Origin: Geodermatophilus tzadiensis
GTDB taxonomy: Bacteria; Actinomycetota; Actinomycetes; Mycobacteriales; Geodermatophilaceae
NCBI RefSeq assembly: GCF_003002915.1
Contig: NZ_PVTG01000004.1
Span: 1-64,000 of the forward strand
Length of the DNA stretch: 64,000 nucleotides
Reading direction: 5' to 3'
The position numbers and the translations under genes were made by a program. Under the pieces are notes generated by a model. That model saw only the letters and a program-made list of their open reading frames with translations. It was not told where the DNA came from and did not search any database. Of this stretch, positions 1 to 64,000 are shown in pieces. Each line of letters opens with the position of its first letter. The stretch's first letter is position 1.

Positions 1-140
1 ACGCCAACGCCGAGGACGTCGTCCTGCGCGGGCTGACCGACGACCAGCGGGCCACGCTGCTGGCCACGCCCACCGATGACGGCTACCGCCTCGACGTGCA
101 CCTGCAGGGCGAGCACGAGACGGTCTTCTTCGCCGTCTGA
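1..140 (+). CDS. pcaG: Protocatechuate 3,4-dioxygenase alpha subunit, C-terminal end (partial)
   Basis: Only the last 45 residues are in the window; the gene begins upstream. The frame ends GYRLDVHLQGEHETVFFAV, which matches the conserved C-terminus of PcaG, the alpha subunit of the intradiol enzyme that opens protocatechuate to 3-carboxy-cis,cis-muconate. pcaB, pcaD and pcaC follow on the same strand in pathway order, which supports the call. The beta subunit gene pcaH is expected just upstream but cannot be seen. A short 36-bp gap separates this stop from pcaB, so one operon is likely. Confidence 0.82.
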   Translation, partial: ANAEDVVLRGLTDDQRATLLATPTDDGYRLDVHLQGEHETVFFAV

Positions 141-176
141 GCGCGCGCCCGGCCCGCCGCCGGTAGGAAGAGAGCC

Positions 177-1508
177 GTGACAGGTCTGTTCGCCGGCACG
201 TTCGCCCGGGGCGGTGCGTCGGCGGCCGTCTCCGACGACGCCTGGATCCGCGCGCTGCTGCAGGCGGAGGCCGCGCTGGCCCGGGCCGCGGCGTCGGCCG
301 GCGTCGTGCCCGCGACCGCCGCTGACGCGGTGACCGCGGCGTGCGCCGACCCCTCCCGGCTGGACCTCGCGACCGTCGTCGCCCGGGCGGCCGACGCGGG
401 CAACCCGGTGCCGCCGCTGGTGCGCGCGCTGCAGGACGCCGTGGGGGAGCGCGACGCGGTCGCCGTCCACGTGGGCGCGACCAGCCAGGACGTCCTCGAC
501 ACGGCGCTGGTGCTGCTCGCGCGGTCGGCGGTGCAGGCGGTCGACGCCGACCTGGCGGCCGCCGCCGAGCGGTGCGCCGGGCTGGCCCGCGCGCACCGGG
601 ACGACGTCGTCATGGGCCGGACGCTCATGCAGCAGGCGCTGCCGACGACGTTCGGGCTCAAGGCGGCCGGGTGGCTGGCCGGCCTGGACGGCGCGCGGCT
701 GCGGCTGGCCGAGGTGGTGGCCACGCTGCCGGTGCAGTACGGCGGCGCGGTCGGCACGCTCGCGGCGTCGTCCGGTGCCGGGGTCGCGGTGCGGGAGGCG
801 CTGGCCGCCGAGCTCGGGCTGGTGGCGCCCGCCGTCCCCTGGTTCACGGTGCGGCTGCCGGTGGCCGACCTGGCCGGGGCGCTCGGTGCCGCGGCCGGCG
901 TGGTGGCCACCGTGGCGCTCGACGTGGTGCTGCTGGCCCAGTCGGAGGTGGCCGAGGTCGCCGAGGTCGGCGAGGGGCGCGGCGGGTCGTCGGCGATGCC
1001 GCACAAGCGCAATCCGGTGGCGGCGGTCTCGGCGCGGGCGTGCGCGCGGCGGGCGCCGGGGCTGGTGGCCACGCTGCTGGGCGCGATGGAGCAGGAGCAC
1101 GAGCGCGCCGCGGGGGCGTGGCACAGCGAGTGGCCGACGCTGACCGACCTGCTGGTGGCCGTCGGGTCGGCGGCGGCGTGGCTGGCGGAGAGCCTGCGCG
1201 GGCTGCGTCCCGACGTCGACCGGATGGCGGCGACCGTGGCCGCGGCGGGCGAGGGGTCGCTGGCCGGCGCGCTGGCCGAGGCGCTGGCCCCGTCGCTGGG
1301 CCGCGGCGCCGCGCACGACGCCGCCGCCGACGCGGTGCGGGAGGCCCGGGAGAGCGGGCGGCCGCTGGCCGGGGTGGTGGCCGCACGGACCGACGTGGAC
1401 GCCGCCGCGGTGCTCGCCGCGGCCGCACCCGACACGGGCGAGGCCGGCGCGCAGGTGGACGCGGCGCTGGCCGAGCACGACCGACTGACCGAGGGAGAGC
1501 GCGGATGA
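177..1508 (+). CDS. pcaB: 3-carboxy-cis,cis-muconate cycloisomerase
   Basis: PcaB closes 3-carboxy-cis,cis-muconate to 4-carboxymuconolactone in the cytosolic beta-ketoadipate pathway. The 443-residue protein belongs to the fumarase/aspartase superfamily. The superfamily signature GRGGSSAMPHKRNPVAA lies near residue 270, and an upstream GATSQDVLDTA segment forms part of the active site. The GTG start follows a GGAAGAG-like ribosome site. The C-terminal part is Ala-rich, as is common in actinobacterial PcaB. The stop overlaps the start of pcaD (ATGA), implying translational coupling. Confidence is high because the signature, length and neighbours agree. Confidence 0.95.
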   Translation: MTGLFAGTFARGGASAAVSDDAWIRALLQAEAALARAAASAGVVPATAADAVTAACADPSRLDLATVVARAADAGNPVPPLVRALQDAVGERDAVAVHVGATSQDVLDTALVLLARSAVQAVDADLAAAAERCAGLARAHRDDVVMGRTLMQQALPTTFGLKAAGWLAGLDGARLRLAEVVATLPVQYGGAVGTLAASSGAGVAVREALAAELGLVAPAVPWFTVRLPVADLAGALGAAAGVVATVALDVVLLAQSEVAEVAEVGEGRGGSSAMPHKRNPVAAVSARACARRAPGLVATLLGAMEQEHERAAGAWHSEWPTLTDLLVAVGSAAAWLAESLRGLRPDVDRMAATVAAAGEGSLAGALAEALAPSLGRGAAHDAAADAVREARESGRPLAGVVAARTDVDAAAVLAAAAPDTGEAGAQVDAALAEHDRLTEGERG

Positions 1509-2284
1509 CCGCCGTCGAGGTGTCGTACACGGAGGACGGGCCGGCCGACGCGCCGGTCGTCGTCCTCTCCAACTCGCTGGGGGCCACCCGCGGGATGTGG
1601 GACCCGCAGGTGCCGGCGCTGGCCGAGCGCTACCGGGTGGTCACCTACGACACGCGGGGGCACGGCGAGTCGTCGTCGCCGGCCGGTCCGTACTCCCTCG
1701 ACGACCTCGTGGACGACGTCGTCGCGCTGCTCGACCGGCTCGGCGCGCGGCGGGCGCACGTGGCCGGCCTGTCGCTGGGCGGGATGACGGCGCTGCGGCT
1801 GGCCGCGCGGGAGCCCGACCGGGTCGGCCGGCTGGCCGTCCTGGCGTCGTCGGCCAAGCCGGACCCGCAGGGCTTCCTCGACCGGGCCGTCGCGGCCCGG
1901 TCCGGCGGCACCGCGCCGCTGGCGCCGACCGTGGTGCAGCGCTGGCTGACGCCGGCGTACGCCGCCGCGCACCCCGAGCTGGTGGCCCGGCTGGAGGCGA
2001 TGATCGTCGCCGCGGACGACGAGGGCTACGCGCTGTGCTGCGAGGTGGTGGCCGCGGTGGACCTGCGCGAGGACCTCGCCCGGATCACCGCGCCGACGCT
2101 CGTGGTCTCGGGCGCCGAGGACCCGGCGCTGCCCCCGCCGCACCAGCAGCTCATCGCCGACGGGATCGCCGGGGCGTCGCTGGTGTCGGTGAGCCCGGGG
2201 GCGCACCTGCCGAACCTGGAGCAGCCGCTGGAGGTGACCGGCGCGCTGCTCGGTCACCTCGACGCGGCGGGGAGCCACGCGTGA
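1505..2284 (+). CDS. pcaD: 3-oxoadipate enol-lactonase
   Basis: This 259-residue alpha/beta hydrolase hydrolyses 3-oxoadipate enol-lactone to 3-oxoadipate. The nucleophile elbow GLSLGG is near residue 89, the acid lies in GAEDPALP near 205, and the catalytic His is in GAHLPNLEQP near 233. The N-terminal segment NSLGATRGMWDPQ is typical of PcaD. The ATG at 1505 overlaps the pcaB stop, and the pcaC start overlaps this stop by four bases. An upstream extension of the frame is open only because of GC bias and lies inside pcaB, so it is rejected. In many actinobacteria PcaD and PcaC are fused; here they are separate. Confidence 0.95.
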   Translation: MTAVEVSYTEDGPADAPVVVLSNSLGATRGMWDPQVPALAERYRVVTYDTRGHGESSSPAGPYSLDDLVDDVVALLDRLGARRAHVAGLSLGGMTALRLAAREPDRVGRLAVLASSAKPDPQGFLDRAVAARSGGTAPLAPTVVQRWLTPAYAAAHPELVARLEAMIVAADDEGYALCCEVVAAVDLREDLARITAPTLVVSGAEDPALPPPHQQLIADGIAGASLVSVSPGAHLPNLEQPLEVTGALLGHLDAAGSHA

Positions 2285-2685
2285 GCGACCCGGACCTCTC
2301 CACGGACGCGGCCCGTCACGAGGCGGGGATGCGCACCCGGCGGGAGGTGCTCGGGGACGCCTGGGTGGACCGGGCGGTGGCGAACACGACGCCGTTCACC
2401 GCCGGGTTCCAGGACTTCATCACCCGCGTGGCGTGGGGCGACGTCTGGCAGCGGCCCGGGCTGTCCCGCCGCGACCGCAGCCTGATGACCCTGTCGATCA
2501 CCATCGCGCTGCGGCACTGGGACGAGTTCGCGCTGCACGTGCGGGCCGCGAGGAACAACGGCCTGTCCGACGAGGAGATCGCCGAGGTCATCCAGCACTC
2601 GGCCGTCTACGCCGGCGTCCCCGCGGCCAACCACGCGTTCAAGGTGGCCGGGCCGATCCTGGACGAGCTCCGCCGGGAGGGGTGA
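2281..2685 (+). CDS. pcaC: 4-carboxymuconolactone decarboxylase
   Basis: PcaC decarboxylates 4-carboxymuconolactone to 3-oxoadipate enol-lactone, the substrate of PcaD. The 134-residue protein is full length for the AhpD-like CMD family. It shows the conserved core TPFTAGFQDFITRVAWGDVW and the helix ending in HVRAARNNGLSDEEI, followed by QHSAVYAGVPAANHAF. The GTG start overlaps the pcaD stop as GTGA. It is the last gene of the pca run and converges on pgi across a hairpin that contains both stop codons. Confidence 0.95.
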   Translation: MSDPDLSTDAARHEAGMRTRREVLGDAWVDRAVANTTPFTAGFQDFITRVAWGDVWQRPGLSRRDRSLMTLSITIALRHWDEFALHVRAARNNGLSDEEIAEVIQHSAVYAGVPAANHAFKVAGPILDELRREG

Positions 2686-2706
2686 GCGCCCGGAGACCGG
2701 GCGCGC

Positions 2707-2709
<3 letters not shown>
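2683..2709. terminator. Bidirectional terminator between pcaC and pgi
   Basis: The arms GCGCCCGG and CCGGGCGC face each other across a 3-nt loop. The symmetry extends outward to the TGA stop of pcaC on one side and the complementary TCA (the pgi stop) on the other, with a 2-nt bulge. There is no T-run, as is usual in high-GC actinobacteria. Confidence 0.6.
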
Positions 2710-4338
<1,629 letters not shown>

Positions 4339-4412
4339 GGACCCCTCCTGCTCCGCCCGGCCCGCTGCCGACGTCCCCACCCTGCCGGGTGCCGACGGCC
4401 GCGGCGACCCCG

Positions 4413-4418
4413 GGTCTA
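4413..4418 (-). promoter_or_regulatory. Putative -10 element of pgi
   Basis: TAGACC on the minus strand predicts a transcript start near 4406 and a 5' untranslated region of about 68 nt. The tandem repeat array begins 4 bp upstream of it and therefore covers the -35 region. Confidence 0.4.
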
Positions 4419-4421
4419 CGC

Positions 4422-4509
4422 GTGCACATCCGCGGAGATGCCCCGTGCACTTCCGGGGAGATGCCCGTGCACTTCCGGGGAGATGCCCCGTGCACGTCCG
4501 CGGACGTGC
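4422..4509. repeat. Four tandem 22-23 bp repeats upstream of pgi
   Basis: Four near-identical units begin with GTGCAC at 4422, 4445, 4467 and 4490 (spacing 23, 22 and 23). Each continues as (A/T/G)TCCG(C/G)GGAGATGCCC with few changes, and a decayed fifth unit may follow at 4505. GTGCAC is itself palindromic, and each unit can also pair CCCCG with CGGGG across 8 nt. The array fills the gap between the end of pxpC and the pgi promoter. It could be an operator array or a lineage-specific extragenic repeat; the sequence alone does not decide. Confidence 0.8.
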
Positions 4510-4513
4510 GCGC

Positions 4514-5347
4514 TCAGGGACGCAGGCGCAGGGTCTGGCCGGGGCGCAGCTGCGCGCAGCGGTCGACGTCGTCGTCGGCCACGTACCCGGCCACCGGGTA
4601 GCCGCCGGTCACGGGCGCGTCGGCGAGGAACAGCACCGGTGCGCCCGACGGCGGCACCTGCAGCGCGCCGCGCGCCAGCCCCTCGCTCGGCAGCTCGCCG
4701 GAGACCCGCCGCGCCAGCGCGGGCCCGGCCAGCCGCAGGCCCACCCGGTTGCTGTCGGCGGTGACCGTCCACGGCGCGGACCCGAGCAGGCCCAGCGCCT
4801 CCGGGGTCAGCCAGTCGGCTCGCGGCCCGGGCAGCAGCCGCACGGTCAGCGGCCCGGCCGGCGGGTCGGCCACCGGCGCGAGGTCCACCCCCGGCAGCGG
4901 GCCCGACGGCGCACCCACCGGCAGCACGTCACCGGCCCGCAGCGGCGCCGGCCCGAGGCCGGACAGCACGTCGGTGGACCGCGAGCCGAGCACCGGCGGG
5001 ACGTCGATCCCGCCGCGCAGGGCCAGGTACGTCCGCAGCCCGGACGGCGGCGTGCCCAGGTCCAGCACCGTGCCCGCCCGGAGCAGGCCGGGCGCGCAGT
5101 GCACCGGGCTGCCCGGGCAGCGCGCCCCCGTGGTGACGGCGAGCAGGTCGGCCCCGGCGCGCACGGTCAGCCCGCCGAGGGTGCACTCGAGCACCGCCGC
5201 GGCGACGTCGTTGCCCACCAGCCGGTTGGCCAGCGCCGCCGACGCGCGGTCGGCCGCGCCCGACCGGCCCACCCCGATGCCGCCGAGGCCCGGGCGGCCG
5301 CGGTCCTGCACCGTGGTCAGCGGCCCGGGCGCGAGCACCGTCAGCAC
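4514..5347 (-). CDS. pxpC: 5-oxoprolinase subunit PxpC (biotin-dependent carboxyltransferase / KipA family)
   Basis: The 277-residue protein is one part of the three-subunit ATP-dependent PxpABC 5-oxoprolinase that recycles pyroglutamate to glutamate. The N-terminus [19 protein letters not shown] is the family hallmark, followed by conserved [17 protein letters not shown] and the C-terminal [21 protein letters not shown]. The GTG at 5347 overlaps the pxpB stop (GTGCTGA); a second GTG at 5338 is an alternative. The gene order pxpA-pxpB-pxpC, with overlaps at both junctions, supports a single complex. Confidence 0.92.
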
Positions 5348-5940
5348 GGCACGAACCGCACCCGCACCCCCGGCCGCAGCAGCGCCGCCGGGTCGCGGGC
5401 GAGGTCGAACACCGCGACGTCGGTGCGGCCGACGAGCTGCCACCCGCCGGGCGACTCGCGCGGGTAGACGCCGGTGAACCCGCCGGCCAGCCCCACCGCG
5501 CCGGCGGGCACCCGGGTGCGCGGAGTGGCCAGTCGGGGCACGTCCCACGGCTCGGTGTCGGGCGTGCAGTAGCCGAACCCCGGCGCGAAGCCGCAGAAGG
5601 CCACCGTCCACTCCCGCCCGGTGTGCGCCGCGACCACGCCGTCGGGGTCGGTGCCCAGCAGCTCCGCGACCGCGGCGAGGTCGGCGCCGTCGTAGTGCAC
5701 CGGCAGCTCCACCCGCTCGCCCGACCCCTGCCTCCCGGGCCGCCACGGCAGGCGCTCGAGGGCCGCCCGCACGCCGGCGAGGTCGCCGTCGGCCACCACC
5801 AGGACCGTCCGCGCGGCCGGGACGACGTCGGCGACCCCGGGCACCGCGCGGTCCAGCAGCGCGGCGGTGAACCCGAGGACGGCGTCGAGGTCGTCGAGCT
5901 CCACCAGCAGCGCCGAGGAGCCGCTCGGCAGGACGCGCAT
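5341..5940 (-). CDS. pxpB: 5-oxoprolinase subunit PxpB (KipI family)
   Basis: The 199-residue PxpB (KipI/allophanate hydrolase subunit 1 fold) works with PxpC as the ATP-using part of 5-oxoprolinase. Diagnostic segments are FCGFAPGFGYCTP and the C-terminal GGFTGVYPRESPGGWQLVGRTD. The ATG at 5940 shares one base with the pxpA stop (TGATG), and the 3' end overlaps pxpC. Length and order are normal for the operon. Confidence 0.93.
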   Translation of the reverse strand: MRVLPSGSSALLVELDDLDAVLGFTAALLDRAVPGVADVVPAARTVLVVADGDLAGVRAALERLPWRPGRQGSGERVELPVHYDGADLAAVAELLGTDPDGVVAAHTGREWTVAFCGFAPGFGYCTPDTEPWDVPRLATPRTRVPAGAVGLAGGFTGVYPRESPGGWQLVGRTDVAVFDLARDPAALLRPGVRVRFVPC

Positions 5941-6689
5941 CACGCGAACGGGGCCAGTGCCACGCCGGCCCCGGTGAGCGCCTCGCGCACCCGCCGGGCG
6001 ATGGCGGCCGCGCCCGGGGTGTCGCCGTGCACGCAGATCGACTCCGGCGCGAGCACCAGCGCGCCGCCCTCGACGTCGGTCACCGGCTCGCCGGTGGCCA
6101 TCGCGACGCAGCGGCGGGCGATCTCGTCGGGGTCGTGCAGCACCGCGCCGGGCAGCCGGCGCGACACCAGCGTGCCCTCTGGCGTGTACGCGCGGTCGGC
6201 GAACGCCTCGGCGACCGTGGTCAGCCCGGCCCCGGCCGCCAGCCGCAGCCACGCCGACCCGGGCAGCCCGAGCACCGGCAGCGTGCGGTCGTACTCGACG
6301 ACCGCGCGGACCACCGCGGCCGCCTGCTCCTCGTGCGTGACGATCGCGTTGTACAGCGCGCCGTGCGGCTTGACGTAGCGCACGCGCGTGCCGGCGACGC
6401 GCGCGAAGGCCTCCAGCGCGCCGAGCTGGTAGAGGACGTCGGCGGTGAGCTCCTCGGGAGCGGCGTCGAGGAAGCGGCGGCCGAAGCCCGCGAGGTCCCG
6501 GTAGGAGACCTGCGCCCCGACGCTGACCCCGGCGGCGGCCGCCCCCTCGCAGACCCGCCGCAGGGTCACCGGGTCGCCGGCGTGGAAGCCGCAGGCGACG
6601 TTGGCGCTCGTCACCACCGGGAGCATCGCGGCGTCGTCCCCGAGCGTCCACGCGCCGAAGGACTCCCCGAGGTCGGCGTTGAGGTCCAC
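5940..6689 (-). CDS. pxpA: 5-oxoprolinase subunit PxpA (LamB/YcsF family)
   Basis: PxpA is the 249-residue subunit that acts on the ring of 5-oxoproline within the PxpABC complex. It starts with the canonical [13 protein letters not shown], then [25 protein letters not shown] and [10 protein letters not shown], all hallmarks of the LamB/YcsF family. The GTG at 6689 gives exactly the family start; the open frame upstream is unconserved Arg/Pro sequence and runs towards the divergent cheB promoter. The bases GAGGAT lie 6 nt before the GTG, so the message could be leaderless or use GAGG as a weak ribosome site. It is the first gene of its operon. Confidence 0.93.
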
Positions 6690-6802
6690 GCCCCCATCCT
6701 CGCGGGCCGTCCGCCGACGGAACGGGACCGGGCCCGTGGCCCTAGGCTTGACCCGACGCGTCGCCGGGTTCTCGGGGGACCGGCGCAGGGGACGGAGGCG
6801 CC

Positions 6803-7864
6803 GTGGCAACCCGCGACCTGGTGGTGGTCGGTGCCTCGGCCGGCGGCGTCGAGGCGTTGCGCGAGCTGTGCGCCTGCCTGCCGGAGGACCTGCCCGCCGC
6901 CGTCCTCGTCGCGCTGCACATGCCCGCCTCCGGCCGCAGCGCGCTGGCGTCGGTCCTCGGCCGGGTGTCCCGGCTCCCGGTCCGGGCCGCGGAGGACGGC
7001 CTGCCGCTGGTCCCCGGCACGGTGACCGTGGCGGTGCCCGACCGGCACCTCCTGGTCGTCGGCGACCGCGTCCTGCTCTCCCGCGGGCCCCGGGAGAACG
7101 GCCACCGCCCGGCGGTCGACGTGCTGTTCCGGTCGGCCGCGCAGGCCCGCGGCCCGCGGGTGGTCGGGGTGGTGCTCTCCGGGGCGCTCGACGACGGCAC
7201 CGCCGGCACCATCGCGATCCGCTCCCGCGGCGGGGTCGCCGTCGCCCAGGACCCCGCGGACGCGCTCTACCCGAGCATGCCGCTGCACGCGGCCGAGGTC
7301 GGCCGGGCCGACCACGTGGCCGCCGTGGCGGACCTGCCGGAGCTGCTCGACCGGCTGGTGCGGCAGGAGGTCGACGCCGCCGTCGCGCCGCCGCCGACGA
7401 CGCTGATGGACACGGAGACGGAGATGGCCCAGCTCGACGCGCACGCCATGGACGACGCCGACCGGCCCGGCAGCCCCTCCGGGTTCGGCTGCCCGACCTG
7501 CCACGGTGCGCTGTTCACCATCGCCGAGGGGGGCATGGAGCGCTTCCGCTGCCGGGTGGGACACGCCTGGTCCCCGGCGGCGCTGGCCGCCGAGCAGGCG
7601 CAGGCGCTGGAGGGCGCGCTGTGGATGGCGCTGCGCGGGCTCGAGGAGCGGGCCGCGCTGAGCCGCCGCATGGGTGACCGGGCCGCCGAGCGCGGCCACC
7701 GGCACAGCGCGAAGACCTTCCGCCGCCGGCACGACGAGGCCCACCAGGCGGCCGGGGTGCTCCGGGAGCTGCTTGAGCGCGGGGTGCTCCACGGGGACGC
7801 GGTCCCCGAGGACGTCGACGACACCCTGGGCGACCCCGGGACCGAGCGGGCGGCGGGGTCCTGA
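6803..7864 (+). CDS. CheB-type protein-glutamate methylesterase without receiver domain
   Basis: The N-terminal half is a CheB methylesterase catalytic domain with its Ser-His-Asp residues visible: S12 in GASAGG, H39 in ALHMP and the Asp near 131 in [10 protein letters not shown]. There is no response-regulator domain. A C-terminal cysteine/histidine segment (CPTCHG near 230, then CRVGHAW) resembles a small zinc ribbon and is followed by a helical tail. The stop is 3 nt before the next gene, a CheR/PAS protein, so both are co-expressed. No chemoreceptor, CheA or flagellar gene is nearby, so a non-flagellar signalling role is likely. GTG start; a TAGGCT -10 lies about 57 bp upstream. Confidence 0.88.
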
Positions 7865-7867
7865 CCC

Positions 7868-9808
7868 GTGTCCGAGCACCCGCGGCCGCGCGCCGACGAC
7901 GAGCTGGCCGACGACCTGCGCGACGACGACGGTCTCGCCGGCGCTGCCGAGGCGGCGGACGCCGATGCCGCAGCGGGCCTGGACCCCGACTTCGAGGCGC
8001 TGCTGGTCTACCTCCGCGAGCGCCGCGGCTTCGACTTCACCGGCTACAAGCGGCCGAGCCTGGTCCGGCGCGTCCGGCGGCGGATGGCCGAGGTCGGCAC
8101 CGGGTCGGTGACCGAGTACCAGGACTTCCTCGAGGTCCACCCCGACGAGTTCGCCCCGCTGTTCAACACCATCCTCATCAACGTCACCGGCTTCTTCCGG
8201 GACCGCCCGTCGTGGGAGCACCTGCGCGAGCGGGTGCTGCCCGACCTGCTCGCCACCGCCGGCCCGCGGATCCGGCTGTGGAGCGCCGGGTGCGCCAGCG
8301 GGCAGGAGGCCTACAGCCTGGCCATGCTGCTGGCCGAGGCGCTCGGCGAGGGGGAGTTCCGCGAGCGGGTGAAGATCTACGCCACCGACGTCGACGAGGA
8401 GGCGCTGACCCAGGCCCGGCAGGCGCTGTACACCGAACGCGAGATGGCCGGCCTCACCCCCGAGGAGGCGGGGCGGTACTTCACCCAGGAGGGCAGCCGG
8501 TTCGCCTTCCGCAAGGACCTGCGCCGGGCGGTGATCTTCGGCCGCAACGACCTGGTGCAGGACGCCCCGATCTCGCACGTCGACCTGCTGCTGTGCCGCA
8601 ACACCCTCATGTACTTCAACGCCGAGACGCAGAACCGGATCCTGAGCCGGCTGCACTTCGCGCTCAACCGCAACGGCGTGCTCTTCCTGGGCAAGGCCGA
8701 GATGCTCCTCTCGCACGCCCAGCTGTTCGCGCCGGTCGACCTCACCCGCCGGTTCTTCCGCAAGCGGGACGGCGGCGTCGCGGTGGAACGGAGGCCGGGG
8801 CCGGCGCTCGTGCAGGGCGACGGCGGCCCCTCCGACGGCGACCTCGCCCGGCTGCGCCTGGAGGCGGTGCGGTCGGCGCCGGTCGCCCAGCTGGTCCTCG
8901 ACGCCGGCGGCCGCCTGGCGATGGCCAACCACCAGGCGCAGCGGCTCTTCCGGGTCGACGAGCGCGACGTCGGCCGCCCCTTCCAGGACCTGGAGGTGTC
9001 CTACCGGCCGGCGGAGCTGCGGGGGGCGGTGGCCGAGGCGGTGGCCGGCCGGCGCGGCGTCTGGCTGCGTGGCGTCGAGCGCCACCAGCCGGGCGGCGAG
9101 CCCCTGGTCCTCGACGTCCAGGTGGTCCCCCTGTACCGGGAGGACGGCGGCCCGCTGGGCACCACGGTGACCTTCGAGGACGTCACCCGCTACCGGCGGC
9201 TGCAGCGGGAGCTCGAGTCGGCCAACCGGCAGCTGGAGACCGCCTACGAGGAGCTGCAGTCGACCAACGAGGAACTGGAGACCACCAACGAGGAGCTGCA
9301 GTCGACGGTCGAGGAGCTGGAGACCACCAACGAGGAGCTGCAGTCGACCAACGAGGAACTGGAGACGATGAACGAGGAGCTGCAGTCGATGAACGACGAG
9401 CTGCACTCCACCAACGAGGAGCTGCGCGCCAGCACCGACGAGGTCGCCAGCCTCAACCAGTTCATGGCCGGCGTGCTGTCGAGCTTCCGCGCCGGCGTCG
9501 TCGTCGTGGACGCCGAGCTGCAGGTGCTCGCCTGGAACGCCGCGGCCGAGGACCTGTGGGGCGTGCGCGAGGACGAGGCCGTCGGGCAGTACCTGCTCAA
9601 CCTCGACATCGGCCTGCCCGTGTCGCAGCTGCACCCGCTGCTGCGCCGGCAGGTGGGGGGTGACGGCCCGGCCCACGAGACGGTGGAGCTGGGGGCCGTC
9701 AACCGCCGCGGCCGTCCCGTCCGGGTGCGGGTGACGGTCAGCGAGTTCGCGACCGCGCCCGGCCGGCGCGGCGGTGCCGTGCTCCTCATGGACCCGGCCG
9801 ACGCCTGA
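7868..9808 (+). CDS. CheR methyltransferase - PAS - coiled coil - PAS signalling protein
   Basis: The 646-residue protein begins with a CheR methyltransferase (residues about 40-300). Its SAM-binding core is LWSAGCASGQEAYSLAM near 140, followed by the DLLLCRNTLMYF segment. A PAS domain (about 330-440) leads into a very regular coiled coil (about 445-525) of heptads of the EELQSTN/EELETTN type, then a second PAS domain to the C-terminus. Related CheB-CheR-PAS proteins often end in a histidine kinase; here there is none, so output must come from a partner. GTG start at 7868, 3 nt after cheB. It converges on the ANTAR regulator. Confidence 0.9.
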   Translation: MSEHPRPRADDELADDLRDDDGLAGAAEAADADAAAGLDPDFEALLVYLRERRGFDFTGYKRPSLVRRVRRRMAEVGTGSVTEYQDFLEVHPDEFAPLFNTILINVTGFFRDRPSWEHLRERVLPDLLATAGPRIRLWSAGCASGQEAYSLAMLLAEALGEGEFRERVKIYATDVDEEALTQARQALYTEREMAGLTPEEAGRYFTQEGSRFAFRKDLRRAVIFGRNDLVQDAPISHVDLLLCRNTLMYFNAETQNRILSRLHFALNRNGVLFLGKAEMLLSHAQLFAPVDLTRRFFRKRDGGVAVERRPGPALVQGDGGPSDGDLARLRLEAVRSAPVAQLVLDAGGRLAMANHQAQRLFRVDERDVGRPFQDLEVSYRPAELRGAVAEAVAGRRGVWLRGVERHQPGGEPLVLDVQVVPLYREDGGPLGTTVTFEDVTRYRRLQRELESANRQLETAYEELQSTNEELETTNEELQSTVEELETTNEELQSTNEELETMNEELQSMNDELHSTNEELRASTDEVASLNQFMAGVLSSFRAGVVVVDAELQVLAWNAAAEDLWGVREDEAVGQYLLNLDIGLPVSQLHPLLRRQVGGDGPAHETVELGAVNRRGRPVRVRVTVSEFATAPGRRGGAVLLMDPADA

Positions 9809-9824
9809 CCCCGGCCGGGGTCAG
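9805..9824. terminator. Perfect 20-bp palindrome, bidirectional terminator
   Basis: CTGACCCCGG is followed immediately by CCGGGGTCAG. The TGA stop of the CheR/PAS gene and the complementary stop of the ANTAR gene form the outer part of the two arms. There is no T-run. Confidence 0.65.
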
Positions 9825-11116
9825 CGCGCGGCGGCGGCGATGACCTCGTCGGCGTGGCCCTCGACGACCAGCCGGGCCAGGTCGCGCACCTTGACGTTGA
9901 GCCGGTTGGACAGGGTCACCAGGCGGGCCCACGCGTCGTCGGCGTCGACCCCGAGCCGGCTCATCAGCACCCCCTTGGCCTGGTCGATGACCGAGCGCGA
10001 GGCGAGCGCCTGCTCGAGGTTGGCGGTCAGCCGGCGCAGCGACTCACGCTCGGCCACCTCCTGCAGCACCGCGGCCGCGGCCAGGGCGACCAGCTCGGCC
10101 ACCCGCCGGTCGGCCGGGCCGAACGCGTCGACCCGCGGTGAGTAGACGTTGAGGACGCCGGTGGGCGCCCCGTCCAGCGCCACCGGGACGGCCAGCACGC
10201 TGCGGACCGGACCGGCCGCGGCCAGCCGGGCCAGCACCGGCCAGCGGGGGTCCGTGCGCAGCTCGCCGGTGACGACGGCCTCGCCGCCGGTGTAGGCGTC
10301 GACGCACGGACCCTCGTCGGCGCGCATCTGGCGGCCGTCGGCCTCCTGGGCCGCGGTGGAGTCGGTGCCGATGTACCGCGGGTCGCGGGGGGAGCCGATG
10401 GTGACGCTGACCCAGCAGGACGACGGCACCGCGCGCTGGGCGAGGGTGGCCATCCGGCCCAGCAGCTGGCGGCGGTCCGCGCCGGCGGAGGCCAGCCGGG
10501 TGAGCTCGGCGAGCGCCTCGGCGATGCCGATGGGAGCCGCGTCGTCGCCGGGGGGCGCCGGCTCCGTGGCCGGGAGCGGCTCGAGGAGGACGGCGTCCTC
10601 CGGGTCGGTGGTGAGCACCCACTGCAGGCGCGCCGGGGCCGGGCCGCCGCCGGAGGTCTCGGCGACCCCGGACAGCAGCGCCTCCGCCCGGACGCCGTTG
10701 CGGCCGTGGAGGGTCACTGCCGCCCGGTGCTCGGCGACCTCCCCGGCGGCCAGCTCCCGCACCGCCGCCCGGAACCCCGGCACGTCGGCCGGTGCGAGGT
10801 AGACCGTGAACGGCTTGCCGAGCAGGCGGGGGAGGGCGACGCCCAGCAGCCCGGCGAGCGCCGGGTTGGCCTCGAGCACCTTGCCCGCGCCGTCGGTGAC
10901 GAACAGCCCGACCGGGAGGACGGCGGTGAGGTGCTCGCGCCACCGGCGCTCGCCGTCGTAGCGCTCGACCAGCCGGGCGATCTCCTCCTGCTGCGCCAGC
11001 AGCTCCTCCTCGGCGACCCGCAGCTCCTCCTGCGCCACCGACAGCTCGGCCAGGGTGCCGACGACCTGCGCCACGGGCAGGTCGGACGCGGGGCCGGTGC
11101 CGCCGCGGTCATCCAC
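9821..11116 (-). CDS. PAS-GAF-ANTAR regulatory protein
   Basis: 431 residues: an N-terminal coiled coil rich in EEL repeats (about 18-60), a PAS domain (about 60-170), a GAF sensor (about 215-360) and a C-terminal ANTAR domain containing SRSVIDQAKGVLMSRLGVDADDA-type sequence (about 375-431). ANTAR domains bind paired hairpins in RNA and antiterminate transcription; the GAF and PAS domains suggest an intracellular ligand or redox input. The GTG at 11116 overlaps the stop of the preceding small gene by 8 nt, giving coupling. The open frame further upstream lies inside that gene and is not conserved-looking. Confidence 0.88.
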   Translation of the reverse strand: MDDRGGTGPASDLPVAQVVGTLAELSVAQEELRVAEEELLAQQEEIARLVERYDGERRWREHLTAVLPVGLFVTDGAGKVLEANPALAGLLGVALPRLLGKPFTVYLAPADVPGFRAAVRELAAGEVAEHRAAVTLHGRNGVRAEALLSGVAETSGGGPAPARLQWVLTTDPEDAVLLEPLPATEPAPPGDDAAPIGIAEALAELTRLASAGADRRQLLGRMATLAQRAVPSSCWVSVTIGSPRDPRYIGTDSTAAQEADGRQMRADEGPCVDAYTGGEAVVTGELRTDPRWPVLARLAAAGPVRSVLAVPVALDGAPTGVLNVYSPRVDAFGPADRRVAELVALAAAAVLQEVAERESLRRLTANLEQALASRSVIDQAKGVLMSRLGVDADDAWARLVTLSNRLNVKVRDLARLVVEGHADEVIAAAAR

Positions 11117-11504
11117 TGAGTGCCCCCCCGGTCGGGTCGTGCCGGTCGGCCTGTGCCTCGCGGCGGTCGGTCTCGGCGTCCCGGCGGTGCTCGACGGCCC
11201 GCCTGCGGTGGTCCACCGGGTCCCCGACCCCCCGGTCGGCGGCCGCATCGTGCACCCGTGCCGCCTCCTCGTGGGCGCGGGCGGCGTTCTCGTGGCCGGT
11301 GGCCGCCCGCTGCCGGGCCTCCTCGGCGAGCTGCGCCGACTCCTCGGCCGCCTCGTGGGCGCGCCGCGCGTCGCGCTCCGTCGACAGCATGCCCGCCGAC
11401 AGCCGGGCCAGGCGCTCGGCGAGCTCGCGGCTGCGCCGGCCGGCCGTCTCGGCCCGCTCCGCGGCCCGCTCCCCGCGGTCCTCAGCGGTCATGGTGCCCA
11501 TCAT
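11109..11504 (-). CDS. Small charged coiled-coil protein, function unknown
   Basis: Up to 131 residues, almost entirely Ala, Arg, Glu, His and Asp, with long helical stretches (AERAETAGRRSRELAERL, then EEARQRAATGHENAARAHEEAA) predicted to form a coiled coil. No domain is recognised. It overlaps the start of the ANTAR protein by 8 nt, so the two are translated together; a scaffold or partner role is only inference. Three ATG codons lie close together (11504, 11501 and 11492) and the start is not certain. It is the first gene of the two-gene unit. Confidence 0.6.
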   Translation of the reverse strand: MMGTMTAEDRGERAAERAETAGRRSRELAERLARLSAGMLSTERDARRAHEAAEESAQLAEEARQRAATGHENAARAHEEAARVHDAAADRGVGDPVDHRRRAVEHRRDAETDRREAQADRHDPTGGALSG

Positions 11505-11592
11505 CCCCGCTGCCGCCGCCCCCCGCGACGGGATCCGGCGCGGCGGTGGGGTCGCCGGTGCGCCGTCCGGGCGTGTCGCCCGCCGCCCGCCG

Positions 11593-13053
11593 TCACGAGC
11601 GGACGGCGTCCCGCAGCCGGGAGTGGCGGTAGCCGTAGACCGCGTAGAACACCAGCCCGATCGCCAGCCAGGCGAGGAACCGCAGCCAGGTCTCGATGCT
11701 CAGGTTGAGCATCAGGTAGAGGCAGGCCAGCGCCGACAGCAGTGGCAGCGCGGGGGACAGCGGCACCCGGAACGGCCGGGGCATGTCCGGCCGGGTGCGG
11801 CGCAGCGCGACGACGGCGAGCGACACCAGCAGGAAGGCGAACAGCGTGCCGATGCTGACCAGGTCGGCCAGCGCGCCCAGCGGCACGAACGTCGCCATGG
11901 CCAGGACGAGCACGGCGAACAGCACGGTGACCCGCGCCGGCGTCCCGGTGCGCGGGCTCACCCGCGCGACCGACTGGGGCAGCAGCCCGTCGCGGCCCAT
12001 CGCGAAGCCGATCCGCCCGACGGTGATCAGGTCGACCAGGATCACCGAGGTCAGCCCGGCGACCGCGGCCAGCGAGATCAGCGCCGACGCCCAGCCCAGG
12101 CCCACCTGGTCGAACGCGTCGGCGATCGGCGCGCCCGGGTCGATCCGGTCGTAGGGGACCATCCCGACGACCACCAGCGAGACGCCGACGTAGAGGACGG
12201 TGGCCAGGGCCAGGGTGCCGAACAGGCCGAGCGGCAGGTCACGGCCGGGGCGGCGGGTCTCCTCCGACAGGTTCGCCACGGCCTCGAAGCCGGTGTAGGA
12301 GAAGAAGACGACGGCCGCCGCGGTGAGCACGCCACCGAGGCCGAACACCACCGGGTCGATGCCGGCGACGGCCTGGATGAGCGGCTGGGCCAGCCCGCCG
12401 CTGCCCTCGGCCGGCCGGCCCTCGGGCACGAACGGGGTGAGGTTGGCGCCCCGCACGAACCAGGCGCCGGCCACCACGACGAACACGCAGACGGCGACCT
12501 TGACGACGACGAGCAGCGCGGTGACCCGGGCCGACTCGCGGATGCCGAGCACCGCCACCGCGGTCAGCAGCACCACGATGGACGCCGCCCCGACGTTGAC
12601 CGCCGCCTCCTCGCCGAACAGCGACGGCGGGAGGTCGAGCAGGTTGCCGACGTAGCCCGACCAGCCGCGCGCGACCACCGCGGCACCCAGCGCGAACTCC
12701 AGGAACAGGTCCCAGCCGATCACCCAGGCGACCACCTCGCCGGCGGTGGCGTAGGCGTAGGAGTAGGCGCTGCCCGCGGTCGGGGCGGAGGAGGCGAGCT
12801 CGGCGTAGCAGAGCGCGGCCAGCAGGGCGACGACGCCGGCGATGACGAAGGAGACCACCACCGCCGGCCCCGCGGTGTCGCGGGCGGCGACCCCGGTGAG
12901 GGTGAAGATGCCGGTGCCGATGACCACGCCGATGCCGAAGCCGACGAGGTGACGGGCCGACAGCCGCTTGCGCAGGTGGCCCACCCCGGCGGCGGTGGGC
13001 TCCCCGCCCTCGTCCCCGAGGCGCTCGACGGGCTTGGTCCGGAACAGTTCCAC
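11593..13053 (-). CDS. APC-family amino acid permease
   Basis: This 486-residue integral membrane protein has about 12 hydrophobic segments. It carries the cationic amino acid transporter-like pattern: the first helix FGIGVVIGTGIFTLTG binds the substrate carboxylate, and FFSYTGFEAVANLSEETRRPGRDLP lies in the middle. The specificity cannot be read from sequence. The GTG at 13053 gives a start LFRTKPVERL typical for the family. CAGCAT sits 6 nt upstream of the GTG, so a leaderless message is possible. A 67-bp gap separates it from pdxY, so it may have its own promoter. Confidence 0.88.
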   Translation of the reverse strand: MELFRTKPVERLGDEGGEPTAAGVGHLRKRLSARHLVGFGIGVVIGTGIFTLTGVAARDTAGPAVVVSFVIAGVVALLAALCYAELASSAPTAGSAYSYAYATAGEVVAWVIGWDLFLEFALGAAVVARGWSGYVGNLLDLPPSLFGEEAAVNVGAASIVVLLTAVAVLGIRESARVTALLVVVKVAVCVFVVVAGAWFVRGANLTPFVPEGRPAEGSGGLAQPLIQAVAGIDPVVFGLGGVLTAAAVVFFSYTGFEAVANLSEETRRPGRDLPLGLFGTLALATVLYVGVSLVVVGMVPYDRIDPGAPIADAFDQVGLGWASALISLAAVAGLTSVILVDLITVGRIGFAMGRDGLLPQSVARVSPRTGTPARVTVLFAVLVLAMATFVPLGALADLVSIGTLFAFLLVSLAVVALRRTRPDMPRPFRVPLSPALPLLSALACLYLMLNLSIETWLRFLAWLAIGLVFYAVYGYRHSRLRDAVRS

Positions 13054-13059
13054 CCGACC

Positions 13060-13065
13060 ATGCTG
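13060..13065 (-). promoter_or_regulatory. Possible -10 of a leaderless permease transcript
   Basis: CAGCAT on the minus strand is spaced 6 nt from the GTG start at 13053. This is the same geometry as several other genes in this window, but the first base departs from TAnnnT. Confidence 0.3.
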
Positions 13066-13120
13066 AACGCCGGGGTCCGGACCCGCCCGCTGGAGGCCCG
13101 ACGTTCCTCCGGGGTCGGCG

Positions 13121-13972
13121 CTACACCTCCTCGACCGGGAAGCTGCGCGACGGCGACACGAACTCGTCCTGGGCGGCCACGAGCAGGATCTCCCGCGACC
13201 CGGCCTCCTCGGTGCGCCGCAGCAGGCCCCACACGCTGGCCGCCGCCCGGCCCAGCGCCTCGCCGGCGGAGCGGGTGTCGAGCCAGTGCGCGAGGAACAG
13301 CGCGGCGATCGCGTCACCGGCGCCGTTGACCGCCACCGACAGCCGCGGCGTGCGTACCCGGAAGTGCCGGCCGCCCTCGGAGGCGAGCAGGTCCACGGCG
13401 TCGTCCGGGGTGTCCTCGGTGACCAGCGACGTCGTCAGCACCACCCGCGGGCCCAGCCCCTGCACGGCCGCGACGGCGTCCTCCACCTCGTCCAGCGACC
13501 GCGTCGTCGTCCGCGCGAGCAGGTCGAGCTCGTAGTGGTTGGGGGTCACCAGGTCGGCGGCCGGGACGGCGACCTCCCGCATGAGCTCCTCGATGCCCGG
13601 GCGGACGAACACGCCGCGGCCGACGTCGCCGATGACCGGGTCGCAGCAGTAGACGGCGTCGGGGTTGGCCGCGCGCACCCGCCCGACCGTGCCGACGACG
13701 GCGTGCCCGATGTCGGCCGAGCCGAGGTACCCGGACAGGACGGCGTCGGCGGTGCCCAGCACGCCGCGGTCGGCGATGCCGTCGACGACCTCCTCCACGG
13801 CCTGGCCGTCGAACACCCGCCCGGTCCACGCGCCGTAGCCGGTGTGGTTGGAGAACTGGACGGTGTGCACCGGCCACACCTCGACGCCCAGGCGCTGCAG
13901 CGGGAAGACGGCCGAGGAGTTGCCCACGTGCCCGTAGGCGACGTGCGACTGGATCGACAGGACGTTCACCAC
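13121..13972 (-). CDS. pdxY: Pyridoxal kinase
   Basis: The 283-residue protein phosphorylates pyridoxal in the salvage of pyridoxal phosphate. It belongs to the ribokinase-like PdxK/PdxY group, with the N-terminus [21 protein letters not shown], the segment [16 protein letters not shown], the TPNHYEL loop, and the phosphate/catalytic motif [15 protein letters not shown] near 220. Two consecutive GTG codons (13972 and 13969) can start the protein. It begins 4 bp after the Brp/Blh stop, so it is probably the third gene of the rhodopsin operon. Why a PLP gene sits there is unclear. Confidence 0.93.
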
Positions 13973-13976
13973 GCGG

Positions 13977-14981
13977 TCACCGTGCCACGCGCCCGGACGG
14001 GGCGCGGACCCGGGCCGGGGCGGGACCGGGGCGGTCGAGCCAGGCCACCACCAGCGCGTGCGGCACCGTCAGGGCCGCCAGCAGCGGCAGGTCGGTGGCG
14101 ACGAGGCCGCGCCAGCCGCCGGCGGCCGACCACAGCAGCGCGAGGACGGCCAGCACCGCGACGGTCGGCAGGGCGGCCGCGACGGCGAACCGGCGCAGCG
14201 GTGGACCCAGCCGGCCCGCGGCCAGGTCGGCGACGTTGGCCGGGTCCTCGGCCAGCACCCGGGCGGTGTGGCGCACCGCGTGCCAGCAACCGAAGTAGAC
14301 GCCGAAGGCCGCCAGCGGCGGGGCGACCAGGACCAGCACGGCCAGCGCGCCGACCTCGGCCGCCTCCGTCCAGCGGGTCTCCAGCAGCAGCGCGAGGGCG
14401 AGGGCGGCCGCGGCGGGCAGCACCACCGCGAGCAGCACGGTGCCGACCCCCGGCGGGAGGGTGCCGTCGCTGCCCGGCACCACCGCGGCCACCACCGGCG
14501 CCGCCTCCTCCGCCCCGCGCACGAGGGGCACCAGCAGCGCCAGGCCGCCGAGCACCGCCGCGGGCAGCGCGGCCCGGCGGACCGGCCGGCCGGCGCGCAG
14601 GTCGGCGAAGGCGGTCTCGCCGGTGCCGAAGTGCCAGGCCGACAGCAGCACGAACACCGCCAGCGCGGGCCCGGGCGCGGCGGTGAACAGCACCCAGGTG
14701 ACCGTGGCGACGGCGGCGTAGCCCAGCGCGAACGCGGCCAGCCGCGCCGGTCCCCACCGCAGCCGGTAGGCCGGGACCAGGTGGTCGACGGCGCCGTGCG
14801 GCAGGCCGAGCAGCAGCCCGCCGACCAGGGGCAGCCACGCCCGGTCCCCCCAGCCGGCGGTGACCTCGACGAGGACCACGGCGGCCGCGGCTACCAGCGA
14901 CACGGTCGTCGCCGCCCGGGCCGGGGCGGCGAACGGGGTGCCGGTCCGGTCCGCCGTCCCCGGGTCCGGGAGCGGGCGCAC
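13977..14981 (-). CDS. blh: Beta-carotene 15,15'-dioxygenase, Brp/Blh family
   Basis: Brp/Blh enzymes cleave beta-carotene into two retinals, the chromophore of microbial rhodopsins. The 334-residue membrane protein has many hydrophobic helices and the conserved His motifs of the family: GLPHGAVDHLV, SAWHFGTGE, FGCWHAVRHT and TVPHALVVAW. The GTG at 14981 lies 2 nt after the stop of the rhodopsin gene, so the two are coupled. The start is set by this junction, since upstream open frame lies inside the rhodopsin gene. Beta-carotene synthesis genes are not in the window. Confidence 0.9.
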   Translation of the reverse strand: MRPLPDPGTADRTGTPFAAPARAATTVSLVAAAAVVLVEVTAGWGDRAWLPLVGGLLLGLPHGAVDHLVPAYRLRWGPARLAAFALGYAAVATVTWVLFTAAPGPALAVFVLLSAWHFGTGETAFADLRAGRPVRRAALPAAVLGGLALLVPLVRGAEEAAPVVAAVVPGSDGTLPPGVGTVLLAVVLPAAAALALALLLETRWTEAAEVGALAVLVLVAPPLAAFGVYFGCWHAVRHTARVLAEDPANVADLAAGRLGPPLRRFAVAAALPTVAVLAVLALLWSAAGGWRGLVATDLPLLAALTVPHALVVAWLDRPGPAPARVRAPSGRVAR

Positions 14982-14983
14982 GC

Positions 14984-15979
14984 TCAGGTCCGCTCGGGCG
15001 CCGTCCGGGTCGCGCCGTGCCCGCGGTGCTCGCCGTGGTGGTGCTCGTCGTGGTGGTGCTCGCCGTGGTGGTGCTCGCCGCGGAGGGTGGCCGCGGCCGC
15101 GGGGGAGACCCGGCCGAGCTCGGGCAGCACGCCGTCGCTCTCGTGCACGTGGCTGACCCACACCGGCTCGGGGTGGGTGTCCTCGCCGGCCCGGACGTCC
15201 TCGGCGGTCCGCAGCAGGGCCACCTTGTGGACCAGCAGACCGAAGCCGACCTTGGCGATCACGTCGGCCGTGGAGTAGGCGACCTGCACGGTCGCGGCCC
15301 ACGCCGGGGTGGCGTCGGCGAACACGGGGATCGCGTAGACGAGCGGGTACACGCCGAAGCTGGACAGCAGCACGATCGTGGCGTTGCGCAGGCTGACCGC
15401 CGCCTCCGTCCCCATGTGCGGCAGCGAGGCGCGGACGGCGCCGATCAGCGCGACGGCGAGGTAGCCGAAGAACGCGGTGCTGACCAGCCCCCAGACGACC
15501 AGCGCGGTGCGGTCCCGGCCGTCGGCGACGACCTGCGCGCCGAAGTAGCCGGTGAGGATCATGAGGAAGGCCGCGGTCACCGTCGTCGCGCGGAGGTTGC
15601 GGGCCCGGCGGCCGGCCAGCGAGCAGACCGCGAGGAGCTCGACGGTGAGCAGCGGGACGGTGACGGCCCAGTCGGGGTAGCGCGTGGAGCCGGTGAACCG
15701 CGCCTCGGCGTTGGGCTCGTACACGCCGTCGGTCAGCGTGAAGCCGGTGTCCCACTTGAGGAACAGCACCAGGTAGCTGACCGTCGCGACCGCCGCGAGG
15801 CACAGGCCGGCGTAGAGGGCCGGCCGGTAGCGCCGGCCGACCTCCTCCCGGCTGGCCCAGGTGTAGAGGAGGTAGGCGAACAGGGCGAACCCGGCCGCCA
15901 TGAGCGCGAAGTGCACCAGGTCGTACAGGCCGAGCGACATGGGCTGCAGCTCGGGCGTGGGCGTGTCGACGACGTCCAC
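14984..15979 (-). CDS. Proton-pump type microbial rhodopsin with His-rich C-terminal tail
   Basis: 331 residues with seven membrane helices. Helix C carries RYPDWAVTVPLLTVELL: D103, T107 and E114 match the DTE pattern of outward proton pumps, and L111 is at the position where Leu gives green absorption in proteorhodopsin. Helix G has ADVIAKVGFG with D239 and the retinal Schiff-base lysine K243. After the last helix comes a tail of about 75 residues ending in a run with 11 His in 22 residues (301-322, HHHGEHHHDEHHHGEH). The GTG at 15979 follows GGAGGTGCC closely. blh follows 2 nt downstream and supplies retinal. The function is inferred to be light-driven proton export; the role of the His tail is unknown. 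Confidence 0.93.
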   Translation of the reverse strand: MDVVDTPTPELQPMSLGLYDLVHFALMAAGFALFAYLLYTWASREEVGRRYRPALYAGLCLAAVATVSYLVLFLKWDTGFTLTDGVYEPNAEARFTGSTRYPDWAVTVPLLTVELLAVCSLAGRRARNLRATTVTAAFLMILTGYFGAQVVADGRDRTALVVWGLVSTAFFGYLAVALIGAVRASLPHMGTEAAVSLRNATIVLLSSFGVYPLVYAIPVFADATPAWAATVQVAYSTADVIAKVGFGLLVHKVALLRTAEDVRAGEDTHPEPVWVSHVHESDGVLPELGRVSPAAAATLRGEHHHGEHHHDEHHHGEHRGHGATRTAPERT

Positions 15980-16116
15980 GGCACCTCCGGGGTGGGACGG
16001 GGGCGGGCCCTGGCGTCGAGCCCCGGACCGGCTGCCTACCCGCGCCCGATGGTTGGAACCATTGCCGGATGGCAACCGTGACGGCGTCCCGGTCACCGGA
16101 CAGGAGAGGACCGACG
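15980..16116. promoter_or_regulatory. Divergent promoter region between rhodopsin and molybdoenzyme genes
   Basis: 137 bp between two divergent starts. It holds the ribosome sites GGAGGTGCC (minus strand, 15981-15990) for the rhodopsin and GGAGAGGA (plus strand, 16103-16110) for the oxidoreductase. The centre (about 16045-16070) is less GC-rich, with GGTTGGAACCATTGCC containing the short inverted pair GGTT/AACC. No clear -35/-10 pair could be fixed. Confidence 0.4.
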
Positions 16117-18561
16117 ATGGCGCGCACCGACCGGATCGCGGAGCCGTGGGGCACGCGGACGCCGTACGGGCCGGGGGAGACCTGGCCGACGCGGGTGGAC
16201 TCCCACCTGGCCGACGGGCTGACCGCCGACGACGTCGACCGCTGGGTGCCCTCGGCGACGATCCTGCACAGCAACGGCGACGGCCTGGACATCGCGGTCA
16301 AGGACGGCCGGATCGTCGGCGTCCGCGGCCGTGCCGAGGACCGGGTCAACCACGGCCGGCTCGACCCCAAGGACCTCTACGGCTGGCAGGCGAACCACTC
16401 ACCCGACCGGCTCACGCGGCCGCTCATCCGTCGCGGCGGGGAGCTGGTGGAGACCGACTGGGACACCGCGATGGACGCCGTCGCCGGCCGCTGCCGCGAG
16501 CTCCTCGACGAGCAGGGCCCCAGCGCGATCGGCTTCTACACCTCCGGGCAGCTGTTCCTGGAGGAGTACTACACGCTCGGGCTCATCGCGCACGGCGGCA
16601 TCGGCACCAACCACGTCGACGGCAACACCCGGCTGTGCACCGCCACGGCCGCCGCCGCGCTCAAGGAGACCTTCGCCTCCGACGGCCAGCCCGGCTCCTA
16701 CACCGACGTCGACCACTGCGACGTCATCGCGCTGTTCGGGCACAACGTGGCCGAGACGCAGTCGGTGCTGTGGACGCGCGTGCTCGACCGGCTGGCCGGC
16801 CCCCACCCGCCCCAGGTGGTCTGCGTCGACCCGCGGGAGACGCCGGTGGCCCGCGCCGCGACGGTGCACCTGGCGCCGCGGCCCGGCACGAACGTGGTGC
16901 TCATGAACGCGCTGCTGCACGAGGTGATCGGCAACGGCTGGGTCGACCGGGAGTACGTCGACGCGCACACCGTCGGCTTCGCGGAGCTCGAGGAGCGGGT
17001 GCGCGACTACCCGCCGGAGGTCGCCGAGGAGGTGTGCGACGTCCCGGCCGCGCAGGTCCGCGAGGCCGCCCGCGTGCTGGGCACCGCCGAGCGACTGCTG
17101 TCGACCGTGCTGCAGGGCTTCTACCAGTCCCACCAGGCCACCGCGGCCGCCGTCCAGGTGAACAACCTCAACCTGGTCCGCGGCATGCTCGGGAAGCCCG
17201 GGTGCGGGATCCTGCAGATGAACGGGCAGCCCACCGCGGAGAACACCCGCGAGGCCGGTGCCGACGGCGACCTGGCCGGCTTCCGCAACTGGTCCAACGA
17301 CGCCCAGGTGGCCGACCTGGCGCGGGTGTGGCACCTCGACCCGTTCTCGATCCCGCACCACTCGCCGCCCACCCACGCGATGCAGATGTTCCGGCACGCC
17401 GAGGAGGGGTCGCTGCGCTTCCTGTACGTCACCGCCACCAACCCGGCGGTGTCGCTGCCCGAGCTGGGCCGGATCCGCTCGATCCTGGCCCAGGAGCGGC
17501 TGTTCCTCGTCGTCCAGGACCTCTTCCTCACCGAGACCGCGCAGCTGGCCGACGTCGTCCTGCCCGCCGCCACGTGGGGCGAGAAGACCGGCACCTTCAC
17601 CAACGTCGACCGCACCGTGCACCTGTCGGAGAAGGCGGTCGACCCGCCCGGGGAGGCCCGCGCCGACCTCGACGTCCTCATCGACTTCGCGCGCCGGCTC
17701 GACCTGCGGGACAGGGACGGCGCCCCGCTGGTGACGTGGAGCGACCCCGAGGGCGCCTTCGAGGGCTGGAAGGAGTGCAGCCGCGGCCGGCCGTGCGACT
17801 ACAGCGGGCTGTCCTACGCCAAGCTGCGGGAGCGCAACGGCATCCAGTGGCCGGTCACCGAGGACGCGCCCGAGGGCACCGAGCGGCTCTACGTCGACGG
17901 GCGGTTCTTCGCCGACCCCGACCACTGCGAGAGCTACGGCCGCGACCTGGTCACCGGCGCGCCGCTGGAGGAGACCGAGTACCGGGCGCTCAACCCCCAC
18001 GGCCGGGCGGTCCTCAAGGCCGCCGAGTACGTGCCGCCGCACGAGCTGCCCAGCCAGGAGTTCCCCTTCCAGCTGGTCACCGGCCGGACGATCTACCAGT
18101 TCCACACCCGGACCAAGACCGGCCGGGCGCCGCAGCTGCAGGCCGCCGCCCCGGAGGTGTGGGTGGAGATGTCGGCGTCCGACGCCGCCGACCGCGGCTG
18201 GGGCGAGGGCGACCTGCTCGAGGTCTGCACCCCGCGCGGGCGGGTCGAGGCGCGGCTGCGGGTCAGCGGCATCCGGCCGGGGGTGGTGTTCCTGCCGTTC
18301 CACTACGGCTACTGGGACGCGCCCGACGCGCAGGAGCGGGGGCGGGCCGCCAACGAGCTCACCCCGACCGACTGGGACCCGGTGTCCAAGCAGCCGATCT
18401 TCAAGACGGCGGCGGCGGCGGTGAGCCGGCTGGCGGCCTCCGACGGCACGCCGTCCCCGGCGCCGACGACCACCGCGTCCCGGCCCGTGGCCGCCGACGT
18501 GCCGCCCACCCGGGGTGGCGAGACCGCGCTGGCCGAGGAGACCGTCGGGGGCGCGCGGTGA
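16117..18561 (+). CDS. Molybdopterin oxidoreductase lacking the [4Fe-4S] cysteines
   Basis: 814 residues with the fold of the bis-MGD molybdoenzymes (formate dehydrogenase/nitrate reductase/DMSO reductase superfamily). The motif GNTRLCTAT places a Cys at 174, where assimilatory nitrate reductases and formate dehydrogenases hold a Mo ligand. Later MGD-binding blocks include YVTATNPAVSLPELGR, DVVLPAATWGEKTGTFTN and RTIYQFHTRTKTGRAP. At the N-terminus the C-x2-C-x3-C cluster motif is present in spacing but not in residues: T48, H51, D55, and the usual fourth Cys is D83 in GRLDPKD. The substrate is unknown. The ATG at 16117 is chosen for its GGAGAGGA site. The next gene starts inside its stop. 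Confidence 0.9.
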   Translation: MARTDRIAEPWGTRTPYGPGETWPTRVDSHLADGLTADDVDRWVPSATILHSNGDGLDIAVKDGRIVGVRGRAEDRVNHGRLDPKDLYGWQANHSPDRLTRPLIRRGGELVETDWDTAMDAVAGRCRELLDEQGPSAIGFYTSGQLFLEEYYTLGLIAHGGIGTNHVDGNTRLCTATAAAALKETFASDGQPGSYTDVDHCDVIALFGHNVAETQSVLWTRVLDRLAGPHPPQVVCVDPRETPVARAATVHLAPRPGTNVVLMNALLHEVIGNGWVDREYVDAHTVGFAELEERVRDYPPEVAEEVCDVPAAQVREAARVLGTAERLLSTVLQGFYQSHQATAAAVQVNNLNLVRGMLGKPGCGILQMNGQPTAENTREAGADGDLAGFRNWSNDAQVADLARVWHLDPFSIPHHSPPTHAMQMFRHAEEGSLRFLYVTATNPAVSLPELGRIRSILAQERLFLVVQDLFLTETAQLADVVLPAATWGEKTGTFTNVDRTVHLSEKAVDPPGEARADLDVLIDFARRLDLRDRDGAPLVTWSDPEGAFEGWKECSRGRPCDYSGLSYAKLRERNGIQWPVTEDAPEGTERLYVDGRFFADPDHCESYGRDLVTGAPLEETEYRALNPHGRAVLKAAEYVPPHELPSQEFPFQLVTGRTIYQFHTRTKTGRAPQLQAAAPEVWVEMSASDAADRGWGEGDLLEVCTPRGRVEARLRVSGIRPGVVFLPFHYGYWDAPDAQERGRAANELTPTDWDPVSKQPIFKTAAAAVSRLAASDGTPSPAPTTTASRPVAADVPPTRGGETALAEETVGGAR

Positions 18562-19040
18562 AGCTCGGGCTGGCCATCGAGGAGCTGCACCGGTCGGAGG
18601 ACCACCTCGGGAAGGTGCTGCTCGCGGTGTCCGACCGGCACCAGGCCGACCACGAGGTCTTCCACGTCGCCCGGGACGTCGCCGCCTGGTCGCTGCGGCA
18701 CGTCACCGAGCTGGCCCGGATCGGCCGCGACTTCGGCCTCGACCTCGACCCGGAGCCGGACGGCGAGCCGGGTCTGCTCGAGCGGCTCCAGCAGGCGACG
18801 TCGGACCTGCTCGGCCGCCGCCCGGAGCCCGGCCTGCTGCTGCTCGCCGACCTCCGGCACGTGCACCGCGAGGCCGCCGGCGTCTCGCTGGACTGGGAGC
18901 TGCTCGCCCAGGCCGCGCAGGGCGCGCGCAAGCGCGACCTGTTCGACCTGGCACGGCGCTGCCACCCCGACACGCTGCGCCAGATGCGCTGGGCGAACGC
19001 CAAGCTCAAGGAGTCGGCGACGCAGGCGCTCGTCTCCTAG
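18558..19040 (+). CDS. Partner protein of the molybdoenzyme, function unknown
   Basis: 160 residues, GTG start overlapping the preceding stop as GTGA, so its synthesis is tied to the molybdoenzyme. It is soluble and mostly helical. Visible blocks are LAIEELHRSEDHLGKVLLAVSDRHQADHEVFHVARD and RHVHREAAGVSLDWELLAQ. The many conserved-looking His residues near the N-terminus could suggest a metal- or haem-binding helical bundle, but no family motif is recognised. A role as chaperone or electron-transfer partner of the oxidoreductase is inference from coupling only. A strong terminator follows. Confidence 0.72.
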   Translation: MKLGLAIEELHRSEDHLGKVLLAVSDRHQADHEVFHVARDVAAWSLRHVTELARIGRDFGLDLDPEPDGEPGLLERLQQATSDLLGRRPEPGLLLLADLRHVHREAAGVSLDWELLAQAAQGARKRDLFDLARRCHPDTLRQMRWANAKLKESATQALVS

Positions 19041-19056
19041 CGGACCCCCCGAGAAC

Positions 19057-19093
19057 AGCGGGCCCGTCCTCCGGCCGGGAGGGCGGGCCCGCT
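19057..19093 (+). terminator. Strong hairpin terminator after the molybdoenzyme operon
   Basis: AGCGGGCCCGTCCTCC pairs with GGAGGGCGGGCCCGCT (one G-T wobble) around a loop of about 5 nt, 17 bases after the stop. The stem is very GC-rich and no T-run follows. Confidence 0.75.
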
Positions 19094-19292
19094 GCTACCG
19101 GGCTGGCGCAGCCGGCTGATCGGGCGCTACCCGGCCGCCCGCCACCGAAACCGGGCGGTGACCCCTCCGGGGTTGGCCGGCTGCCGCGAGGGGCACGGAC
19201 ACCCGCGTGAGCACGCGGATCGGACCGGTGGGGTCCGTCACCGGCCGGCCGGTCGACCGGGTCGCCGTGTCCGGCGGCGGGACGGTGCGGCC

Positions 19293-20381
19293 GTGACCCG
19301 CCCGGTCCGCAGCATCGGCGTGCTCGCGCCGGGGGAGCCCGCGCTGCTCGAGGACACCGAGCCCGAGCCCGGTCCCGGCCAGGCGTGGGTGCGCACCGAG
19401 TACAGCGGGGTCAGCGCCGGCACCGAGGTGGCCATCGTGCGCGGCACCGACCCGCACCACGCGCTGTCCTGGGACGCCGACCTGCGCTCGTTCACCCCGG
19501 ACGGCCCGACCGCGGGCTACCCGGTGCGCCGGCTGGGCTACATGGAGGTCGGGCTGGTCACCGAGAGCCGCACCCCTGACCTCGCCGAGGGCACCCGGGT
19601 CGCGATGGCCTACGGGCACCGCACCGGCCGCTGCGCCGACCCGGCGGCCACCCCGGTGCTGCCGGTGCCCGGCGACCTCGACCCGCTGCTCGGGGTCTAC
19701 CTCGCGCAGATGGGCCCGATCTGCGTCAACGGCCTGCTGCACGCGACCGCGCAGTTCGCCGGCCCCGGCGGCGGGGTGGGCGACGGCGTCCGCGACCGGC
19801 ACGTGCTGGTCACCGGCGCCGGCGTCATCGGGCTGCTGTCGGCGCTGCTCGCCGTCCGGCACGGGGCCGCCGACGTCGTCGTCGCGGAGTCCTCGCCCGC
19901 ACGGCGCGCCGTCGCCGCGGCGCTCGGCCTGGACACCGTGGACGCCGGCGCGTGGCCCGAGGTCAAGCGCCGCTGGCGGCACGCCCCCGGCGACGCCGGC
20001 GCCGACCTGGTGCTGCAGTGCCGCGGCCACGACACCGACCTGGCCACCGGGCTCAAGGCGCTGCGGCCGCAGGGCGTCGTCGTCGACCTGGGCTTCTACC
20101 AGGCCGGCGCCGGGGCGGTCCGGCTCGGCGAGGAGTTCCACCACAACGGCCTGTCGGTCGTGTGCGCGCAGATCGGCCGGGTGCCGCGCGGCATGGCCGG
20201 CGACTGGCCGCGCTCGGCGCTGGCCGACGTCACCCTCGACCTGCTCCGCGAGCGCGGCGACGACGTCCGCCGGCACCTGGTCACCGACGTCGTCGCGTTC
20301 GAGGACGGGCCGGCGCTGCTCGCCGACCTCGCCGCGCGCCGCCTGCCCGCCCCACCGCTGCAGGCCGTGCTCCGGTTCTGA
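19293..20381 (+). CDS. Medium-chain dehydrogenase/reductase, BchC-like subgroup
   Basis: 362-residue MDR-superfamily oxidoreductase. The N-terminal GroES-like domain has EYSGVSAGTEVAIVRG; the usual catalytic zinc Cys is absent and the SAGTE motif is typical of the BchC-like subgroup. The Rossmann motif is VTGAGVIGLLSALLA near 170, followed by VVVAESSPARR, an adenine-ribose region without a clear NADP Arg. The product and substrate are not known. The GTG at 19293 is chosen because conserved-looking sequence begins there; no strong ribosome site is seen. It stands alone between terminator and promoter regions. Confidence 0.8.
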   Translation: MTRPVRSIGVLAPGEPALLEDTEPEPGPGQAWVRTEYSGVSAGTEVAIVRGTDPHHALSWDADLRSFTPDGPTAGYPVRRLGYMEVGLVTESRTPDLAEGTRVAMAYGHRTGRCADPAATPVLPVPGDLDPLLGVYLAQMGPICVNGLLHATAQFAGPGGGVGDGVRDRHVLVTGAGVIGLLSALLAVRHGAADVVVAESSPARRAVAAALGLDTVDAGAWPEVKRRWRHAPGDAGADLVLQCRGHDTDLATGLKALRPQGVVVDLGFYQAGAGAVRLGEEFHHNGLSVVCAQIGRVPRGMAGDWPRSALADVTLDLLRERGDDVRRHLVTDVVAFEDGPALLADLAARRLPAPPLQAVLRF

Positions 20382-20506
20382 TGCGGGGCTCCTCCGGCGC
20401 GTCGCCGGTGTGGCGCGCGTCCGCGGCTTGTCCGGTTCCGGTTCCGGGTGGACCCTGTGGCCATCCGCCGCGGGTCCCGCGGCACGGCGCTCATGGGGAG
20501 GGCGTC

Positions 20507-20977
20507 ATGTGGTGGTGGCCGGTGGTCGCCGTGGTCGGGTTCGCCGCCTCGACGGCGCTGGTGATCGTGCTGGCCCGCAGCGACACGGCCCGCTGGGAGC
20601 GGGACCACCGCGCGGTGCCGACGACGGTGCGCCAGCGGGAGGAGGCCAACCGTCGCCTGCGTGCCGCCGCGCTGCTGGCCCGCCGGCCGCCGCCGTCCGG
20701 GCGCCTCGCCCAGCTGCACCTGCCGAGCCTGCACCTGCCGCACCCGCACGTGCCGCAGGTGCGCCTGCCGCGCCCGCACGTCCACCTGCCGCACCTGCAC
20801 CTGCCGCACGTCCACCTGCCCGCGGGCGTCGTGGCGCGGCTCCCGCACGTGCACCGGCGGGCCGCCGCCCCGGTGCCCGGTCCCGAGGCGCCGGAGGCCG
20901 AGGCCGCGGTCGAGGTGCCGGGACCCGCGGCCGGGGTGCCCGAGCCCGAGGAGCACCCGACCGGCACGCCGTCCTGA
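20507..20977 (+). CDS. Membrane-anchored His/Pro-repeat protein, function unknown
   Basis: 156 residues. A single N-terminal transmembrane helix (WWWPVVAVVGFAASTALVIVLA, about 2-23) is followed by a charged linker. Residues about 67-107 form a short-period repeat built on L-H-L-P / P-H-V-P / V-H-L-P units; His and Pro alternate with Leu or Val at least nine times. The rest is Ala/Pro/Glu-rich and disordered-looking. ATG with GGGGAGGG 5 nt upstream. No family is recognised. The repeat could bind metal or form an extended polyproline-like rod; both are speculation. Confidence 0.75.
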   Translation: MWWWPVVAVVGFAASTALVIVLARSDTARWERDHRAVPTTVRQREEANRRLRAAALLARRPPPSGRLAQLHLPSLHLPHPHVPQVRLPRPHVHLPHLHLPHVHLPAGVVARLPHVHRRAAAPVPGPEAPEAEAAVEVPGPAAGVPEPEEHPTGTPS

Positions 20978-21005
20978 CGCCCGCACCGCGCCCGGCGGGC
21001 GTCAG
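20974..21005. terminator. Bidirectional terminator with embedded stop codons
   Basis: The arms CTGACGCCCG and CGGGCGTCAG are perfectly complementary across a 12-nt loop. The outer TGA/TCA are the stops of the two converging genes. Confidence 0.65.
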
Positions 21006-21802
21006 GCGGTCGAGGCCAGCGGCCAGAGGGGCAGCTCCTCCGCGGCGCCGGGGCGCGTCCGCGCCGGGCGCCGGGCGGGACGGCGGGCCGCGCGCCGGGC
21101 CGCCTCCTGCCGCTCGGCGGTGCGCCGGGCGTGCGCCGCGCGGGCGTCCTCGAGGCCGGGTGCGGTGACGCCGTCGGCGGTGAGGGAGCAGGCGGCCAGG
21201 CGCACCCAGCGCACCGCGCCGCCGGCGTCCCGCACCCCGACGAGCAGGCCGCGGTCGTGGCGCCGCAGCGACAGGGCCGCGCCGCGCACGCTCGCCTCGG
21301 TGGCCGCGGCGGCGTCGGCGTCGGGACCGTAGAGCCAGGTGACCGACCGCGCGGCCCCGCGTGCCCGGTCGTCCCGCGCCCGCCAGGCGGTGTCGGACAG
21401 CGGCGCGAGCCGGACCTCCAGCACCGCGCCCAGGCTCTCGACGACGAGGCGCAGGCCCGGGTGCCCGGCGGCGTCCGGCACCCGGAGCACCCGCGGCCGG
21501 TGCCCCTGCCCGGTGAGCCACGACAGCAGGGCCGGCCGGTAGCGCAGGTGGTCGTAGGCGTGCCCGGCCGCTGCCGGCCGGCGGCGGAAGGCGCACGGGT
21601 CGTCGCCGGTGTGCCCGAGGCCGGGCGGGTCGCCGTCGACCACCGCCAGCCGCCCGCCGCAGCCGCCGGCCGCCCGCGCGCACCAGAGGCCGCCGCGGGC
21701 CTGCTCGGCCAGCCGGCGCGCCGCGACGGCGTCCGCGGGCAGCTCGACCGCCGACGTGCCGTCCGGCCCGTCGGTGACCGCCCACCGCAGCCCGTCCGCC
21801 AT
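21002..21802 (-). CDS. Hypothetical protein with N-terminal cysteine cluster
   Basis: 266 residues, ATG start at 21802. The N-terminal third contains GLWCARAAGGCGGRLAVVDGD and later DDPCAF, a spacing that recalls the zinc-ribbon start of CoiA-like proteins. The centre has a segment HAYDHLRYRPALLSWLTGQGHRP and a beta-rich region. The C-terminal 45 residues are an Ala/Arg helix (RRTAERQEAARRAARRPARR) that may bind nucleic acid or membrane. No firm family assignment can be made. The frame was chosen over two other long open frames because its composition (acidic/aliphatic, few Arg-Gly runs) is that of a real protein here. Confidence 0.6.
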   Translation of the reverse strand: MADGLRWAVTDGPDGTSAVELPADAVAARRLAEQARGGLWCARAAGGCGGRLAVVDGDPPGLGHTGDDPCAFRRRPAAAGHAYDHLRYRPALLSWLTGQGHRPRVLRVPDAAGHPGLRLVVESLGAVLEVRLAPLSDTAWRARDDRARGAARSVTWLYGPDADAAAATEASVRGAALSLRRHDRGLLVGVRDAGGAVRWVRLAACSLTADGVTAPGLEDARAAHARRTAERQEAARRAARRPARRPARTRPGAAEELPLWPLASTA

Positions 21803-21831
21803 GCGCCGACCGTAGGAGCGGGGTACGACAC

Positions 21832-23616
21832 CTAGCGGGTCACGGAGCGGAAGAGGTCGACGAGGCGGTCGGCGTGGGCGTCGAACACGTGCCGCTCGCG
21901 GGCGGCGGTCGCGGCAGCGTGCCCCGACCGGGTCGCGAGCTCGCCGTGCAGCGCCGCGGCGACGTCGTCGGCCGAGCGGTAGAACAGGCCCGTCCCGTCC
22001 GCGCGCAGCACCCGCTCCACCGACACCAGCGAGCCGGGGTTGGCCTGCTGCAGCAGCGGCAGCCCGGCGGCCAGCAGCACCGGCAGCCGGGCGGGGGAGT
22101 TGAGGTCGTCCCAGCCGGCCCGCCGCAGGTCGCCGCCGTTGGCCGAGTCGAACCGGTGCAGCCAGCCGGCGTCGTGGCGCGACAGCTCCCGCACCCAGTC
22201 CTCCGGCCCGACGGCGCGGTGCACGTGCACGAACCCCGGCGCGCGGGCCAGCGCCTCGTCCAGCCAGCCGGTCCACGAGCCCGTCGGCCCCGGGGCGCGC
22301 ACCTGCCCGTAGAGGTGGGTGTGCACGCCACGGTCGGCCAGCGCCAGCACCCAGTCCAGGTCCAGCCCCGAGGGCCGGCCGACGACGGCGGCGTGCGGCT
22401 GCCCGTCCGCGTCGGACAGCCGGGGCGAGCGCGGCGCGTCGAGCCAGTCGCGCTTGGGCAGGTCGCCGTCGAGGACACCGAGCCGGGCGGGGTCCACCCG
22501 GCCCGACAGCGCGAGGGCGAACCAGTCGCGCTCCTCCTCGGTGGCCAGCAGCACCGCGTCGGCGCCGCACACCAGGTCGGCCAGCAGCGGCCACTCCCCG
22601 CGGACGACGCTGCGCTGCGGGGCCTCCTTGAAGTGCCACACGAAGGGCAGGTCGGGGAACGCCGCCCGGACGGCGTGCGCGAAGGGCACGGCCCGCCAGT
22701 TCAGCTGCGCCCACACCACGTCGGGGGAGAGCGCGGCCACCTCCTCGCGCCAGCGGTCGCGGTCGAGGTCGGGCACGTGGCCGAAGGGCAGCGGCCCGAC
22801 GGTGGCGTCGCCGAGGGCCTGGTCGGTCCACAGGCCGGTGAGGGCGTGGCCGCGCTCGGCCAGCGCCAGCACCCGCTCGGGGTTGAACGCCAGCTCCCCC
22901 ACGACGAGCACCCGCAGCCCGTCGGGTGACGGCGGGTACGCGCGCTCCCGGAACCGCGCGTAGCGGGCGACCTCGTCGGTCCCCCCGCCGTCGGTGGAGG
23001 CGAAGCGCAGCGGCCCGGGCACCCGGTAACGGGTGCGGAAGACGTTGAGGCCGCCGTCGGCGGACTCGCGGATCGCCCGCGACCGCTGCCCCGGGTGCCG
23101 CGTCCAGGAGCAGGTGACCCGGCCGGTGCCCGTCGTCGTCCCCCGGGCGGCGACCCGCGCCCACATCAGCCGGTCGAGGTCGTCGGTCTCCAGCTCGGCC
23201 CGCTCGGTCCAGCGGTCGGCGGTGCGCCGGTGCGCGACCTGCACCAGCTGCGCGTAGGGGGTGTCGGCGGGCTGGGCCAGGTCGGCGCGGGCCAGCACCG
23301 CCCCGCCGTCCAGGGCGGCGAGCAGGGTGGCCAGGTGGGCGGGGAACCAGACGTCGTCGGCGGGCAGGTAGGCCACCACCGGCGCCGCGGTCCCGTCCAG
23401 CGCGGTGTTGAGCGCCGCGCCGAGGCCGCGGTTGTCGGCGGTGCGCACCAGCCGCAGCCGCGGGTCGGCGGGGACGGCGACCGGCTCGCGCGACCCGTCG
23501 TCGACGACCACCGCCTCCCAGGCGGTCTCCTCCTGGGCGAGCAGCGACTCCAGCGCGCGCGGCAGGAAGGCCGCCTGGTCGTGCACGGGCACCAGGACGG
23601 CGACCCGAGCGGTCAC
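21832..23616 (-). CDS. Two-domain glycosyltransferase (GT2 N-terminal domain)
   Basis: 594 residues. The N-terminal domain (about 1-130) is a GT-A family 2 glycosyltransferase: VAVLVPVHDQAAFLPRALESLLAQ, the nucleotide-site VVVDDGS, and LPADDVW as the metal-binding DxD-like motif. From about 225 on a second, GT-B-like domain starts at LRVLVVGELAFNPERVLALAERGH and runs to the end. Its acceptor is unknown; the neighbours suggest cell-surface glycan or glycolipid assembly. The GTG at 23616 overlaps the stop of the preceding GT4 gene (GTGA). Confidence 0.85.
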   Translation of the reverse strand: MTARVAVLVPVHDQAAFLPRALESLLAQEETAWEAVVVDDGSREPVAVPADPRLRLVRTADNRGLGAALNTALDGTAAPVVAYLPADDVWFPAHLATLLAALDGGAVLARADLAQPADTPYAQLVQVAHRRTADRWTERAELETDDLDRLMWARVAARGTTTGTGRVTCSWTRHPGQRSRAIRESADGGLNVFRTRYRVPGPLRFASTDGGGTDEVARYARFRERAYPPSPDGLRVLVVGELAFNPERVLALAERGHALTGLWTDQALGDATVGPLPFGHVPDLDRDRWREEVAALSPDVVWAQLNWRAVPFAHAVRAAFPDLPFVWHFKEAPQRSVVRGEWPLLADLVCGADAVLLATEEERDWFALALSGRVDPARLGVLDGDLPKRDWLDAPRSPRLSDADGQPHAAVVGRPSGLDLDWVLALADRGVHTHLYGQVRAPGPTGSWTGWLDEALARAPGFVHVHRAVGPEDWVRELSRHDAGWLHRFDSANGGDLRRAGWDDLNSPARLPVLLAAGLPLLQQANPGSLVSVERVLRADGTGLFYRSADDVAAALHGELATRSGHAAATAARERHVFDAHADRLVDLFRSVTR

Positions 23617-24866
23617 GCAGCCGCCTGCTCGACCGCCGGGACGCCGAGCACCCGGTCGTAGACCTCGGCCACCCGTCCGGCCAGCGCCGGCCACGAGTAG
23701 TCGACCGCCCGGGCCCGCGCCCCGGCGGCCAGCCGCGCCCGCAGTGCGGCGTCGCCGGTCACCCGGTCCAGCGCCGCGGCCAGCGCGTCCACGTCGCCGG
23801 GGGGCACCAGCAGGCCGGTGTCGCCGTGCCGCACCACCTCGGGGATGCCGCCCACGCGGCTGGCGACCACCGGCAGGCCGGCGGCCATCGCCTCGGTGAG
23901 CACCGAGCCCATCTCCTCGTAGGCCGAGGGCAGCACCAGCACGTCGAGGGAGCCCAGCACCGCGGGCACCCGCGCGTGCTCGACGAAGCCCGCCAGGGTG
24001 ATCCGGCCGGTCGCCGGGCTCGTGGCCGCGAGCCGGTGCACCAGCGCCCGGTCGGGACCGTCGCCGACGACGACCAGGGCGGCCTCCTCCCGCATCCGGC
24101 CGAACGCCTCGACCAGCGTCCCGGGGCTCTTCTGCGGCGCGAGCCGGCCGACGTAGCCGATCCGCGGCCGCGCCACCCCGGGGAACACGTCGGCGGGGGA
24201 GCCGGTGAACAGCGAGGGGTCGAAGCCCGAGGGGATGGTCGACAGCCGGTCGGCCGGCACGCCGTCGTCCCGCACGGCCGCGGCGGTGCGCTCGGTGAGG
24301 ACGACGACGGCGTCGGCCCGGCACAGCGCTCCGCGCTCGACCCGGCCGCCGAGCGCCCGCAGCAGCCGCACCTTCGGGCCCCGGCCGGTGAGCGTGTGCC
24401 CGACGCTGCAGTGCAGCGTGACCACCAGGGGGCAGCGGTGCACCCGGGCGGCCAGCCGGCCCAGCAGCAGCGTCGCGAGGTCCTCGCCCTGGTGGGCGTG
24501 CACGACGTCGACCGGTGTCGGCCGCCCGGCGCGCAGCACCGCGAGCAGCCCGGCCAGCGCCCACAGCTGGCGCAGCCGCGGCACCGGCAGCCCGGTCCGG
24601 TGCACCCGGGCACCGCGGCCGAGCGGCGTCGTCCCCCGGGGGCCGGCCAGCCGCGCGGTCACCACCGTCTGCCGCACGCCCCGGGCGTCGAGGCAGCGGG
24701 TGAGCGTCGCGGTGTGGTTCTGCATGCCGCCGATGGGGTCGAAGCGGGCCGCCCGGGAGTCGAGCTCCCCCGGGAGGGCTCCCGGTCCCGCGCGCCGCCG
24801 GGTCTCCGGCGGTTCGAACACGCTGCACAGGCGCAGCACGTGCAGGTCGGCGGCGGGGCGGGGCAC
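23613..24866 (-). CDS. Glycosyltransferase family 4
   Basis: 417-residue GT-B glycosyltransferase. The N-terminal FDPIGGMQNHTATLTRCL is the acceptor-side loop. The C-terminal donor domain has IGYVGRLAPQKSPGTLVEAF, VVGDGPDRALV, and the EX7E-type segment YEEMGSVLTEAMAAGLPVVAS. The GTG at 24866 is chosen over one 45 nt upstream because GGAGGTCCCCGC precedes it directly. It is the first gene of a two-gene unit and is divergent from a GT9 gene 82 bp away; four glycosyltransferases here probably act on one surface polymer. Confidence 0.9.
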   Translation of the reverse strand: MPRPAADLHVLRLCSVFEPPETRRRAGPGALPGELDSRAARFDPIGGMQNHTATLTRCLDARGVRQTVVTARLAGPRGTTPLGRGARVHRTGLPVPRLRQLWALAGLLAVLRAGRPTPVDVVHAHQGEDLATLLLGRLAARVHRCPLVVTLHCSVGHTLTGRGPKVRLLRALGGRVERGALCRADAVVVLTERTAAAVRDDGVPADRLSTIPSGFDPSLFTGSPADVFPGVARPRIGYVGRLAPQKSPGTLVEAFGRMREEAALVVVGDGPDRALVHRLAATSPATGRITLAGFVEHARVPAVLGSLDVLVLPSAYEEMGSVLTEAMAAGLPVVASRVGGIPEVVRHGDTGLLVPPGDVDALAAALDRVTGDAALRARLAAGARARAVDYSWPALAGRVAEVYDRVLGVPAVEQAAA

Positions 24867-24948
24867 GCGGGGACCTCCGGCTTCTCGGGGGCAGGACTCG
24901 TAGTGCACCACGGGTTAGTCCGCGACACAGCACGGGAAGGGGGCGCGG

Positions 24949-26007
24949 GTGACCCCGCCGCTCGCCGACCCCGCCGTCCGCCGCGTCGCCCTCGTGCGGC
25001 TGCGGGTGGGGCTGGGGGACCTGCTGTGCACCGTGCCGGCGCTGCGGCGGCTGCGCGCGGCGCGGCCCGACGTCGAGGTCACCCTGGTGACGTTCGGCCG
25101 CATGGCGCCGGTGGTCGAGCGGCTCGGCGTGCCCGTCGCGCTGCTGCCCTTCCCCGGCGTGGCGGGCGTCCCCGACGGCCCGGTCGACGCCGCCGGCTGG
25201 GCACCGTTCACCGCCGACGCCCGCGCCCGCGGGTTCGACCTGGCGCTGCAGGCCTACGGCGACCGGCCGGCCGCCAACGGGGTCGCCGCCGCGCTCGGCG
25301 CCCGGCTCACCGGCGGGTTCGCGCCCACCGGCTGGGACCCGCCGGCCGGCACGGAGGCCCTGCACCTGCGCTACCCGCTGCACCTGCACGAGGCCGACCG
25401 GCACGTCGCGCTGCTCGAGCACCTGGGCCTGCCGCCCGGTGGCGAGGCGGTCATGGGCTTCCCGCTCACGCCCGACGACGAGGCCGAGCACGCCGCCACC
25501 CTCGCCGCGCGCGGCCTCGAGCGCGGCCGGTACGCCGTGCTGCACCCCGGCGCGTCGGCGCCCACCCGCCGCTGGCCGGTCGGGCGCTACGCCGCGGTGG
25601 GCGACGCGCTGGCCGCCGAGGGGCTCACGGTCGTCGTCACCGGGGTGCCCGCCGAGCGGGACGTCTCCGCGCGGGTGGTCGCGGCGATGCGCGCCCCGGC
25701 CGTGGACCTCACCGGCGCCACCAGCCTGGGCGGGCTGGCCGCGCTGCTGCGCGACAGCGCGGTGCTGGTGGGCAACGACACCGGCTCGGCGCACCTGGCC
25801 GCCGCCGTCGGCGCCCGCAGCGTCACCGTCTTCCTGCCCGGCGACCCGGTGCGCTGGGCGCACCCCGGCCCGCGGCACCGGGCGCTGACGCCGACGGTCG
25901 CCTGCGCGCCCTGCCCGCACCTGGCCTGCCCCATCGAGTTCCGCTGCGCGCTGACCGTCGAGCCGGCCGCGGTGGCCGGCGCCGCGCTGGAGCTGGCCGC
26001 CTCGTGA
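24949..26007 (+). CDS. Glycosyltransferase family 9 (heptosyltransferase-like)
   Basis: 352 residues. The N-terminus VALVRLRVGLGDLLCTVPALRRLR is the family 9 signature, and the donor domain has VLHPGASAPTRRWPVGRYAAVGDAL and LVGNDTGSAHLAAAVGARSVTVF. A C-terminal cysteine group (CAPCPHLACPIEFRC) is as found in many family 9 enzymes. In Gram-positive actinobacteria such proteins transfer sugars other than LPS heptose; the substrate is unknown. GTG start; its stop overlaps the next GT4 gene by GTGA. Confidence 0.9.
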   Translation: MTPPLADPAVRRVALVRLRVGLGDLLCTVPALRRLRAARPDVEVTLVTFGRMAPVVERLGVPVALLPFPGVAGVPDGPVDAAGWAPFTADARARGFDLALQAYGDRPAANGVAAALGARLTGGFAPTGWDPPAGTEALHLRYPLHLHEADRHVALLEHLGLPPGGEAVMGFPLTPDDEAEHAATLAARGLERGRYAVLHPGASAPTRRWPVGRYAAVGDALAAEGLTVVVTGVPAERDVSARVVAAMRAPAVDLTGATSLGGLAALLRDSAVLVGNDTGSAHLAAAVGARSVTVFLPGDPVRWAHPGPRHRALTPTVACAPCPHLACPIEFRCALTVEPAAVAGAALELAAS

Positions 26008-27044
26008 GGGTCTCGTTCGTCGCCGACTCCGACGGCTGGGGCGGGGCCGAGGTCTGGCTGGCCCACCACCTGCGCCGTGCGTCCGCCTGCGGCGCGACGG
26101 CGTCGCTGGTGTGCGCCGAACCGGTGGCGCCGGGGTTCGCGTCCCTGGACGTCGACCGCGCCGTCGTCCCGCTGACCCGGCACACCGCGGCGGCACCGGC
26201 GACCCGCGAGGCGCTGGCCGCCCAGCGCCCCGACGTCGTGGTGGTCAACCTCGTCGACCCCGCCTCCAACGCCGCCGCCGTCGCCGCCGCGCAGGCCGTG
26301 GCGCCCACCGTCGGCGTGCTGCACCTGGTCGGCGACGTGCGGACGGGGGAGGAGCGGGCGGCGCTGCGCGACCTCTACCGGCGGCTGGCCGCGGTCGTCA
26401 GCCCGTCGACGGAGGGCCGCGACCAGCTGGTCGGCGAGCTCGGCGTCGACCCGGTGCGGGCGCACGTGGTGCCCAACGGCGCCGACCTGCCGCCGGACCC
26501 GGCCGGCCCGGCCGGCGGTGCGGTCCCGCGGATCGGCGCCTTCGGACGGCTGACCGCGCAGAAGGGCTTCGACGTGCTGCTCGAGGCGCTGCGCCGGCTC
26601 GACGTCCCGTTCGAGGCCGTCATCGGCGGCGCCGGCCGCGACGAGGAGGCGCTGCGTGCCGCCGCCGCGGGCCTGCCGGTCACCTTCCCGGGCTGGGTCG
26701 AGGACGCGCGCGCCTTCCTCGCCGGCCTCGACCTGTTCGTCGTCTCCTCGCGGGTGGAGGCCGGGCCGCTGGTGCTCGTCGAGGCGATGGCCGAGGGTCT
26801 GCCGTGCGTGAGCACCGACGTCGGCGAGGTCCGCCGCGTGGCGGGGGAGGACGTCGTCGTCGTGCCGGTGGACGACGCCACCGCGCTGGCCCGCGCGATC
26901 GGCGAACTGCTCGCCGACCCGGCGCGGCGGGCCGACCTCGGGGCCCGGGCCCGGGCGCGGGCGGTGCGCGACCTCGACGCCGCCCTCATGGCCCGGCGCA
27001 CCTACGCGGTGCTCTCCGGCGTGGCGGGCGGCGCCGCCGGGTAA
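26004..27044 (+). CDS. Glycosyltransferase family 4
   Basis: 346-residue GT-B enzyme translationally coupled to the GT9 gene. Motifs: SDGWGGAEVWLAHHLRRA at the N-terminus, VPNGADLPPDPAG, IGAFGRLTAQKGFDVLLEALRRL, and the donor-site segment SSRVEAGPLVLVEAMAEGLPCVSTDVGE with the EX7E spacing. GTG start at 26004. It completes the plus-strand half of the glycosyltransferase cluster. Confidence 0.9.
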   Translation: MRVSFVADSDGWGGAEVWLAHHLRRASACGATASLVCAEPVAPGFASLDVDRAVVPLTRHTAAAPATREALAAQRPDVVVVNLVDPASNAAAVAAAQAVAPTVGVLHLVGDVRTGEERAALRDLYRRLAAVVSPSTEGRDQLVGELGVDPVRAHVVPNGADLPPDPAGPAGGAVPRIGAFGRLTAQKGFDVLLEALRRLDVPFEAVIGGAGRDEEALRAAAAGLPVTFPGWVEDARAFLAGLDLFVVSSRVEAGPLVLVEAMAEGLPCVSTDVGEVRRVAGEDVVVVPVDDATALARAIGELLADPARRADLGARARARAVRDLDAALMARRTYAVLSGVAGGAAG

Positions 27045-27053
27045 CCGCCCGGC

Positions 27054-27230
27054 ATGAGCAAGAACAACGACGCCGACGCCCAGCGAGCCGCCGCACGGCA
27101 GGCGAAGAAGGAGGGCATGTCACCCAGCGAGGCGGGCGTGACCACCGGCGCCTCGAAGCAGACGTCCCACGTCCGGAAGGGCGACGACCGGCACGAGCAC
27201 TCCAGCGCGCAGGGCAAGAGCAAGAGCTGA
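27054..27230 (+). CDS. Small hydrophilic protein of 58 residues
   Basis: ATG at 27054 to TGA at 27230. The sequence starts MSKNNDADAQRAAARQAKKEG, continues MSPSEAGVTTGASKQTSHVRKG and ends in HEHSSAQGKSKS. It is rich in Lys, Ser, Gln, Asn and His, with no hydrophobic core and no Cys. Its composition, with many AAG/AAC codons, differs from shadow frames in this GC-rich DNA. It lies 9 bp after a GT4 gene and before a strong terminator. It resembles small basic stress-type proteins of actinobacteria, but no family is assigned. Confidence 0.7.
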   Translation: MSKNNDADAQRAAARQAKKEGMSPSEAGVTTGASKQTSHVRKGDDRHEHSSAQGKSKS

Positions 27231-27234
27231 GGTG

Positions 27235-27274
27235 CGGGGACGGCGGCGGCCTCCGTCGCGCGCCGCCGTCCCCG
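27235..27274. terminator. Perfect 14-bp stem terminator
   Basis: CGGGGACGGCGGCG pairs exactly with CGCCGCCGTCCCCG across a 12-nt loop. It sits between the converging small gene and the rhodanese gene, so it can serve both strands. Confidence 0.75.
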
Positions 27275-27281
27275 GACCGGT

Positions 27282-27698
27282 CTAGGCGGTTCCCCCGGTG
27301 CTGGGCAGCCCGTCGGCCACCCAGGCGCGGTGCCCGCCGATGACGTCGCTGGCCTTCGCCAGGCCGAGGGAGCGCAGCGCGTCGGCGGCCAGGCTGGAGG
27401 TGTAGCCCTCCTGGCACAGCACGACCACGTCGACGTCGTAGCCGGTGGCCTGCGGCAGGCGGGCGTCGCTCTCCGGGTCGAACCGCCACTCGAGGTGGTT
27501 GCGCTCGACGACGACCGCGCCGGGCACCTCGCCGTCGGCCTCGCGCTGCCACTGCGGCCGGATGTCGACGAGCACCGCGCCGTCGGCCACCCGCCGCGCG
27601 GCCTCCGCCGGCGTGACCCGCGTGATCCGCTCGCGCGCCTCGGCCAGCAGCTGGTCGACGCTCCTGGCGCCCGGCGGGCGCGGTCCCGGCCCGCTCAC
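27282..27698 (-). CDS. Rhodanese-like domain protein
   Basis: 138 residues with one rhodanese domain: GAVLVDIRPQWQREADGEVPGAVVVERNHLEW, then the active-site loop VVVLCQEGYTSS with the catalytic Cys near 98. It likely moves sulfane sulfur or handles sulfite/thiosulfate produced by cysteine oxidation. The GTG at 27698 overlaps the stop of the cysteine dioxygenase gene (GTGA), so both are made together. Confidence 0.9.
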   Translation of the reverse strand: MSGPGPRPPGARSVDQLLAEARERITRVTPAEAARRVADGAVLVDIRPQWQREADGEVPGAVVVERNHLEWRFDPESDARLPQATGYDVDVVVLCQEGYTSSLAADALRSLGLAKASDVIGGHRAWVADGLPSTGGTA

Positions 27699-28240
27699 CA
27701 GTCGACGCCGGCCTGCTCGGTGCCGGTGGACAGCAGGGTGCCCGCCTCGAGGCGGTAGCCGGTCATCTGCGTCAGCCGGGGACGGTAGACGTGCACGCTC
27801 ACGGCGGGCAGCGTCCCGCGGTTGGTCACCCGGTGCACGTGGTGGGGGCCGAACGGGCGCACCCGCCCGGCCCACAGCTCCGTGGCCGCCTCGCGGACGT
27901 CGCCCGGGCGGCCGCCGACGACGTCCTCGGTGAGCACCCCGCCGACGACCGCGAAGGCCCCGGCGGAGCCACCGTGGTCGTGCAGCGGCGTGCCCTGGCC
28001 GGGCAGCCAGGTGAGCAGCCACACCTGCGCGGCGGCCAGGTCGGCGTGCAGGGAGGGGTCGAGCAGGTCGGCGGCGTCGGCGGTCGGCAGCAGGCCGGTC
28101 CAGCGGCTGGTCTCGCGGTACTCGACGCGGGGCAGCCAGGCGTCGGAGACGGCGAGCAGGGCGGCGGCCACCGCGGTGACGGAGGTGGCGCGGGCGGTGG
28201 TGCGGGCGGTGGTGCGGGCAGGGGACAGCAGCGAGGTCAC
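27695..28240 (-). CDS. Cysteine dioxygenase, type I
   Basis: 181-residue cupin that oxidises L-cysteine to cysteine sulfinate using Fe(II) and O2. The three His ligands are visible: PLHDHGGSAGAF supplies two and FGPHHVHRVTN the third. The Tyr-rich C-terminal segment YRPRLTQMTGYRLEAGTLL is also typical of bacterial forms. GTG start preceded by GGAG. A 26-codon ORF ending in the cysteine-leader motif lies about 60 bp upstream and probably controls the operon. Confidence 0.92.
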   Translation of the reverse strand: MTSLLSPARTTARTTARATSVTAVAAALLAVSDAWLPRVEYRETSRWTGLLPTADAADLLDPSLHADLAAAQVWLLTWLPGQGTPLHDHGGSAGAFAVVGGVLTEDVVGGRPGDVREAATELWAGRVRPFGPHHVHRVTNRGTLPAVSVHVYRPRLTQMTGYRLEAGTLLSTGTEQAGVDW

Positions 28241-28298
28241 GGGGGTTCTCCTGAGCAGGGCGCGCCGCGGTGGGCGCAGAGGGAGTGGGTGTCGGCGC

Positions 28299-28379
28299 TC
28301 AGGCGGCCGGACACAGCGCGCTGGCGACCCGCAGCAGGTCCACGGCGGACCGGCGGGTGAGCGTCAGGGCGGGGGCCAC
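28299..28379 (-). CDS. Cysteine-type leader peptide upstream of cysteine dioxygenase
   Basis: 26 codons from GTG at 28379: VAPALTLTRRSAVDLLRV followed by ASALCPAA. The core R-R-S-A-V-D-L-L-R-V-A-S-A-L-C matches the actinobacterial 'putative leader peptide' group (DLLRVxxxxC near the C-terminus) found before sulfur-assimilation and cysteine genes. In mycobacteria Cys-containing upstream ORFs act as cysteine sensors by attenuation. The Cys codon is TGT, a rare choice in this GC-rich genome. No ribosome site precedes the GTG; a TTGACA -35 and TCACAT -10 predict transcription to start at the GTG itself, so it is probably leaderless. Confidence 0.7.
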   Translation of the reverse strand: MAPALTLTRRSAVDLLRVASALCPAA

Positions 28380-28385
28380 GCGCTC

Positions 28386-28415
28386 ATGTGACCCCGGCGC
28401 GGCATAGTGTGTCAA
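28386..28415 (-). promoter_or_regulatory. Promoter of leader peptide and cysteine dioxygenase operon
   Basis: Minus strand: TTGACA at 28415-28410, an 18-nt spacer, then TCACAT at 28391-28386. The predicted start is about 28379, the first base of the leader-peptide GTG. A consensus TTGACA is rare in this window. Confidence 0.5.
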
Positions 28416-28477
28416 GTCGACCGGATTGGTGCGCTTTGAGGGGTGGTGGGATGCCTGGTCGCCCGAGCCCCGGCCGC

Positions 28478-29389
28478 TCAGGCGGGGAGGACGACGGTCC
28501 GCAGCTCGTGCGCGCCGTCGGCGCGGGTGGCCTCGTAGAACCACCGCGCCCCGCCGTCCGGCAGCGCGACGACGTCGGCGTAGCGCAGCCCGTGCGGGGC
28601 GTGCGGGCTCTGCAGGTACGGCCCGCCGGCCGCGGCGCGGAAGCCGCCCTCGCCGTCGTGCTCGGCCAGCCCGGTGCGCTCCTCCCAGTTCTCCGCCGCG
28701 GTGGCCCGGCCGTCGTAGAGCGCCCAGGTGCGCGGGCCGTCGAGGACGACCGCGCTGAACCGCACCCCGCGGGCGTCCCAACTGCCGGGCCTGCCGGCCA
28801 GCGCGGTGCCGCGCCAGGTCCAGTCGACGCCGTCGGGGCTGGTGGCGTGCTCGGTGGTCATCCGGTCGGTGGCGTCGGGGTCGTCGAGCGGGTGCACCGA
28901 CGCCCACAGGTGCCACTCGCCGCCGTCCCAGCGGACCACCGGGTCCTTGGGCGCGTCGGTGGCGCTGCCGGGGAGCACGGTGCGCGCCTCCGCGGTGGCC
29001 AGCCCCTCGACGGTGTCGGCCTCGAGCAGGTCGACCCGCCAGTGCCTCGTGCCCGGCGTCGCGCAGCTGACGTAGAGCCGCCAGTGGCCCTCGGGCGTGT
29101 GCACCAGGGCGGGGCGCTCGAGCGACTCGGCGCCGAACCGCTCCTTGCCGACGGCGACGACCGGCTCGAAGCGCACGCCGTCGTCCGACCGCGCCACCAC
29201 GTTGCCGAAGCCGCGGCCCTCGCCGACCGGGCGGCGCAGCCGGTAGGCCAGCCACCAGGTGCCGTCGACCAGCTGCGCCGACGGGCCGCCGGCCCACGAG
29301 CCCGGGCGCGGGTCCTCCGGCTCGACGACGACCTGCGCGTCGGCCCAGAAGCGGTCGGGCGACGGCGGGCGGGGCGCTGGCGAGGTCAC
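28478..29389 (-). CDS. Glycoside hydrolase family 43-like beta-propeller protein
   Basis: 303 residues with repeated blade-like strands: GSWAGGPSAQLVDGTWWLAYRLRRP, DGVRFEPVVAVGKERFGAESLERPALV, DAPKDPVVRWDGGEWHLWAS, and RFSAVVLDGPRTWALYDG. This is the pattern of five-bladed propellers of the GH43/GH130 type, and acidic residues sit at blade starts. There is no signal peptide, so it is cytoplasmic if an enzyme. The substrate is unknown. The GTG at 29389 follows GGAG; an open frame upstream reaches into the promoter of the divergent sulfotransferase and is not used. Confidence 0.7.
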   Translation of the reverse strand: MTSPAPRPPSPDRFWADAQVVVEPEDPRPGSWAGGPSAQLVDGTWWLAYRLRRPVGEGRGFGNVVARSDDGVRFEPVVAVGKERFGAESLERPALVHTPEGHWRLYVSCATPGTRHWRVDLLEADTVEGLATAEARTVLPGSATDAPKDPVVRWDGGEWHLWASVHPLDDPDATDRMTTEHATSPDGVDWTWRGTALAGRPGSWDARGVRFSAVVLDGPRTWALYDGRATAAENWEERTGLAEHDGEGGFRAAAGGPYLQSPHAPHGLRYADVVALPDGGARWFYEATRADGAHELRTVVLPA

Positions 29390-29466
29390 GCGGGGGCTCC
29401 GATCTCGGGTTCGGGCGGGGAGCCCCGTGTGTACACCCCGGACCACCCGGGACGAGGAGGGGACCG

Positions 29467-30444
29467 ATGAGCGACGACGCCGACCGGCTGCCGCAGTTCG
29501 TCATCGCCGGAGCACCGAAGGCCGGGACGACGGCGCTGCACGCGGCCCTGGCCACCCACCCGGGCCTCTCCCTGTCGCCGGTCAAGGAGCCGAAGTACTA
29601 CCTGACCGACGGCCGGCCGCCGCCGCGCAGCGGCCAGCGCGGACCGGGCGACGCGCACAGCGCGCGGGAGTGGGTGTGGCGCCGCGAGGACTACCTGCGG
29701 CTGTTCGACGGCGCCCCGCCCGGGACCGTGCGCGGGGAGAGCACGCCGTTCTACCTCCACGACCGGGCGGCGCAGCGGCGGCTGGTCGCCGACGTCCCCG
29801 ACGTGCGCGTCATCGCGGTCGTGCGGGACCCGGTGGACCGGGCGTGGTCGAACTGGGTGCACCTGCGCGCCGACGGGCTGGAGCCCGAGGCCGACTTCGC
29901 GCGGGCCGTGGAGCTGGAGGAGTCGCGGGTCGTCGCCGGCTGGGCGCCGTTCTGGCACTACCGCGGGCTGGGCCGCTACGGCGAGCAGCTGCGCGACCTG
30001 TACGCGCTGCTGCCGCGGTCGCAGGTGCTGCTGCTGCGCTACCGGCAGCTGGTGGACACCCCGCGGGAGACGCTCGACCGGGTCAGCGACTTCCTGGGCG
30101 TCGAGCCGGGGGTGGCGCACACCGTCGCGCCGGAGAACGTGAAGCCGTACGTCCCCGACACGCCGCGCTACCGGGCGCTGGCCCGGGTCGCCCGCGCCGG
30201 CGCGGCGCTCGGCGCCTACGCCCCACCGGAGGTGTGGCGGCAGGTGTCGCGGCCGCTGCTCGCGGCGCTGCACGCCGGTCGCGCGCCGCGGCCGCCGCTG
30301 CCGGTCGACGTGCGCCGCGCCGTCCTGGCCCCGCTGCTGCCCGACGTCGCGCTGCTGGAGGAGCTGACCGGCGAGTCCTTCGAAGACTGGCGCCGCGACA
30401 CCGGCCGCGGCGACTTCCGCTCCCGCCGCCCGACCCAGGCCTGA
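29467..30444 (+). CDS. Sulfotransferase
   Basis: 325 residues with the PAPS-binding motifs of the sulfotransferase family: the 5'-phosphosulfate loop APKAGTT at 16-22 and the 3'-phosphate motif VVRDPVDRAWSNW near 118-130. It would move sulfate from PAPS to a hydroxyl or amino group on a carbohydrate or lipid. ATG with AGGAGG 7 nt upstream. Proximity to the glycosyltransferase cluster suggests a surface-glycan substrate, but this is inference. Confidence 0.9.
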   Translation: MSDDADRLPQFVIAGAPKAGTTALHAALATHPGLSLSPVKEPKYYLTDGRPPPRSGQRGPGDAHSAREWVWRREDYLRLFDGAPPGTVRGESTPFYLHDRAAQRRLVADVPDVRVIAVVRDPVDRAWSNWVHLRADGLEPEADFARAVELEESRVVAGWAPFWHYRGLGRYGEQLRDLYALLPRSQVLLLRYRQLVDTPRETLDRVSDFLGVEPGVAHTVAPENVKPYVPDTPRYRALARVARAGAALGAYAPPEVWRQVSRPLLAALHAGRAPRPPLPVDVRRAVLAPLLPDVALLEELTGESFEDWRRDTGRGDFRSRRPTQA

Positions 30445-30642
30445 GGCGAGAGGCGCGTGGGGGCGGCTCCGATCTCGGCGGCTCGGCCGCCGAGCCACGG
30501 CGCTGGTTCGGCCCGCGCGTCCCCATCGGAGACGATCACGGCGGGGGTTGCGGGCGTTCCGCGACCCGTCAAGCCGCCCTCTCGATCTGTGGATATCGGC
30601 TCTGAGCTGCGGATACACGTCGCGGCGAGACCCTGTCGGCGG

Positions 30643-30648
30643 TAGTAT
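30643..30648 (+). promoter_or_regulatory. -10 element of a leaderless DUF222-HNH transcript
   Basis: TAGTAT, then exactly 6 nt (CCGTAC), then the ATG at 30655. No ribosome site is present. The 100 bp upstream are less GC-rich than the surroundings. Confidence 0.55.
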
Positions 30649-30654
30649 CCGTAC

Positions 30655-31851
30655 ATGTGTTCGAGCGGTACGGCGGTGGATGCGGATAGTCTGTCCGACG
30701 GCGAGCTGCTCGACGCGATCGCCGCGGCCGTCGCCGCTCGCAACCGCGAGGACGCCCGGCTGGCCCGCCTGGTGCGGGCGGCGGAGCACCGGCAGGCCGC
30801 CGAGCGCGACGGGCTGAAGAGCATGCGCTCCTGGCTGCCCGGGCACTGCCGGCTCCCGGCCGCCGCGGCCGCCCGGATCGTGGGCAACGGCCGGGTGCTC
30901 GACCACCTGCCCGCCCTGGCCGAGGCGCACGACGCCGGCCTGGTCGGCGCCGAGCACGTGGCCGTCGCCGCGACCGCGCTGACGCCGGAGCGGCTGGCCG
31001 CGGCGGCCGAGCGCGGGGTGGAGCTGGCCGAGATCGATGCGGTGCTCACCGGTGCCGCGATCGAGCAGCGCTACGCCGACTTCGTCACCGTCGTGCGCCA
31101 CTACCTGACCCGGCTCGATCCCGACGGGCCCGAGCCCGACCCCACCGAGGGCCGGCGGTTGACGCTGGCGAAGCACGCCGACGGGTCACTGTCCCTGCGG
31201 GGCGAGCTCGACGCGGTCGGTGGGGAGAAGCTGCAGGCGGCGCTGGAGTCTTTCGTGCAGGCCGACCGTCCCGTCGGGGACGAGCGCAGCCGCGCCCAGC
31301 GCCTCGGCGACGCGCTGGTGCAGCTGTGCGACACCACCCTGGCCGCCGGCTCGCTGCCCACCCTGCGGACGGTGAAGCCGCACGTCGCCGTCGTCATCGA
31401 CCTCGAGGACCTGGCCGACCCGGCCACCGGTCCGGAGGCGGGACGGATGGGGTTCGGTGCGGTCATCTCCGCCGCCCGGGCCCGCTGGCTGGCCTGCGAC
31501 GCGACCGTCTCCCGCGTCGTGTTCGGTCCCGACGGGGCCCCGCTGGACCTGGGCCGGGAACACCGGCTGGCCGACCGGCACCTGCGCCGCGCGGTGGAGC
31601 TGCGCGACGGCGGCTGCGTGTTCACCGGCTGCGCAGCACCGACGTGGTGGGCGGAGGTGCACCACCTGGTGCACTGGCTCGACGGCGGCGAGACCAATCT
31701 CGAGAACTCCGCGCTGCTGTGCGAGCGGCACCACACTAAGGTCCACCACGGCTTCCGGGTGCAGCGACAACCGGAAGGCCGGTGGCGCACCTGGCGACCC
31801 GACGGCACCGAGATCCGCACCGCACCACCACTGCGGCAACCCGCCGCCTGA
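30655..31851 (+). CDS. DUF222 / HNH endonuclease domain protein
   Basis: 398 residues. The N-terminal two thirds are the helical DUF222 (13E12 repeat) region, with the segment SMRSWLPGHCRLPAAAAARIVGNG. The C-terminus holds an HNH nuclease fold: CVFTGCAAPTWWAEVHHLVHWLDGG near 320-345, then TNLENSALLCERHH, with Cys pairs for zinc and the catalytic His. Such genes are abundant and multicopy in actinobacteria and their biological role is not settled. The short inverted repeat GCGGTC/GACCGC at 31892-31906 may end the transcript. Confidence 0.88.
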   Translation: MCSSGTAVDADSLSDGELLDAIAAAVAARNREDARLARLVRAAEHRQAAERDGLKSMRSWLPGHCRLPAAAAARIVGNGRVLDHLPALAEAHDAGLVGAEHVAVAATALTPERLAAAAERGVELAEIDAVLTGAAIEQRYADFVTVVRHYLTRLDPDGPEPDPTEGRRLTLAKHADGSLSLRGELDAVGGEKLQAALESFVQADRPVGDERSRAQRLGDALVQLCDTTLAAGSLPTLRTVKPHVAVVIDLEDLADPATGPEAGRMGFGAVISAARARWLACDATVSRVVFGPDGAPLDLGREHRLADRHLRRAVELRDGGCVFTGCAAPTWWAEVHHLVHWLDGGETNLENSALLCERHHTKVHHGFRVQRQPEGRWRTWRPDGTEIRTAPPLRQPAA

Positions 31852-31928
31852 CGGACCCCGCGACCGGGCACGGCCACCGCTGACGCCTCGCGCGGTCGAC
31901 GACCGCCCCTGCGCACTGGACGACGTCC

Positions 31929-31944
31929 TGCAACCGTGGTTGCA
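31929..31944. promoter_or_regulatory. 16-bp palindrome upstream of chrB, putative operator
   Basis: TGCAACC and GGTTGCA are exact inverted arms around GT, ending 8 bp before the chrB GTG. The position over the core promoter suggests autorepression by the ChrB N-domain protein or another repressor. Confidence 0.55.
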
Positions 31945-31952
31945 TCTGCGCC

Positions 31953-32447
31953 GTGACGACGACGGGGGAGTGGGTGCTGCTCTCCTACCGGCTGCCGCGG
32001 GAGCCCTCGGGCCCGCGGACGACGCTGTGGCGGCGGCTGCGCCGGCTCGGCGTCGCCCAGCTCGCCGACGGTGTCGTGGCGCTCCCCGCCGACGCCCGCA
32101 CCCGCGAGTCGCTGGAGTGGCTGGCCGACGACGTCCTCGCCGCAGGGGGGACGGCGGGCATCTGGACCGCCCGCCCGAGCACCACCGCCCAGGAGCGCGA
32201 GCTCGCCGCCGGGATGGCCGCCGCCCGCGCGGAGGAGTACCGGGAACTGGCCGTGGAGGCGGCTGCCGCGCTCGGGGCGCCGGACGCCGAGCGGTCCCGG
32301 GCGCTGCGCCGGCTGCGCGGCGAGTGGCGGGCCATCGGCCGCCGCGACTTCTTCCCGCCGGCCGAGAAGGACGCCGCGGCCGCCGCACTCCGCGCCCTGG
32401 CCGAGGCTGTCGCCCCGACCGGTGACCAGGTGGGGAGCGCCCGGTGA
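31953..32447 (+). CDS. chrB1: ChrB N-terminal domain protein (chromate resistance regulator part)
   Basis: 164 residues matching the N-terminal domain of ChrB: GEWVLLSYRLPREPSGPRTTLWRRLRRLGVAQLADGVVALP, then a helical region with RRLRGEWRAIGRRDFFPP. In well-studied ChrB this part has a PaaX/Cas2-like fold and takes part in chromate-responsive control. GTG start. The gene ends as GTGA over the start of the ChrB C-terminal domain gene, so the classical single ChrB is split in two here. Confidence 0.85.
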   Translation: MTTTGEWVLLSYRLPREPSGPRTTLWRRLRRLGVAQLADGVVALPADARTRESLEWLADDVLAAGGTAGIWTARPSTTAQERELAAGMAAARAEEYRELAVEAAAALGAPDAERSRALRRLRGEWRAIGRRDFFPPAEKDAAAAALRALAEAVAPTGDQVGSAR

Positions 32448-32875
32448 GGTGGGCGACCCGCGCCGGCGTGCACGTCGACCGCGCCGCCTGCGCCTGGCTC
32501 ATCCGCCGGTTCGTCGACCCCGGCGCCGAGTTCGTCTTCGTCGCCGACCCCGCCGACGTCCCGGCCGACGCCACGGCGTTCGACATGCGCGGCGCGGCGC
32601 TCGGCCACGTGGGCGGCGACTGCTCCTTCGAGACGGTGCTGCGCGTGCACGGCCTCGACGACCCCGTGCTGTGGCGGATCGGCGAGATCGTCCACGAGGC
32701 CGACCTCGACGACGGCCTCTTCGACGCCCCCGAGGCGCCCGGCCTCGACGTCCTGCTGCGGGGCCTGTCGATGACCGGCGACGACGAGCGCACCCTCGCC
32801 GTCTCCGGCCCGCTGTTCGACGGCCTCTACGAGTTCACCCGCCGCCGCCTGCTGCTCGGCCGCGAACCGGCCTGA
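32444..32875 (+). CDS. chrB2: ChrB C-terminal domain protein (chromate resistance)
   Basis: 143 residues equal to the ChrB C-terminal domain: RAGVHVDRAACAWLIRRFVDPGAEFVFV, FDMRGAALGHVGGDCSFET and the GEIVHEADLDDG motif, with conserved His/Asp/Cys that may bind metal or chromate. GTG start within the chrB1 stop. chrA follows 15 bp later. Together with chrB1 it forms a two-protein version of ChrB. Confidence 0.87.
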   Translation: MRWATRAGVHVDRAACAWLIRRFVDPGAEFVFVADPADVPADATAFDMRGAALGHVGGDCSFETVLRVHGLDDPVLWRIGEIVHEADLDDGLFDAPEAPGLDVLLRGLSMTGDDERTLAVSGPLFDGLYEFTRRRLLLGREPA

Positions 32876-32890
32876 CCCCGACGGAGACCC

Positions 32891-34312
32891 GTGACCCCCG
32901 AGCCCACCCCCGCCCCGGCCACCGCACCGACCCCTGGCGCGGAGCCCGCACCGGAGCCCGCACCGGCCCCCGCCACCGCGGTGCCGCCGTTCCGCACCGC
33001 CGTCCGCGCCTGGTTCCTCGTCTCCCTGCAGACCTTCGGCGGCCCGGCCGGGCAGATCGCGGTCATGCAGCGCGAGCTGGTCGACGAGCGCCGCTGGATC
33101 GGCCAGCGCCGGTTCCTGCACGCGATGAACTACTGCATGCTGCTGCCCGGCCCCGAGGCCCAGCAGCTGGCCACCTACGTCGGCTGGCTGCTGCACGGCA
33201 CCCGGGGCGGCCTGGTCGCGGGCGGCCTGTTCGTCCTCCCCGGCGTGCTCGCCCTGCTGGCGCTGTCGGCGGTGTACGTCGCCTTCGGCAGCACGGTGGC
33301 GGTCACCGCGCTGTTCGCCGGCCTGGCACCGGCCGTGGTCGCGATCGTCGCCCAGGCGGTGCAGCGCGTCGCGAGGCGGGCGCTCACCGGGCGGGCCCTG
33401 GTCGCCATCGCCGTGGCCGCCTTCCTCGCGCTGGCGCTGTTCGCCGTCCCGTTCCCCGTCGTCGTCCTGGTGGCGGGCCTGGCCGGGTGGCTGCTCGGCC
33501 GCCGGCGGCCCGCGGCCGTCGCACACCCCGCGCCGGCCGACGACGGCCCGCCGCCGGTCATCGCCGACGACGCCCTGCACGCCGAGCGCCCCACCGCCCG
33601 CCGCACCCTCACCGTGCTCGCCGTCGGGCTGCTCGCCTGGGGCGTGCCGGTCGCCGCGGTCGCGCTGCTCACCGGCGCGGGCAGCACGCTGACCCAGCAG
33701 GGGCTGTTCTTCTCCGGCGCCGCGGTGGTCACCTTCGGCGGCGCCTACGCGGTGCTGGCCTACGTCGCGCAGGCCGCCGTCACCACCTACGGCTGGCTGG
33801 CCCCCGGTGAGATGGTCCGCGGGCTCGCGCTGGCCGAGACCACGCCCGGGCCGCTGATCATGGTGGTGCAGTTCGTCGCCTTCCTCGGCGCCTTCCGCGC
33901 CCCCGGCGGGCTCGACCCGTGGACCGCGGCGGTCGTGGCCTCGCTGCTGGTCACCTGGGTGACGTTCGTGCCGAGCTTCCTCTTCGTGCTGCTGGGCGCC
34001 CCCTACATCGAGCGGCTGCGCGGCAACCGGTCGCTGTCGTCGGCGCTGACCGGCATCACCGCGGCGGTGGTCGGCGTCATCGCCAGCCTGGGCCTGTACT
34101 TCGCCGTCCACACGCTGTTCTCCGACACCGGAACGGCCGGTCCGCTGGCGCTGGAGCTGCCCGACCCGACCAGCGTGCGGCCGGTGGCGGTGGTCATCGC
34201 CGCGGTCGCCGCCGTCCTGCTGTTCCGGCTGCGGTGGTCGGTGCTGCGCACCCTCGGGCTGTGCGCCGCCCTCGGCCTGGTGGCCGGGCTGGCGGGCCTG
34301 CCGGTCGGCTGA
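32891..34312 (+). CDS. chrA: Chromate efflux transporter ChrA
   Basis: 473-residue long-chain CHR transporter. It has two homologous halves, each with the family motif: SLQTFGGPAGQIAVMQRELVDERRWI in the first, and FSGAAVVTFGGAYAVLAYVAQAAVTTYGWLAPGEM with GLALAETTPGPLIMVVQFVAFLGAF in the second. About ten hydrophobic segments flank a Pro/Ala-rich 30-residue N-terminal extension. It exports chromate driven by the membrane potential. GTG start; third gene of the chrB1-chrB2-chrA unit. Confidence 0.93.
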   Translation: MTPEPTPAPATAPTPGAEPAPEPAPAPATAVPPFRTAVRAWFLVSLQTFGGPAGQIAVMQRELVDERRWIGQRRFLHAMNYCMLLPGPEAQQLATYVGWLLHGTRGGLVAGGLFVLPGVLALLALSAVYVAFGSTVAVTALFAGLAPAVVAIVAQAVQRVARRALTGRALVAIAVAAFLALALFAVPFPVVVLVAGLAGWLLGRRRPAAVAHPAPADDGPPPVIADDALHAERPTARRTLTVLAVGLLAWGVPVAAVALLTGAGSTLTQQGLFFSGAAVVTFGGAYAVLAYVAQAAVTTYGWLAPGEMVRGLALAETTPGPLIMVVQFVAFLGAFRAPGGLDPWTAAVVASLLVTWVTFVPSFLFVLLGAPYIERLRGNRSLSSALTGITAAVVGVIASLGLYFAVHTLFSDTGTAGPLALELPDPTSVRPVAVVIAAVAAVLLFRLRWSVLRTLGLCAALGLVAGLAGLPVG

Positions 34313-34399
34313 GCCGCCGTGGGTGACCGGCCCGCAGACGGGTAGGGCCCCCTCCCGGAGAGGCGTGCAGCCCGCGCGCCGCGGACGGGAGGGACCGAC

Positions 34400-35821
34400 A
34401 TGGCCATCGCGACGATCAACCCGGCCACCGGCGAGACGCTCAAGACCTACGAGCCGCTGACCGACGACGCCGTCGACGAGCGGATCGGGCGGGCCGTCGA
34501 GGCGTTCCGCGCCTACCGGCTGACCAGCCCGCAGGAACGCGCCGGCTGGCTGCGCGCGGCCGCCGACGTGCTCGACGGCGACACCGACGCCGTCGCCGAG
34601 CTCATGGTCACCGAGATGGGCAAGACCCTGGCCGCGGCGAAGGCCGAGGTCGGCAAGTGCGCCAAGGGGCTGCGCTACTACGCCGAGCACGGCCCGGCGA
34701 TGCTCGAGCCGCGCCCGGCCGACGCCGGCGCCGTCGGCGCGGAGGACGCCTACGTGGTGCACCAGCCGATCGGCGTCGTGCTCGCGGTCATGCCCTGGAA
34801 CTTCCCGCTGTGGCAGGCCATGCGCTTCGCCGCGCCGGCGCTGATGGCCGGCAACGTCGGCCTGCTCAAGCACGCCAGCAACGTGCCGCAGACCGCGCTC
34901 TACATCGAGGAGCTGTTCCGCAAGGCCGGCTTCCCCGCCGACGTGTTCCAGACGCTGCTCGTCGGCTCGAAGACCGTCGAGCGGGTGCTGCGCGACGACC
35001 GGGTCGCCGCCGCCACCCTCACCGGCAGCGCCCCGGCCGGCCAGTCGGTCGCCTCGATCGCCGGCGACGTGCTCAAGAAGACCGTGCTCGAGCTCGGCGG
35101 CAGCGACCCCTTCATCGTCATGCCGTCGGCCGACCTCGACCGCGCCGCCGAGGTCGCCGTCACCGCGCGCTGCCAGAACAACGGGCAGAGCTGCATCGCC
35201 GCCAAGCGGTTCTTCGCGCACCGCGACGTCGCCGAGGAGTTCACCCGGCTGTTCGCCGAGAAGCTGTCGGCGCTCGTCGTCGGGGACCCGATGGCCGAGG
35301 ACACCCAGGTCGGCCCGCTGGCCACCGAGTCCGGCCGGGAGGACGTCGAGAAGTACGTGGCCGACGCCATCGCGAAGGGCGCCACCGTCGTCACCGGCGG
35401 CGAGCGGGTCGACGGGCCCGGCTGGTTCTACCGGCCGACCCTGCTCACCGGCGTCACCCCCGAGATGGACCTCTACGACGAGGAGGTCTTCGGCCCGGTC
35501 GCGGCGCTGTGGACCGTCGACTCCCTCGAGGAGGCCATCGAGATCGCCAACAGCCACCCCTACGGCCTGGGCAGCAACCTGTGGAGCGAGGACGAGCAGG
35601 AGCGCGCCACCTTCATCCGCGACGTGCAGGCGGGTATGGCGTTCGTCAACGGGATGGTCACCAGCTACCCCGAGCTGCCCTTCGGCGGGGTCAAGCAGAG
35701 CGGCTACGGCCGGGAGCTGACCGAGCTCGGCATGTACGAGTTCACCAACGCCAAGACCGTGTGGATCGGCCCGCGCAGCAGCCAGCAGGCGGAGGGCACC
35801 ACGGCCAGCGCCTCGGAGTGA
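34400..35821 (+). CDS. gabD: NAD(P)-dependent succinate-semialdehyde dehydrogenase
   Basis: 473-residue aldehyde dehydrogenase of the short succinate-semialdehyde type. The cofactor site is VLAVMPWNFPLWQAMRFAAPAL, the general base is in LELGGSDPF near 232, and the nucleophilic Cys is in NNGQSCIAAKRFF near 265. The C-terminus PFGGVKQSGYGRELTELGMYEF is diagnostic. ATG with GGAGGG upstream, and a TAGGGC -10 about 50 bp before the start. No GABA transaminase is adjacent, so the aldehyde source is unknown. Confidence 0.93.
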   Translation: MAIATINPATGETLKTYEPLTDDAVDERIGRAVEAFRAYRLTSPQERAGWLRAAADVLDGDTDAVAELMVTEMGKTLAAAKAEVGKCAKGLRYYAEHGPAMLEPRPADAGAVGAEDAYVVHQPIGVVLAVMPWNFPLWQAMRFAAPALMAGNVGLLKHASNVPQTALYIEELFRKAGFPADVFQTLLVGSKTVERVLRDDRVAAATLTGSAPAGQSVASIAGDVLKKTVLELGGSDPFIVMPSADLDRAAEVAVTARCQNNGQSCIAAKRFFAHRDVAEEFTRLFAEKLSALVVGDPMAEDTQVGPLATESGREDVEKYVADAIAKGATVVTGGERVDGPGWFYRPTLLTGVTPEMDLYDEEVFGPVAALWTVDSLEEAIEIANSHPYGLGSNLWSEDEQERATFIRDVQAGMAFVNGMVTSYPELPFGGVKQSGYGRELTELGMYEFTNAKTVWIGPRSSQQAEGTTASASE

Positions 35822-35924
35822 GCCGGCCGGGCCGTTTCCCCGCTCCGTGCTGCGGGGTAGCCGTCGCGGGACGCGACCGGGCTCCTGAGCAGTGGGACGT
35901 CGACGGCGCTCGACAGGAGGACCG

Positions 35925-36509
35925 ATGACGACGACGACCGACAACCGCTTCGTGGTCCAGGCGGTGCACGACCTCGGCACCGCCCTCTGGTTCGGCGGCT
36001 CGGTGATGGGCATCGCCGGGGTGAACAAGTCCGGCAGCGACCTCACCGCGGGGATCGACAAGGTCCGGGTGGCCAGTTCGGCCTGGAGCCGCTTCCAGCC
36101 GGCCCAGTTCGGCGGGATCGCGGCCACACTCATCACCGGCCTGCAGCTGACCCGGTCGAACAGCCAGCGGCTCGCACTGCAGAAGGGCTACGGCACGGTC
36201 GGCGCCCTCAAGGCGGCGCTGACCGTGGCCGGCGCCGGGGCCACCGCGTACGCCGCCTACTCCGGCGCCCAGATCGGCAAGCTGGCCGAGCAGGCGGCCA
36301 GGAACGGCGACCTCGAGGTCAAGGACGCCACCCTGCCCTCCGCCGGCACGCCGGCGGAGATCAAGAAGTGGCAGGCGCGGCAGCGGGTCACCCAGGCCGC
36401 CGTCCCGACACTGGCCGGCGCGGTCATCGTCTGCAACGCCTGGCTGGTGCAGTCCTACCGGCTCGGCTCGACGGTCAAGGGCCTGCTCGGCCGCATCCTG
36501 CCGGACTAG
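35925..36509 (+). CDS. Membrane protein of unknown function
   Basis: 194 residues with about four hydrophobic stretches: TALWFGGSVMGIAGVN, FGGIAATLITGLQL, AALTVAGAGATAYAAYSGAQI, and TLAGAVIVCNAWLVQ near the C-terminus. The ATG at 35925 has AGGAGG 7 nt upstream, which decides the start. The N-terminal HDLGTALWFGG resembles the start of haem-copper-like or DUF4149-type membrane proteins, but no ligand set is clear. A TAGCCG -10 lies about 60 bp upstream. A large hairpin element follows the stop. Confidence 0.7.
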   Translation: MTTTTDNRFVVQAVHDLGTALWFGGSVMGIAGVNKSGSDLTAGIDKVRVASSAWSRFQPAQFGGIAATLITGLQLTRSNSQRLALQKGYGTVGALKAALTVAGAGATAYAAYSGAQIGKLAEQAARNGDLEVKDATLPSAGTPAEIKKWQARQRVTQAAVPTLAGAVIVCNAWLVQSYRLGSTVKGLLGRILPD

Positions 36510-36515
36510 GAGAAC

Positions 36516-36568
36516 GCCCTCCTGCCCCCCACCGCTCGCAGGCTCGCGGCGGGACCCCGCAGGAGGGC
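36516..36568. repeat. Long imperfect hairpin, REP-like element / terminator
   Basis: The outer arms GCCCTCCTGC and GCAGGAGGGC are exact. The inner arms CCCACCGC and GCGGCGGG pair with one mismatch around TCGCAGGCTC. The whole folds into one long hairpin 6 bp after the stop of the membrane protein gene. Confidence 0.6.
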
Positions 36569-36587
36569 CACCTCCGTGACGGAGTCG

Positions 36588-36619
36588 CCGGCCCGGTCCC
36601 CGCACGGGGGCCGGGCCGG
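36588..36619. terminator. Second strong hairpin, likely terminator of the minus-strand unit
   Basis: CCGGCCCGGTCCCCG pairs with CGGGGGCCGGGCCGG (one wobble) over a 2-nt loop, just beyond the stop of the RsbW-like gene at 36622. Confidence 0.65.
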
Positions 36620-36621
36620 TG

Positions 36622-37002
36622 TCACGTCCGGGCGGTGACCCGCACCCACTGGCCGCCGTCGCCGGCGGGCCGGGCGTCCAGGACGGTGGCGGTCGCCGCC
36701 GCGGCGGCCAGCGCGAGCCGGGCGTCCGCGCCGGGTAGCGGCAGCAGCGGGGTCGCCACCAGCACCTCGACCGTGAGGCCGTGGCCGCCGGCGACGGCGC
36801 GCACCGGCCGGGCGCCGTCCCCGGCGCCGGGGCGGGCGGCGCCGGCGACCAGGACCTCCGACACGAGCAGCACGAGCTCCTCGGCCACGGCGGGCGGGCA
36901 CCCGGCGGCCGCGGCCCGCTCGCGCACCCACGCCCGCACCTCGGCCGGCCGCCGCGCGTCCACCGTGCCCACGACCACCTCGCCGCCCCCGTGCTCGGTC
37001 AC
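36622..37002 (-). CDS. RsbW-like (degenerate HATPase) small protein
   Basis: 126 residues. The segment AVAEELVLLVSEVLVAGAARPG resembles the first ATP-site helix of serine-kinase anti-sigma factors (usually ELxxAVxEAxxNA), but the expected Asn of the N-box is not present. A LTVEVLVATPLLPLPGADARL strand-loop then takes the place of the usual DxGxG loop. So ATP binding is doubtful. It lies 90 bp downstream of the MEDS operon on the same strand and may be its fourth member. ATG start at 37002. Confidence 0.6.
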   Translation of the reverse strand: MTEHGGGEVVVGTVDARRPAEVRAWVRERAAAAGCPPAVAEELVLLVSEVLVAGAARPGAGDGARPVRAVAGGHGLTVEVLVATPLLPLPGADARLALAAAAATATVLDARPAGDGGQWVRVTART

Positions 37003-37092
37003 TCCTCGACCACCCCTCCGGCAGCAACGACGGCGCCCGGCTGGGGGTGCGCGGCCCCGGCGCGCCGTTGCCGACCCGTGACCGCGGCCGCG

Positions 37093-38007
37093 TCAGACCT
37101 GGTCGGGTGGCTCGGAGCGGACGAGGAACCGGGCGCCGCCGCCCTCGGGCACCGCGGCGAGCGTCACGGCCGGGGACACCTTGCCGGCCAGCCACAGCAT
37201 GAGCAGCCGGCGGTCGGCGGGCACCATCGAGGGCAGCAGCAGCTCGCACGGCCGCCGGGTGAGCACCTCGCAGACGACGGCCGGCCCCGCGTGGTGCAGC
37301 CGCACCGGGACCCCGGCCGGCCCGCCGTCGAGCGCCGCCGCGGCGATCACCGCCTCGTGCAGCACCAGCACCAGCTCGTCGCGCCGCGGCTCGCTCAGCC
37401 CGGCCTCGGCCAGCCGGTCGTGCCACCACCGGCGGTTGTGCGCGGGGGTGTCCGGGTCCAGCACCGCGGAGGTGACCGGCACGGTGTCGCTCGGCGCGGC
37501 GACCAGCGTGAGGTCCGGGTTGGGCAGGTCCAGGCCGTCGAGCCACAGCACCGGGTGGGTGCCGCGCGCCATCGCCACGCCGTCCGGCGGCGCGGCGACG
37601 CTGTCGACCAGGCAGGTCACCGCCAGGGGCGCCAGGCCGACGGCGACGGTGGTCTGCTCCTCCGCGCGTCGCCACGCCGCGAGGTCGTCCATCGGCCGCT
37701 GGCACAGCACCGCGACCGGCCCGTCGGCGCCGCGGGAGCGGTGCCGCAGCCAGTCCTCGGCCAGCACGTCGATCGGCGACTCCAGCAGCGCCTGCGGGGA
37801 GGCGAACTCCACCGCGGCGTCCGGCACGTGGGCGCGCACCACCCGGCGGACGGCGTCCTCGACGTGCGCCACCACCGGCGCCCCCGCGGCCAGCGCCCGG
37901 CGGCACAGCTCCGCGGCGATGGCGCCGGCCTGCGCGGACCCGCTGTGGAACGCACACCGGTGGACCGGCGCCAGCCACGCGCCGGGGTCCGGGCCGGACG
38001 TCCTCAC
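37093..38007 (-). CDS. MEDS domain - HATPase-like anti-sigma-type sensor
   Basis: 304 residues. The N-terminal half (about 15-170) is a MEDS sensory domain: HRCAFHSGSAQAGAIAAELCRRALAAGAPVV, VAVLCQRPMDDLAAW. The C-terminal half contains RRDELVLVLHEAVIAAAALDGGPAGVPVRLHHAGPAVVCEV, the pattern of the N-box helix and first strand of anti-sigma kinase-like ATPases. This layout is used by actinobacterial regulators that couple a small-molecule signal to an anti-sigma switch. GTG start in the stop of the MEDS-STAS gene (GTGA). Confidence 0.72.
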   Translation of the reverse strand: MRTSGPDPGAWLAPVHRCAFHSGSAQAGAIAAELCRRALAAGAPVVAHVEDAVRRVVRAHVPDAAVEFASPQALLESPIDVLAEDWLRHRSRGADGPVAVLCQRPMDDLAAWRRAEEQTTVAVGLAPLAVTCLVDSVAAPPDGVAMARGTHPVLWLDGLDLPNPDLTLVAAPSDTVPVTSAVLDPDTPAHNRRWWHDRLAEAGLSEPRRDELVLVLHEAVIAAAALDGGPAGVPVRLHHAGPAVVCEVLTRRPCELLLPSMVPADRRLLMLWLAGKVSPAVTLAAVPEGGGARFLVRSEPPDQV

Positions 38008-38789
38008 CGCGTGCTCCCGCTCCCGTCGGCCTGGGCCACCTGCACCGAGCGGCCGGGATGGCGGGTGGCGAGCAGCCGGACCAGCCGGGAGGTCAGCCGC
38101 GAGGCGCCGACCAGCACCAGCCCGGGCGGGCCCGCCGCCGCGGCGACGAGCGAGTCGGCCGCGCCGACGTCGAGGAAGCGCAGGTCGGCGACGTCCCAGG
38201 TGGCCGGCCGTCCGTCGCCCCGGGGCGTGGCCCGCAGCACGGCCCGCAGCGCGTCGGCGTTGCCCGAGTCGAGCTCCCCGGCCAGCCGCAGGCCCTCCGG
38301 CGTCCGGGTCAGCCGGAACGTGCCGTCGTCGTGGAGGGCGGTCGCGTCCACCTCGTGGTCGTGCGCGCCGGCCAGCGAGGCCGACTGCCCGGGGACCAGC
38401 AGGTGGCGGAAGTAGGGGCACAGCACCGTCAGGGGCACCCGGGCGGCCAGCTCGGTGACCACCTCCTCGAACGGGTTGTCGCCCGCCCCCAGGGCACCGC
38501 TGAACCGGACACCGGGAAAGCCCTCGGCCAGGGCGCCGTCGACGTAGCCGGGCAGCCGGGCGGGGTCGGGAGGCACCACCCGCACCGCGGTCGTCGCGCT
38601 CGGCTCCCAGGTCGGTGCCACCACGCCGGCCCGCCGCAGCCGCGCCCACAGCCGCGGCTCACGGCTGCCCAGACCGGTCAGCAGCACGCACTCGCCGGCG
38701 CGCACCCCCTCGACGACGAAGTCGCCGACCACCTGGGCGTGGGCCTCCTCGCTGTCGAGGACGACCCAGTCGTGCCGTCCGCGGCTCAC
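38004..38789 (-). CDS. MEDS domain - STAS domain protein
   Basis: 261 residues. The N-terminal MEDS domain begins HDWVVLDSEEAHAQVVGDFVVEGVRAGECVLLTG and contains VTVLCPYFRHLL-like core sequence. The C-terminal STAS domain has LRLAGELDSGNADALRAVL, then DVADLRFLDVGAADSLVAAA, where anti-anti-sigma factors carry a phosphorylatable Ser. The S of AADS is a candidate. It would act as an anti-anti-sigma partner of the downstream ATPase-like protein. GTG start overlaps the GAF-ANTAR stop by 4 bp. Confidence 0.8.
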   Translation of the reverse strand: MSRGRHDWVVLDSEEAHAQVVGDFVVEGVRAGECVLLTGLGSREPRLWARLRRAGVVAPTWEPSATTAVRVVPPDPARLPGYVDGALAEGFPGVRFSGALGAGDNPFEEVVTELAARVPLTVLCPYFRHLLVPGQSASLAGAHDHEVDATALHDDGTFRLTRTPEGLRLAGELDSGNADALRAVLRATPRGDGRPATWDVADLRFLDVGAADSLVAAAAGPPGLVLVGASRLTSRLVRLLATRHPGRSVQVAQADGSGSTR

Positions 38790-39514
38790 CGGCCGTCGTC
38801 CGCGGGCCGCGGGCCGGCCGGTGCCTCCCCGGTCTCGGTGACCAGTGCGGCGACGTCGCGCACCTTGCGGTGGGTGTCCTGTGAGGCGCGCACGAGGATG
38901 CCGAAGGCGGCGTCGGCGGTGATCCGGTACCGCTCCATGAGCACTCCCTTCGCCTGGCCGATGACGTCGCGGCTGGCCAGCGCCACGGCCAGGTGCTCGA
39001 TGCGCTGGACGGAGCGCAGCGCCAGGGCCGCGTGCGCGGCCACGGGGCCCAGCGCCGTCCGCTCGGGCACCTCCCCGGCGGCGTACACCGACAGCGCCCC
39101 GATCACCTCGCGCCCGGTGTCCAGCGGCAGGCAGGTCGCCGACCGCAGCCCCGTGGCGGCCGCGGCGCAGGCCAGTTGCGGCCAGCGCGGGTCACCGGCG
39201 AGGTCGGCACTGCCTGCGGGCGTGCCGCCGAGCGCCTCGAGCAGGGGACCGGAGCCGCCGGCGACCTGCGCGGCGTCGACGGTGGCCGCCCGGTCGCAGC
39301 TGGCGACCGGGTCGCGGGGCCGGTGCCCCGCCCCGCGCAGCACCACCGAGACGCCGGCGTCGGCCGGCAGGAGCGCGGCGAGGTCGGTGACCACCGCGCG
39401 CACGGCGGCGCCGGCGTCGTCGGCGGCGTGCCAGCGGGCCGCCGCGGCGGCCAGCCAGTCGTCCAGGTCGGGCCGGCTCCCGAGGAGGTGGGGTCTCGTC
39501 GTCGTAGGAAGCAC
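38786..39514 (-). CDS. GAF-ANTAR regulatory protein
   Basis: 242 residues. GAF sensor (about 40-165) with DLAALLPADAGVSVVLRG and GLRSATCLPLDTGREVIGALSVYA; C-terminal ANTAR domain (about 175-228) with ASRDVIGQAKGVLMERYRITADAAFGIL. ANTAR proteins bind paired RNA hairpins and antiterminate. It is the first gene of a three-gene overlapping unit with MEDS-STAS and MEDS-ATPase genes. GTG start at 39514; a 22-bp palindrome lies about 130 bp upstream in the intergenic region shared with mscL. Confidence 0.88.
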   Translation of the reverse strand: MLPTTTRPHLLGSRPDLDDWLAAAAARWHAADDAGAAVRAVVTDLAALLPADAGVSVVLRGAGHRPRDPVASCDRAATVDAAQVAGGSGPLLEALGGTPAGSADLAGDPRWPQLACAAAATGLRSATCLPLDTGREVIGALSVYAAGEVPERTALGPVAAHAALALRSVQRIEHLAVALASRDVIGQAKGVLMERYRITADAAFGILVRASQDTHRKVRDVAALVTETGEAPAGPRPADDGR

Positions 39515-39643
39515 AGGCCCTCCGAGCCGGTGGTCTCCCGGCGTCTCGTGCGCCCTGGTCCGGGGGATCGACCCAGCGCGCCGCTGTCCCGCGATGGTGC
39601 CACTCGGGGCGGCGACACGCCCGGGTCCCGGCGCAGTTCCGGT

Positions 39644-39665
39644 GTGTGACCCGTCCGGGTCACAC
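39644..39665. promoter_or_regulatory. 22-bp perfect palindrome between ANTAR operon and mscL
   Basis: The arms GTGTGACCCG and CGGGTCACAC flank TC exactly. The genes on either side diverge, so it is not a terminator for either and is more likely an operator. The TGTGA/TCACA ends recall CRP/GlxR, but the 10-bp centre is too wide for that site. Confidence 0.6.
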
Positions 39666-39719
39666 GGGCCCGCGCGGCCGCCCTACGCTCCGGCTCCTCG
39701 GACCGGCTGGGAGGACCCC

Positions 39720-40130
39720 GTGCGCACGCTGCTGACTAACTTCCGCAACTTCGCCTTCTCCGGCAGCCTCGTCGACCTGGCCGTCGGCCTGGCGATCGGG
39801 GCCGCCTTCGCCACGGTGGTCGAGTCGCTGGTCGGCGACGTCATCCTGCCGCTGGTGGCCGCCGTCTTCGGCCAGCCGGACTTCACCGCCCTCGTGCTCA
39901 CCGTCAACGGGTCGCAGATCCGCTACGGGTCGTTCCTCACCGCGCTGGTGTCCTTCCTGCTGCTGGCGCTGACGATCATGTTCCTCGTCCAGGCGATCCG
40001 CCGGGCCACCGGCCGCGAGACCGCCGGCGCCCAGGGCAACCGGGAGTGCGACCACTGCAAGAGCTTCATCCCGGTCGACGCGTCGGTCTGCATGTTCTGC
40101 ACCCGCGACGTCGAGCCGATCGTGCCCTGA
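39720..40130 (+). CDS. mscL: Large-conductance mechanosensitive channel MscL with zinc-ribbon tail
   Basis: 136 residues. The N-terminal amphipathic segment and first helix read NFRNFAFSGSLVDLAVGLAIGAAFATVVESLVGDVILPLV, the MscL signature. TM2 is FLTALVSFLLLALTIMFLVQAI. The C-terminus replaces the usual helical bundle with a zinc-ribbon-like CDHCKSFIPVDASVCMFCTRD (two C-x2-C pairs). It protects against osmotic down-shock. GTG with GGGAGG 6 nt upstream. The zinc ribbon is an addition seen in some actinobacterial MscL-like proteins. Confidence 0.92.
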   Translation: MRTLLTNFRNFAFSGSLVDLAVGLAIGAAFATVVESLVGDVILPLVAAVFGQPDFTALVLTVNGSQIRYGSFLTALVSFLLLALTIMFLVQAIRRATGRETAGAQGNRECDHCKSFIPVDASVCMFCTRDVEPIVP

Positions 40131-40158
40131 CCGGCGGGCCGCGGTCCCGGTCCGCCGG
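40131..40158 (+). terminator. Hairpin after mscL
   Basis: CCGGCGG pairs with CCGCCGG across 14 nt, starting directly at the base after the mscL stop. A TAGCCT -10 for the next gene overlaps its right edge. Confidence 0.4.
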
Positions 40159-40199
40159 TTAGCCTCCGCGCCGGTGGTCGGCACCGACGAGGAGGACGC

Positions 40200-41030
40200 G
40201 TGACGCGACACGGGCAGGGGACGCTGCCGACGGGCCAGTACTGGCAGGGCTGGACGGTGCCCGACCCGGTCGGCGTGGTCGTGCTGGTGCACGGCGCGCA
40301 CGAGCACGGCGGCCGCTACGCGCACGTGGCCCAGCGGCTGGGGGAGGCCGGCTACGCGTCCTACGCCCCCGACCACCCCGGCCACGGCCGCTCACCGGGC
40401 CGGCGCGGCGACATCCTCGGCCTGGCCGCCGCCGTGGAGGGCGTGGCCGCGACCGCCCGGGCCGCCGCCGACCGGCACCCCGGCGTCCCGCTGTTCGTCT
40501 ACGGCCACAGCCTGGGCGGGCTGGTCGCGCTGCAGTACCTCACCGGCGAGCCGCACGAGCGCGTCGCCGGCGGCGTGGTCTCCGCGCCGGCCCTCGACAC
40601 CAGCACGGCCACCCCGGTGCAGCGGGTGGTCGCGCCGCTGCTCGCCCGGGTGGCGCCGGGCCTGGGCGTGCTCACCCTCGACGCGGAGACGGTCAGCCGC
40701 GACCCCGAGGTGGTGGCCGCCTACCGCACCGACCCGCTCAACCACACCGGGAGGATGGTCGCCCGCACCGGCCACGCGATCATGACCGGCGCGGCCGGCA
40801 TGCCCGACCGGCTGCGCGGCCTGCGGCTGCCGCTGCTGGTGCTGCACGGCGGCGACGACCGGCTGATGCCGCCGTCGGCCAGCGAGGTGGTGCGCCGGCA
40901 CGCCGGCTCGCCCGACCTGACGGTGCGCGTCTACGAGGGGCTCTACCACGAGCCGCACAACGAGCCCGAGCAGGACGAGGTCCTCGCCGACGTCGTCGCC
41001 TGGCTCGACGCGCACCGGCCGGCCCGCTGA
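40200..41030 (+). CDS. Alpha/beta hydrolase, monoacylglycerol lipase-like
   Basis: 276 residues. The start GQYWQGWTVPDPVGVVVLVHGAHEHGGRY is typical of monoglyceride lipases (HG oxyanion loop). The nucleophile elbow YGHSLGGLVALQYL is near 103, followed by the lid region. The acid lies in HGGDDRLMPPSA and the catalytic His in YHEPHNEPEQDEV. It likely hydrolyses monoacylglycerols or lysophospholipids. GTG with GAGGAGG upstream. It converges on the antiporter 10 bp away. Confidence 0.9.
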   Translation: MTRHGQGTLPTGQYWQGWTVPDPVGVVVLVHGAHEHGGRYAHVAQRLGEAGYASYAPDHPGHGRSPGRRGDILGLAAAVEGVAATARAAADRHPGVPLFVYGHSLGGLVALQYLTGEPHERVAGGVVSAPALDTSTATPVQRVVAPLLARVAPGLGVLTLDAETVSRDPEVVAAYRTDPLNHTGRMVARTGHAIMTGAAGMPDRLRGLRLPLLVLHGGDDRLMPPSASEVVRRHAGSPDLTVRVYEGLYHEPHNEPEQDEVLADVVAWLDAHRPAR

Positions 41031-41040
41031 GCACCCCGCG

Positions 41041-42690
41041 CTAGGCGGGCCGGGAGGGCAGCAGGTTCTCCTGGTGGTCGAGCTCGCGCTCCAGCGTGCG
41101 CAGGCCCTCGTCGGGCAGCCGGCCGAGGTCGCGCCAGCGCAGCAGCTCCTCGCGCTCGGCGTCGATGACGGCCCGGCGCACCCGCAGCGCCGCCTCGTAC
41201 CGCGGCGACATCGGGATCTCGCCCTCGGCCTCGCTGAGCACCTCCAGCCGCCGCCGGTAGCGGTCCAGCCGGGTGCGCAGGGCGGCGCGCACCGACTCGA
41301 TCGCCGCGTCGTCGACGTGGTCGTGCTGCTCGGCCTGCAGCTCGTCGAGCCGGGTCAGGCCGGCCTCGACGGCGGCGACGCGCGCCTGGTTGCGCAGCCG
41401 GGCGCCGTCGGCCGCGTCGGCCCGCAGCCCCAGCCGGCGGACCAGCGGGGCGAAGGTGGTGCCCTGCCCGACCAGGGTGACCAGCACGGCGAGGAACGCG
41501 CAGAACAGCAGCAGGTCGCGCGCGGGGAAGGGCTCCCCGGCGTCGGTGGTCAGCGGCAGGGTGAAGACCGCCGCCAGGGTGATCACGCCGCGGGTGCCGG
41601 CCCAGCTGAGCACGGTGATCTCCCGCCCCGAGAGCTGCCGCGGCAGGGTGCGCGGGTCGCCGTCCTCGGCCTCGGGCCCGGCGCCCAGGCGCAGGTGCAG
41701 CGCCCGCGGGGCGTGCTCGGTGAGCCACAGCCACAGCGGCCGGACCAGCAGCACCCCGCCGACGGTGACCGCGGCGGCGACGACCACGGTCGAGGGCGCG
41801 TGCTCGCCGAGCCCGCCGATGACCGCCGGCAGCTGGTTGCCGATGAGCAGGAACACCACGCCCTCGAGCAGGAAGTCGACCAGCCGCCACACCGCGTCGG
41901 TCTGCAGCCGGGTGGCGCCGGAGGTCCAGTAGGGCGCGTTGTGCCCGATGACCAGCCCCGCGACGACGACGGCGAGCACGCCCGACACGTGCACCGACTC
42001 GGCCAGCAGGTAGGCCGCGAACGGCGTGGCCAGCGAGATCGCGTTGGACGACAGCGGGTCGCGGCGCAGCCGGCGCAGCGGCCGGATGCCGTAGGCGACG
42101 GCCAGGCCGGCCAGCACGCCGCCGGCCGCCGCCAGCGCGAACTGGCCCAGCGCCGACCAGGTGGAGAAGCCGTTCCCGGTGGCCGCCGCGACCGCGACGG
42201 TGAGCAGGGTGAGCGCCGTGGCGTCGTTGAGCAGGCCCTCGCCCTGGATGAGCGTGACCAGCCGCGGCGGCAGCCCGACCCGCCGGCCCACGGCCAGCGC
42301 GGCCACCGGGTCGGGCGGGGCGACCGCGGCGCCGAGCGCCACGCCGGCGGCCAGCGTCGCCCCGGGCACCCACAGCGCGAACCCGACGCCGACGACCATG
42401 GCGGTGACCAGCACCAGCAGCACCGAGAGGCCGACCACCGTGCGCAGGTTGTCGCGGATGGCGATCAGCGAGGAGTCCAGCGCGGCGCTGTAGAGCAGCG
42501 GCGGCAGCAGCACGGCGAGGACGAACTCGGGATCGAGGGCCAGGTTCGGTCCGGGCAGCAGCCCGTAGACCAGCCCGGCGACGGTGAGCAGCGCGGCCGA
42601 CGGCAGGCCGGTCCGGTCGCCCAGCCACCGGGCGGCCACGACGACCGCGACGCCGGCCAGGACGAGCAGCAGGACGGTCTCGGGGTGCAC
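41041..42690 (-). CDS. Na+/H+ antiporter, CPA1 family
   Basis: 549 residues with about 12 membrane helices then a cytoplasmic tail of about 160 residues. The ion-binding motif is ALGAAVAPPDPVAAL (the D of PPDPV), with QGEGLLNDATALTL and SWAGTRGVITLAAVFTLPL as further family marks. The C-terminal tail is charged and helical (RNQARVAAVEAGLTRLDELQAEQHDHVDDAAI) and may regulate activity. It exchanges Na+ for H+ across the membrane. GTG at 42690 with GGAGG 8 nt upstream. Confidence 0.92.
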   Translation of the reverse strand: MHPETVLLLVLAGVAVVVAARWLGDRTGLPSAALLTVAGLVYGLLPGPNLALDPEFVLAVLLPPLLYSAALDSSLIAIRDNLRTVVGLSVLLVLVTAMVVGVGFALWVPGATLAAGVALGAAVAPPDPVAALAVGRRVGLPPRLVTLIQGEGLLNDATALTLLTVAVAAATGNGFSTWSALGQFALAAAGGVLAGLAVAYGIRPLRRLRRDPLSSNAISLATPFAAYLLAESVHVSGVLAVVVAGLVIGHNAPYWTSGATRLQTDAVWRLVDFLLEGVVFLLIGNQLPAVIGGLGEHAPSTVVVAAAVTVGGVLLVRPLWLWLTEHAPRALHLRLGAGPEAEDGDPRTLPRQLSGREITVLSWAGTRGVITLAAVFTLPLTTDAGEPFPARDLLLFCAFLAVLVTLVGQGTTFAPLVRRLGLRADAADGARLRNQARVAAVEAGLTRLDELQAEQHDHVDDAAIESVRAALRTRLDRYRRRLEVLSEAEGEIPMSPRYEAALRVRRAVIDAEREELLRWRDLGRLPDEGLRTLERELDHQENLLPSRPA

Positions 42691-42768
42691 CGCGACATCC
42701 TCCCCGAGCCGGTTCCCGATCCCCGGCAGGTGCGGGCCGGGACGGCAGGACCACGCCGGGGCGGAGGA

Positions 42769-43758
42769 CTACGCCGGGACGGAGGACATCGCCTCGGCGA
42801 CCAGGTCGACCGAGCGCAGCCGCTCCTCGGTGCCCGGCGCCTGGTGGGCGACGATGAGCTCGTCGGCGTCGGCCAGCCGGGCGAAGGCGGTGAGCTGCTC
42901 GCGCACCTCGGCGGGGGTGCCGGCGGCGGTGTGGGTGAGCATCCGGTCGACGTGCACGCCGGCGCCCGAGGCGAGCAGCAGGTCGGCCTCGTCGTCGGTC
43001 AGGTCGCGGCCCTGGCCGAACAGCCCGACGGCCAGCCGCCGCCGGGTGGCCTCGAACGCCGCGCGGGCCGCGTCGGCGGAGTCCGCCGCGATCGCGTTGA
43101 CGCCGGCGATGACGTAGGGGGCGTCGAGCTGCTCGGAGGGCCGGAAGTCGCGGCGGTAGGCGGCCACCGCGGGCTCGAGGGCCTGCGGGGCGAAGTGCGA
43201 GGCGAAGGCGTAGGGCAGGCCGAGGGCGGCGGCCAGGCCCGCGCCGAACATCGAGGAGCCGAGCACGTACAGCGGCACGTCCGACCCCCGGCCGGGGACG
43301 GCCTCGACGCCGGGGACGCGGGAGTGGCCGGTCAGGTAGCCCTGCAGCTCGAGCACGTCCTGCGGGAAGCGGTCGGCGGAGTTCGCGTCGCGGCGCAGCG
43401 CGTACATGGTGTTCTGGTCCGAGCCCGGCGCCCGGCCCAGGCCCAGGTCGATCCGCCCGGGGTACATCGCCTCGAGGGTGCCGAACTGCTCGGCGATGGT
43501 GAGCGGCGAGTGGTTGGGCAGCATGACGCCGCCGGCGCCGAGCCGGATCGTCGAGGTGTGCGCGCCGACGTGCGCGATCAGCACGCTGGTGGCCGACGAG
43601 GCGATGTGGCGCATGTTGTGGTGCTCGGCGTACCAGACCCGCCGGTACCCGGTCTCCTCCGCCCGCTGCGCCAGCGCGACGCTGGCGGCGATGCTGCTGC
43701 CCACCGTCTCGCCGCGGGCGACGGGGGCGAGGTCGAGCACGGACAGCGGGATCTGCAT
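42769..43758 (-). CDS. LLM-class flavin-dependent oxidoreductase
   Basis: 329 residues of the luciferase-like monooxygenase fold: [99 protein letters not shown]. This is the closely knit MsnO8/YhbW-like subgroup; cofactor (FMN or F420) and substrate are not known. ATG with GGAGGAACC 6 nt upstream. A 15-bp palindrome lies 46 bp upstream, in the gap to the MftD homologue, so it may be controlled on its own. Confidence 0.92.
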
Positions 43759-43803
43759 CAGGGGTTCCTCCGGGGCGGTGCGCGTTCGTCGCGGTGCACG
43801 TTG

Positions 43804-43818
43804 GTTGCAGGGTGCAAC
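43804..43818. promoter_or_regulatory. 15-bp palindrome upstream of the LLM oxidoreductase
   Basis: GTTGCA, three bases, then TGCAAC, 46 bp from the start codon. It shares the TGCAAC/GTTGCA half-site with the palindrome upstream of chrB at 31929. Confidence 0.5.
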
Positions 43819-43842
43819 GCGACCCGCCCCGGAGGATTCCCC

Positions 43843-45084
43843 TCAGGCGGGCTGGACCTTGCGGGTGCGGGTGCGCGGCTGGGTGGTCTCGACCGGGGCG
43901 TCGGGCTCGGCGACCCCGAGCCGCCGCTCGAAGCCGGGCGGGATCACGACGTCGTCGCGCGAGAGGTCCGCGGTGGACTCGCGGGCCAGGCCGGTCAGCG
44001 CCGACCCCAGGCCGTCGCGCAGCAGGTCGAGCACGTTCTCCACGCCGGCCTGGCCGTTGGCGGCCAGCCCCCACAGGTACGCGCGGCCGATCATCACGGC
44101 CCGCGCGCCCAGCGCCAGGGCCTTGGCGACGTCGCTGCCGCGGCGGATGCCGCCGTCGAGCAGCACCTCGACCTGGTCGCCGACGGCCTCGGCGACCGCC
44201 GGCAGGGCGCGGATGGGGGCGGGGGTGCCGTCGAGGTTGTTGCCGCCGTGGTTGGACACCGAGATCGCGGTGACGCCGGCGTCGACGGCCTTGCGGGCGT
44301 CGTCGACGCGCATGACGCCCTTGAGCATGAACGGCCCGTCCCACTGCGACCGCAGCCAGGCGACGTCCTCCCACGACGGCATCGGCGACTGCATCCACAT
44401 GCCGTAGGCGCCGAAGAAGGTGGGCGCCTCCTCCCCGGGGGTGGCGACCATGTTGGGCACGGTGAGGTCGGGGATGCGCCCGGTGCGGGCGAAGTCGAGC
44501 AGCCAGCGCGGGCGCACGAGCACCTGTGGGGCGTACTTCCGGGCGGCCTCGAAGTCGATCTTCGAGGGGATGAACGGGCTGCCCCAGTCGCGGCCGTAGG
44601 CGAACGACCAGTCGAGGGTGGCGATCATGCCGACGGCGCCGGCCCGCCGGGCGCGGTCCATGCGGGCGAGCATCTCGTCGCGGGTGCCCACCCAGTACAT
44701 CTGGAAGAACGTCTTGGGGTTGGCGGCCACGACCTCCTCGACCGGCTTGCTGGCGAAGGAGGACAGGCCCATCGCCACGCCGCGGGCGGCGGCGGCGCGG
44801 GCGACGGCGACCTCGCCGTCGGGGTGCACGGCCTGGACCCCGGTGGGGCTGATCAGCACCGGCATGGACACGTCCTGGCCCATCACCCGGGTGGTCATCT
44901 CGCGCGTGTTGGACAGGCCGGCCGTGTGCGGGGCGAAGCCGAGCTCCTCGAAGGCGCGCAGGTTGTCGTCGGTGCTCAGCCCCTTCTCGGAGCCGGCGAC
45001 CAGCGCGCCGTAGACGCCCTTGGGCAGCCGCCGCTTCGCTCTCCGCTGGGCCTCGGCCACCGTCTCGAACCACGCGTTCGCCAC
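43843..45084 (-). CDS. mftD: MftD-like FMN-dependent dehydrogenase (pre-mycofactocin synthase homologue)
   Basis: 413 residues of the alpha-hydroxy-acid oxidase family. The N-terminus NAWFETVAEAQRRAKRRLPKGVYGALVAGSEKG and the segments MGLSSFASKPVEEV, FFQMYWVGTRDEM and FGAYGMWMQSPMPSWEDVAW resemble MftD rather than lactate dehydrogenase. The FMN/active-site block is ISVSNHGGNNLDGTPA, then DGGIRRGSDVAKALALGARAVMIGR. MftD converts the premature peptide into pre-mycofactocin. No mftA, B, C, E or F is in the window, so this may be a detached paralogue. GTG after GGAGACGACG; a 21-bp palindrome covers the predicted start site of transcription. Confidence 0.82.
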   Translation of the reverse strand: MANAWFETVAEAQRRAKRRLPKGVYGALVAGSEKGLSTDDNLRAFEELGFAPHTAGLSNTREMTTRVMGQDVSMPVLISPTGVQAVHPDGEVAVARAAAARGVAMGLSSFASKPVEEVVAANPKTFFQMYWVGTRDEMLARMDRARRAGAVGMIATLDWSFAYGRDWGSPFIPSKIDFEAARKYAPQVLVRPRWLLDFARTGRIPDLTVPNMVATPGEEAPTFFGAYGMWMQSPMPSWEDVAWLRSQWDGPFMLKGVMRVDDARKAVDAGVTAISVSNHGGNNLDGTPAPIRALPAVAEAVGDQVEVLLDGGIRRGSDVAKALALGARAVMIGRAYLWGLAANGQAGVENVLDLLRDGLGSALTGLARESTADLSRDDVVIPPGFERRLGVAEPDAPVETTQPRTRTRKVQPA

Positions 45085-45121
45085 CGTCGTCTCCGTTCGG
45101 TCGGACCGCCGGGACCCGCCC

Positions 45122-45142
45122 GGCTGGCACTGAGTGCCAGCC
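45122..45142. promoter_or_regulatory. 21-bp perfect palindrome in the mftD-like promoter
   Basis: The arms GGCTGGCACT and AGTGCCAGCC are exact around a single G. On the minus strand a TAGGGT -10 (45148-45143) lies directly beside it, so the predicted transcript start is inside the palindrome. This is the classical place for a TetR-type repressor. Confidence 0.7.
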
Positions 45143-45187
45143 ACCCTATCGGCGCGGACATGACGCAGACCACACCCGGAGACGGCA

Positions 45188-45216
45188 CGACCCCGGAGCG
45201 AGGGGCTCCGGGGTCG
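45188..45216. terminator. 12-bp stem hairpin
   Basis: CGACCCCGGAGC pairs exactly with GCTCCGGGGTCG across GAGGG. It lies between the small basic protein gene (minus strand, ends 45254) and the mftD-like promoter, so it ends the small gene. Confidence 0.65.
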
Positions 45217-45253
45217 GGTCGGGAGGTGCGCCGCGGCGGAGCGGCGCGGGAGC

Positions 45254-45397
45254 TCACCGGCGGGTGGCGAGGGCGGCGATCTCGTGCGCCGACTCCAGCG
45301 TCGGGGCGGCGGCGAGGGCGCGGGCGATCTCCCGGTCGTCCCGGCGGCGGGCACGGGCGGCGCGGGCGGAGGTGAGGGCGGTGCGCAGGCGGGTCAT
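45254..45397 (-). CDS. Small basic protein, 47 residues
   Basis: ATG at 45397 with GGAGGACC 6 nt upstream gives MTRLRTALTSARAARARRRDDREIARALAAAPT and ends SAHEIAALATRR. It is Arg/Ala-rich and helical with no hydrophobic segment. A longer in-frame extension to 45529 exists but lacks a ribosome site and overlaps the HxlR promoter. Similar short Arg-rich proteins (often with a TLESAxEIAAL-like end) occur in actinobacteria; the function is unknown. A clear terminator follows. Confidence 0.6.
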   Translation of the reverse strand: MTRLRTALTSARAARARRRDDREIARALAAAPTLESAHEIAALATRR

Positions 45398-45529
45398 GAC
45401 GGGTCCTCCCCGGTCGTCGGGCGACGGCGCGAGCCGGCGACCCGGCTCCTGCCGGCGGGCCCCCAGTGCGACGCCGATCACGGCTCCGAACTGCTGGGTC
45501 TGCATCTCCAACCATCCTCCCGTCACCAT

Positions 45530-45546
45530 GGTTCGTCAAGTGAACC
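45530..45546. promoter_or_regulatory. Inverted repeat in the hxlR promoter
   Basis: GGTTC and GAACC are separated by 7 nt and cover the -35 region of the hxlR promoter (-10 at 45557). It is a candidate autoregulatory operator. Confidence 0.4.
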
Positions 45547-45556
45547 CAGGGTGACC

Positions 45557-45562
45557 TAGGCT
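45557..45562 (+). promoter_or_regulatory. -10 element of a leaderless hxlR transcript
   Basis: TAGGCT is followed by exactly 6 nt and then the GTG at 45569. There is no ribosome site. Confidence 0.55.
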
Positions 45563-45568
45563 GCAGCC

Positions 45569-46063
45569 GTGACCGCCGCCCCACCGGAGCCCGACTTCGA
45601 CCGGGCGCGCTGCTCGGTCGCCGGCACCCTGGCCGTCGTGGGGGAGAAGTGGAGCCTCCTGGTGCTGCGCGAGGCATTCCTCGGCGTCCGCCGCTTCGCC
45701 GACCTGCAGCGCGCCCTCGGCGCCCCGAAGGCGGTGCTCACCGACCGGCTGAACCGGCTGGTCGCCGAGGGGCTGCTGGTCCGGGTGCCCTACCGGGCGC
45801 CGGGCGAGCGGGAGCGGCACGAGTACCGGCTCACCGACCGGGGCCGCGACCTGCACCCCGCGCTGGTCGCGCTCATGCAGTGGGGCGACCGGTGGCTGGC
45901 CGGCGACGGCGCCCCGCCGCTCGCGCTCACCCACCGCGACTGCGGCGCGCCGGTCGCGCTCGGGCTGCGCTGCGCGGCCGGCCACGACGTCGGCGGCCCG
46001 CGCGAGGTGACCGCGACCCCCACCGGGCGGCCCGCTGAGACGCCGGACACACCCGCGGGCTAG
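45569..46063 (+). CDS. HxlR-family transcriptional regulator
   Basis: 164 residues. Winged-helix DNA-binding domain of the HxlR/MarR-like type: [66 protein letters not shown]. Cys13-14 region (ARCSVAG) is the usual position of the redox-active cysteine in this family. A C-terminal extension holds a second cysteine pair ([17 protein letters not shown]). GTG start. Likely regulator of itself or of neighbouring flavin or hydrolase genes. Confidence 0.9.
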
Positions 46064-46085
46064 CGTCGGCGGCGCCCGCTGCGCC

Positions 46086-46820
46086 GTGACCAGGGAGGCC
46101 GTCCTGCCCAACACCGAGATCCCCGGCGGCGGAAGCACGCCGCGGCTGCGGGCCCACCTCGCCGTGCCTCCCGTGGGCGAGGGGCCCTGGCCCGGGGTGG
46201 TCGTCGTCCACGAGGTCTTCGGGCTGACCGACGACGTCCGCCAGCACGCCGACCGGCTGGCCGCGGCCGGCTACCTCGCCGTCGCCCCCGACCTCTTCTC
46301 CGCCGGCGGGGCGGTGCGCTGCCTGCGCTCGACGTTCCGGTCGCTCGCCCGCGGCGAGGGGCCGGCCTTCGGCGACCTGGAGGCCGCGCGGCGGCTGCTC
46401 GCCGGGCGCGACGACTGCACCGGCCGGGTCGGCGTCCTCGGCTTCTGCATGGGCGGGCGGTTCGCGCTCTACGGCGCCACCCGCGGCTTCGACGTCTCCG
46501 CGCCCAACTACGGGCCGCTGCCGGCCGACCTGGAGCGGGTGCTGCGCGGCGCCTGCCCGGTGGTGGCCAGCTACGGCCGTCGCGACGTGGCGCTGCGCGG
46601 CGCGGCCGGGCGGCTGGAGGCGGCGCTCGACGCGGCCGGCGTCGAGCACGACGTCGTGGAGTACCCCGACGCCGGGCACTCCTTCCTCAACCGGCACGAC
46701 GTCGGGCCGTTCTCCGTGCTGGAGCGGATCGCCGGCCTGTCGTTCCACCAGCCCTCGGCCGAGGACGCCTGGGGGCGGATCCTGCGCTTCTTCGACCGGC
46801 ACCTGCGGGTCGCGGCGTGA
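46086..46820 (+). CDS. Dienelactone hydrolase family protein
   Basis: 244 residues, alpha/beta hydrolase with a cysteine nucleophile: [12 protein letters not shown], Cys near 120. Other family marks are [33 protein letters not shown] and the terminal [10 protein letters not shown] with the catalytic His; the acid is in SYGRRDVAL. It hydrolyses dienelactones or related esters. GTG start; the stop overlaps the CoA-transferase family gene by GTGA, linking it to CoA metabolism. The exact substrate is not known. Confidence 0.9.
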
Positions 46821-47929
46821 GCGACCGCGGCACCGGCCCGCTGGCGGGACTGCGCGTCGTCGAGCTCGGCGGCATCGGCCCGGGGCCGCACGCGGCGATG
46901 GTGCTGGCCGACCTCGGCGCCGACGTCGTCCGGGTGGAGCGGCCCTCCGGCGGCCTGTCCGTGGGCGCCGGCGGCCGCGACGTGGTGCTGCGCGGCCGGC
47001 GCTCCGTCGCCGCCGACGTCAAGACGCCCGAGGGCCGGGAGCTGGTGCTCGGCCTGGTGGACCGCGCCGACGTGCTGCTCGACGTCTTCCGGCCGGGGGT
47101 GGCCGAGCGGCTGGGCCTGGGCCCCGACGACTGCCTGGCCCGCAACCCCGGGCTGGTGGTCGCGCGGATGACCGGCTGGGGGCAGGACGGCCCGTGGGCC
47201 GACCGGGTCGGCCACGACGTCAACTACCTGGGCCTGACCGGCACGCTCGCCGCGCTGGCCCGCCAGGGCGAGTCGCCGCGGTTCCCGATGAACCTGGTCG
47301 CCGACTACGGCGGCGGGTCGATGCTGCTGCTGGTCGGTGTGCTGGCCGCGCTGCACGAGCGGTCGAGGTCGGGCCGCGGGCAGGTGGTCGACGCCGCGAT
47401 GGTCGACGGCGTGGCGCTGCTGTCGCAGCTCATGTGGTCGCTGCGCGGCCAGGGGGCGTGGTCGGACCGGCCGGGCACCAACCTGCTCGACGGCGGCGCG
47501 CCCTTCTACGACGTCTACCGCTGCGCCGACGGCGGCCACGTGGCGGTCGGCGCGCTCGAGCCGCAGTTCTACGCGGCGCTGCTCGCGGGGCTGGGCCTGC
47601 CCGCCGAGGAGCTGCCCCCGCAGATGGACCGGGCCGGCTGGCCGCGGCTGCGGGCGCTGTTCGCCGGGGCGTTCGCCAGCCGGCCGCGCGCGCACTGGGA
47701 GGCGGTGTTCGACGGCACCGACGCCTGCGTCACCCCGGTGCTCGACCCGGCCGAGGCCGCCGGGCACCCGCACCTGGCCGCCCGCGGCACGCTCGTCGAG
47801 GTCGACGGCGTGCTGCAGGCCGCGCCCGCGCCGCGGTTCTCCCGGACGCCGGCCGGCCCGCCCGCGCCGGCACCGGCCGGCCCGGCCGACGCGCGGGCCG
47901 TGCTGGAGGAGTGGTCGCGCCCCCGCTGA
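46817..47929 (+). CDS. CaiB/BaiF family CoA enzyme, alpha-methylacyl-CoA racemase-like
   Basis: 370 residues. N-terminus [35 protein letters not shown] is the class III CoA-transferase fold. The motifs [11 protein letters not shown] (His near 133) and [16 protein letters not shown] (Asp near 162) match the catalytic pair of alpha-methylacyl-CoA racemase (Mcr/AMACR), so a racemase is favoured over a CoA-transferase. It would epimerise 2-methyl branched acyl-CoAs before beta-oxidation. GTG in the preceding stop. The C-terminus is Ala/Pro-rich. Confidence 0.88.
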
Positions 47930-47978
47930 CCGGGAGCGCAGGAGCCGCGGCCCGCCGCGGAGGAAGGGGCCCCGTCCC

Positions 47979-48743
47979 GTGACCGAGCCCGTACTGGTGG
48001 AGCGCCGCGGCGCCGTCCAGGTCATCACGATCAACCGCCCCGAGGCGAAGAACGCCCTCGACGGCGCGGTGGCGCAGGCCGTCGCGGCCGCCGTCGACGA
48101 GCTCGACGGCTCCGACGAGCTGCGCGCCGGCGTGCTCACCGGCGCCGGCGGCACCTTCTCGGCCGGCATGGACCTCAAGGCGTTCCTGCGCGGCGAGCGG
48201 CCCGCGATCGAGGGCCGGGGGCTGTGCGGGATCACCCAGACGCCGCCCCGCAAGCCGCTGGTGGCCGCGGTCGAGGGCTGGGCGCTGGCCGGCGGGTTCG
48301 AGCTGGTGCTCGCCTGCGACCTCGTCGTCGCCGGCCGCTCGGCCCGCTTCGGCGTGCCCGAGGTGACCCGGTCGCTGGTGGCCGCGGCCGGCGCGGCGCT
48401 GTTCCTGCCGCGCCGGGTCCCGTACGCGGTGGCGATGGAGATGCTGCTGACCGGCCGGCCGATCGACGCCGAGCGGGCCGCCGCCGTCGGCCTGGTGAAC
48501 CGGGTCGTCGACGAGGGCGGGGCGCTCGACGCCGCCGTCGAGCTGGCCGAGGTCGTGGCGGCCAACGGGCCGCTGGCGGTGGCGGCCACCAAGCAGATCG
48601 CGCGGCACACCGCCGACTGGACCGCCGAGGAGGGCTGGGCGCGGCAGCAGGAGCTGATCGAGCCGGTGTTCTCCTCCGAGGACGCCCGCGAGGGCGCCAC
48701 CGCCTTCGCCGAGCGCCGCGCGCCGGTCTGGCGCGGACGCTGA
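47979..48743 (+). CDS. Enoyl-CoA hydratase/isomerase family (crotonase)
   Basis: 254 residues, crotonase fold. Oxyanion-hole segments are TGAGGTFSAGMDLKAFLRGE and EGWALAGGFELVLACDLVVAG. The two catalytic-site acids are the E in GGFEL and the E in FGVPEVTRSL, consistent with a hydratase. GTG with AGGAAGG upstream, 49 bp after the racemase-like gene. It supports a beta-oxidation block with the following thiolase. Confidence 0.92.
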   Translation: MTEPVLVERRGAVQVITINRPEAKNALDGAVAQAVAAAVDELDGSDELRAGVLTGAGGTFSAGMDLKAFLRGERPAIEGRGLCGITQTPPRKPLVAAVEGWALAGGFELVLACDLVVAGRSARFGVPEVTRSLVAAAGAALFLPRRVPYAVAMEMLLTGRPIDAERAAAVGLVNRVVDEGGALDAAVELAEVVAANGPLAVAATKQIARHTADWTAEEGWARQQELIEPVFSSEDAREGATAFAERRAPVWRGR

Positions 48744-48800
48744 CACACCTCGGCGGCGGGTTACTGTGCCGGGAGCCACAGCTGGTCGAGGGGAGCAACG

Positions 48801-49946
48801 ATGCGTGATGCGGTGATCGTCGAGGCGGTGCGCACGCCGGTGGGCAAGCGCAACGGCGGGCTGTCGGGAGTGCACCCGGTCGACCTGTCGGCGCACGTGC
48901 TGACCTCGCTGGTGCAGCGGGCGGGCCTCGACCCGGCCGAGGTGGACGACGTCATCTGGGGGTGCGTGTCCCAGGTCGGGGAGCAGACCTTCGACATCGC
49001 GCGGACCGCGGTGCTGGCCGCCGGCTGGCCGGAGTCGGTGACCGGCGTGACGGTCGACCGGCAGTGCGGCTCCTCGCAGCAGTCGGTGCACTTCGCCGCC
49101 GCCGGGCTGGTCGCGGGCCAGTACGACGTCGTCGTCGCCGGTGGCGTGGAGTCGATGTCGCGGGTGCCGATGGGCACCGCCCGGGCCGGCGCCGACCCCT
49201 TCGGCGAGGGGTTCCGCACGCGCTACGGCGGCGTGCAGATCAACCAGGGGCTGGGCGCGGAGACCATCGCCGAGCGGTGGGGCCTGTCGCGCCAGCAGTG
49301 CGACGAGTTCTCCGTGGCCTCGCACGAGAAGGCCGCCGCCGCCCGCGCGGAGGGCCGCTTCGACGCCCAGATCGCCCCGGTGACCACCCCCGACGGCACG
49401 GTCGTCAGCCAGGACGAGGGCATCCGCGAGTCCACCGTGGAGAAGCTCGGCACGCTCAAGACGGTGTTCAGGCCCGAGGACGGCGTGATCACCGCCGGCA
49501 ACTCCTCGCAGATCTCCGACGGCTCGGCCGCGCTGCTGATGACCACCTCGGAGAAGGCCGCCGAGCTGGGCCTGACCCCCATCGCGCGGGTGCACACCGC
49601 GGTGCTGGCCGGCGCCGACCCGGTGGTCATGCTCACCGCGCCGATCCCGGCCACGCAGAAGGCGCTGGCGAAGTCGGGGTTGTCCATCGACGAGATCGGC
49701 GCGTTCGAGGTCAACGAGGCCTTCGCCCCGGTGCCGCTGGCGTGGCTGGCCGACCTCGGCGGTGACGCCAAGGCGCTCAACCCCAACGGCGGCGCGATCG
49801 CGCTGGGTCACCCGCTCGGTGGCTCCGGCGCGCGGATCATGACCACGCTCGTGCACCACATGCGCGACAACGGCATCCGCTACGGCCTGCAGACCATGTG
49901 CGAGGGCGGCGGCCAGGCCAACGCCACCATCCTCGAGCTGCTCTGA
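48801..49946 (+). CDS. Acetyl-CoA C-acyltransferase (thiolase)
   Basis: 381 residues. The nucleophilic Cys is in VDRQCGSSQQSVHFA (near 89), the NEAFAPVPLAWL motif and GGAIALGHPLGGSGARIM contain the active-site His, and the second Cys is in MCEGGGQANATI. The 3-ketoacyl-CoA thiolase reaction ends beta-oxidation. ATG at 48801 with GAGGGG upstream. A clear terminator follows. Confidence 0.95.
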   Translation: MRDAVIVEAVRTPVGKRNGGLSGVHPVDLSAHVLTSLVQRAGLDPAEVDDVIWGCVSQVGEQTFDIARTAVLAAGWPESVTGVTVDRQCGSSQQSVHFAAAGLVAGQYDVVVAGGVESMSRVPMGTARAGADPFGEGFRTRYGGVQINQGLGAETIAERWGLSRQQCDEFSVASHEKAAAARAEGRFDAQIAPVTTPDGTVVSQDEGIRESTVEKLGTLKTVFRPEDGVITAGNSSQISDGSAALLMTTSEKAAELGLTPIARVHTAVLAGADPVVMLTAPIPATQKALAKSGLSIDEIGAFEVNEAFAPVPLAWLADLGGDAKALNPNGGAIALGHPLGGSGARIMTTLVHHMRDNGIRYGLQTMCEGGGQANATILELL

Positions 49947-49953
49947 CCCGCGG

Positions 49954-49984
49954 CCCCGGGCCGCCCCGCACAGGCGGCCCGGGG
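49954..49984 (+). terminator. 12-bp stem terminator after thiolase
   Basis: CCCCGGGCCGCC pairs exactly with GGCGGCCCGGGG across a 7-nt loop, 8 bp after the stop. Confidence 0.75.
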
Positions 49985-50005
49985 ACCCGGATACGGTCGC
50001 GCGTC

Positions 50006-50818
50006 GTGCAGCAGCCAGCAGACGGCCCCACGGTCACCGACGTCCTCACGCTCGAGGAGGTCGACCGGGACCTCTACCGCAGCCTGCTGGTGTTCGCCGA
50101 CCCGTTCCCGCTCTACGGCGGCCAGGTCGCCGCGCAGGCGCTGCTGGCCGCCGGGCGCACCGTCGCGCCCGACCGGCTGCCCCACTCGCTGCACGGCTAC
50201 TTCCTGCGCGCCGGCGACGCCGCCCGGCCCACCGTCTTCCGGGTCGAGCGCGACCGGGACGGCGGCTCGTTCTCCGCCCGCCGGGTGGTGGCCGTCCAGG
50301 GAGGTGAGGTGGTGCTGTCGATGTCGGCGTCGTTCCAGGCGCCGACCGCCGGTCCCGACCGCCAGGTGTCCGCGGCGCCGTCGGCCGAGGCGCCGGAGGA
50401 CTGCCCGCCGGTCACGCTGCCCCGGCTGTTCACCATGGAGAGCCGCCGGCCGGCCCAGCCGTACGCGGGCACGACCTGGCCGACGCGCTTCTGGTCCCGG
50501 GCCACGGTGCCGCTGCCCGACGACCCGCTGCTGCACGCCTGCGTGCTCACCTACCTCTCCGACATCGGCACCGGCCTGTCCGCGCTGCCCGAGGACGAGG
50601 CGGCGCCCGGCCCGACGCTGGACCACGCGCTGTGGTTCCACCGGCCCGCCCGCCTCGACGAGTGGGTGCTGGTGGACCTGGTGCCGGCGACCGTCTCCGC
50701 CGGGCGCGGCTGGTACACCGGCTCGATCACCACCCGGGACGGCGTGCTGGCCGCCAGCCTCACCCAGGAGACGCTGTTCCGTCCGGGCCGCAACCCGTTC
50801 CGTCCCGGCTCGGGCTGA
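50006..50818 (+). CDS. tesB: Acyl-CoA thioesterase II (TesB)
   Basis: 270 residues, double hot-dog fold: FPLYGGQVAAQALLAAGRTV, SLHGYFLRAGDAARPTVFRVERDRDGGSFSARRVVAVQGG in the first half and LDHALWFHRPARLDEWVLVDLVPATVSAGRGWYTGSI in the second. It releases free acid from acyl-CoA. GTG start; TACGGT at 49992 is spaced 8 nt from it, so a short or absent leader is likely. It follows the thiolase terminator, so it has its own promoter. Confidence 0.93.
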   Translation: MQQPADGPTVTDVLTLEEVDRDLYRSLLVFADPFPLYGGQVAAQALLAAGRTVAPDRLPHSLHGYFLRAGDAARPTVFRVERDRDGGSFSARRVVAVQGGEVVLSMSASFQAPTAGPDRQVSAAPSAEAPEDCPPVTLPRLFTMESRRPAQPYAGTTWPTRFWSRATVPLPDDPLLHACVLTYLSDIGTGLSALPEDEAAPGPTLDHALWFHRPARLDEWVLVDLVPATVSAGRGWYTGSITTRDGVLAASLTQETLFRPGRNPFRPGSG

Positions 50819-50895
50819 GCGGGACGGAGCCCGCCCGTGTGCCGGGCGGGACGATCGGCGAGGATGGTGTGCCGGCGAGGCGGAAGGACGGACAC

Positions 50896-51495
50896 GTGGC
50901 GAAGCACCGGGCAGCAGAGAGCGACCCCACCGACTTCGACGCGGCGACGGCCGCGCTGACCGACGTCACGGGCGACTACACCATCGACGTGGCGCACACC
51001 CGGATCGGCATCCGGGCGCGGCACGCGATGGTGACGACCGTCCGCGGCGCGTTCACCGACTTCTCCGGCGAGGCGCACCTCGACGTGCAGAAGCCGGGGG
51101 CCAGCAGCGTGTCGATCCGGATCAGGACCGCGAGCATCGACACCGGCCAGGCCGACCGGGACGCGCACCTGCGCTCGCCGGACTTCCTCGACGTCGAGCG
51201 GTTCCCGGAGATGGTGTTCACCTCCACCGACGTCGAGCAGACCGACGACGACACCTACGAGGTGACCGGCGACCTCACCATCCGCGACGTCACCCGCCCG
51301 GTGACCGTCGAGTTCGCCATGACCGGCTCGGCGAAGGACCCCTTCGGCAACACCCGGGTCGGCTTCGAGGGCGCGCTGGCCATCAAGCGCAGCGAGTGGG
51401 GGCTGACCTGGAACACGGCGCTGGAGACGGGCGGGTGGCTCGTCAGCGACCGCATCCAGGTCGAGTTCGACGTCTCGGTGATCCGCAGCGCCTGA
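50896..51495 (+). CDS. YceI family protein
   Basis: 199 residues. The lipocalin-like YceI fold is shown by GDYTIDVAHTRIGIRARHAMVTTVRGAFTDFSG, then FLDVERFPEMVFTSTDVEQ, DLTIRDVTRPVTVEFAM and KRSEWGLTWN. These proteins bind polyisoprenoid or amide lipids. There is no signal peptide, so it is cytosolic. GTG at 50896 with GGAAGGA upstream. Confidence 0.93.
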   Translation: MAKHRAAESDPTDFDAATAALTDVTGDYTIDVAHTRIGIRARHAMVTTVRGAFTDFSGEAHLDVQKPGASSVSIRIRTASIDTGQADRDAHLRSPDFLDVERFPEMVFTSTDVEQTDDDTYEVTGDLTIRDVTRPVTVEFAMTGSAKDPFGNTRVGFEGALAIKRSEWGLTWNTALETGGWLVSDRIQVEFDVSVIRSA

Positions 51496-51514
51496 CGTCC
51501 GGCACTACCGGACG
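51496..51514. terminator. Short bidirectional hairpin
   Basis: CGTCCGG and CCGGACG surround CACTA, in which the stop of the minus-strand reductase lies. It sits just after the yceI stop. Confidence 0.5.
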
Positions 51515-52047
51515 ACGTCGTAGCGGACGCAGGCGAACTCGCCGTTCTGGGCGACCTCGCGCACCCGCAGCTCCACGTGCGCCGGCAGCAGCGGCATCCC
51601 GGCGCCGAGGGTGACCGGCGCGATCGCGACGACCACCTCGTCGAGCAGGCCCGCCCCGGCCAGCTGGGCGGCGACCGGCCCGCCGCCGACCACCCACACG
51701 TCGAGGTCCCCGGCGGCGGCCGTCATCTCGGCGTGCAGCGCCCGCAGCTCCTCGGCGGTGTCGGCGGCGGCGAACCGGATGTCGGCGCCCTCGTAGGGGG
51801 TCAGCTGCCGGTGCGTGAGCACCCAGGCCGGCTGGGTGTAGCTCCACGCGTCGGGGCCGCCGTTGTCCCGGACCCACTGGTAGGTGCTCGCCCCCATGAC
51901 GAGGGCCCCGAGCGACTTCTCGAAGGTGGCGAAGCCCATCGGGCCCTCCTGGTCGCTCTCCCGGGACAGCAGCCAGTCCAGCGAGTGGCCCGGCCCGGCG
52001 ATGAAGCCGTCGAGCGTGGTGGCGGTGTAGTAGACGGTGCGGGTCAT
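51505..52047 (-). CDS. Dihydrofolate reductase-fold protein (RibD C-terminal-like)
   Basis: 180 residues: MTRTVYYTATTLDGFIAGPGHSLDWL, GALVMGASTYQWV, WVVGGGPVAAQLAGAGLLDEVVVAIAPVTLGAG, the RibD_C/DHFR-like NADPH fold. It lacks the DHFR-specific folate residues, so it is a reductase of unknown substrate. ATG at 52047 overlaps the stop of the AraC gene by 4 bp, so the regulator is likely its co-transcribed partner. Confidence 0.88.
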   Translation of the reverse strand: MTRTVYYTATTLDGFIAGPGHSLDWLLSRESDQEGPMGFATFEKSLGALVMGASTYQWVRDNGGPDAWSYTQPAWVLTHRQLTPYEGADIRFAAADTAEELRALHAEMTAAAGDLDVWVVGGGPVAAQLAGAGLLDEVVVAIAPVTLGAGMPLLPAHVELRVREVAQNGEFACVRYDVVR

Positions 52048-52967
52048 CGGTCCCTCCTGGACAGCCACTCGATGGGGTCGCCGGCGTCGACGGCGACGCC
52101 GGCCGCGCGCAGCCAGTGCCGGGCCAGCAGCCGGCGGTGCGCGGAGAACGTGAGCACGTGCGCCACGACGCTGCCGAGCACGAAGCTCTCCGGCGGCTCG
52201 CACAGCGCGTCGACCAGCCGGTCGTTCCAGGCGCCGCGGCGGGCGACGTCGCGGACGACGGCCAGCCAGCGGGGGGCGACCGCGTCGTGCCGCTCGAGCA
52301 GCGCGGCCGCGTCGTCGGCGCCGCGCACCGGGTGGTCGGCCCCCTCGACGGAGGCGACCCAGACCTCGAGGGTCCAGACCAGCGTGTCCAGGACGGCGGC
52401 CAGCGTCTCCTCGGGGCCGTCCCACACCAGCACGGTCAGCCCGGGGGCGCGGACCCGGCGGTACTCGTCGTCGGGCAGCCCCTTGGCCAGCTCCAGCAGG
52501 GCGCGGGTGTCCTCGACGCCGTGGTGCACCATCAGCGCGGTCACCTCGTCGCCGCCGCGGCGCACCGGCTCGTCGCTGACCCACAGCGACGACGGCGGGT
52601 GGAAGTGCAGGCCGTTCGGGGCGGGCAGCCAGTGCGCGTCGCGCCCCCCGGTCGCCGGGGCGGGGGAGCCGGGCGTGCGGCCGTAGGCGCGGGCGAAGGC
52701 GCGGCTGAATCCCTCCACCGACTCGTACCCGGCGGCGAAGGCGACGTCGGTGACCGAGGCACCCTGGCGCAGCTGCCACGCAGCGCGCTCCAGGACCACC
52801 CGGCGGCGCAGCGCCACCGGCGACTCCCCGGCGCCCCCCGACACCTGCCGGCTGAAGTGGAACGGCGAGGCGTAGGCGTCGCCGGCCATGTCCGACAGCG
52901 TCCGGTTGTCCTCGTCGAGGACGGCGTCGAGCAGTTCGCGGAGGCGGTCGCGGCCCGGTGGTGTCAC
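52044..52967 (-). CDS. AraC-type regulator with DinB-like C-terminal domain
   Basis: 307 residues. The N-terminal HTH is AraC-like: LLDAVLDEDNRTLSDMAGDAYASPFHFSRQVSG and SVTDVAFAAGYESVEGFSRAFARAYGRTPG. The C-terminal 150 residues (EETLAAVLDTLVWTLEVWVASVEGADHP, SVVAHVLTFSAHRRLLARHWLRAAG) resemble the DinB four-helix bundle. Unusual is the DNA-binding part at the N-terminus. GTG start. It precedes and overlaps the reductase gene. Confidence 0.85.
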   Translation of the reverse strand: MTPPGRDRLRELLDAVLDEDNRTLSDMAGDAYASPFHFSRQVSGGAGESPVALRRRVVLERAAWQLRQGASVTDVAFAAGYESVEGFSRAFARAYGRTPGSPAPATGGRDAHWLPAPNGLHFHPPSSLWVSDEPVRRGGDEVTALMVHHGVEDTRALLELAKGLPDDEYRRVRAPGLTVLVWDGPEETLAAVLDTLVWTLEVWVASVEGADHPVRGADDAAALLERHDAVAPRWLAVVRDVARRGAWNDRLVDALCEPPESFVLGSVVAHVLTFSAHRRLLARHWLRAAGVAVDAGDPIEWLSRRDR

Positions 52968-53022
52968 GCCGTCGAGTCTGGCGACCGCGACGGTCCGGGC
53001 GCCCGACCGTTCTTGCGCTGTG

Positions 53023-53634
53023 TCAGCCGGCGGCCCAGGCGCGCTGCACCGACGCCCGGCAGCGGCCGGGGTCGTCGCCGGCGGCGGTGAGCAGCGCGAC
53101 GGCGGTGCCGGTGGCCAGGGGCGCGAGGCCGTCGGCCGGCAGCACGCCCTGGACGACGAGGGAGACCAGCCCGTGCCCCGCGGCCCAGTACTGGGTGGCG
53201 AGGGCGCGCGGGTCGGTCGTCGCGGCGAGGCGCCCCTCGTCGCGCGCGCGGGCGACGGCGTCGACGAGCCGGTCGAAGGTGGCGTCGGCGGCCGGGGCGT
53301 CGGCCAGGTCGGCCCGGGCGTCGAACATCGCCCGGTACAGCTCCGGTGCGTCCAGGGCGTTGCGTGCGTAGGCCACGCCGAGGGCGACCAGGTCGTGCAC
53401 CGGGTCGGCGGTGCGCGGGACGGCCGCCAGCCGCGCGGCCAGCCGGGTGAAGCCCTCCTGCCGGACGGCGCTCCACAGTCCCGGCATGCCGCCGAAGTGG
53501 GTGTAGACGGCCATCGTCGAGGCGCCGGTGCCCTCGACCAGGGCGCGCAGCGTCACCGGCTCGCGGTCGGCGAGCATCCGCGCCGCCCGCTCGACGAGAC
53601 GGGTGCGCACGGCCGGGTCGGGTCGTCGGGGCAC
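53023..53634 (-). CDS. TetR-family transcriptional regulator
   Basis: 203 residues. The HTH region is RLVERAARMLADREPVTLRALVEGTGASTMAVYTHFGGMPGLWSAVRQEGF, a typical TetR DNA-binding domain; the ligand domain follows. GTG at 53634 with CATAAT spaced 6 nt from it, so leaderless. The palindrome ACATAGC-3-GCTATGT fills exactly the 17 bp between its -35 and -10 positions and also lies in the promoter of the divergent RidA gene: autorepression and control of ridA are likely. Confidence 0.9.
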   Translation of the reverse strand: MPRRPDPAVRTRLVERAARMLADREPVTLRALVEGTGASTMAVYTHFGGMPGLWSAVRQEGFTRLAARLAAVPRTADPVHDLVALGVAYARNALDAPELYRAMFDARADLADAPAADATFDRLVDAVARARDEGRLAATTDPRALATQYWAAGHGLVSLVVQGVLPADGLAPLATGTAVALLTAAGDDPGRCRASVQRAWAAG

Positions 53635-53640
53635 TGGACG

Positions 53641-53646
53641 ATTATG
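53641..53646 (-). promoter_or_regulatory. -10 element of leaderless tetR transcript
   Basis: CATAAT on the minus strand, 6 nt before the GTG at 53634. Confidence 0.5.
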
Positions 53647-53663
53647 ACATAGCAGCGCTATGT
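53647..53663. promoter_or_regulatory. TetR-type operator between tetR and ridA
   Basis: The arms ACATAGC and GCTATGT are exact inverted repeats around AGC. The element is the AT-rich exception in the region and overlaps the promoters of both divergent genes. Confidence 0.75.
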
Positions 53664-53693
53664 TATGGCTCCCGTCACTCCCGAGGAGGAGCC

Positions 53694-54101
53694 ATGACCG
53701 TCGAGCTCATCGACCCGCCCGGCCTTCCCGTCCCCGGCGTCTACCGGCAGGTGGCCGTCGCCCGCGGCAGCCGCACGGTGTACCTGGCCGGCCAGGTGGC
53801 GCGGACCGCCACGGGCGAGCCGGTCGGCCCCGGCGACCTCGCCGCGCAGGTCGAGCAGGCCTATCTCAACGTGGCCACCGCGCTCGACGCCGTCGGCGGC
53901 AGCTTCGACGACGTCGCGAAGCTGACCCTCTACCTCGTCGACTGGCACCCCTCGAAGCTGGCCGCGCTCGGCGAGGGCGTGGGTCGCGCGCAGGAGCGGC
54001 TGGGGTGCGACCTGACCCGGCCGGTGACCCTCCTGCCGGTGGCCGCGCTCGCCGAGCCGGACCTGCTCGTCGAGGTCGACGCCACCGCCGTGCTGGACTG
54101 A
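53694..54101 (+). CDS. RidA family protein
   Basis: 135 residues of the YjgF/YER057c/UK114 family: GVYRQVAVARGSRTVYLAGQVARTATGEPVGPGDLAAQVEQAYLNVATALDAVGGSFDDVAKLTLYLVD, and ERLGCDLTRPVTLLPVAALAEPDLLVEVDATAV. It lacks the canonical Arg of true RidA in the RPARS motif (here TRPVTL), so deamination of enamines is uncertain. ATG with GAGGAGG 5 nt upstream. Divergent from tetR across the operator. Confidence 0.9.
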   Translation: MTVELIDPPGLPVPGVYRQVAVARGSRTVYLAGQVARTATGEPVGPGDLAAQVEQAYLNVATALDAVGGSFDDVAKLTLYLVDWHPSKLAALGEGVGRAQERLGCDLTRPVTLLPVAALAEPDLLVEVDATAVLD

Positions 54102-54184
54102 GCCGCCCGGGACGCACGGCGCGCGGGCCGCGGCGCGCGGGCCGGCGGGTGTCGGTCGCGCACGACCGGGTAGGGCACCTCGTC

Positions 54185-55744
54185 GTGCCACCCCGCGCCG
54201 CGACCGACGTCCCCCGCACCTCGCCCGCCGAGGGGGAGGAGTACCGCCCCGACCCGAAGCGGTGGAGCGCGCTGTCGGTCACCCTCGTCGTCGGCTTCAT
54301 GAGCCTGCTCGACGTGAGCATCGTGTCGGTGGCGCTGCCCTCGCTGCAGCGCGACCTCGGCGCCACCCCGGCCACCGTGCAGTGGGTGGTCTCCGGGTAC
54401 GCGCTGACCTTCGGGCTGATGCTCGTCCCCGCCGGCCGGCTGGGCGACGCGTTCGGCCGGCGGCGGCTGTTCCTCGCCGGGCTGGCCGCCTTCGTGGTCT
54501 CCAGCGCCGCGGCGGGGGCGGCGCCGTCGGTGGGCTGGCTGGTCGCCGCCCGGCTGGTGCAGGGCCTGGCCGCCGGGTGCCTCGCGCCGCAGAACTCCGC
54601 GTTCATCCAGCAGCTGTTCCGCGGCGCCGAGCGCGGCCGCGCGTTCGGCATGTTCGGTGCCACGGTCGGCATCTCCACCGCCGTCGGCCCGGTCGCCGGC
54701 GGGGCGATCCTGGGCCTGGCCTCGGGGCCGGACGGGTGGCGGTGGCTGTTCTACGTCAACGTGCCCATCGGCGTGGTCGCCTTCCTGCTGGCGCTGCGGC
54801 TGCTGCCGCGCGGCGGGTCGGGCGGCCGCGGCCGCATCGACGTCGTCGGCGTGCTGCTGCTCGGCGCCGGAGCGCTGGCGGTGCTGTTCCCGCTGGTGCA
54901 GGCGGAGGCCGGGGGGCTGTCCCGGCTGTGGTGGCTGTTCGTCGTCGGGGCGCTGCTGCTCACGGTGTTCGCCGCCTGGGAGCGCCGGGTGGTCGCCCGC
55001 GACGGGCAGCCGGTGTTCGACCCCCGGCTGGTCACCCGGACCCGGGGGTACGGCATCGGCGCGGCGCTGGGCACGGTGTACTTCGTCGGCTTCAGCGGCA
55101 TCTGGCTGGTCTTCGCGCTGTTCTTCCAGACCGGCCTGGGCTACACGCCGCTGCAGTCGGGGCTGGCGGTCACGCCGTTCGCGCTCGGCTCGGCGGGCTC
55201 GGCCATCGTCGCGGGCCGGCTGGTGGAGCGCTACGGGCGGCGGCTGACGGTGTTCGGCCTGGTCGGCGTCATGGTCGGGCTCACCGCGGCCGCGGTCGTG
55301 CTGCTGCTGGTGCCGCCGTCGGCGGCCGGCTGGGCGGTCGCCCCGGCGCTGCTGGTCGGCGGCCTCGGCGGCGGGTTCGTCATCTCGCCCAACATCACGA
55401 TGACGCTGCGCGACGTGCCGGTGGCCATGGCCGGCTCGGCCGGCGGCGGGCTGCAGACCGCGCAGCGCTTCGGCGCGGCCGTCGGCACCGCGGCGCTGCC
55501 CGGCCTCTTCTACCTGGTGCTCTCGGCCACCGGCGACGACTACCCGGTGGCCGCAGCGGCGGGCCTGTGCGTGTCGGTCCTGGGCGCCGCCGCCGCGCTG
55601 GCGCTCGGCGTGGTCGACCTGCGCCGCAACCGCGCCGAGGAGCGCGACGGCGCCGACCACGTCGCGGACGACGGCGGCCCGGTGCCCGACGAGCGGCACG
55701 GGCCCGACGGCGTGCACAGCCACGGGCACGCCTGGCACGGCTGA
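54185..55744 (+). CDS. MFS transporter, DHA2 drug:H+ antiporter type
   Basis: 519 residues with 14 membrane helices. The DHA2 motifs are FMSLLDVSIVSVALPSLQRDLGATPATVQWVVSGYALTFGLMLVPAGRLGDAFGRRRLF in TM1-3, and GISTAVGPVAGGAILG in TM5 (antiporter motif C). The tail after TM14 is hydrophilic with several His (RHGPDGVHSHGHAWHG). It likely exports small hydrophobic compounds. GTG at 54185; TAGGGC lies 8 nt upstream, so little or no leader. The start just before VPPRAATDVP is the most downstream before TM1 that keeps a promoter. Confidence 0.88.
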   Translation: MPPRAATDVPRTSPAEGEEYRPDPKRWSALSVTLVVGFMSLLDVSIVSVALPSLQRDLGATPATVQWVVSGYALTFGLMLVPAGRLGDAFGRRRLFLAGLAAFVVSSAAAGAAPSVGWLVAARLVQGLAAGCLAPQNSAFIQQLFRGAERGRAFGMFGATVGISTAVGPVAGGAILGLASGPDGWRWLFYVNVPIGVVAFLLALRLLPRGGSGGRGRIDVVGVLLLGAGALAVLFPLVQAEAGGLSRLWWLFVVGALLLTVFAAWERRVVARDGQPVFDPRLVTRTRGYGIGAALGTVYFVGFSGIWLVFALFFQTGLGYTPLQSGLAVTPFALGSAGSAIVAGRLVERYGRRLTVFGLVGVMVGLTAAAVVLLLVPPSAAGWAVAPALLVGGLGGGFVISPNITMTLRDVPVAMAGSAGGGLQTAQRFGAAVGTAALPGLFYLVLSATGDDYPVAAAAGLCVSVLGAAAALALGVVDLRRNRAEERDGADHVADDGGPVPDERHGPDGVHSHGHAWHG

Positions 55745-55768
55745 CCTGCGCCCGCCTCCCGCGCCCCG

Positions 55769-55774
55769 CAGGAT
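55769..55774 (+). promoter_or_regulatory. Possible -10 of leaderless dehydrogenase gene
   Basis: CAGGAT, then 6 nt, then the ATG at 55781. The first base departs from TAnnnT. Confidence 0.35.
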
Positions 55775-55780
55775 CGGGGC

Positions 55781-56641
55781 ATGACGGACCTGACGGTGGC
55801 GGTGCTCGGCACGGGGACGATGGGCGCCGGGATGGTGTCCTCGCTGCGGCGGGCCGGCCTGCCCGTGCGGATGTGGAACCGCGACCCGGCCAAGGCGCGG
55901 GCGCTCACCGACACCGGCGCCGAGGCGTTCGGCACGCCGGCCGAGGCGGCCGACGGCGCCGACGTCGTGCTCACCATGCTGATCGACGCCGACGCGGTGC
56001 TCGACGTCGTCGTGCAGGCCGCGCCCGCCGCCGGGACGACGTGGCTGCAGACGTCGACCGTCGGTGTCGAGGGCGCCGACCGCACCGTCGCGGCCGCCCG
56101 GGAGCTCGGCCTCGTGCTCGTCGACTGCCCGGTGCTCGGCACCAGGGAGCCCGCCGCGAAGGGTGCGCTCACCCTGCTGGCCAGCGGGCCGGAGGACGCA
56201 CGCGAGCGGCTGGCTCCCGTGTTCGACGCGCTCGGCTCGAAGACCGTCTGGCTCGGGGCGGCCGGCGCCGGCAGCCGGCTGAAGCTGGCCTGCAACTCGT
56301 GGCTGTTCATGCTCACCACCGGCGCCGCGCAGGCCATCGCCCTCTCCCGCGGCCTGGGCGTGGACCCGCAGCGCTTCCTCGACGCCATCGCGGGCGGGCC
56401 GGTCGACTCGCCCTACGCCCACCTCAAGGGCGGCCTGATGCTCTCCGGCGAGTACCCGCCGAGCTTCGCCCTCCCCGGCGCCACCAAGGACGCCCGGCTG
56501 ATCCGCGACGCGCTGCGCGGCGCCGGCGTCGCCGACCGGCTCACCGCCGCGGTGCTGGCGACGATGGAGGCCGCCGCGGAGCGGGTGGCCGACCCGGGCG
56601 CGGTGGACCTGGCCGCGGTCGTCGAGGGCCTGCGCGGCTGA
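55781..56641 (+). CDS. Beta-hydroxyacid dehydrogenase family (3-hydroxyisobutyrate dehydrogenase-like)
   Basis: 286 residues. Rossmann motif VAVLGTGTMGAGMVSSL at 6-22 followed by MWNRDPAKARAL, suggesting NADP(H) (R after the strand). Substrate motif DCPVLGTREPAAKGALTLLASG and the catalytic-lysine segment GSRLKLACNSWL. The C-terminal helical dimer domain ends AVVEGLRG. Substrate unknown; succinic semialdehyde or imines are possible in this family. Confidence 0.9.
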   Translation: MTDLTVAVLGTGTMGAGMVSSLRRAGLPVRMWNRDPAKARALTDTGAEAFGTPAEAADGADVVLTMLIDADAVLDVVVQAAPAAGTTWLQTSTVGVEGADRTVAAARELGLVLVDCPVLGTREPAAKGALTLLASGPEDARERLAPVFDALGSKTVWLGAAGAGSRLKLACNSWLFMLTTGAAQAIALSRGLGVDPQRFLDAIAGGPVDSPYAHLKGGLMLSGEYPPSFALPGATKDARLIRDALRGAGVADRLTAAVLATMEAAAERVADPGAVDLAAVVEGLRG

Positions 56642-56654
56642 CGGTGTCGCGGGC

Positions 56655-57362
56655 TCAGACCGGCGGGAACTGCCCGGTCTGCACCACGTCGGCCGCCACG
56701 TCGCGCACCTTGGTGTTGGTCTGGTTCGACACCCGGGTCAGCGCCTCGAAGGCCTGCGCCGCGGTCAGCCGGAAGCGCTCCATGAGGATGCCCTTGGCCT
56801 GGTCGATCACCGCCCGCGAGTCCAGCGCCAGCTGCAGGTGCCCGGCCAGCTGGGCGGTCCGCCCGTGGAGCACCGCGTTGCCCACGGTGACGGCGGCGTG
56901 CGCGGCGAACCGCTCGGCCCGCTCCCGCAGCCCGGCGTCGGGCCGCAGGGGCGGCTGCAGGTAGAGGTTGAGCCCGCCGGGCACCGTCCGGCCGGCGGGG
57001 AAGCCCGCCGAGACCAGCCCCCGGCGGTCGGCGGACACCGCCGCCCGCGCCAGCTCGGGCCAGCGCCGCTCGGACACCGCGTCGGGCAGCACCCGCAGCC
57101 CGCCCGTGGTGGCCGCCTCCAGGCACGCCCCCCGCCCGGCGCGGTACTGCACCGCGTCGAGGTCGGCGGCCACCTGGGCGCTGGTCCCCACCGTGCTCGC
57201 GCCGTCGGGGCCCACGACGGTCACCGAGACCGCCGGCAGGCCGCCCAGCGCCTCGGTGGCCAGGCCGGCCACCTGCTCGAGCACCAGCGGCAGCGGCCGG
57301 TCCACGGGCACCAGGCCGAGGTCGAGGAGGACGCCGGACAGCCGGCCGTCCGCGGGGTTCAC
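56655..57362 (-). CDS. GAF-ANTAR regulatory protein
   Basis: 235 residues. GAF sensor (about 15-165) and C-terminal ANTAR domain (about 175-230) with DSRAVIDQAKGILMERFRLTAAQAFEALTRVSNQTNTKVRDVA. It is the third ANTAR protein in this window. The GTG at 57362 is preferred because GGAG stands 8 nt before it; GTG codons at 57371 and 57413 are alternatives that add a short unconserved stretch. It stands alone and converges on the dehydrogenase gene. Confidence 0.87.
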   Translation of the reverse strand: MNPADGRLSGVLLDLGLVPVDRPLPLVLEQVAGLATEALGGLPAVSVTVVGPDGASTVGTSAQVAADLDAVQYRAGRGACLEAATTGGLRVLPDAVSERRWPELARAAVSADRRGLVSAGFPAGRTVPGGLNLYLQPPLRPDAGLRERAERFAAHAAVTVGNAVLHGRTAQLAGHLQLALDSRAVIDQAKGILMERFRLTAAQAFEALTRVSNQTNTKVRDVAADVVQTGQFPPV

Positions 57363-57556
57363 GCGAGTCACTCCGAGCAGGCGGTGCCGACAGCGGGAGC
57401 CGGCGGTGGACACCGGGGCCCCGGCTGCTGCAGGACCCTCGGACGGCGGGGCGAGGCCCCGGAGCGCCGGCTGTGTGACGCGTGGGGGAGACGATACGCC
57501 GTCGTCCCGAACCGGCCGGCGACACGGCCGTCGCGCGTGGCGGCGCCCGCCGCGGG

Positions 57557-57562
57557 TAGGGC
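57557..57562 (+). promoter_or_regulatory. -10 element of leaderless PPOX gene
   Basis: TAGGGC, 6 nt, then the GTG at 57569. Confidence 0.55.
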
Positions 57563-57568
57563 AGCGCC

Positions 57569-57982
57569 GTGGCGGACACCCAGGACGGACCCGAGCTGCA
57601 CCCGGTCACCCGCGAGCTGGCGGAGGGCCCCAACTACGCGGCGATCAGCACCCTGCTGCCCAGCGGGCGCATCCAGACGCAGTACATCTGGGTGGGCACC
57701 GACGGGCAGCGGGTCTACGTCAACACCGAGACCGGACGGCGCAAGTTCGAGAACCTGCAGCGCGACGCCCGCGTGACGCTGGCGATCCGCGACGAGGCCA
57801 ACCCCTACCGCTTCGCCGAGGTGCGCGGCCGGGTGGCCGAGACGTCCACCGGCCCGGAGGCGCGCGCGCAGATCGACGAGCTGTCGCAGAAGTACGACGG
57901 GCGGCCCTACCCGGCGGAGAACATCACCACCGAGCGGGTGACGATCTGGATCGAGCCCGAGCGGCAGGTCGTCTCCGGCTGA
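57569..57982 (+). CDS. PPOX-class F420/FMN-dependent oxidoreductase
   Basis: 137 residues, split-barrel pyridoxamine-phosphate-oxidase-like fold: LHPVTRELAEGPNYAAISTLLPSGRIQTQYIWVGTDGQRVYVNTETGRRKFENLQRDARVTLAIRD. The pattern TETGRRKFENLQRDARVTL is typical of the F420-dependent Rv1155-like subgroup. It likely reduces small aromatic or biliverdin-like molecules. GTG start, no ribosome site. Confidence 0.9.
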   Translation: MADTQDGPELHPVTRELAEGPNYAAISTLLPSGRIQTQYIWVGTDGQRVYVNTETGRRKFENLQRDARVTLAIRDEANPYRFAEVRGRVAETSTGPEARAQIDELSQKYDGRPYPAENITTERVTIWIEPERQVVSG

Positions 57983-57988
57983 CGGCGG

Positions 57989-58840
57989 CTACCGGTCCCC
58001 GTAGCGGGCGGCGAACTCGCCCGGCGTCATGCCGGTCACCCGGGCGAAGTCGCGGGTGAGGTGCGGCTGGTCGGCGTAGCCGAGCTCGGCGGCCACCCGG
58101 GCCACCGTCGTCGTCCGCTCGCGCAGCCGGCCGGCCGCCTCCTGCAGGCGGCGGCGCTGCACCAGCCACTTCGGCGTCAGGCCCAGCCGCCGCGACACCA
58201 GCCGCTGCAGCGCGCGCTCCGACAGCCCCGTCTCGGCGCACAGCTGGTCGACGCGGGTGAGGTCCGGCCGCGACTCCACCAGCGCCACGACGCGGTCGAC
58301 GAGCCGGCCCTCGTCGTCGACGGGCAGGAAGCGGGCCAGCATGTCCTCGTAGACGGCCATCGCGGCGGCGTGCGCACCGGGCGCGGACGGGTCGCCGGCC
58401 ATCGCCGCGCGCACCCCCGCGGTCAGCCGCGCGCCGTCGTCCCCGAGCACCTCGGCGACGTCGACGTGCCGGTCGGTGTGGGGCGCCACCGGGCCGCCTG
58501 CCACCAGCGCGCCGGCGGCAGGGGTGAGCATCACCCCGACCGCCCAGCCCTCGCCGACCAGCGTCGTCGTGGACAGGCCCGGCACCACGCCGTAGAAGCG
58601 GGCGTAGTCGGGGGAGACGACCACCAGGCAGGCCGGGTACTGCAGCACCCGCTGCACCGACTCCCGCCCCGGCGGCACCGACCACACCGGGATCCAGAAC
58701 CGCTGCACCAGCGGGGCCAGCGGCCCGGTCACCTCGTAGCGGTGGACGACGGCGGTCGCGTCGCGCGGGTCGCGCAGGTGCGCCCGCTCGACGGCGTCGC
58801 GGCGGACCGGGACGGGGGACGGGGCGGTGTCGGGTTCCAT
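57989..58840 (-). CDS. AraC-family transcriptional regulator
   Basis: 283 residues. The C-terminal HTH has LTRVDQLCAETGLSERALQRLVSRRLGLTPKWLVQRRRLQEAAGRL and TTVARVAAELGYADQPHLTRDFARVTGMTPGEFAARY. The N-terminal part (ATAVVHRYEVTGPLAPLVQRFWIPVW) is the DUF6597 cupin-like sensor found in many actinobacterial AraC proteins. ATG at 58840 is chosen because the upstream frame is low-complexity. It is divergent from the hydrolase at 58975, its possible target. Confidence 0.9.
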   Translation of the reverse strand: MEPDTAPSPVPVRRDAVERAHLRDPRDATAVVHRYEVTGPLAPLVQRFWIPVWSVPPGRESVQRVLQYPACLVVVSPDYARFYGVVPGLSTTTLVGEGWAVGVMLTPAAGALVAGGPVAPHTDRHVDVAEVLGDDGARLTAGVRAAMAGDPSAPGAHAAAMAVYEDMLARFLPVDDEGRLVDRVVALVESRPDLTRVDQLCAETGLSERALQRLVSRRLGLTPKWLVQRRRLQEAAGRLRERTTTVARVAAELGYADQPHLTRDFARVTGMTPGEFAARYGDR

Positions 58841-58962
58841 CACGAGCCAGGCTGCCGCACGAGGCCGGCCCGGCGGCACGGACACGCGCCGGTGGACGCC
58901 GACCGGCAAGCGCGGGTCCCGGCGCTGCCCGGCCGCCGCGCCTGACTCCCGCACCCACCGGG

Positions 58963-58968
58963 TAGCCG
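58963..58968 (+). promoter_or_regulatory. -10 element of leaderless hydrolase gene
   Basis: TAGCCG, 6 nt, then the GTG at 58975. Confidence 0.55.
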
Positions 58969-58974
58969 GGGGAC

Positions 58975-59865
58975 GTGCACACCGCCAGCACCGACCCCGC
59001 CGACGGCCCCCGCGAGGGCCGGCTCGAGCTCCGCGACGGCCGCACGCTGGCCTGGGCCGAGTGGGGCGACCCGGACGGCCGGCCGGTGCTCGGCTGCCAC
59101 GGGTCGCCCAGCTCCCGTTTGGAGCACCACGTGGAGGACCCGGCCGCCTACCGCCGCTGGGGCGTGCGGCTGGTCGTCCCCGACCGGCCCGGCTTCGGCG
59201 TCTCCGACCCGCAGCCGGGCCGGCGGGTGACCGACTGGCCGGCCGACGTCGTCCAGCTGCTCGACACGCTCGGCATCGACCGCACCGCCGTGCTCAGCCT
59301 CTCCGGCGGCGCCGCGTACGCGCTGGCCTGCGCGCACGCGCTGCCCGACCGGGTGTCCGCGGTCGGGGTGCTCGGCGGCGCCCCGCCGCCCGACGTCCCG
59401 TGGCCGTGGCCGGGCTGGCTGCCGACGTCGGTCCGCGCGGCCGCGCACCGCCCCTCCGCGGCGGCGACGGCGCTGCTGCGGCCGGCGTTCGCGCCGCTGA
59501 CCGTCCGCCCGCAGCTGCTGCCCCGCTACCTGCAGCTGCGGCTCAACCCGGCCGACCGCCGGGTGCTCGGCCGGCCGGCCGTGCGGCGGGTGCTGGCGCG
59601 CACCTTCTCCGAGGGGCTGCGGCAGGGGTCGGGCGCGCTGGCCGAGGACCGGGCGCTGCTGTTCCGGCCGTGGGGCTTTCCGGTGGGCGAGGTGCGCCGG
59701 CACGTGCGCATCTGGCACGGCACGCAGGACTGGCAGGTGCCGGTGGCGCTGGGCCGGGTGCTGGCGGCGATGCTGCCCTCGGTGGACGCGCGCTGGTACC
59801 CCGGGGAGGGGCACTTCCTCGTGTTCGACCACGCGCGCGACGTCTACCGGGAGCTGCTGTCGTGA
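58975..59865 (+). CDS. Alpha/beta hydrolase
   Basis: 296 residues. GCHGSPSSRLEHHVEDPAAYRRWGVRLVVPDRPGFGVSDPQPGRR holds the oxyanion loop, SLSGGAAYALACAHALPDRV the nucleophile Ser near 110, GTQDWQVPVALGR the acid and GEGHFLVFDHA the His. The strand order is that of haloalkane dehalogenase/epoxide hydrolase-like proteins but halide residues cannot be confirmed. GTG start. It probably responds to the divergent AraC gene. Confidence 0.9.
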   Translation: MHTASTDPADGPREGRLELRDGRTLAWAEWGDPDGRPVLGCHGSPSSRLEHHVEDPAAYRRWGVRLVVPDRPGFGVSDPQPGRRVTDWPADVVQLLDTLGIDRTAVLSLSGGAAYALACAHALPDRVSAVGVLGGAPPPDVPWPWPGWLPTSVRAAAHRPSAAATALLRPAFAPLTVRPQLLPRYLQLRLNPADRRVLGRPAVRRVLARTFSEGLRQGSGALAEDRALLFRPWGFPVGEVRRHVRIWHGTQDWQVPVALGRVLAAMLPSVDARWYPGEGHFLVFDHARDVYRELLS

Positions 59866-59885
59866 CTGCCCGGCGGCGGATCGGG

Positions 59886-59891
59886 TAGCCG
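59886..59891 (+). promoter_or_regulatory. -10 element of leaderless methyltransferase gene
   Basis: TAGCCG, 6 nt, then the ATG at 59898. Confidence 0.55.
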
Positions 59892-59897
59892 GGCGCC

Positions 59898-60545
59898 ATG
59901 CCCCCGACCAGCATGGCCCCCGACCAGCGCGGCAGCAGCACCGTGCCCCCGACCTACGTCAACGCCAACCGGCTGTGGGTGGACTCCCGCCTCCGGTACC
60001 TCGCCGGCCGCCAGCTCGAGGGGCGCATCCTGGCGCGGCTCGGCGCCCGCGGCACCACGGCCGTCGAGATCGGCACCGGCCGCCGCGGGCTGGGCGCGCG
60101 GGTGGCCGTCGAGCAGTTCGGCGCCACCGAGGTGACCGCCTTCGACCTGCACCCGGCGTCGGTCGGCCGGGCCCGGATGCGCTGCGCCGACCTCGCCGAC
60201 CGGGTGACCTTCCGGGTCGGCGACGCCACCGCGCTCCCGGTGGACGACGGCAGCGTCGACCTCGTCGTGGACTTCCACGCGCTGCACCACATCCCCGACT
60301 GGCGGGCCGCCGTCGCCGAGGCCGCCCGGGTGCTGCGGCCCGGCGGCCTCCTGGCCCTCACCGAGATGACCGCCCGCTTCGTCGACGCGCCGTGGCTGCG
60401 GGCGGTCTCCCGCCACCCGGCCGACCGGTTCTCCACCGACGAGCTGGTCGCCGAGCTGGGCCGCGCGGGCCTCGACGTCCCCGCGAAGAGGCTGCGGCGG
60501 GCGGCCGGCGACCGCTGGGTGCAGGCCGTCGCCACCCGCAGGTGA
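59898..60545 (+). CDS. Class I SAM-dependent methyltransferase
   Basis: 215 residues. SAM motif I is TAVEIGTGRRGLGARV, motif II EVTAFDLHPASVGRA, acidic loop VGDATALPVDDGSVDLVVDFHALHHI and motif IV VLRPGGLLALTEM. The N-terminus THY region TYVNANRLWVDSRLRYLAGRQLEG is of the UbiE/ArsM-like type. The substrate is unknown. Its stop overlaps the next membrane protein gene (GTGA), so a lipid substrate is possible. Confidence 0.9.
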   Translation: MPPTSMAPDQRGSSTVPPTYVNANRLWVDSRLRYLAGRQLEGRILARLGARGTTAVEIGTGRRGLGARVAVEQFGATEVTAFDLHPASVGRARMRCADLADRVTFRVGDATALPVDDGSVDLVVDFHALHHIPDWRAAVAEAARVLRPGGLLALTEMTARFVDAPWLRAVSRHPADRFSTDELVAELGRAGLDVPAKRLRRAAGDRWVQAVATRR

Positions 60546-61099
60546 GCCCGGGGGCCGCCGTCCGCGGAGCCCTGGCGCTGCTGCGCCGGCACGCCGGGCG
60601 GGTCTACGCCGTCTCGCTCGCGGTCACGCTGGTCAACACCGTGCCCGACGTGCTGCGCCAGCTGCTGGTGGTCGACGACCCGAGCGTGGGCCACGCGCTG
60701 CTGTCCGACGTCGTCGGCTTCACCACCGGCCTGGTCGCCCAGCTGTGGCTCACCGGCGCGCTCTCCGGCCTGCCCGCCGACGGCCGGGTGCGGCCGCGCG
60801 GCGCGCTGGGCCGGGGGACGGCGACGGCGCTGCGGGCGGTGCGCACCTCCCCGGCCGCGGTGCTCGCCGGCGTCGTCCTCGGCGGCGCCGTCTCGGCGCT
60901 CGTGACGATCCCGCCGTCGGTGGCGGCGCTCGGGGTGGACGGCGTCGTCGGCCCGCTGGACGCCCCGTCGGCGGCGGCGTTCACCGTCGCCACCGTCAGC
61001 GACGTCGTGGCCAGCGCGCTGACGCTGCCCTTCCTCGCGCTGGTGCTGGTGCTGGTCGCCGGTTCGACCAGGCACTTCGCGGGCAAGGGCGGCGGGTGA
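60542..61099 (+). CDS. Membrane protein of unknown function
   Basis: 185 residues with about four hydrophobic segments: RVYAVSLAVTLVNTVPDVLRQLLVV, SDVVGFTTGLVAQLWLTGALSGL, AVLAGVVLGGAVSALVTIPPSV and ASALTLPFLALVLVLVAGS. GTG overlapping the methyltransferase stop, and its own stop overlaps the next gene. No family is recognised; the length and helix spacing resemble small actinobacterial 'glycerophosphoryl diester'-like membrane proteins only vaguely. Confidence 0.75.
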   Translation: MSPGAAVRGALALLRRHAGRVYAVSLAVTLVNTVPDVLRQLLVVDDPSVGHALLSDVVGFTTGLVAQLWLTGALSGLPADGRVRPRGALGRGTATALRAVRTSPAAVLAGVVLGGAVSALVTIPPSVAALGVDGVVGPLDAPSAAAFTVATVSDVVASALTLPFLALVLVLVAGSTRHFAGKGGG

Positions 61100-61485
61100 G
61101 CAGCCTGAGCAGCAGGGACTGGGACGTCACCCGGAAGACCGTCGGGTCGCTGTCGATGTGGATCGGGAGCGCGGCGCTGTTCGCGCCGCGCTGGATCGCC
61201 GGCGCGCTGGGGGTGCGGCCCGACGCCGCCCGCGGCGACGTCGCGCTGCCGCTGCTGGTCCGGCTCGCGGCCGCCCGCAACATCGCCATGGGCGCGGCGC
61301 TGCTGGTGACGCCGCCGCCGCAGGCGCGCCGCACCACCGAGGTGGCGCTGCTGCTCACCGCCCTCGACGCCGCCGCGGTGTGGACCTCCCGCGCCGAGGG
61401 CGACGTGGCCCGCCGCAGCGCCGTCCTGTCGGGGATCGTGCTGGCGGTGGCCTCCTACGGCACCGCCCGCTGGCACCGCCGCTGA
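61096..61485 (+). CDS. Small membrane protein (DUF4267-like)
   Basis: 129 residues. RDWDVTRKTVGSLSMWIGSAALFAPRWIAGALGVRPD, then LVRLAAARNIAMGAALLVTPP and LLLTALDAAAVWTSRAEGD are hydrophobic segments of three or four helices. The pattern (mid-length, R-A-A-R-N near the centre) resembles the DUF4267-like membrane proteins. GTG in the preceding stop: a three-gene coupled unit with the methyltransferase. The stop lies in a small palindrome. Confidence 0.75.
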   Translation: MSSLSSRDWDVTRKTVGSLSMWIGSAALFAPRWIAGALGVRPDAARGDVALPLLVRLAAARNIAMGAALLVTPPPQARRTTEVALLLTALDAAAVWTSRAEGDVARRSAVLSGIVLAVASYGTARWHRR

Positions 61486-61494
61486 GTCAGCGCC
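61482..61494. terminator. Small bidirectional palindrome with embedded stop codons
   Basis: CGCTGA, one base, TCAGCG. The TGA and TCA are the stops of the converging membrane and NUDIX genes. Confidence 0.4.
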
Positions 61495-61999
61495 AGGCGA
61501 AGACCGGCTGCTCGAGGTGCGCGACGCGGGTGGTCTCCCCGCGGCAGGCCAGCCGGCAGAACTGGTGGACCACCGCCGCCGTCGGGGCGTGCACCCACCC
61601 GCCGAGCAGCGGCAGCCGGATGACCGGGGCGTCGGACTCAGGGATCGGCACCAGCTGCGGCTCGACGTCGAGGTCGGCGACCGGCACCTGGTAGGCGGCG
61701 GCCACCTCGGCCTCGGCCGGCGCGAGCTCGCCGGTGGCGCCGGCCCAGACCACCACCGGCGTCATCACGTAGCCCGAGCGGGTCACGTAGTCGTCGAGCA
61801 GGCCCAGGACGTCCCCGGGTCCGCGGTGCAGCCCGACCTCCTCGGCCAGCTCGCGCAGCGCCGCCTCCACCGGGCCCTCGCCGGGGTCGAGCCGCCCGCC
61901 CGGCAGCGCCCACTGGCCGGCGTGCGTCCGCAGCCCGGCCGCCCGGAGGGTGACCAGCAGGGCGGGCACGTCGTCGGTGCAGGTGACGCAGACGGCCAC
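61487..61999 (-). CDS. NUDIX hydrolase
   Basis: 170 residues from GTG at 61999. The NUDIX box is GGRLDPGEGPVEAALRELAEEVGLH (GX5EX7REUXEEXGU), near 35. It hydrolyses nucleoside-diphosphate-linked compounds. The first strand would begin almost at the start codon; the frame is open upstream and codes LSTPDRETTAARLRAFPRR and then QAAVAV, with a CTG at 62089 that overlaps the stop of the SpoOM-like gene as CTGA. Homologues usually have about 30 residues before this strand, so a CTG start is possible. Confidence 0.85.
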   Translation of the reverse strand: MAVCVTCTDDVPALLVTLRAAGLRTHAGQWALPGGRLDPGEGPVEAALRELAEEVGLHRGPGDVLGLLDDYVTRSGYVMTPVVVWAGATGELAPAEAEVAAAYQVPVADLDVEPQLVPIPESDAPVIRLPLLGGWVHAPTAAVVHQFCRLACRGETTRVAHLEQPVFAWR

Positions 62000-62085
62000 G
62001 GCGGCCTGGCGCAGGTCGGGCCGGTCGGCCGCGCGGCGCGGGAACGCCCGCAGCCGCGCGGCCGTCGTCTCCCGGTCGGGGGTGC

Positions 62086-62865
62086 TCAGAGCCAGCCGCG
62101 CCGGGCGCCGAGCTGGCGGACCGCCGCGTCGAGCTGCGCGGCCACCGCGGACACGTCGGTGTCGGAGTGGCGCAGCTGCAGCCGGGCGCCGACGTCGCGG
62201 CCCTCGGTGAACAGCCCGCCGCGCCGGTCGACCTCCAGCACGAGCTCCACGCCGTGCGGGCCGGCCAGGAAGGTCACCTCCAGCTCGTTGACCCGCCCGC
62301 GCAGCGACGACGGCGGGGCGAACTCGACCTCCTGGTAGAAGGGCAGGTCACTGCCGGCCAGCCGGCCCTTCTCCACGTCGGCGCCGCGGAAGGCGAAGCC
62401 CAGGCCGGACAGCGCCGCGATGACCGTGCGCTGCACCGGCAGCGGCTCGACGACGACCGCGTCGAGGTCGCCGGGGTCGCTGCCGCCGGGGATGTCGACC
62501 CGGGTGCGCAGGCCGATCGAGACCCCGCGCAGCGTCCACCCGTCGACGGCGGTGAACGGGCACTGCCAGGGCACGGGGAAGCTGAACGGGACGGCCGCCC
62601 TGACGCCCGGCTCGATCCGGCCGGCGCCGGCCACCACGGCGGTGCCGAAGACGACGTCCTCGCGCCACTCGTGGTCGCCGCTCTCCACCTCGACCCGCGC
62701 CTGCAGCGACACCCGGCACTCGGCGATGTCCTGGGCGACCTGGCCGCCGGTGAGGTGCACCGTGCCGGTGACGGTGCCGCCGGGTGTGGTGACGGGGGAG
62801 TCGAGGACGGTGTCGACGCTGGCGTTGCCGGCGCCGAGCTTCGCCATCAGGTTGCGGAAGGCCAT
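62086..62865 (-). CDS. SpoOM-like sporulation-control/arrestin-fold protein
   Basis: 259 residues, SpoOM family: MAFRNLMAKLGAGNASVDTVLDSPVTTPGGTVTGTVHLTGG, then FSFPVPWQCPFTAVDGWTLRGVSIGLRTRVDIPGGSDPGD. In Bacillus SpoOM controls sporulation; in non-sporulating actinobacteria the role is unclear. ATG at 62865. Its 5' end overlaps the 3' end of the SpoIIE gene by 19 bp. Confidence 0.9.
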   Translation of the reverse strand: MAFRNLMAKLGAGNASVDTVLDSPVTTPGGTVTGTVHLTGGQVAQDIAECRVSLQARVEVESGDHEWREDVVFGTAVVAGAGRIEPGVRAAVPFSFPVPWQCPFTAVDGWTLRGVSIGLRTRVDIPGGSDPGDLDAVVVEPLPVQRTVIAALSGLGFAFRGADVEKGRLAGSDLPFYQEVEFAPPSSLRGRVNELEVTFLAGPHGVELVLEVDRRGGLFTEGRDVGARLQLRHSDTDVSAVAAQLDAAVRQLGARRGWL

Positions 62866-64000
62866 GGGGGGAGTGCTCCGTTCGGTTCGGGGACGGCGGG
62901 CACTCTGGCACCACGCGCGGGGGACGGGGAGGGTTCCGCGCGCGGTCCCGGCCCTCGGTGCACCCGCAGGGTCAGCAGCGCGACGTCGTCGGCCCGCTGG
63001 GGGGCGAGCCGGGCGAGCAGCGCGTCGCAGACCTCCTCCGCCGGCAGCTGCGCGAGGTCGCCGGCCGCCGCGAGCAGCCGGTCGAGGCCGGCGTCGAGGT
63101 CGGCGTCGCGGCGCTCGACGAGCCCGTCGGTGTAGAGGACGACGGTCGTCCCGGGCGTCAGCGTCTCCACGCTGTCGTGCCGGGCCCTGGTGGGGTCCAC
63201 TCCGAGCAGCAGGTCGGGGCGGCGGTCGAGCAGCCGGGGCGGGCCGCCCGGCGGCACCACCAGCGGGGGCAGGTGCCCGGCGCTGGACCAGGTGAGGGTC
63301 CGCGCGCCGGCGGGGTCGTCCGCAGGCGCCGGGCCGACGGTGGCGAGGACGGCGGTGGCCAGGGTCGCCGTCCCGTACCCGCTCAGTGCCCGGTCGAGGG
63401 TGGCGAGCACCCGCGACGGCGGCCCGCCGACGGCCGCCGCGATGCCGCGGAGCACGTTGCGCACCTGGCCCATGACCGCGGCGGCGAGCCGGTCGTGGCC
63501 GGTGACGTCGCCGATGACGACCGTGGTGGCCTCGCCCGAGGCGAAGGCGTCGTACCAGTCGCCGCCGACCTGCGCCTCGACCGCGGCCGGGCGGTAGCGG
63601 ACCGCGAGGTCGAGCGCCGGCCGGCGCGGCGGCTCGGTGAGCATCGAGCGCTGCAGCGTCTCGGCCAGGCTGCGGGTGGCCGAGGCGACCCGCCGCTCGT
63701 CCTCCAGGCGGGTCACCCGTTCCAGGGCCTGCACGGTCTGCACGGCGAGCGCCTCGAGCACCCGGACGTCGTGGTCCTCGAACGCCCGGGTACCCGGCCA
63801 GCCGACGACGAGCGAGCCGAGCAGCCGCTCGCCGGAGCGCAGGGGCAGCGCCGCCCAGGACCGCAGTCCGGGAGCCGGCGGCGGCTGCGCGCCGGCCTCG
63901 CCGACCAGGACCACCCGCCCCCGGGCGGCGACGGCCGCCGGGTGCTGTCCGTCGGCGGCCGCCCCGCGGACCACCGGCGCACCGGACGCGGTGAGCACCA
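62847..64000 (-). CDS. GAF - SpoIIE/PP2C serine phosphatase (partial, start beyond window)
   Basis: The visible 383 residues begin inside a GAF domain (SWAALPLRSGERLLGSLVVGWPGTRAFEDHDVRVLEALAVQTVQALERV) and continue as a SpoIIE-type PP2C phosphatase: QRSMLTEPPRRPALDLAVRYRPAAVEAQVGGDWYDAF (metal Asp), VVIGDVTGHDRLAAAVMGQVRNVLRG, and VVLYTDGLVERRDADLDAGLDRL. Such enzymes dephosphorylate anti-anti-sigma (STAS) proteins. The C-terminus is Pro-rich and extends over the start of the SpoOM-like gene. The 5' end lies beyond 64000. Confidence 0.93.
   Translation of the reverse strand, partial: VLTASGAPVVRGAAADGQHPAAVAARGRVVLVGEAGAQPPPAPGLRSWAALPLRSGERLLGSLVVGWPGTRAFEDHDVRVLEALAVQTVQALERVTRLEDERRVASATRSLAETLQRSMLTEPPRRPALDLAVRYRPAAVEAQVGGDWYDAFASGEATTVVIGDVTGHDRLAAAVMGQVRNVLRGIAAAVGGPPSRVLATLDRALSGYGTATLATAVLATVGPAPADDPAGARTLTWSSAGHLPPLVVPPGGPPRLLDRRPDLLLGVDPTRARHDSVETLTPGTTVVLYTDGLVERRDADLDAGLDRLLAAAGDLAQLPAEEVCDALLARLAPQRADDVALLTLRVHRGPGPRAEPSPSPARGARVPAVPEPNGALPPWPSAT

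Follow-up and report, generated by a model that had tools for sequence, protein, structure and literature searches.

The window studied here, a stretch of 64,000 nucleotides from Geodermatophilus tzadiensis (contig NZ_PVTG01000004.1), encodes a molybdopterin oxidoreductase that carries no cysteine at the four positions expected to hold an N-terminal [4Fe-4S] cluster. In nitrate reductases and formate dehydrogenases, this cluster is the electron entry point. The locus raises the question whether the enzyme is locally damaged or belongs to a lineage that works without the cluster, and what occupies the site instead. Translation of positions 16117-18561 confirmed the residues named in a preliminary description of this DNA (T48, H51, D55, D83 and C174). 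The relevant features are listed below; relatives with H51 and D55 are referred to as replaced-type.

16117..18561, forward strand: NapA-like molybdopterin oxidoreductase, 814 aa (PF00384 and PF01568 above cut-off; fold match 2v45)
16258..16260, forward strand: codon 48, Thr, former cluster Cys; Ser, Thr or Ala in replaced-type relatives
16267..16269, forward strand: codon 51, His in place of a cluster Cys, as in 150/150 replaced-type sequences
16279..16281, forward strand: codon 55, Asp in place of a cluster Cys, as in 150/150 replaced-type sequences
16363..16365, forward strand: codon 83, Asp, where NapA has its fourth Cys and 18/18 cysteine-bearing sisters have Gly
16369..16374, forward strand: codons 85-86, Lys-Asp, the invariant relay lysine followed by an Asp fixed in the replaced clade
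16636..16638, forward strand: codon 174, Cys as expected for the Mo ligand; neither it nor the next residue, Thr175, varies in either group
18558..19040, forward strand: partner, 160 aa, 3' of the enzyme, predicted four-helix bundle (AlphaFold2 pLDDT 90.4)

Identity of the enzyme

Two Pfam domains above their cut-offs (Molybdopterin PF00384, 197.3 bits; Molydop_binding PF01568, 101.1 bits) and the predicted fold place the enzyme in the DMSO reductase (molybdopterin oxidoreductase) superfamily; Molybdop_Fe4S4 reached 18.2 bits and stayed below its cut-off of 22.7. The nearest PDB sequences are NapA entries of Desulfovibrio desulfuricans (phmmer 5e-106 for 2jim and relatives). The AlphaFold2 model (mean pLDDT 82.7, with residues 48-54 below 50) likewise matched D. 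desulfuricans NapA 2v45 best, with a TM-score of 0.80 on the query length and 30% identity. The enzyme shares with this NapA (2NAP, 2V45) the Cys at the Mo position and the relay lysine. However, NapA binds a [4Fe-4S] cluster by four Cys, none of which is found here, and has Met after the Mo-ligand Cys, where this enzyme has Thr. No Tat-like twin-arginine signal was seen by eye at the N-terminus.

Among 25 of the 27 matched NCBIfam families, the enzyme scored under every cut-off. This holds for the NapA/NasA-type families (NasC 390 vs 1100, haloarchaeal NasA 362 vs 1000, NapA 308 vs 904 bits), whose four-Cys [4Fe-4S] motif is replaced by T48, H51, D55 and D83. It also holds for Mo formate dehydrogenase (TIGR01591, 453.5 vs 666.25 bits), DMSO/TMAO/biotin sulfoxide reductase (TIGR00509, bisC family, 113 vs 1017.55 bits) and the large subunit of arsenite oxidase (TIGR02693, 158.2 vs 359.05 bits). 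Formate dehydrogenases have Cys or Sec followed by His at the Mo site, whereas Thr follows Cys174 in 150/150 replaced-type sequences; the three-Cys [3Fe-4S] motif of arsenite oxidase is likewise absent, there being no Cys at 48, 51 or 55. The host genome encodes an FdhD homologue and further molybdopterin enzymes, one of which has its Cys motif intact.

The cysteine exchange is shared by a whole lineage

Relatives came from five sources. In the host family, 47 of 112 genomes matched at E <= 1e-100, 42 of those at 77% identity or more; the host class contributed 62/394 genomes and the host phylum 27/396. Plasmids added 26 records, and a search through named genomes supplied the best 80 of its 581 relatives. 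The resulting 196 loci comprise 168 with H51 and D55 (duplicates included), 20 with three Cys, five with Gly51 and three that are unreadable or paralogous. All named loci, taken as the best 80 of 581 relatives, carry H51 and D55 and bear actinobacterial names, among them Blastococcus, Geodermatophilus, Modestobacter, Streptomyces, Nocardioides, Nonomuraea, Mycobacterium, Nocardia and Kribbella. Actinomycetota also include three-Cys relatives, and further ones are encoded on plasmids of Deinococcus, Hymenobacter, Halomonas and Staphylococcus. The non-actinobacterial relatives inspected (L037, L040, L041, L042 and L043, among 20 of 26 plasmid records listed) all have the Cys motif; in the Gloeothece copy (L042) the frame is broken over the motif, which is visible in another frame. 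At least one genome (G012) holds both types.

A tree built from 176 distinct sequences unites all 150 of the replaced type with the five Gly51 sequences in one clade (support 0.981), with 13 actinobacterial three-Cys sequences as its sister (joint node 0.933). The replacement is thus a lineage-wide exchange and no local mutation, in line with the neutral reading of the preliminary description that a lineage lost the cluster: the replaced type is one clade beside cysteine-bearing relatives. The opposite case, in which this locus alone is mutated and decaying, is excluded by the clade-wide motif and the low dN/dS (see below). Local mutation, pseudogene formation and sequencing error were likewise rejected, the motif being common to 168/168 replaced-type loci. 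In the open-licence literature searched, we found no paper on this Cys replacement.

A discrete change at the cluster site

A close comparison is provided by the cysteine-bearing sisters (Deinococcus, Hymenobacter, Halomonas, Gloeothece and others, annotated 'nitrate reductase'), of which 18 from several phyla were aligned. They are 57-64% identical, have the same partner and share the catalytic residues, but show Cys-x2-Cys-x3-Cys with Gly86 and also Gly at 83, as opposed to S/T/A-x2-His-x3-Asp with Asp86 in the replaced type. For the column comparison, 191 long rows were reduced to 176 by removing identical duplicates; the count excludes the Staphylococcus relative (L043, 40% identical, three-Cys), a paralogue (L001), the frame-broken L042, the five degenerate sequences described below and sequences covering less than about 650 residues. 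Only four of 765 columns separate the 150 replaced-type from the 18 three-Cys sequences without a shared residue, namely 48 (C to S/T/A), 51 (C to H), 55 (C to D) and 86 (G to D). As a control, the same comparison was applied to 31 further clade splits in which each side had 10 or more members; these splits are nested and so not independent. It gave no separating column in 30 cases and a single column in one. The exchange of the Fe-S site is real and unusually clean within a known enzyme superfamily, though the sister group is small and its 18/18 values may soften with wider sampling. With four columns at the cluster and none elsewhere, one branch swapped the cluster site in a single step that left next to no other trace in the sequence.

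Within the replaced type, H51 and D55 are invariant in all 150 distinct aligned relatives, which is beyond chance. The other two positions drift: residue 48 is Ser in 90, Thr in 43 and Ala in 17 sequences, and residue 83 is Gly in 97, Asp in 52 and Glu in one. The view that all four cluster cysteines had been replaced holds for three of them. The fourth must have been lost before the three-Cys exchange, since the cysteine-bearing sisters already have Gly at 83. This Gly, present in 18/18 sisters and at the fourth Cys position of the Staphylococcus relative, indicates that the ancestor most likely had a three-Cys cluster. A precedent for three Cys with a non-Cys fourth residue is arsenite oxidase AioA, for which PMC3758308 gives Cys21-x2-Cys24-x3-Cys28-x70-Ser99 with a [3Fe-4S] cluster. 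AioA models the ancestor and not the present protein; as described in the same paper, it lacks a Mo-ligand side chain and has a Rieske partner.

An observation absent from the preliminary description concerns D86, which is Asp in 150/150 replaced-type sequences and Gly in 18/18 cysteine-bearing sisters. It directly follows K85, the lysine located between cluster and pterin in this enzyme family, which is invariant in both groups. For the corresponding lysine of E. coli formate dehydrogenase H, PMC12176258 reports that activity survived only a change to Arg, at 7.1%.

Alternative cysteines as ligands of a new cluster were rejected, as in no column is Cys both common across the replaced clade and missing from the sisters taken together. 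The best candidate is position 188, with Cys in 100/150 replaced-type and 1/18 sister sequences; in some members of the clade, Cys188 may have acquired a function.

Signs of function and decay

All catalytic residues checked (C174, T175, N369, Q371, R378 and E379) are identical in 150/150 replaced-type and 18/18 three-Cys sequences. Simple pairwise counts, made in GC-rich genes, gave dN/dS values of 0.16-0.34 for the enzyme and 0.14-0.56 for the partner (10 pairs each). Judged by these patterns, the replaced-type protein looks functional, which suggests that a widespread actinobacterial relative of nitrate reductase may be a working Mo enzyme with unusual electron handling.

Nevertheless, the gene is dispensable in places, since broken copies occur in some genomes: it is split in G009 and in the second copy of G085, has two in-frame TGA codons in G017 and an in-frame stop in L139. 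In addition, five sequences with one genus label (L088-L092) form a degenerate clade with Gly51. They lack H51, K85, T175 and R378, three of the five lack C174, and 45 of 162 invariant residues are lost altogether; acids are kept at 55 (Asp or Glu) and 86 (Glu). These five are probably no longer molybdenum enzymes.

What may occupy the former cluster site

Cluster-free DMSO and TMAO reductases carry out redox chemistry at Mo-bis-MGD without an N-terminal cluster. They are distant in sequence and have lost the Cys motif entirely, whereas here its spacing is kept with a fixed His and Asp. Our best explanation, to which we give an even chance of being correct, is a working cytosolic Mo-bis-MGD oxidoreductase that groups with NapA and NasA within the DMSO reductase family and has dispensed with the N-terminal Fe-S cluster. 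The ancestor, in which Cys-x2-Cys-x3-Cys was combined with Gly in fourth place, would most likely have been a [3Fe-4S] enzyme and would have worked with the four-helix partner, as the gene association indicates. On one branch, S/T/A48, H51 and D55 then took the place of the three Cys, and D86 that of the Gly next to the relay lysine. D55 and D86 may now supply the negative charge that the cluster had provided near K85 and the pterin; H51 may complete a polar, metal-free lock. Electrons would pass straight to or from the Mo site, with a soluble donor as their source; alternatively, an oxygen atom would be transferred between two substrates, as in the cluster-free DMSO reductases. In the degenerate clade, the acids at 55 and 86 are kept while H51 and catalytic residues are lost, as would be expected if the acids were structural.

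A fixed His/Asp/Asp set is also what a metal site would show, and this alternative would fit the invariance equally well. In such a case, the set, with Ser/Thr, would bind a single Fe, Zn or Mn that relays electrons or tunes the pterin, which we consider possible, if tentative. All three residues are of ligand type and fixed in 150/150 sequences while the non-ligand positions 48 and 83 drift, and H51 is gone in the five relatives that also lost catalytic residues. However, these five are a single clade with 45/162 invariant residues lost, so the loss of H51 in them is weak evidence. The AlphaFold2 model is uninformative here: it favours neither the cluster-free nor the metal-site reading because residues 48-54 fall below pLDDT 50. 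That a bis-MGD enzyme exchanged its Fe-S cluster for a mononuclear His51/Asp55/Asp86 metal site and kept redox catalysis is accordingly proposed with reserve, as a conceivable but not a probable outcome; if metal is indeed bound there, molybdenum enzymes would have gained a new kind of wiring. The candidate site lies next to the relay lysine, and Ser/Thr48 would join it in most members.

The partner protein

The partner gene starts with a GTG at 18558 that overlaps the stop codon of the enzyme gene (18559-18561), and its product contains nine His in 160 aa. By tblastn, 182 of the 191 loci that offered sufficient downstream sequence have it behind the enzyme gene. A profile search detected it at 164/168 replaced-type, 18/21 three-Cys and 5/5 degenerate loci; three of the four replaced-type loci without it end at a contig edge. 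In Halomonas KO116 the partner is the C-terminal domain of a three-Cys enzyme (i-Evalue 7e-27), and this fusion argues for physical contact between the two proteins. It is the sole fusion kept. Apparent fusions in L193 and in a Rhodococcus locus (L039) were not counted; the latter looks like an indel, because another Rhodococcus plasmid carries enzyme and partner as two distinct genes.

Sequence searches gave little for this protein: the partner of the window has no Pfam family at E <= 1, a scan of 47 partners returned scattered weak matches only, and the best PDB sequence match has an E-value of 0.67. In VIA-align, the predicted structure showed a resemblance to ferritins and bacterioferritins (Z 17-18 over 131-146 residues), but the Foldseek E-values are weak (best 0.015). 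E14, H28, H48 and D98 are conserved in most sequences of both groups and make up no obvious full di-iron set. Ferritins typically have pairs of Glu and a Glu-x2-His, neither of which was seen among the conserved residues.

The preliminary description had named this protein as the obvious replacement route for electrons, and a redox centre in the four-helix partner that replaced the cluster as electron input would suit the overlapping genes, the co-occurrence in replaced-type loci, the resemblance to ferritins in predicted fold and the four conserved residues. We consider it unlikely: the partner also stands beside cysteine-type enzymes, is fused to one of them, and none of 140 alignment columns separates the replaced-type from the three-Cys group; the weak Foldseek values and missing ferritin ligand pairs add to this. 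Because it also accompanies cysteine-bearing enzymes and has no separating column, the partner is an old subunit and not a new electron route. The lack of separating columns also implies that cluster loss brought no remodelling of the partner, which speaks against its taking over the job of the cluster. The partner may nonetheless always have supplied electrons. Since close cysteine-bearing sisters with the same partner exist, the need for the cluster, and a possible stand-in, can be tested with natural pairs.

A drift of the whole protein towards a non-catalytic or regulatory role, with the site as mere structural filler, is quite improbable. It would account for L088-L092, with no Mo-ligand Cys in three of five and no R378 in any, and for the broken copies, but the 150 other sequences keep every catalytic residue checked, dN/dS is low (0.16-0.34) and an FdhD homologue is kept in the own genome. 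Finally, an Fe-S cluster still bound by His, Asp and Ser/Thr alone would explain why the ligand spacing is preserved exactly, but is highly implausible given Ala at position 48 in 17/150 sequences, and no Cys-free [4Fe-4S] or [3Fe-4S] site is known to us from biology.

Gene neighbourhood and possible substrate

Across 38 replaced-type loci, the commonest neighbour beyond the partner, of a copper-binding four-helix type, occurred in 5/38; there is therefore no fixed operon beyond the enzyme-partner pair. Homology and neighbouring transporter genes make nitrate or a related oxyanion the likeliest substrate, on weak grounds, and the database label 'nitrate reductase' on replaced-type proteins should be treated with caution. 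Genes for HPP-type membrane proteins (PF04982) lie downstream at 8/21 three-Cys and 6/168 replaced-type loci; they are missing from the large majority of the latter, though many flanks span just 1.5 kb. Nitrite is transported by one HPP protein from a plant and one from a cyanobacterium (Maeda et al. 2014, as cited in PMC4137279). Formate/nitrite transporters (FNT) were found near one three-Cys and four replaced-type loci, and together the HPP and FNT neighbours weakly point to nitrate or nitrite chemistry. The six replaced-type loci with an HPP neighbour all carry one family label (f58).

Degeneration of the enzyme and fusion to its partner

Within the derived clade L088–L092 (five relatives' loci), the enzyme carries changes around aligned residues 51–86 and 174–378. 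These comprise a glycine at position 51, K85R at the relay lysine, T175A and R378L, together with partial loss of the HTRTKT loop; the Mo-ligand cysteine is gone in three of the five sequences. Despite these losses, the partner gene is retained, and the enzyme of this clade is probably a Mo-free pseudoenzyme. Elsewhere, the enzyme gene is split or stop-bearing (G009:C1, G017:C2, G085:C93 and locus L139), and loss of the pair is therefore under way in some genomes.

A plasmid of Halomonas KO116 encodes enzyme and partner domain as one protein, and the fusion gene adjoins HPP, FdhD and formate dehydrogenase genes:

L041:5983-8811, fused enzyme and partner domain, single 942-residue protein

As a separate observation, residue 188 is a cysteine in 100/150 replaced-type sequences (H51 and D55) versus 1/18 sequences of the three-Cys type.

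Genomic neighbourhood of the pair

Two minus-strand genes lie divergent to the enzyme gene in the window:

14984-15943, minus strand, bacteriorhodopsin-like gene (PF01036)
13977-14984, minus strand, beta-carotene dioxygenase gene (PF15461)

A rhodopsin homologue is also found close to the enzyme in loci L007, L008, L009 and L142. Furthermore, the retrieved flanks of 25 replaced-type loci (L036 and 24 others) contain a Cys-rich protein of family PF03860:

L036:3913-4311, Cys-rich protein, annotation: copper-binding, four-helix bundle (PF03860)

The window additionally holds a regulator gene, whose product is likely an RNA-binding antiterminator; it is too distant to be assigned to the pair:

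9821-11248, minus strand, PAS-GAF-ANTAR regulator gene
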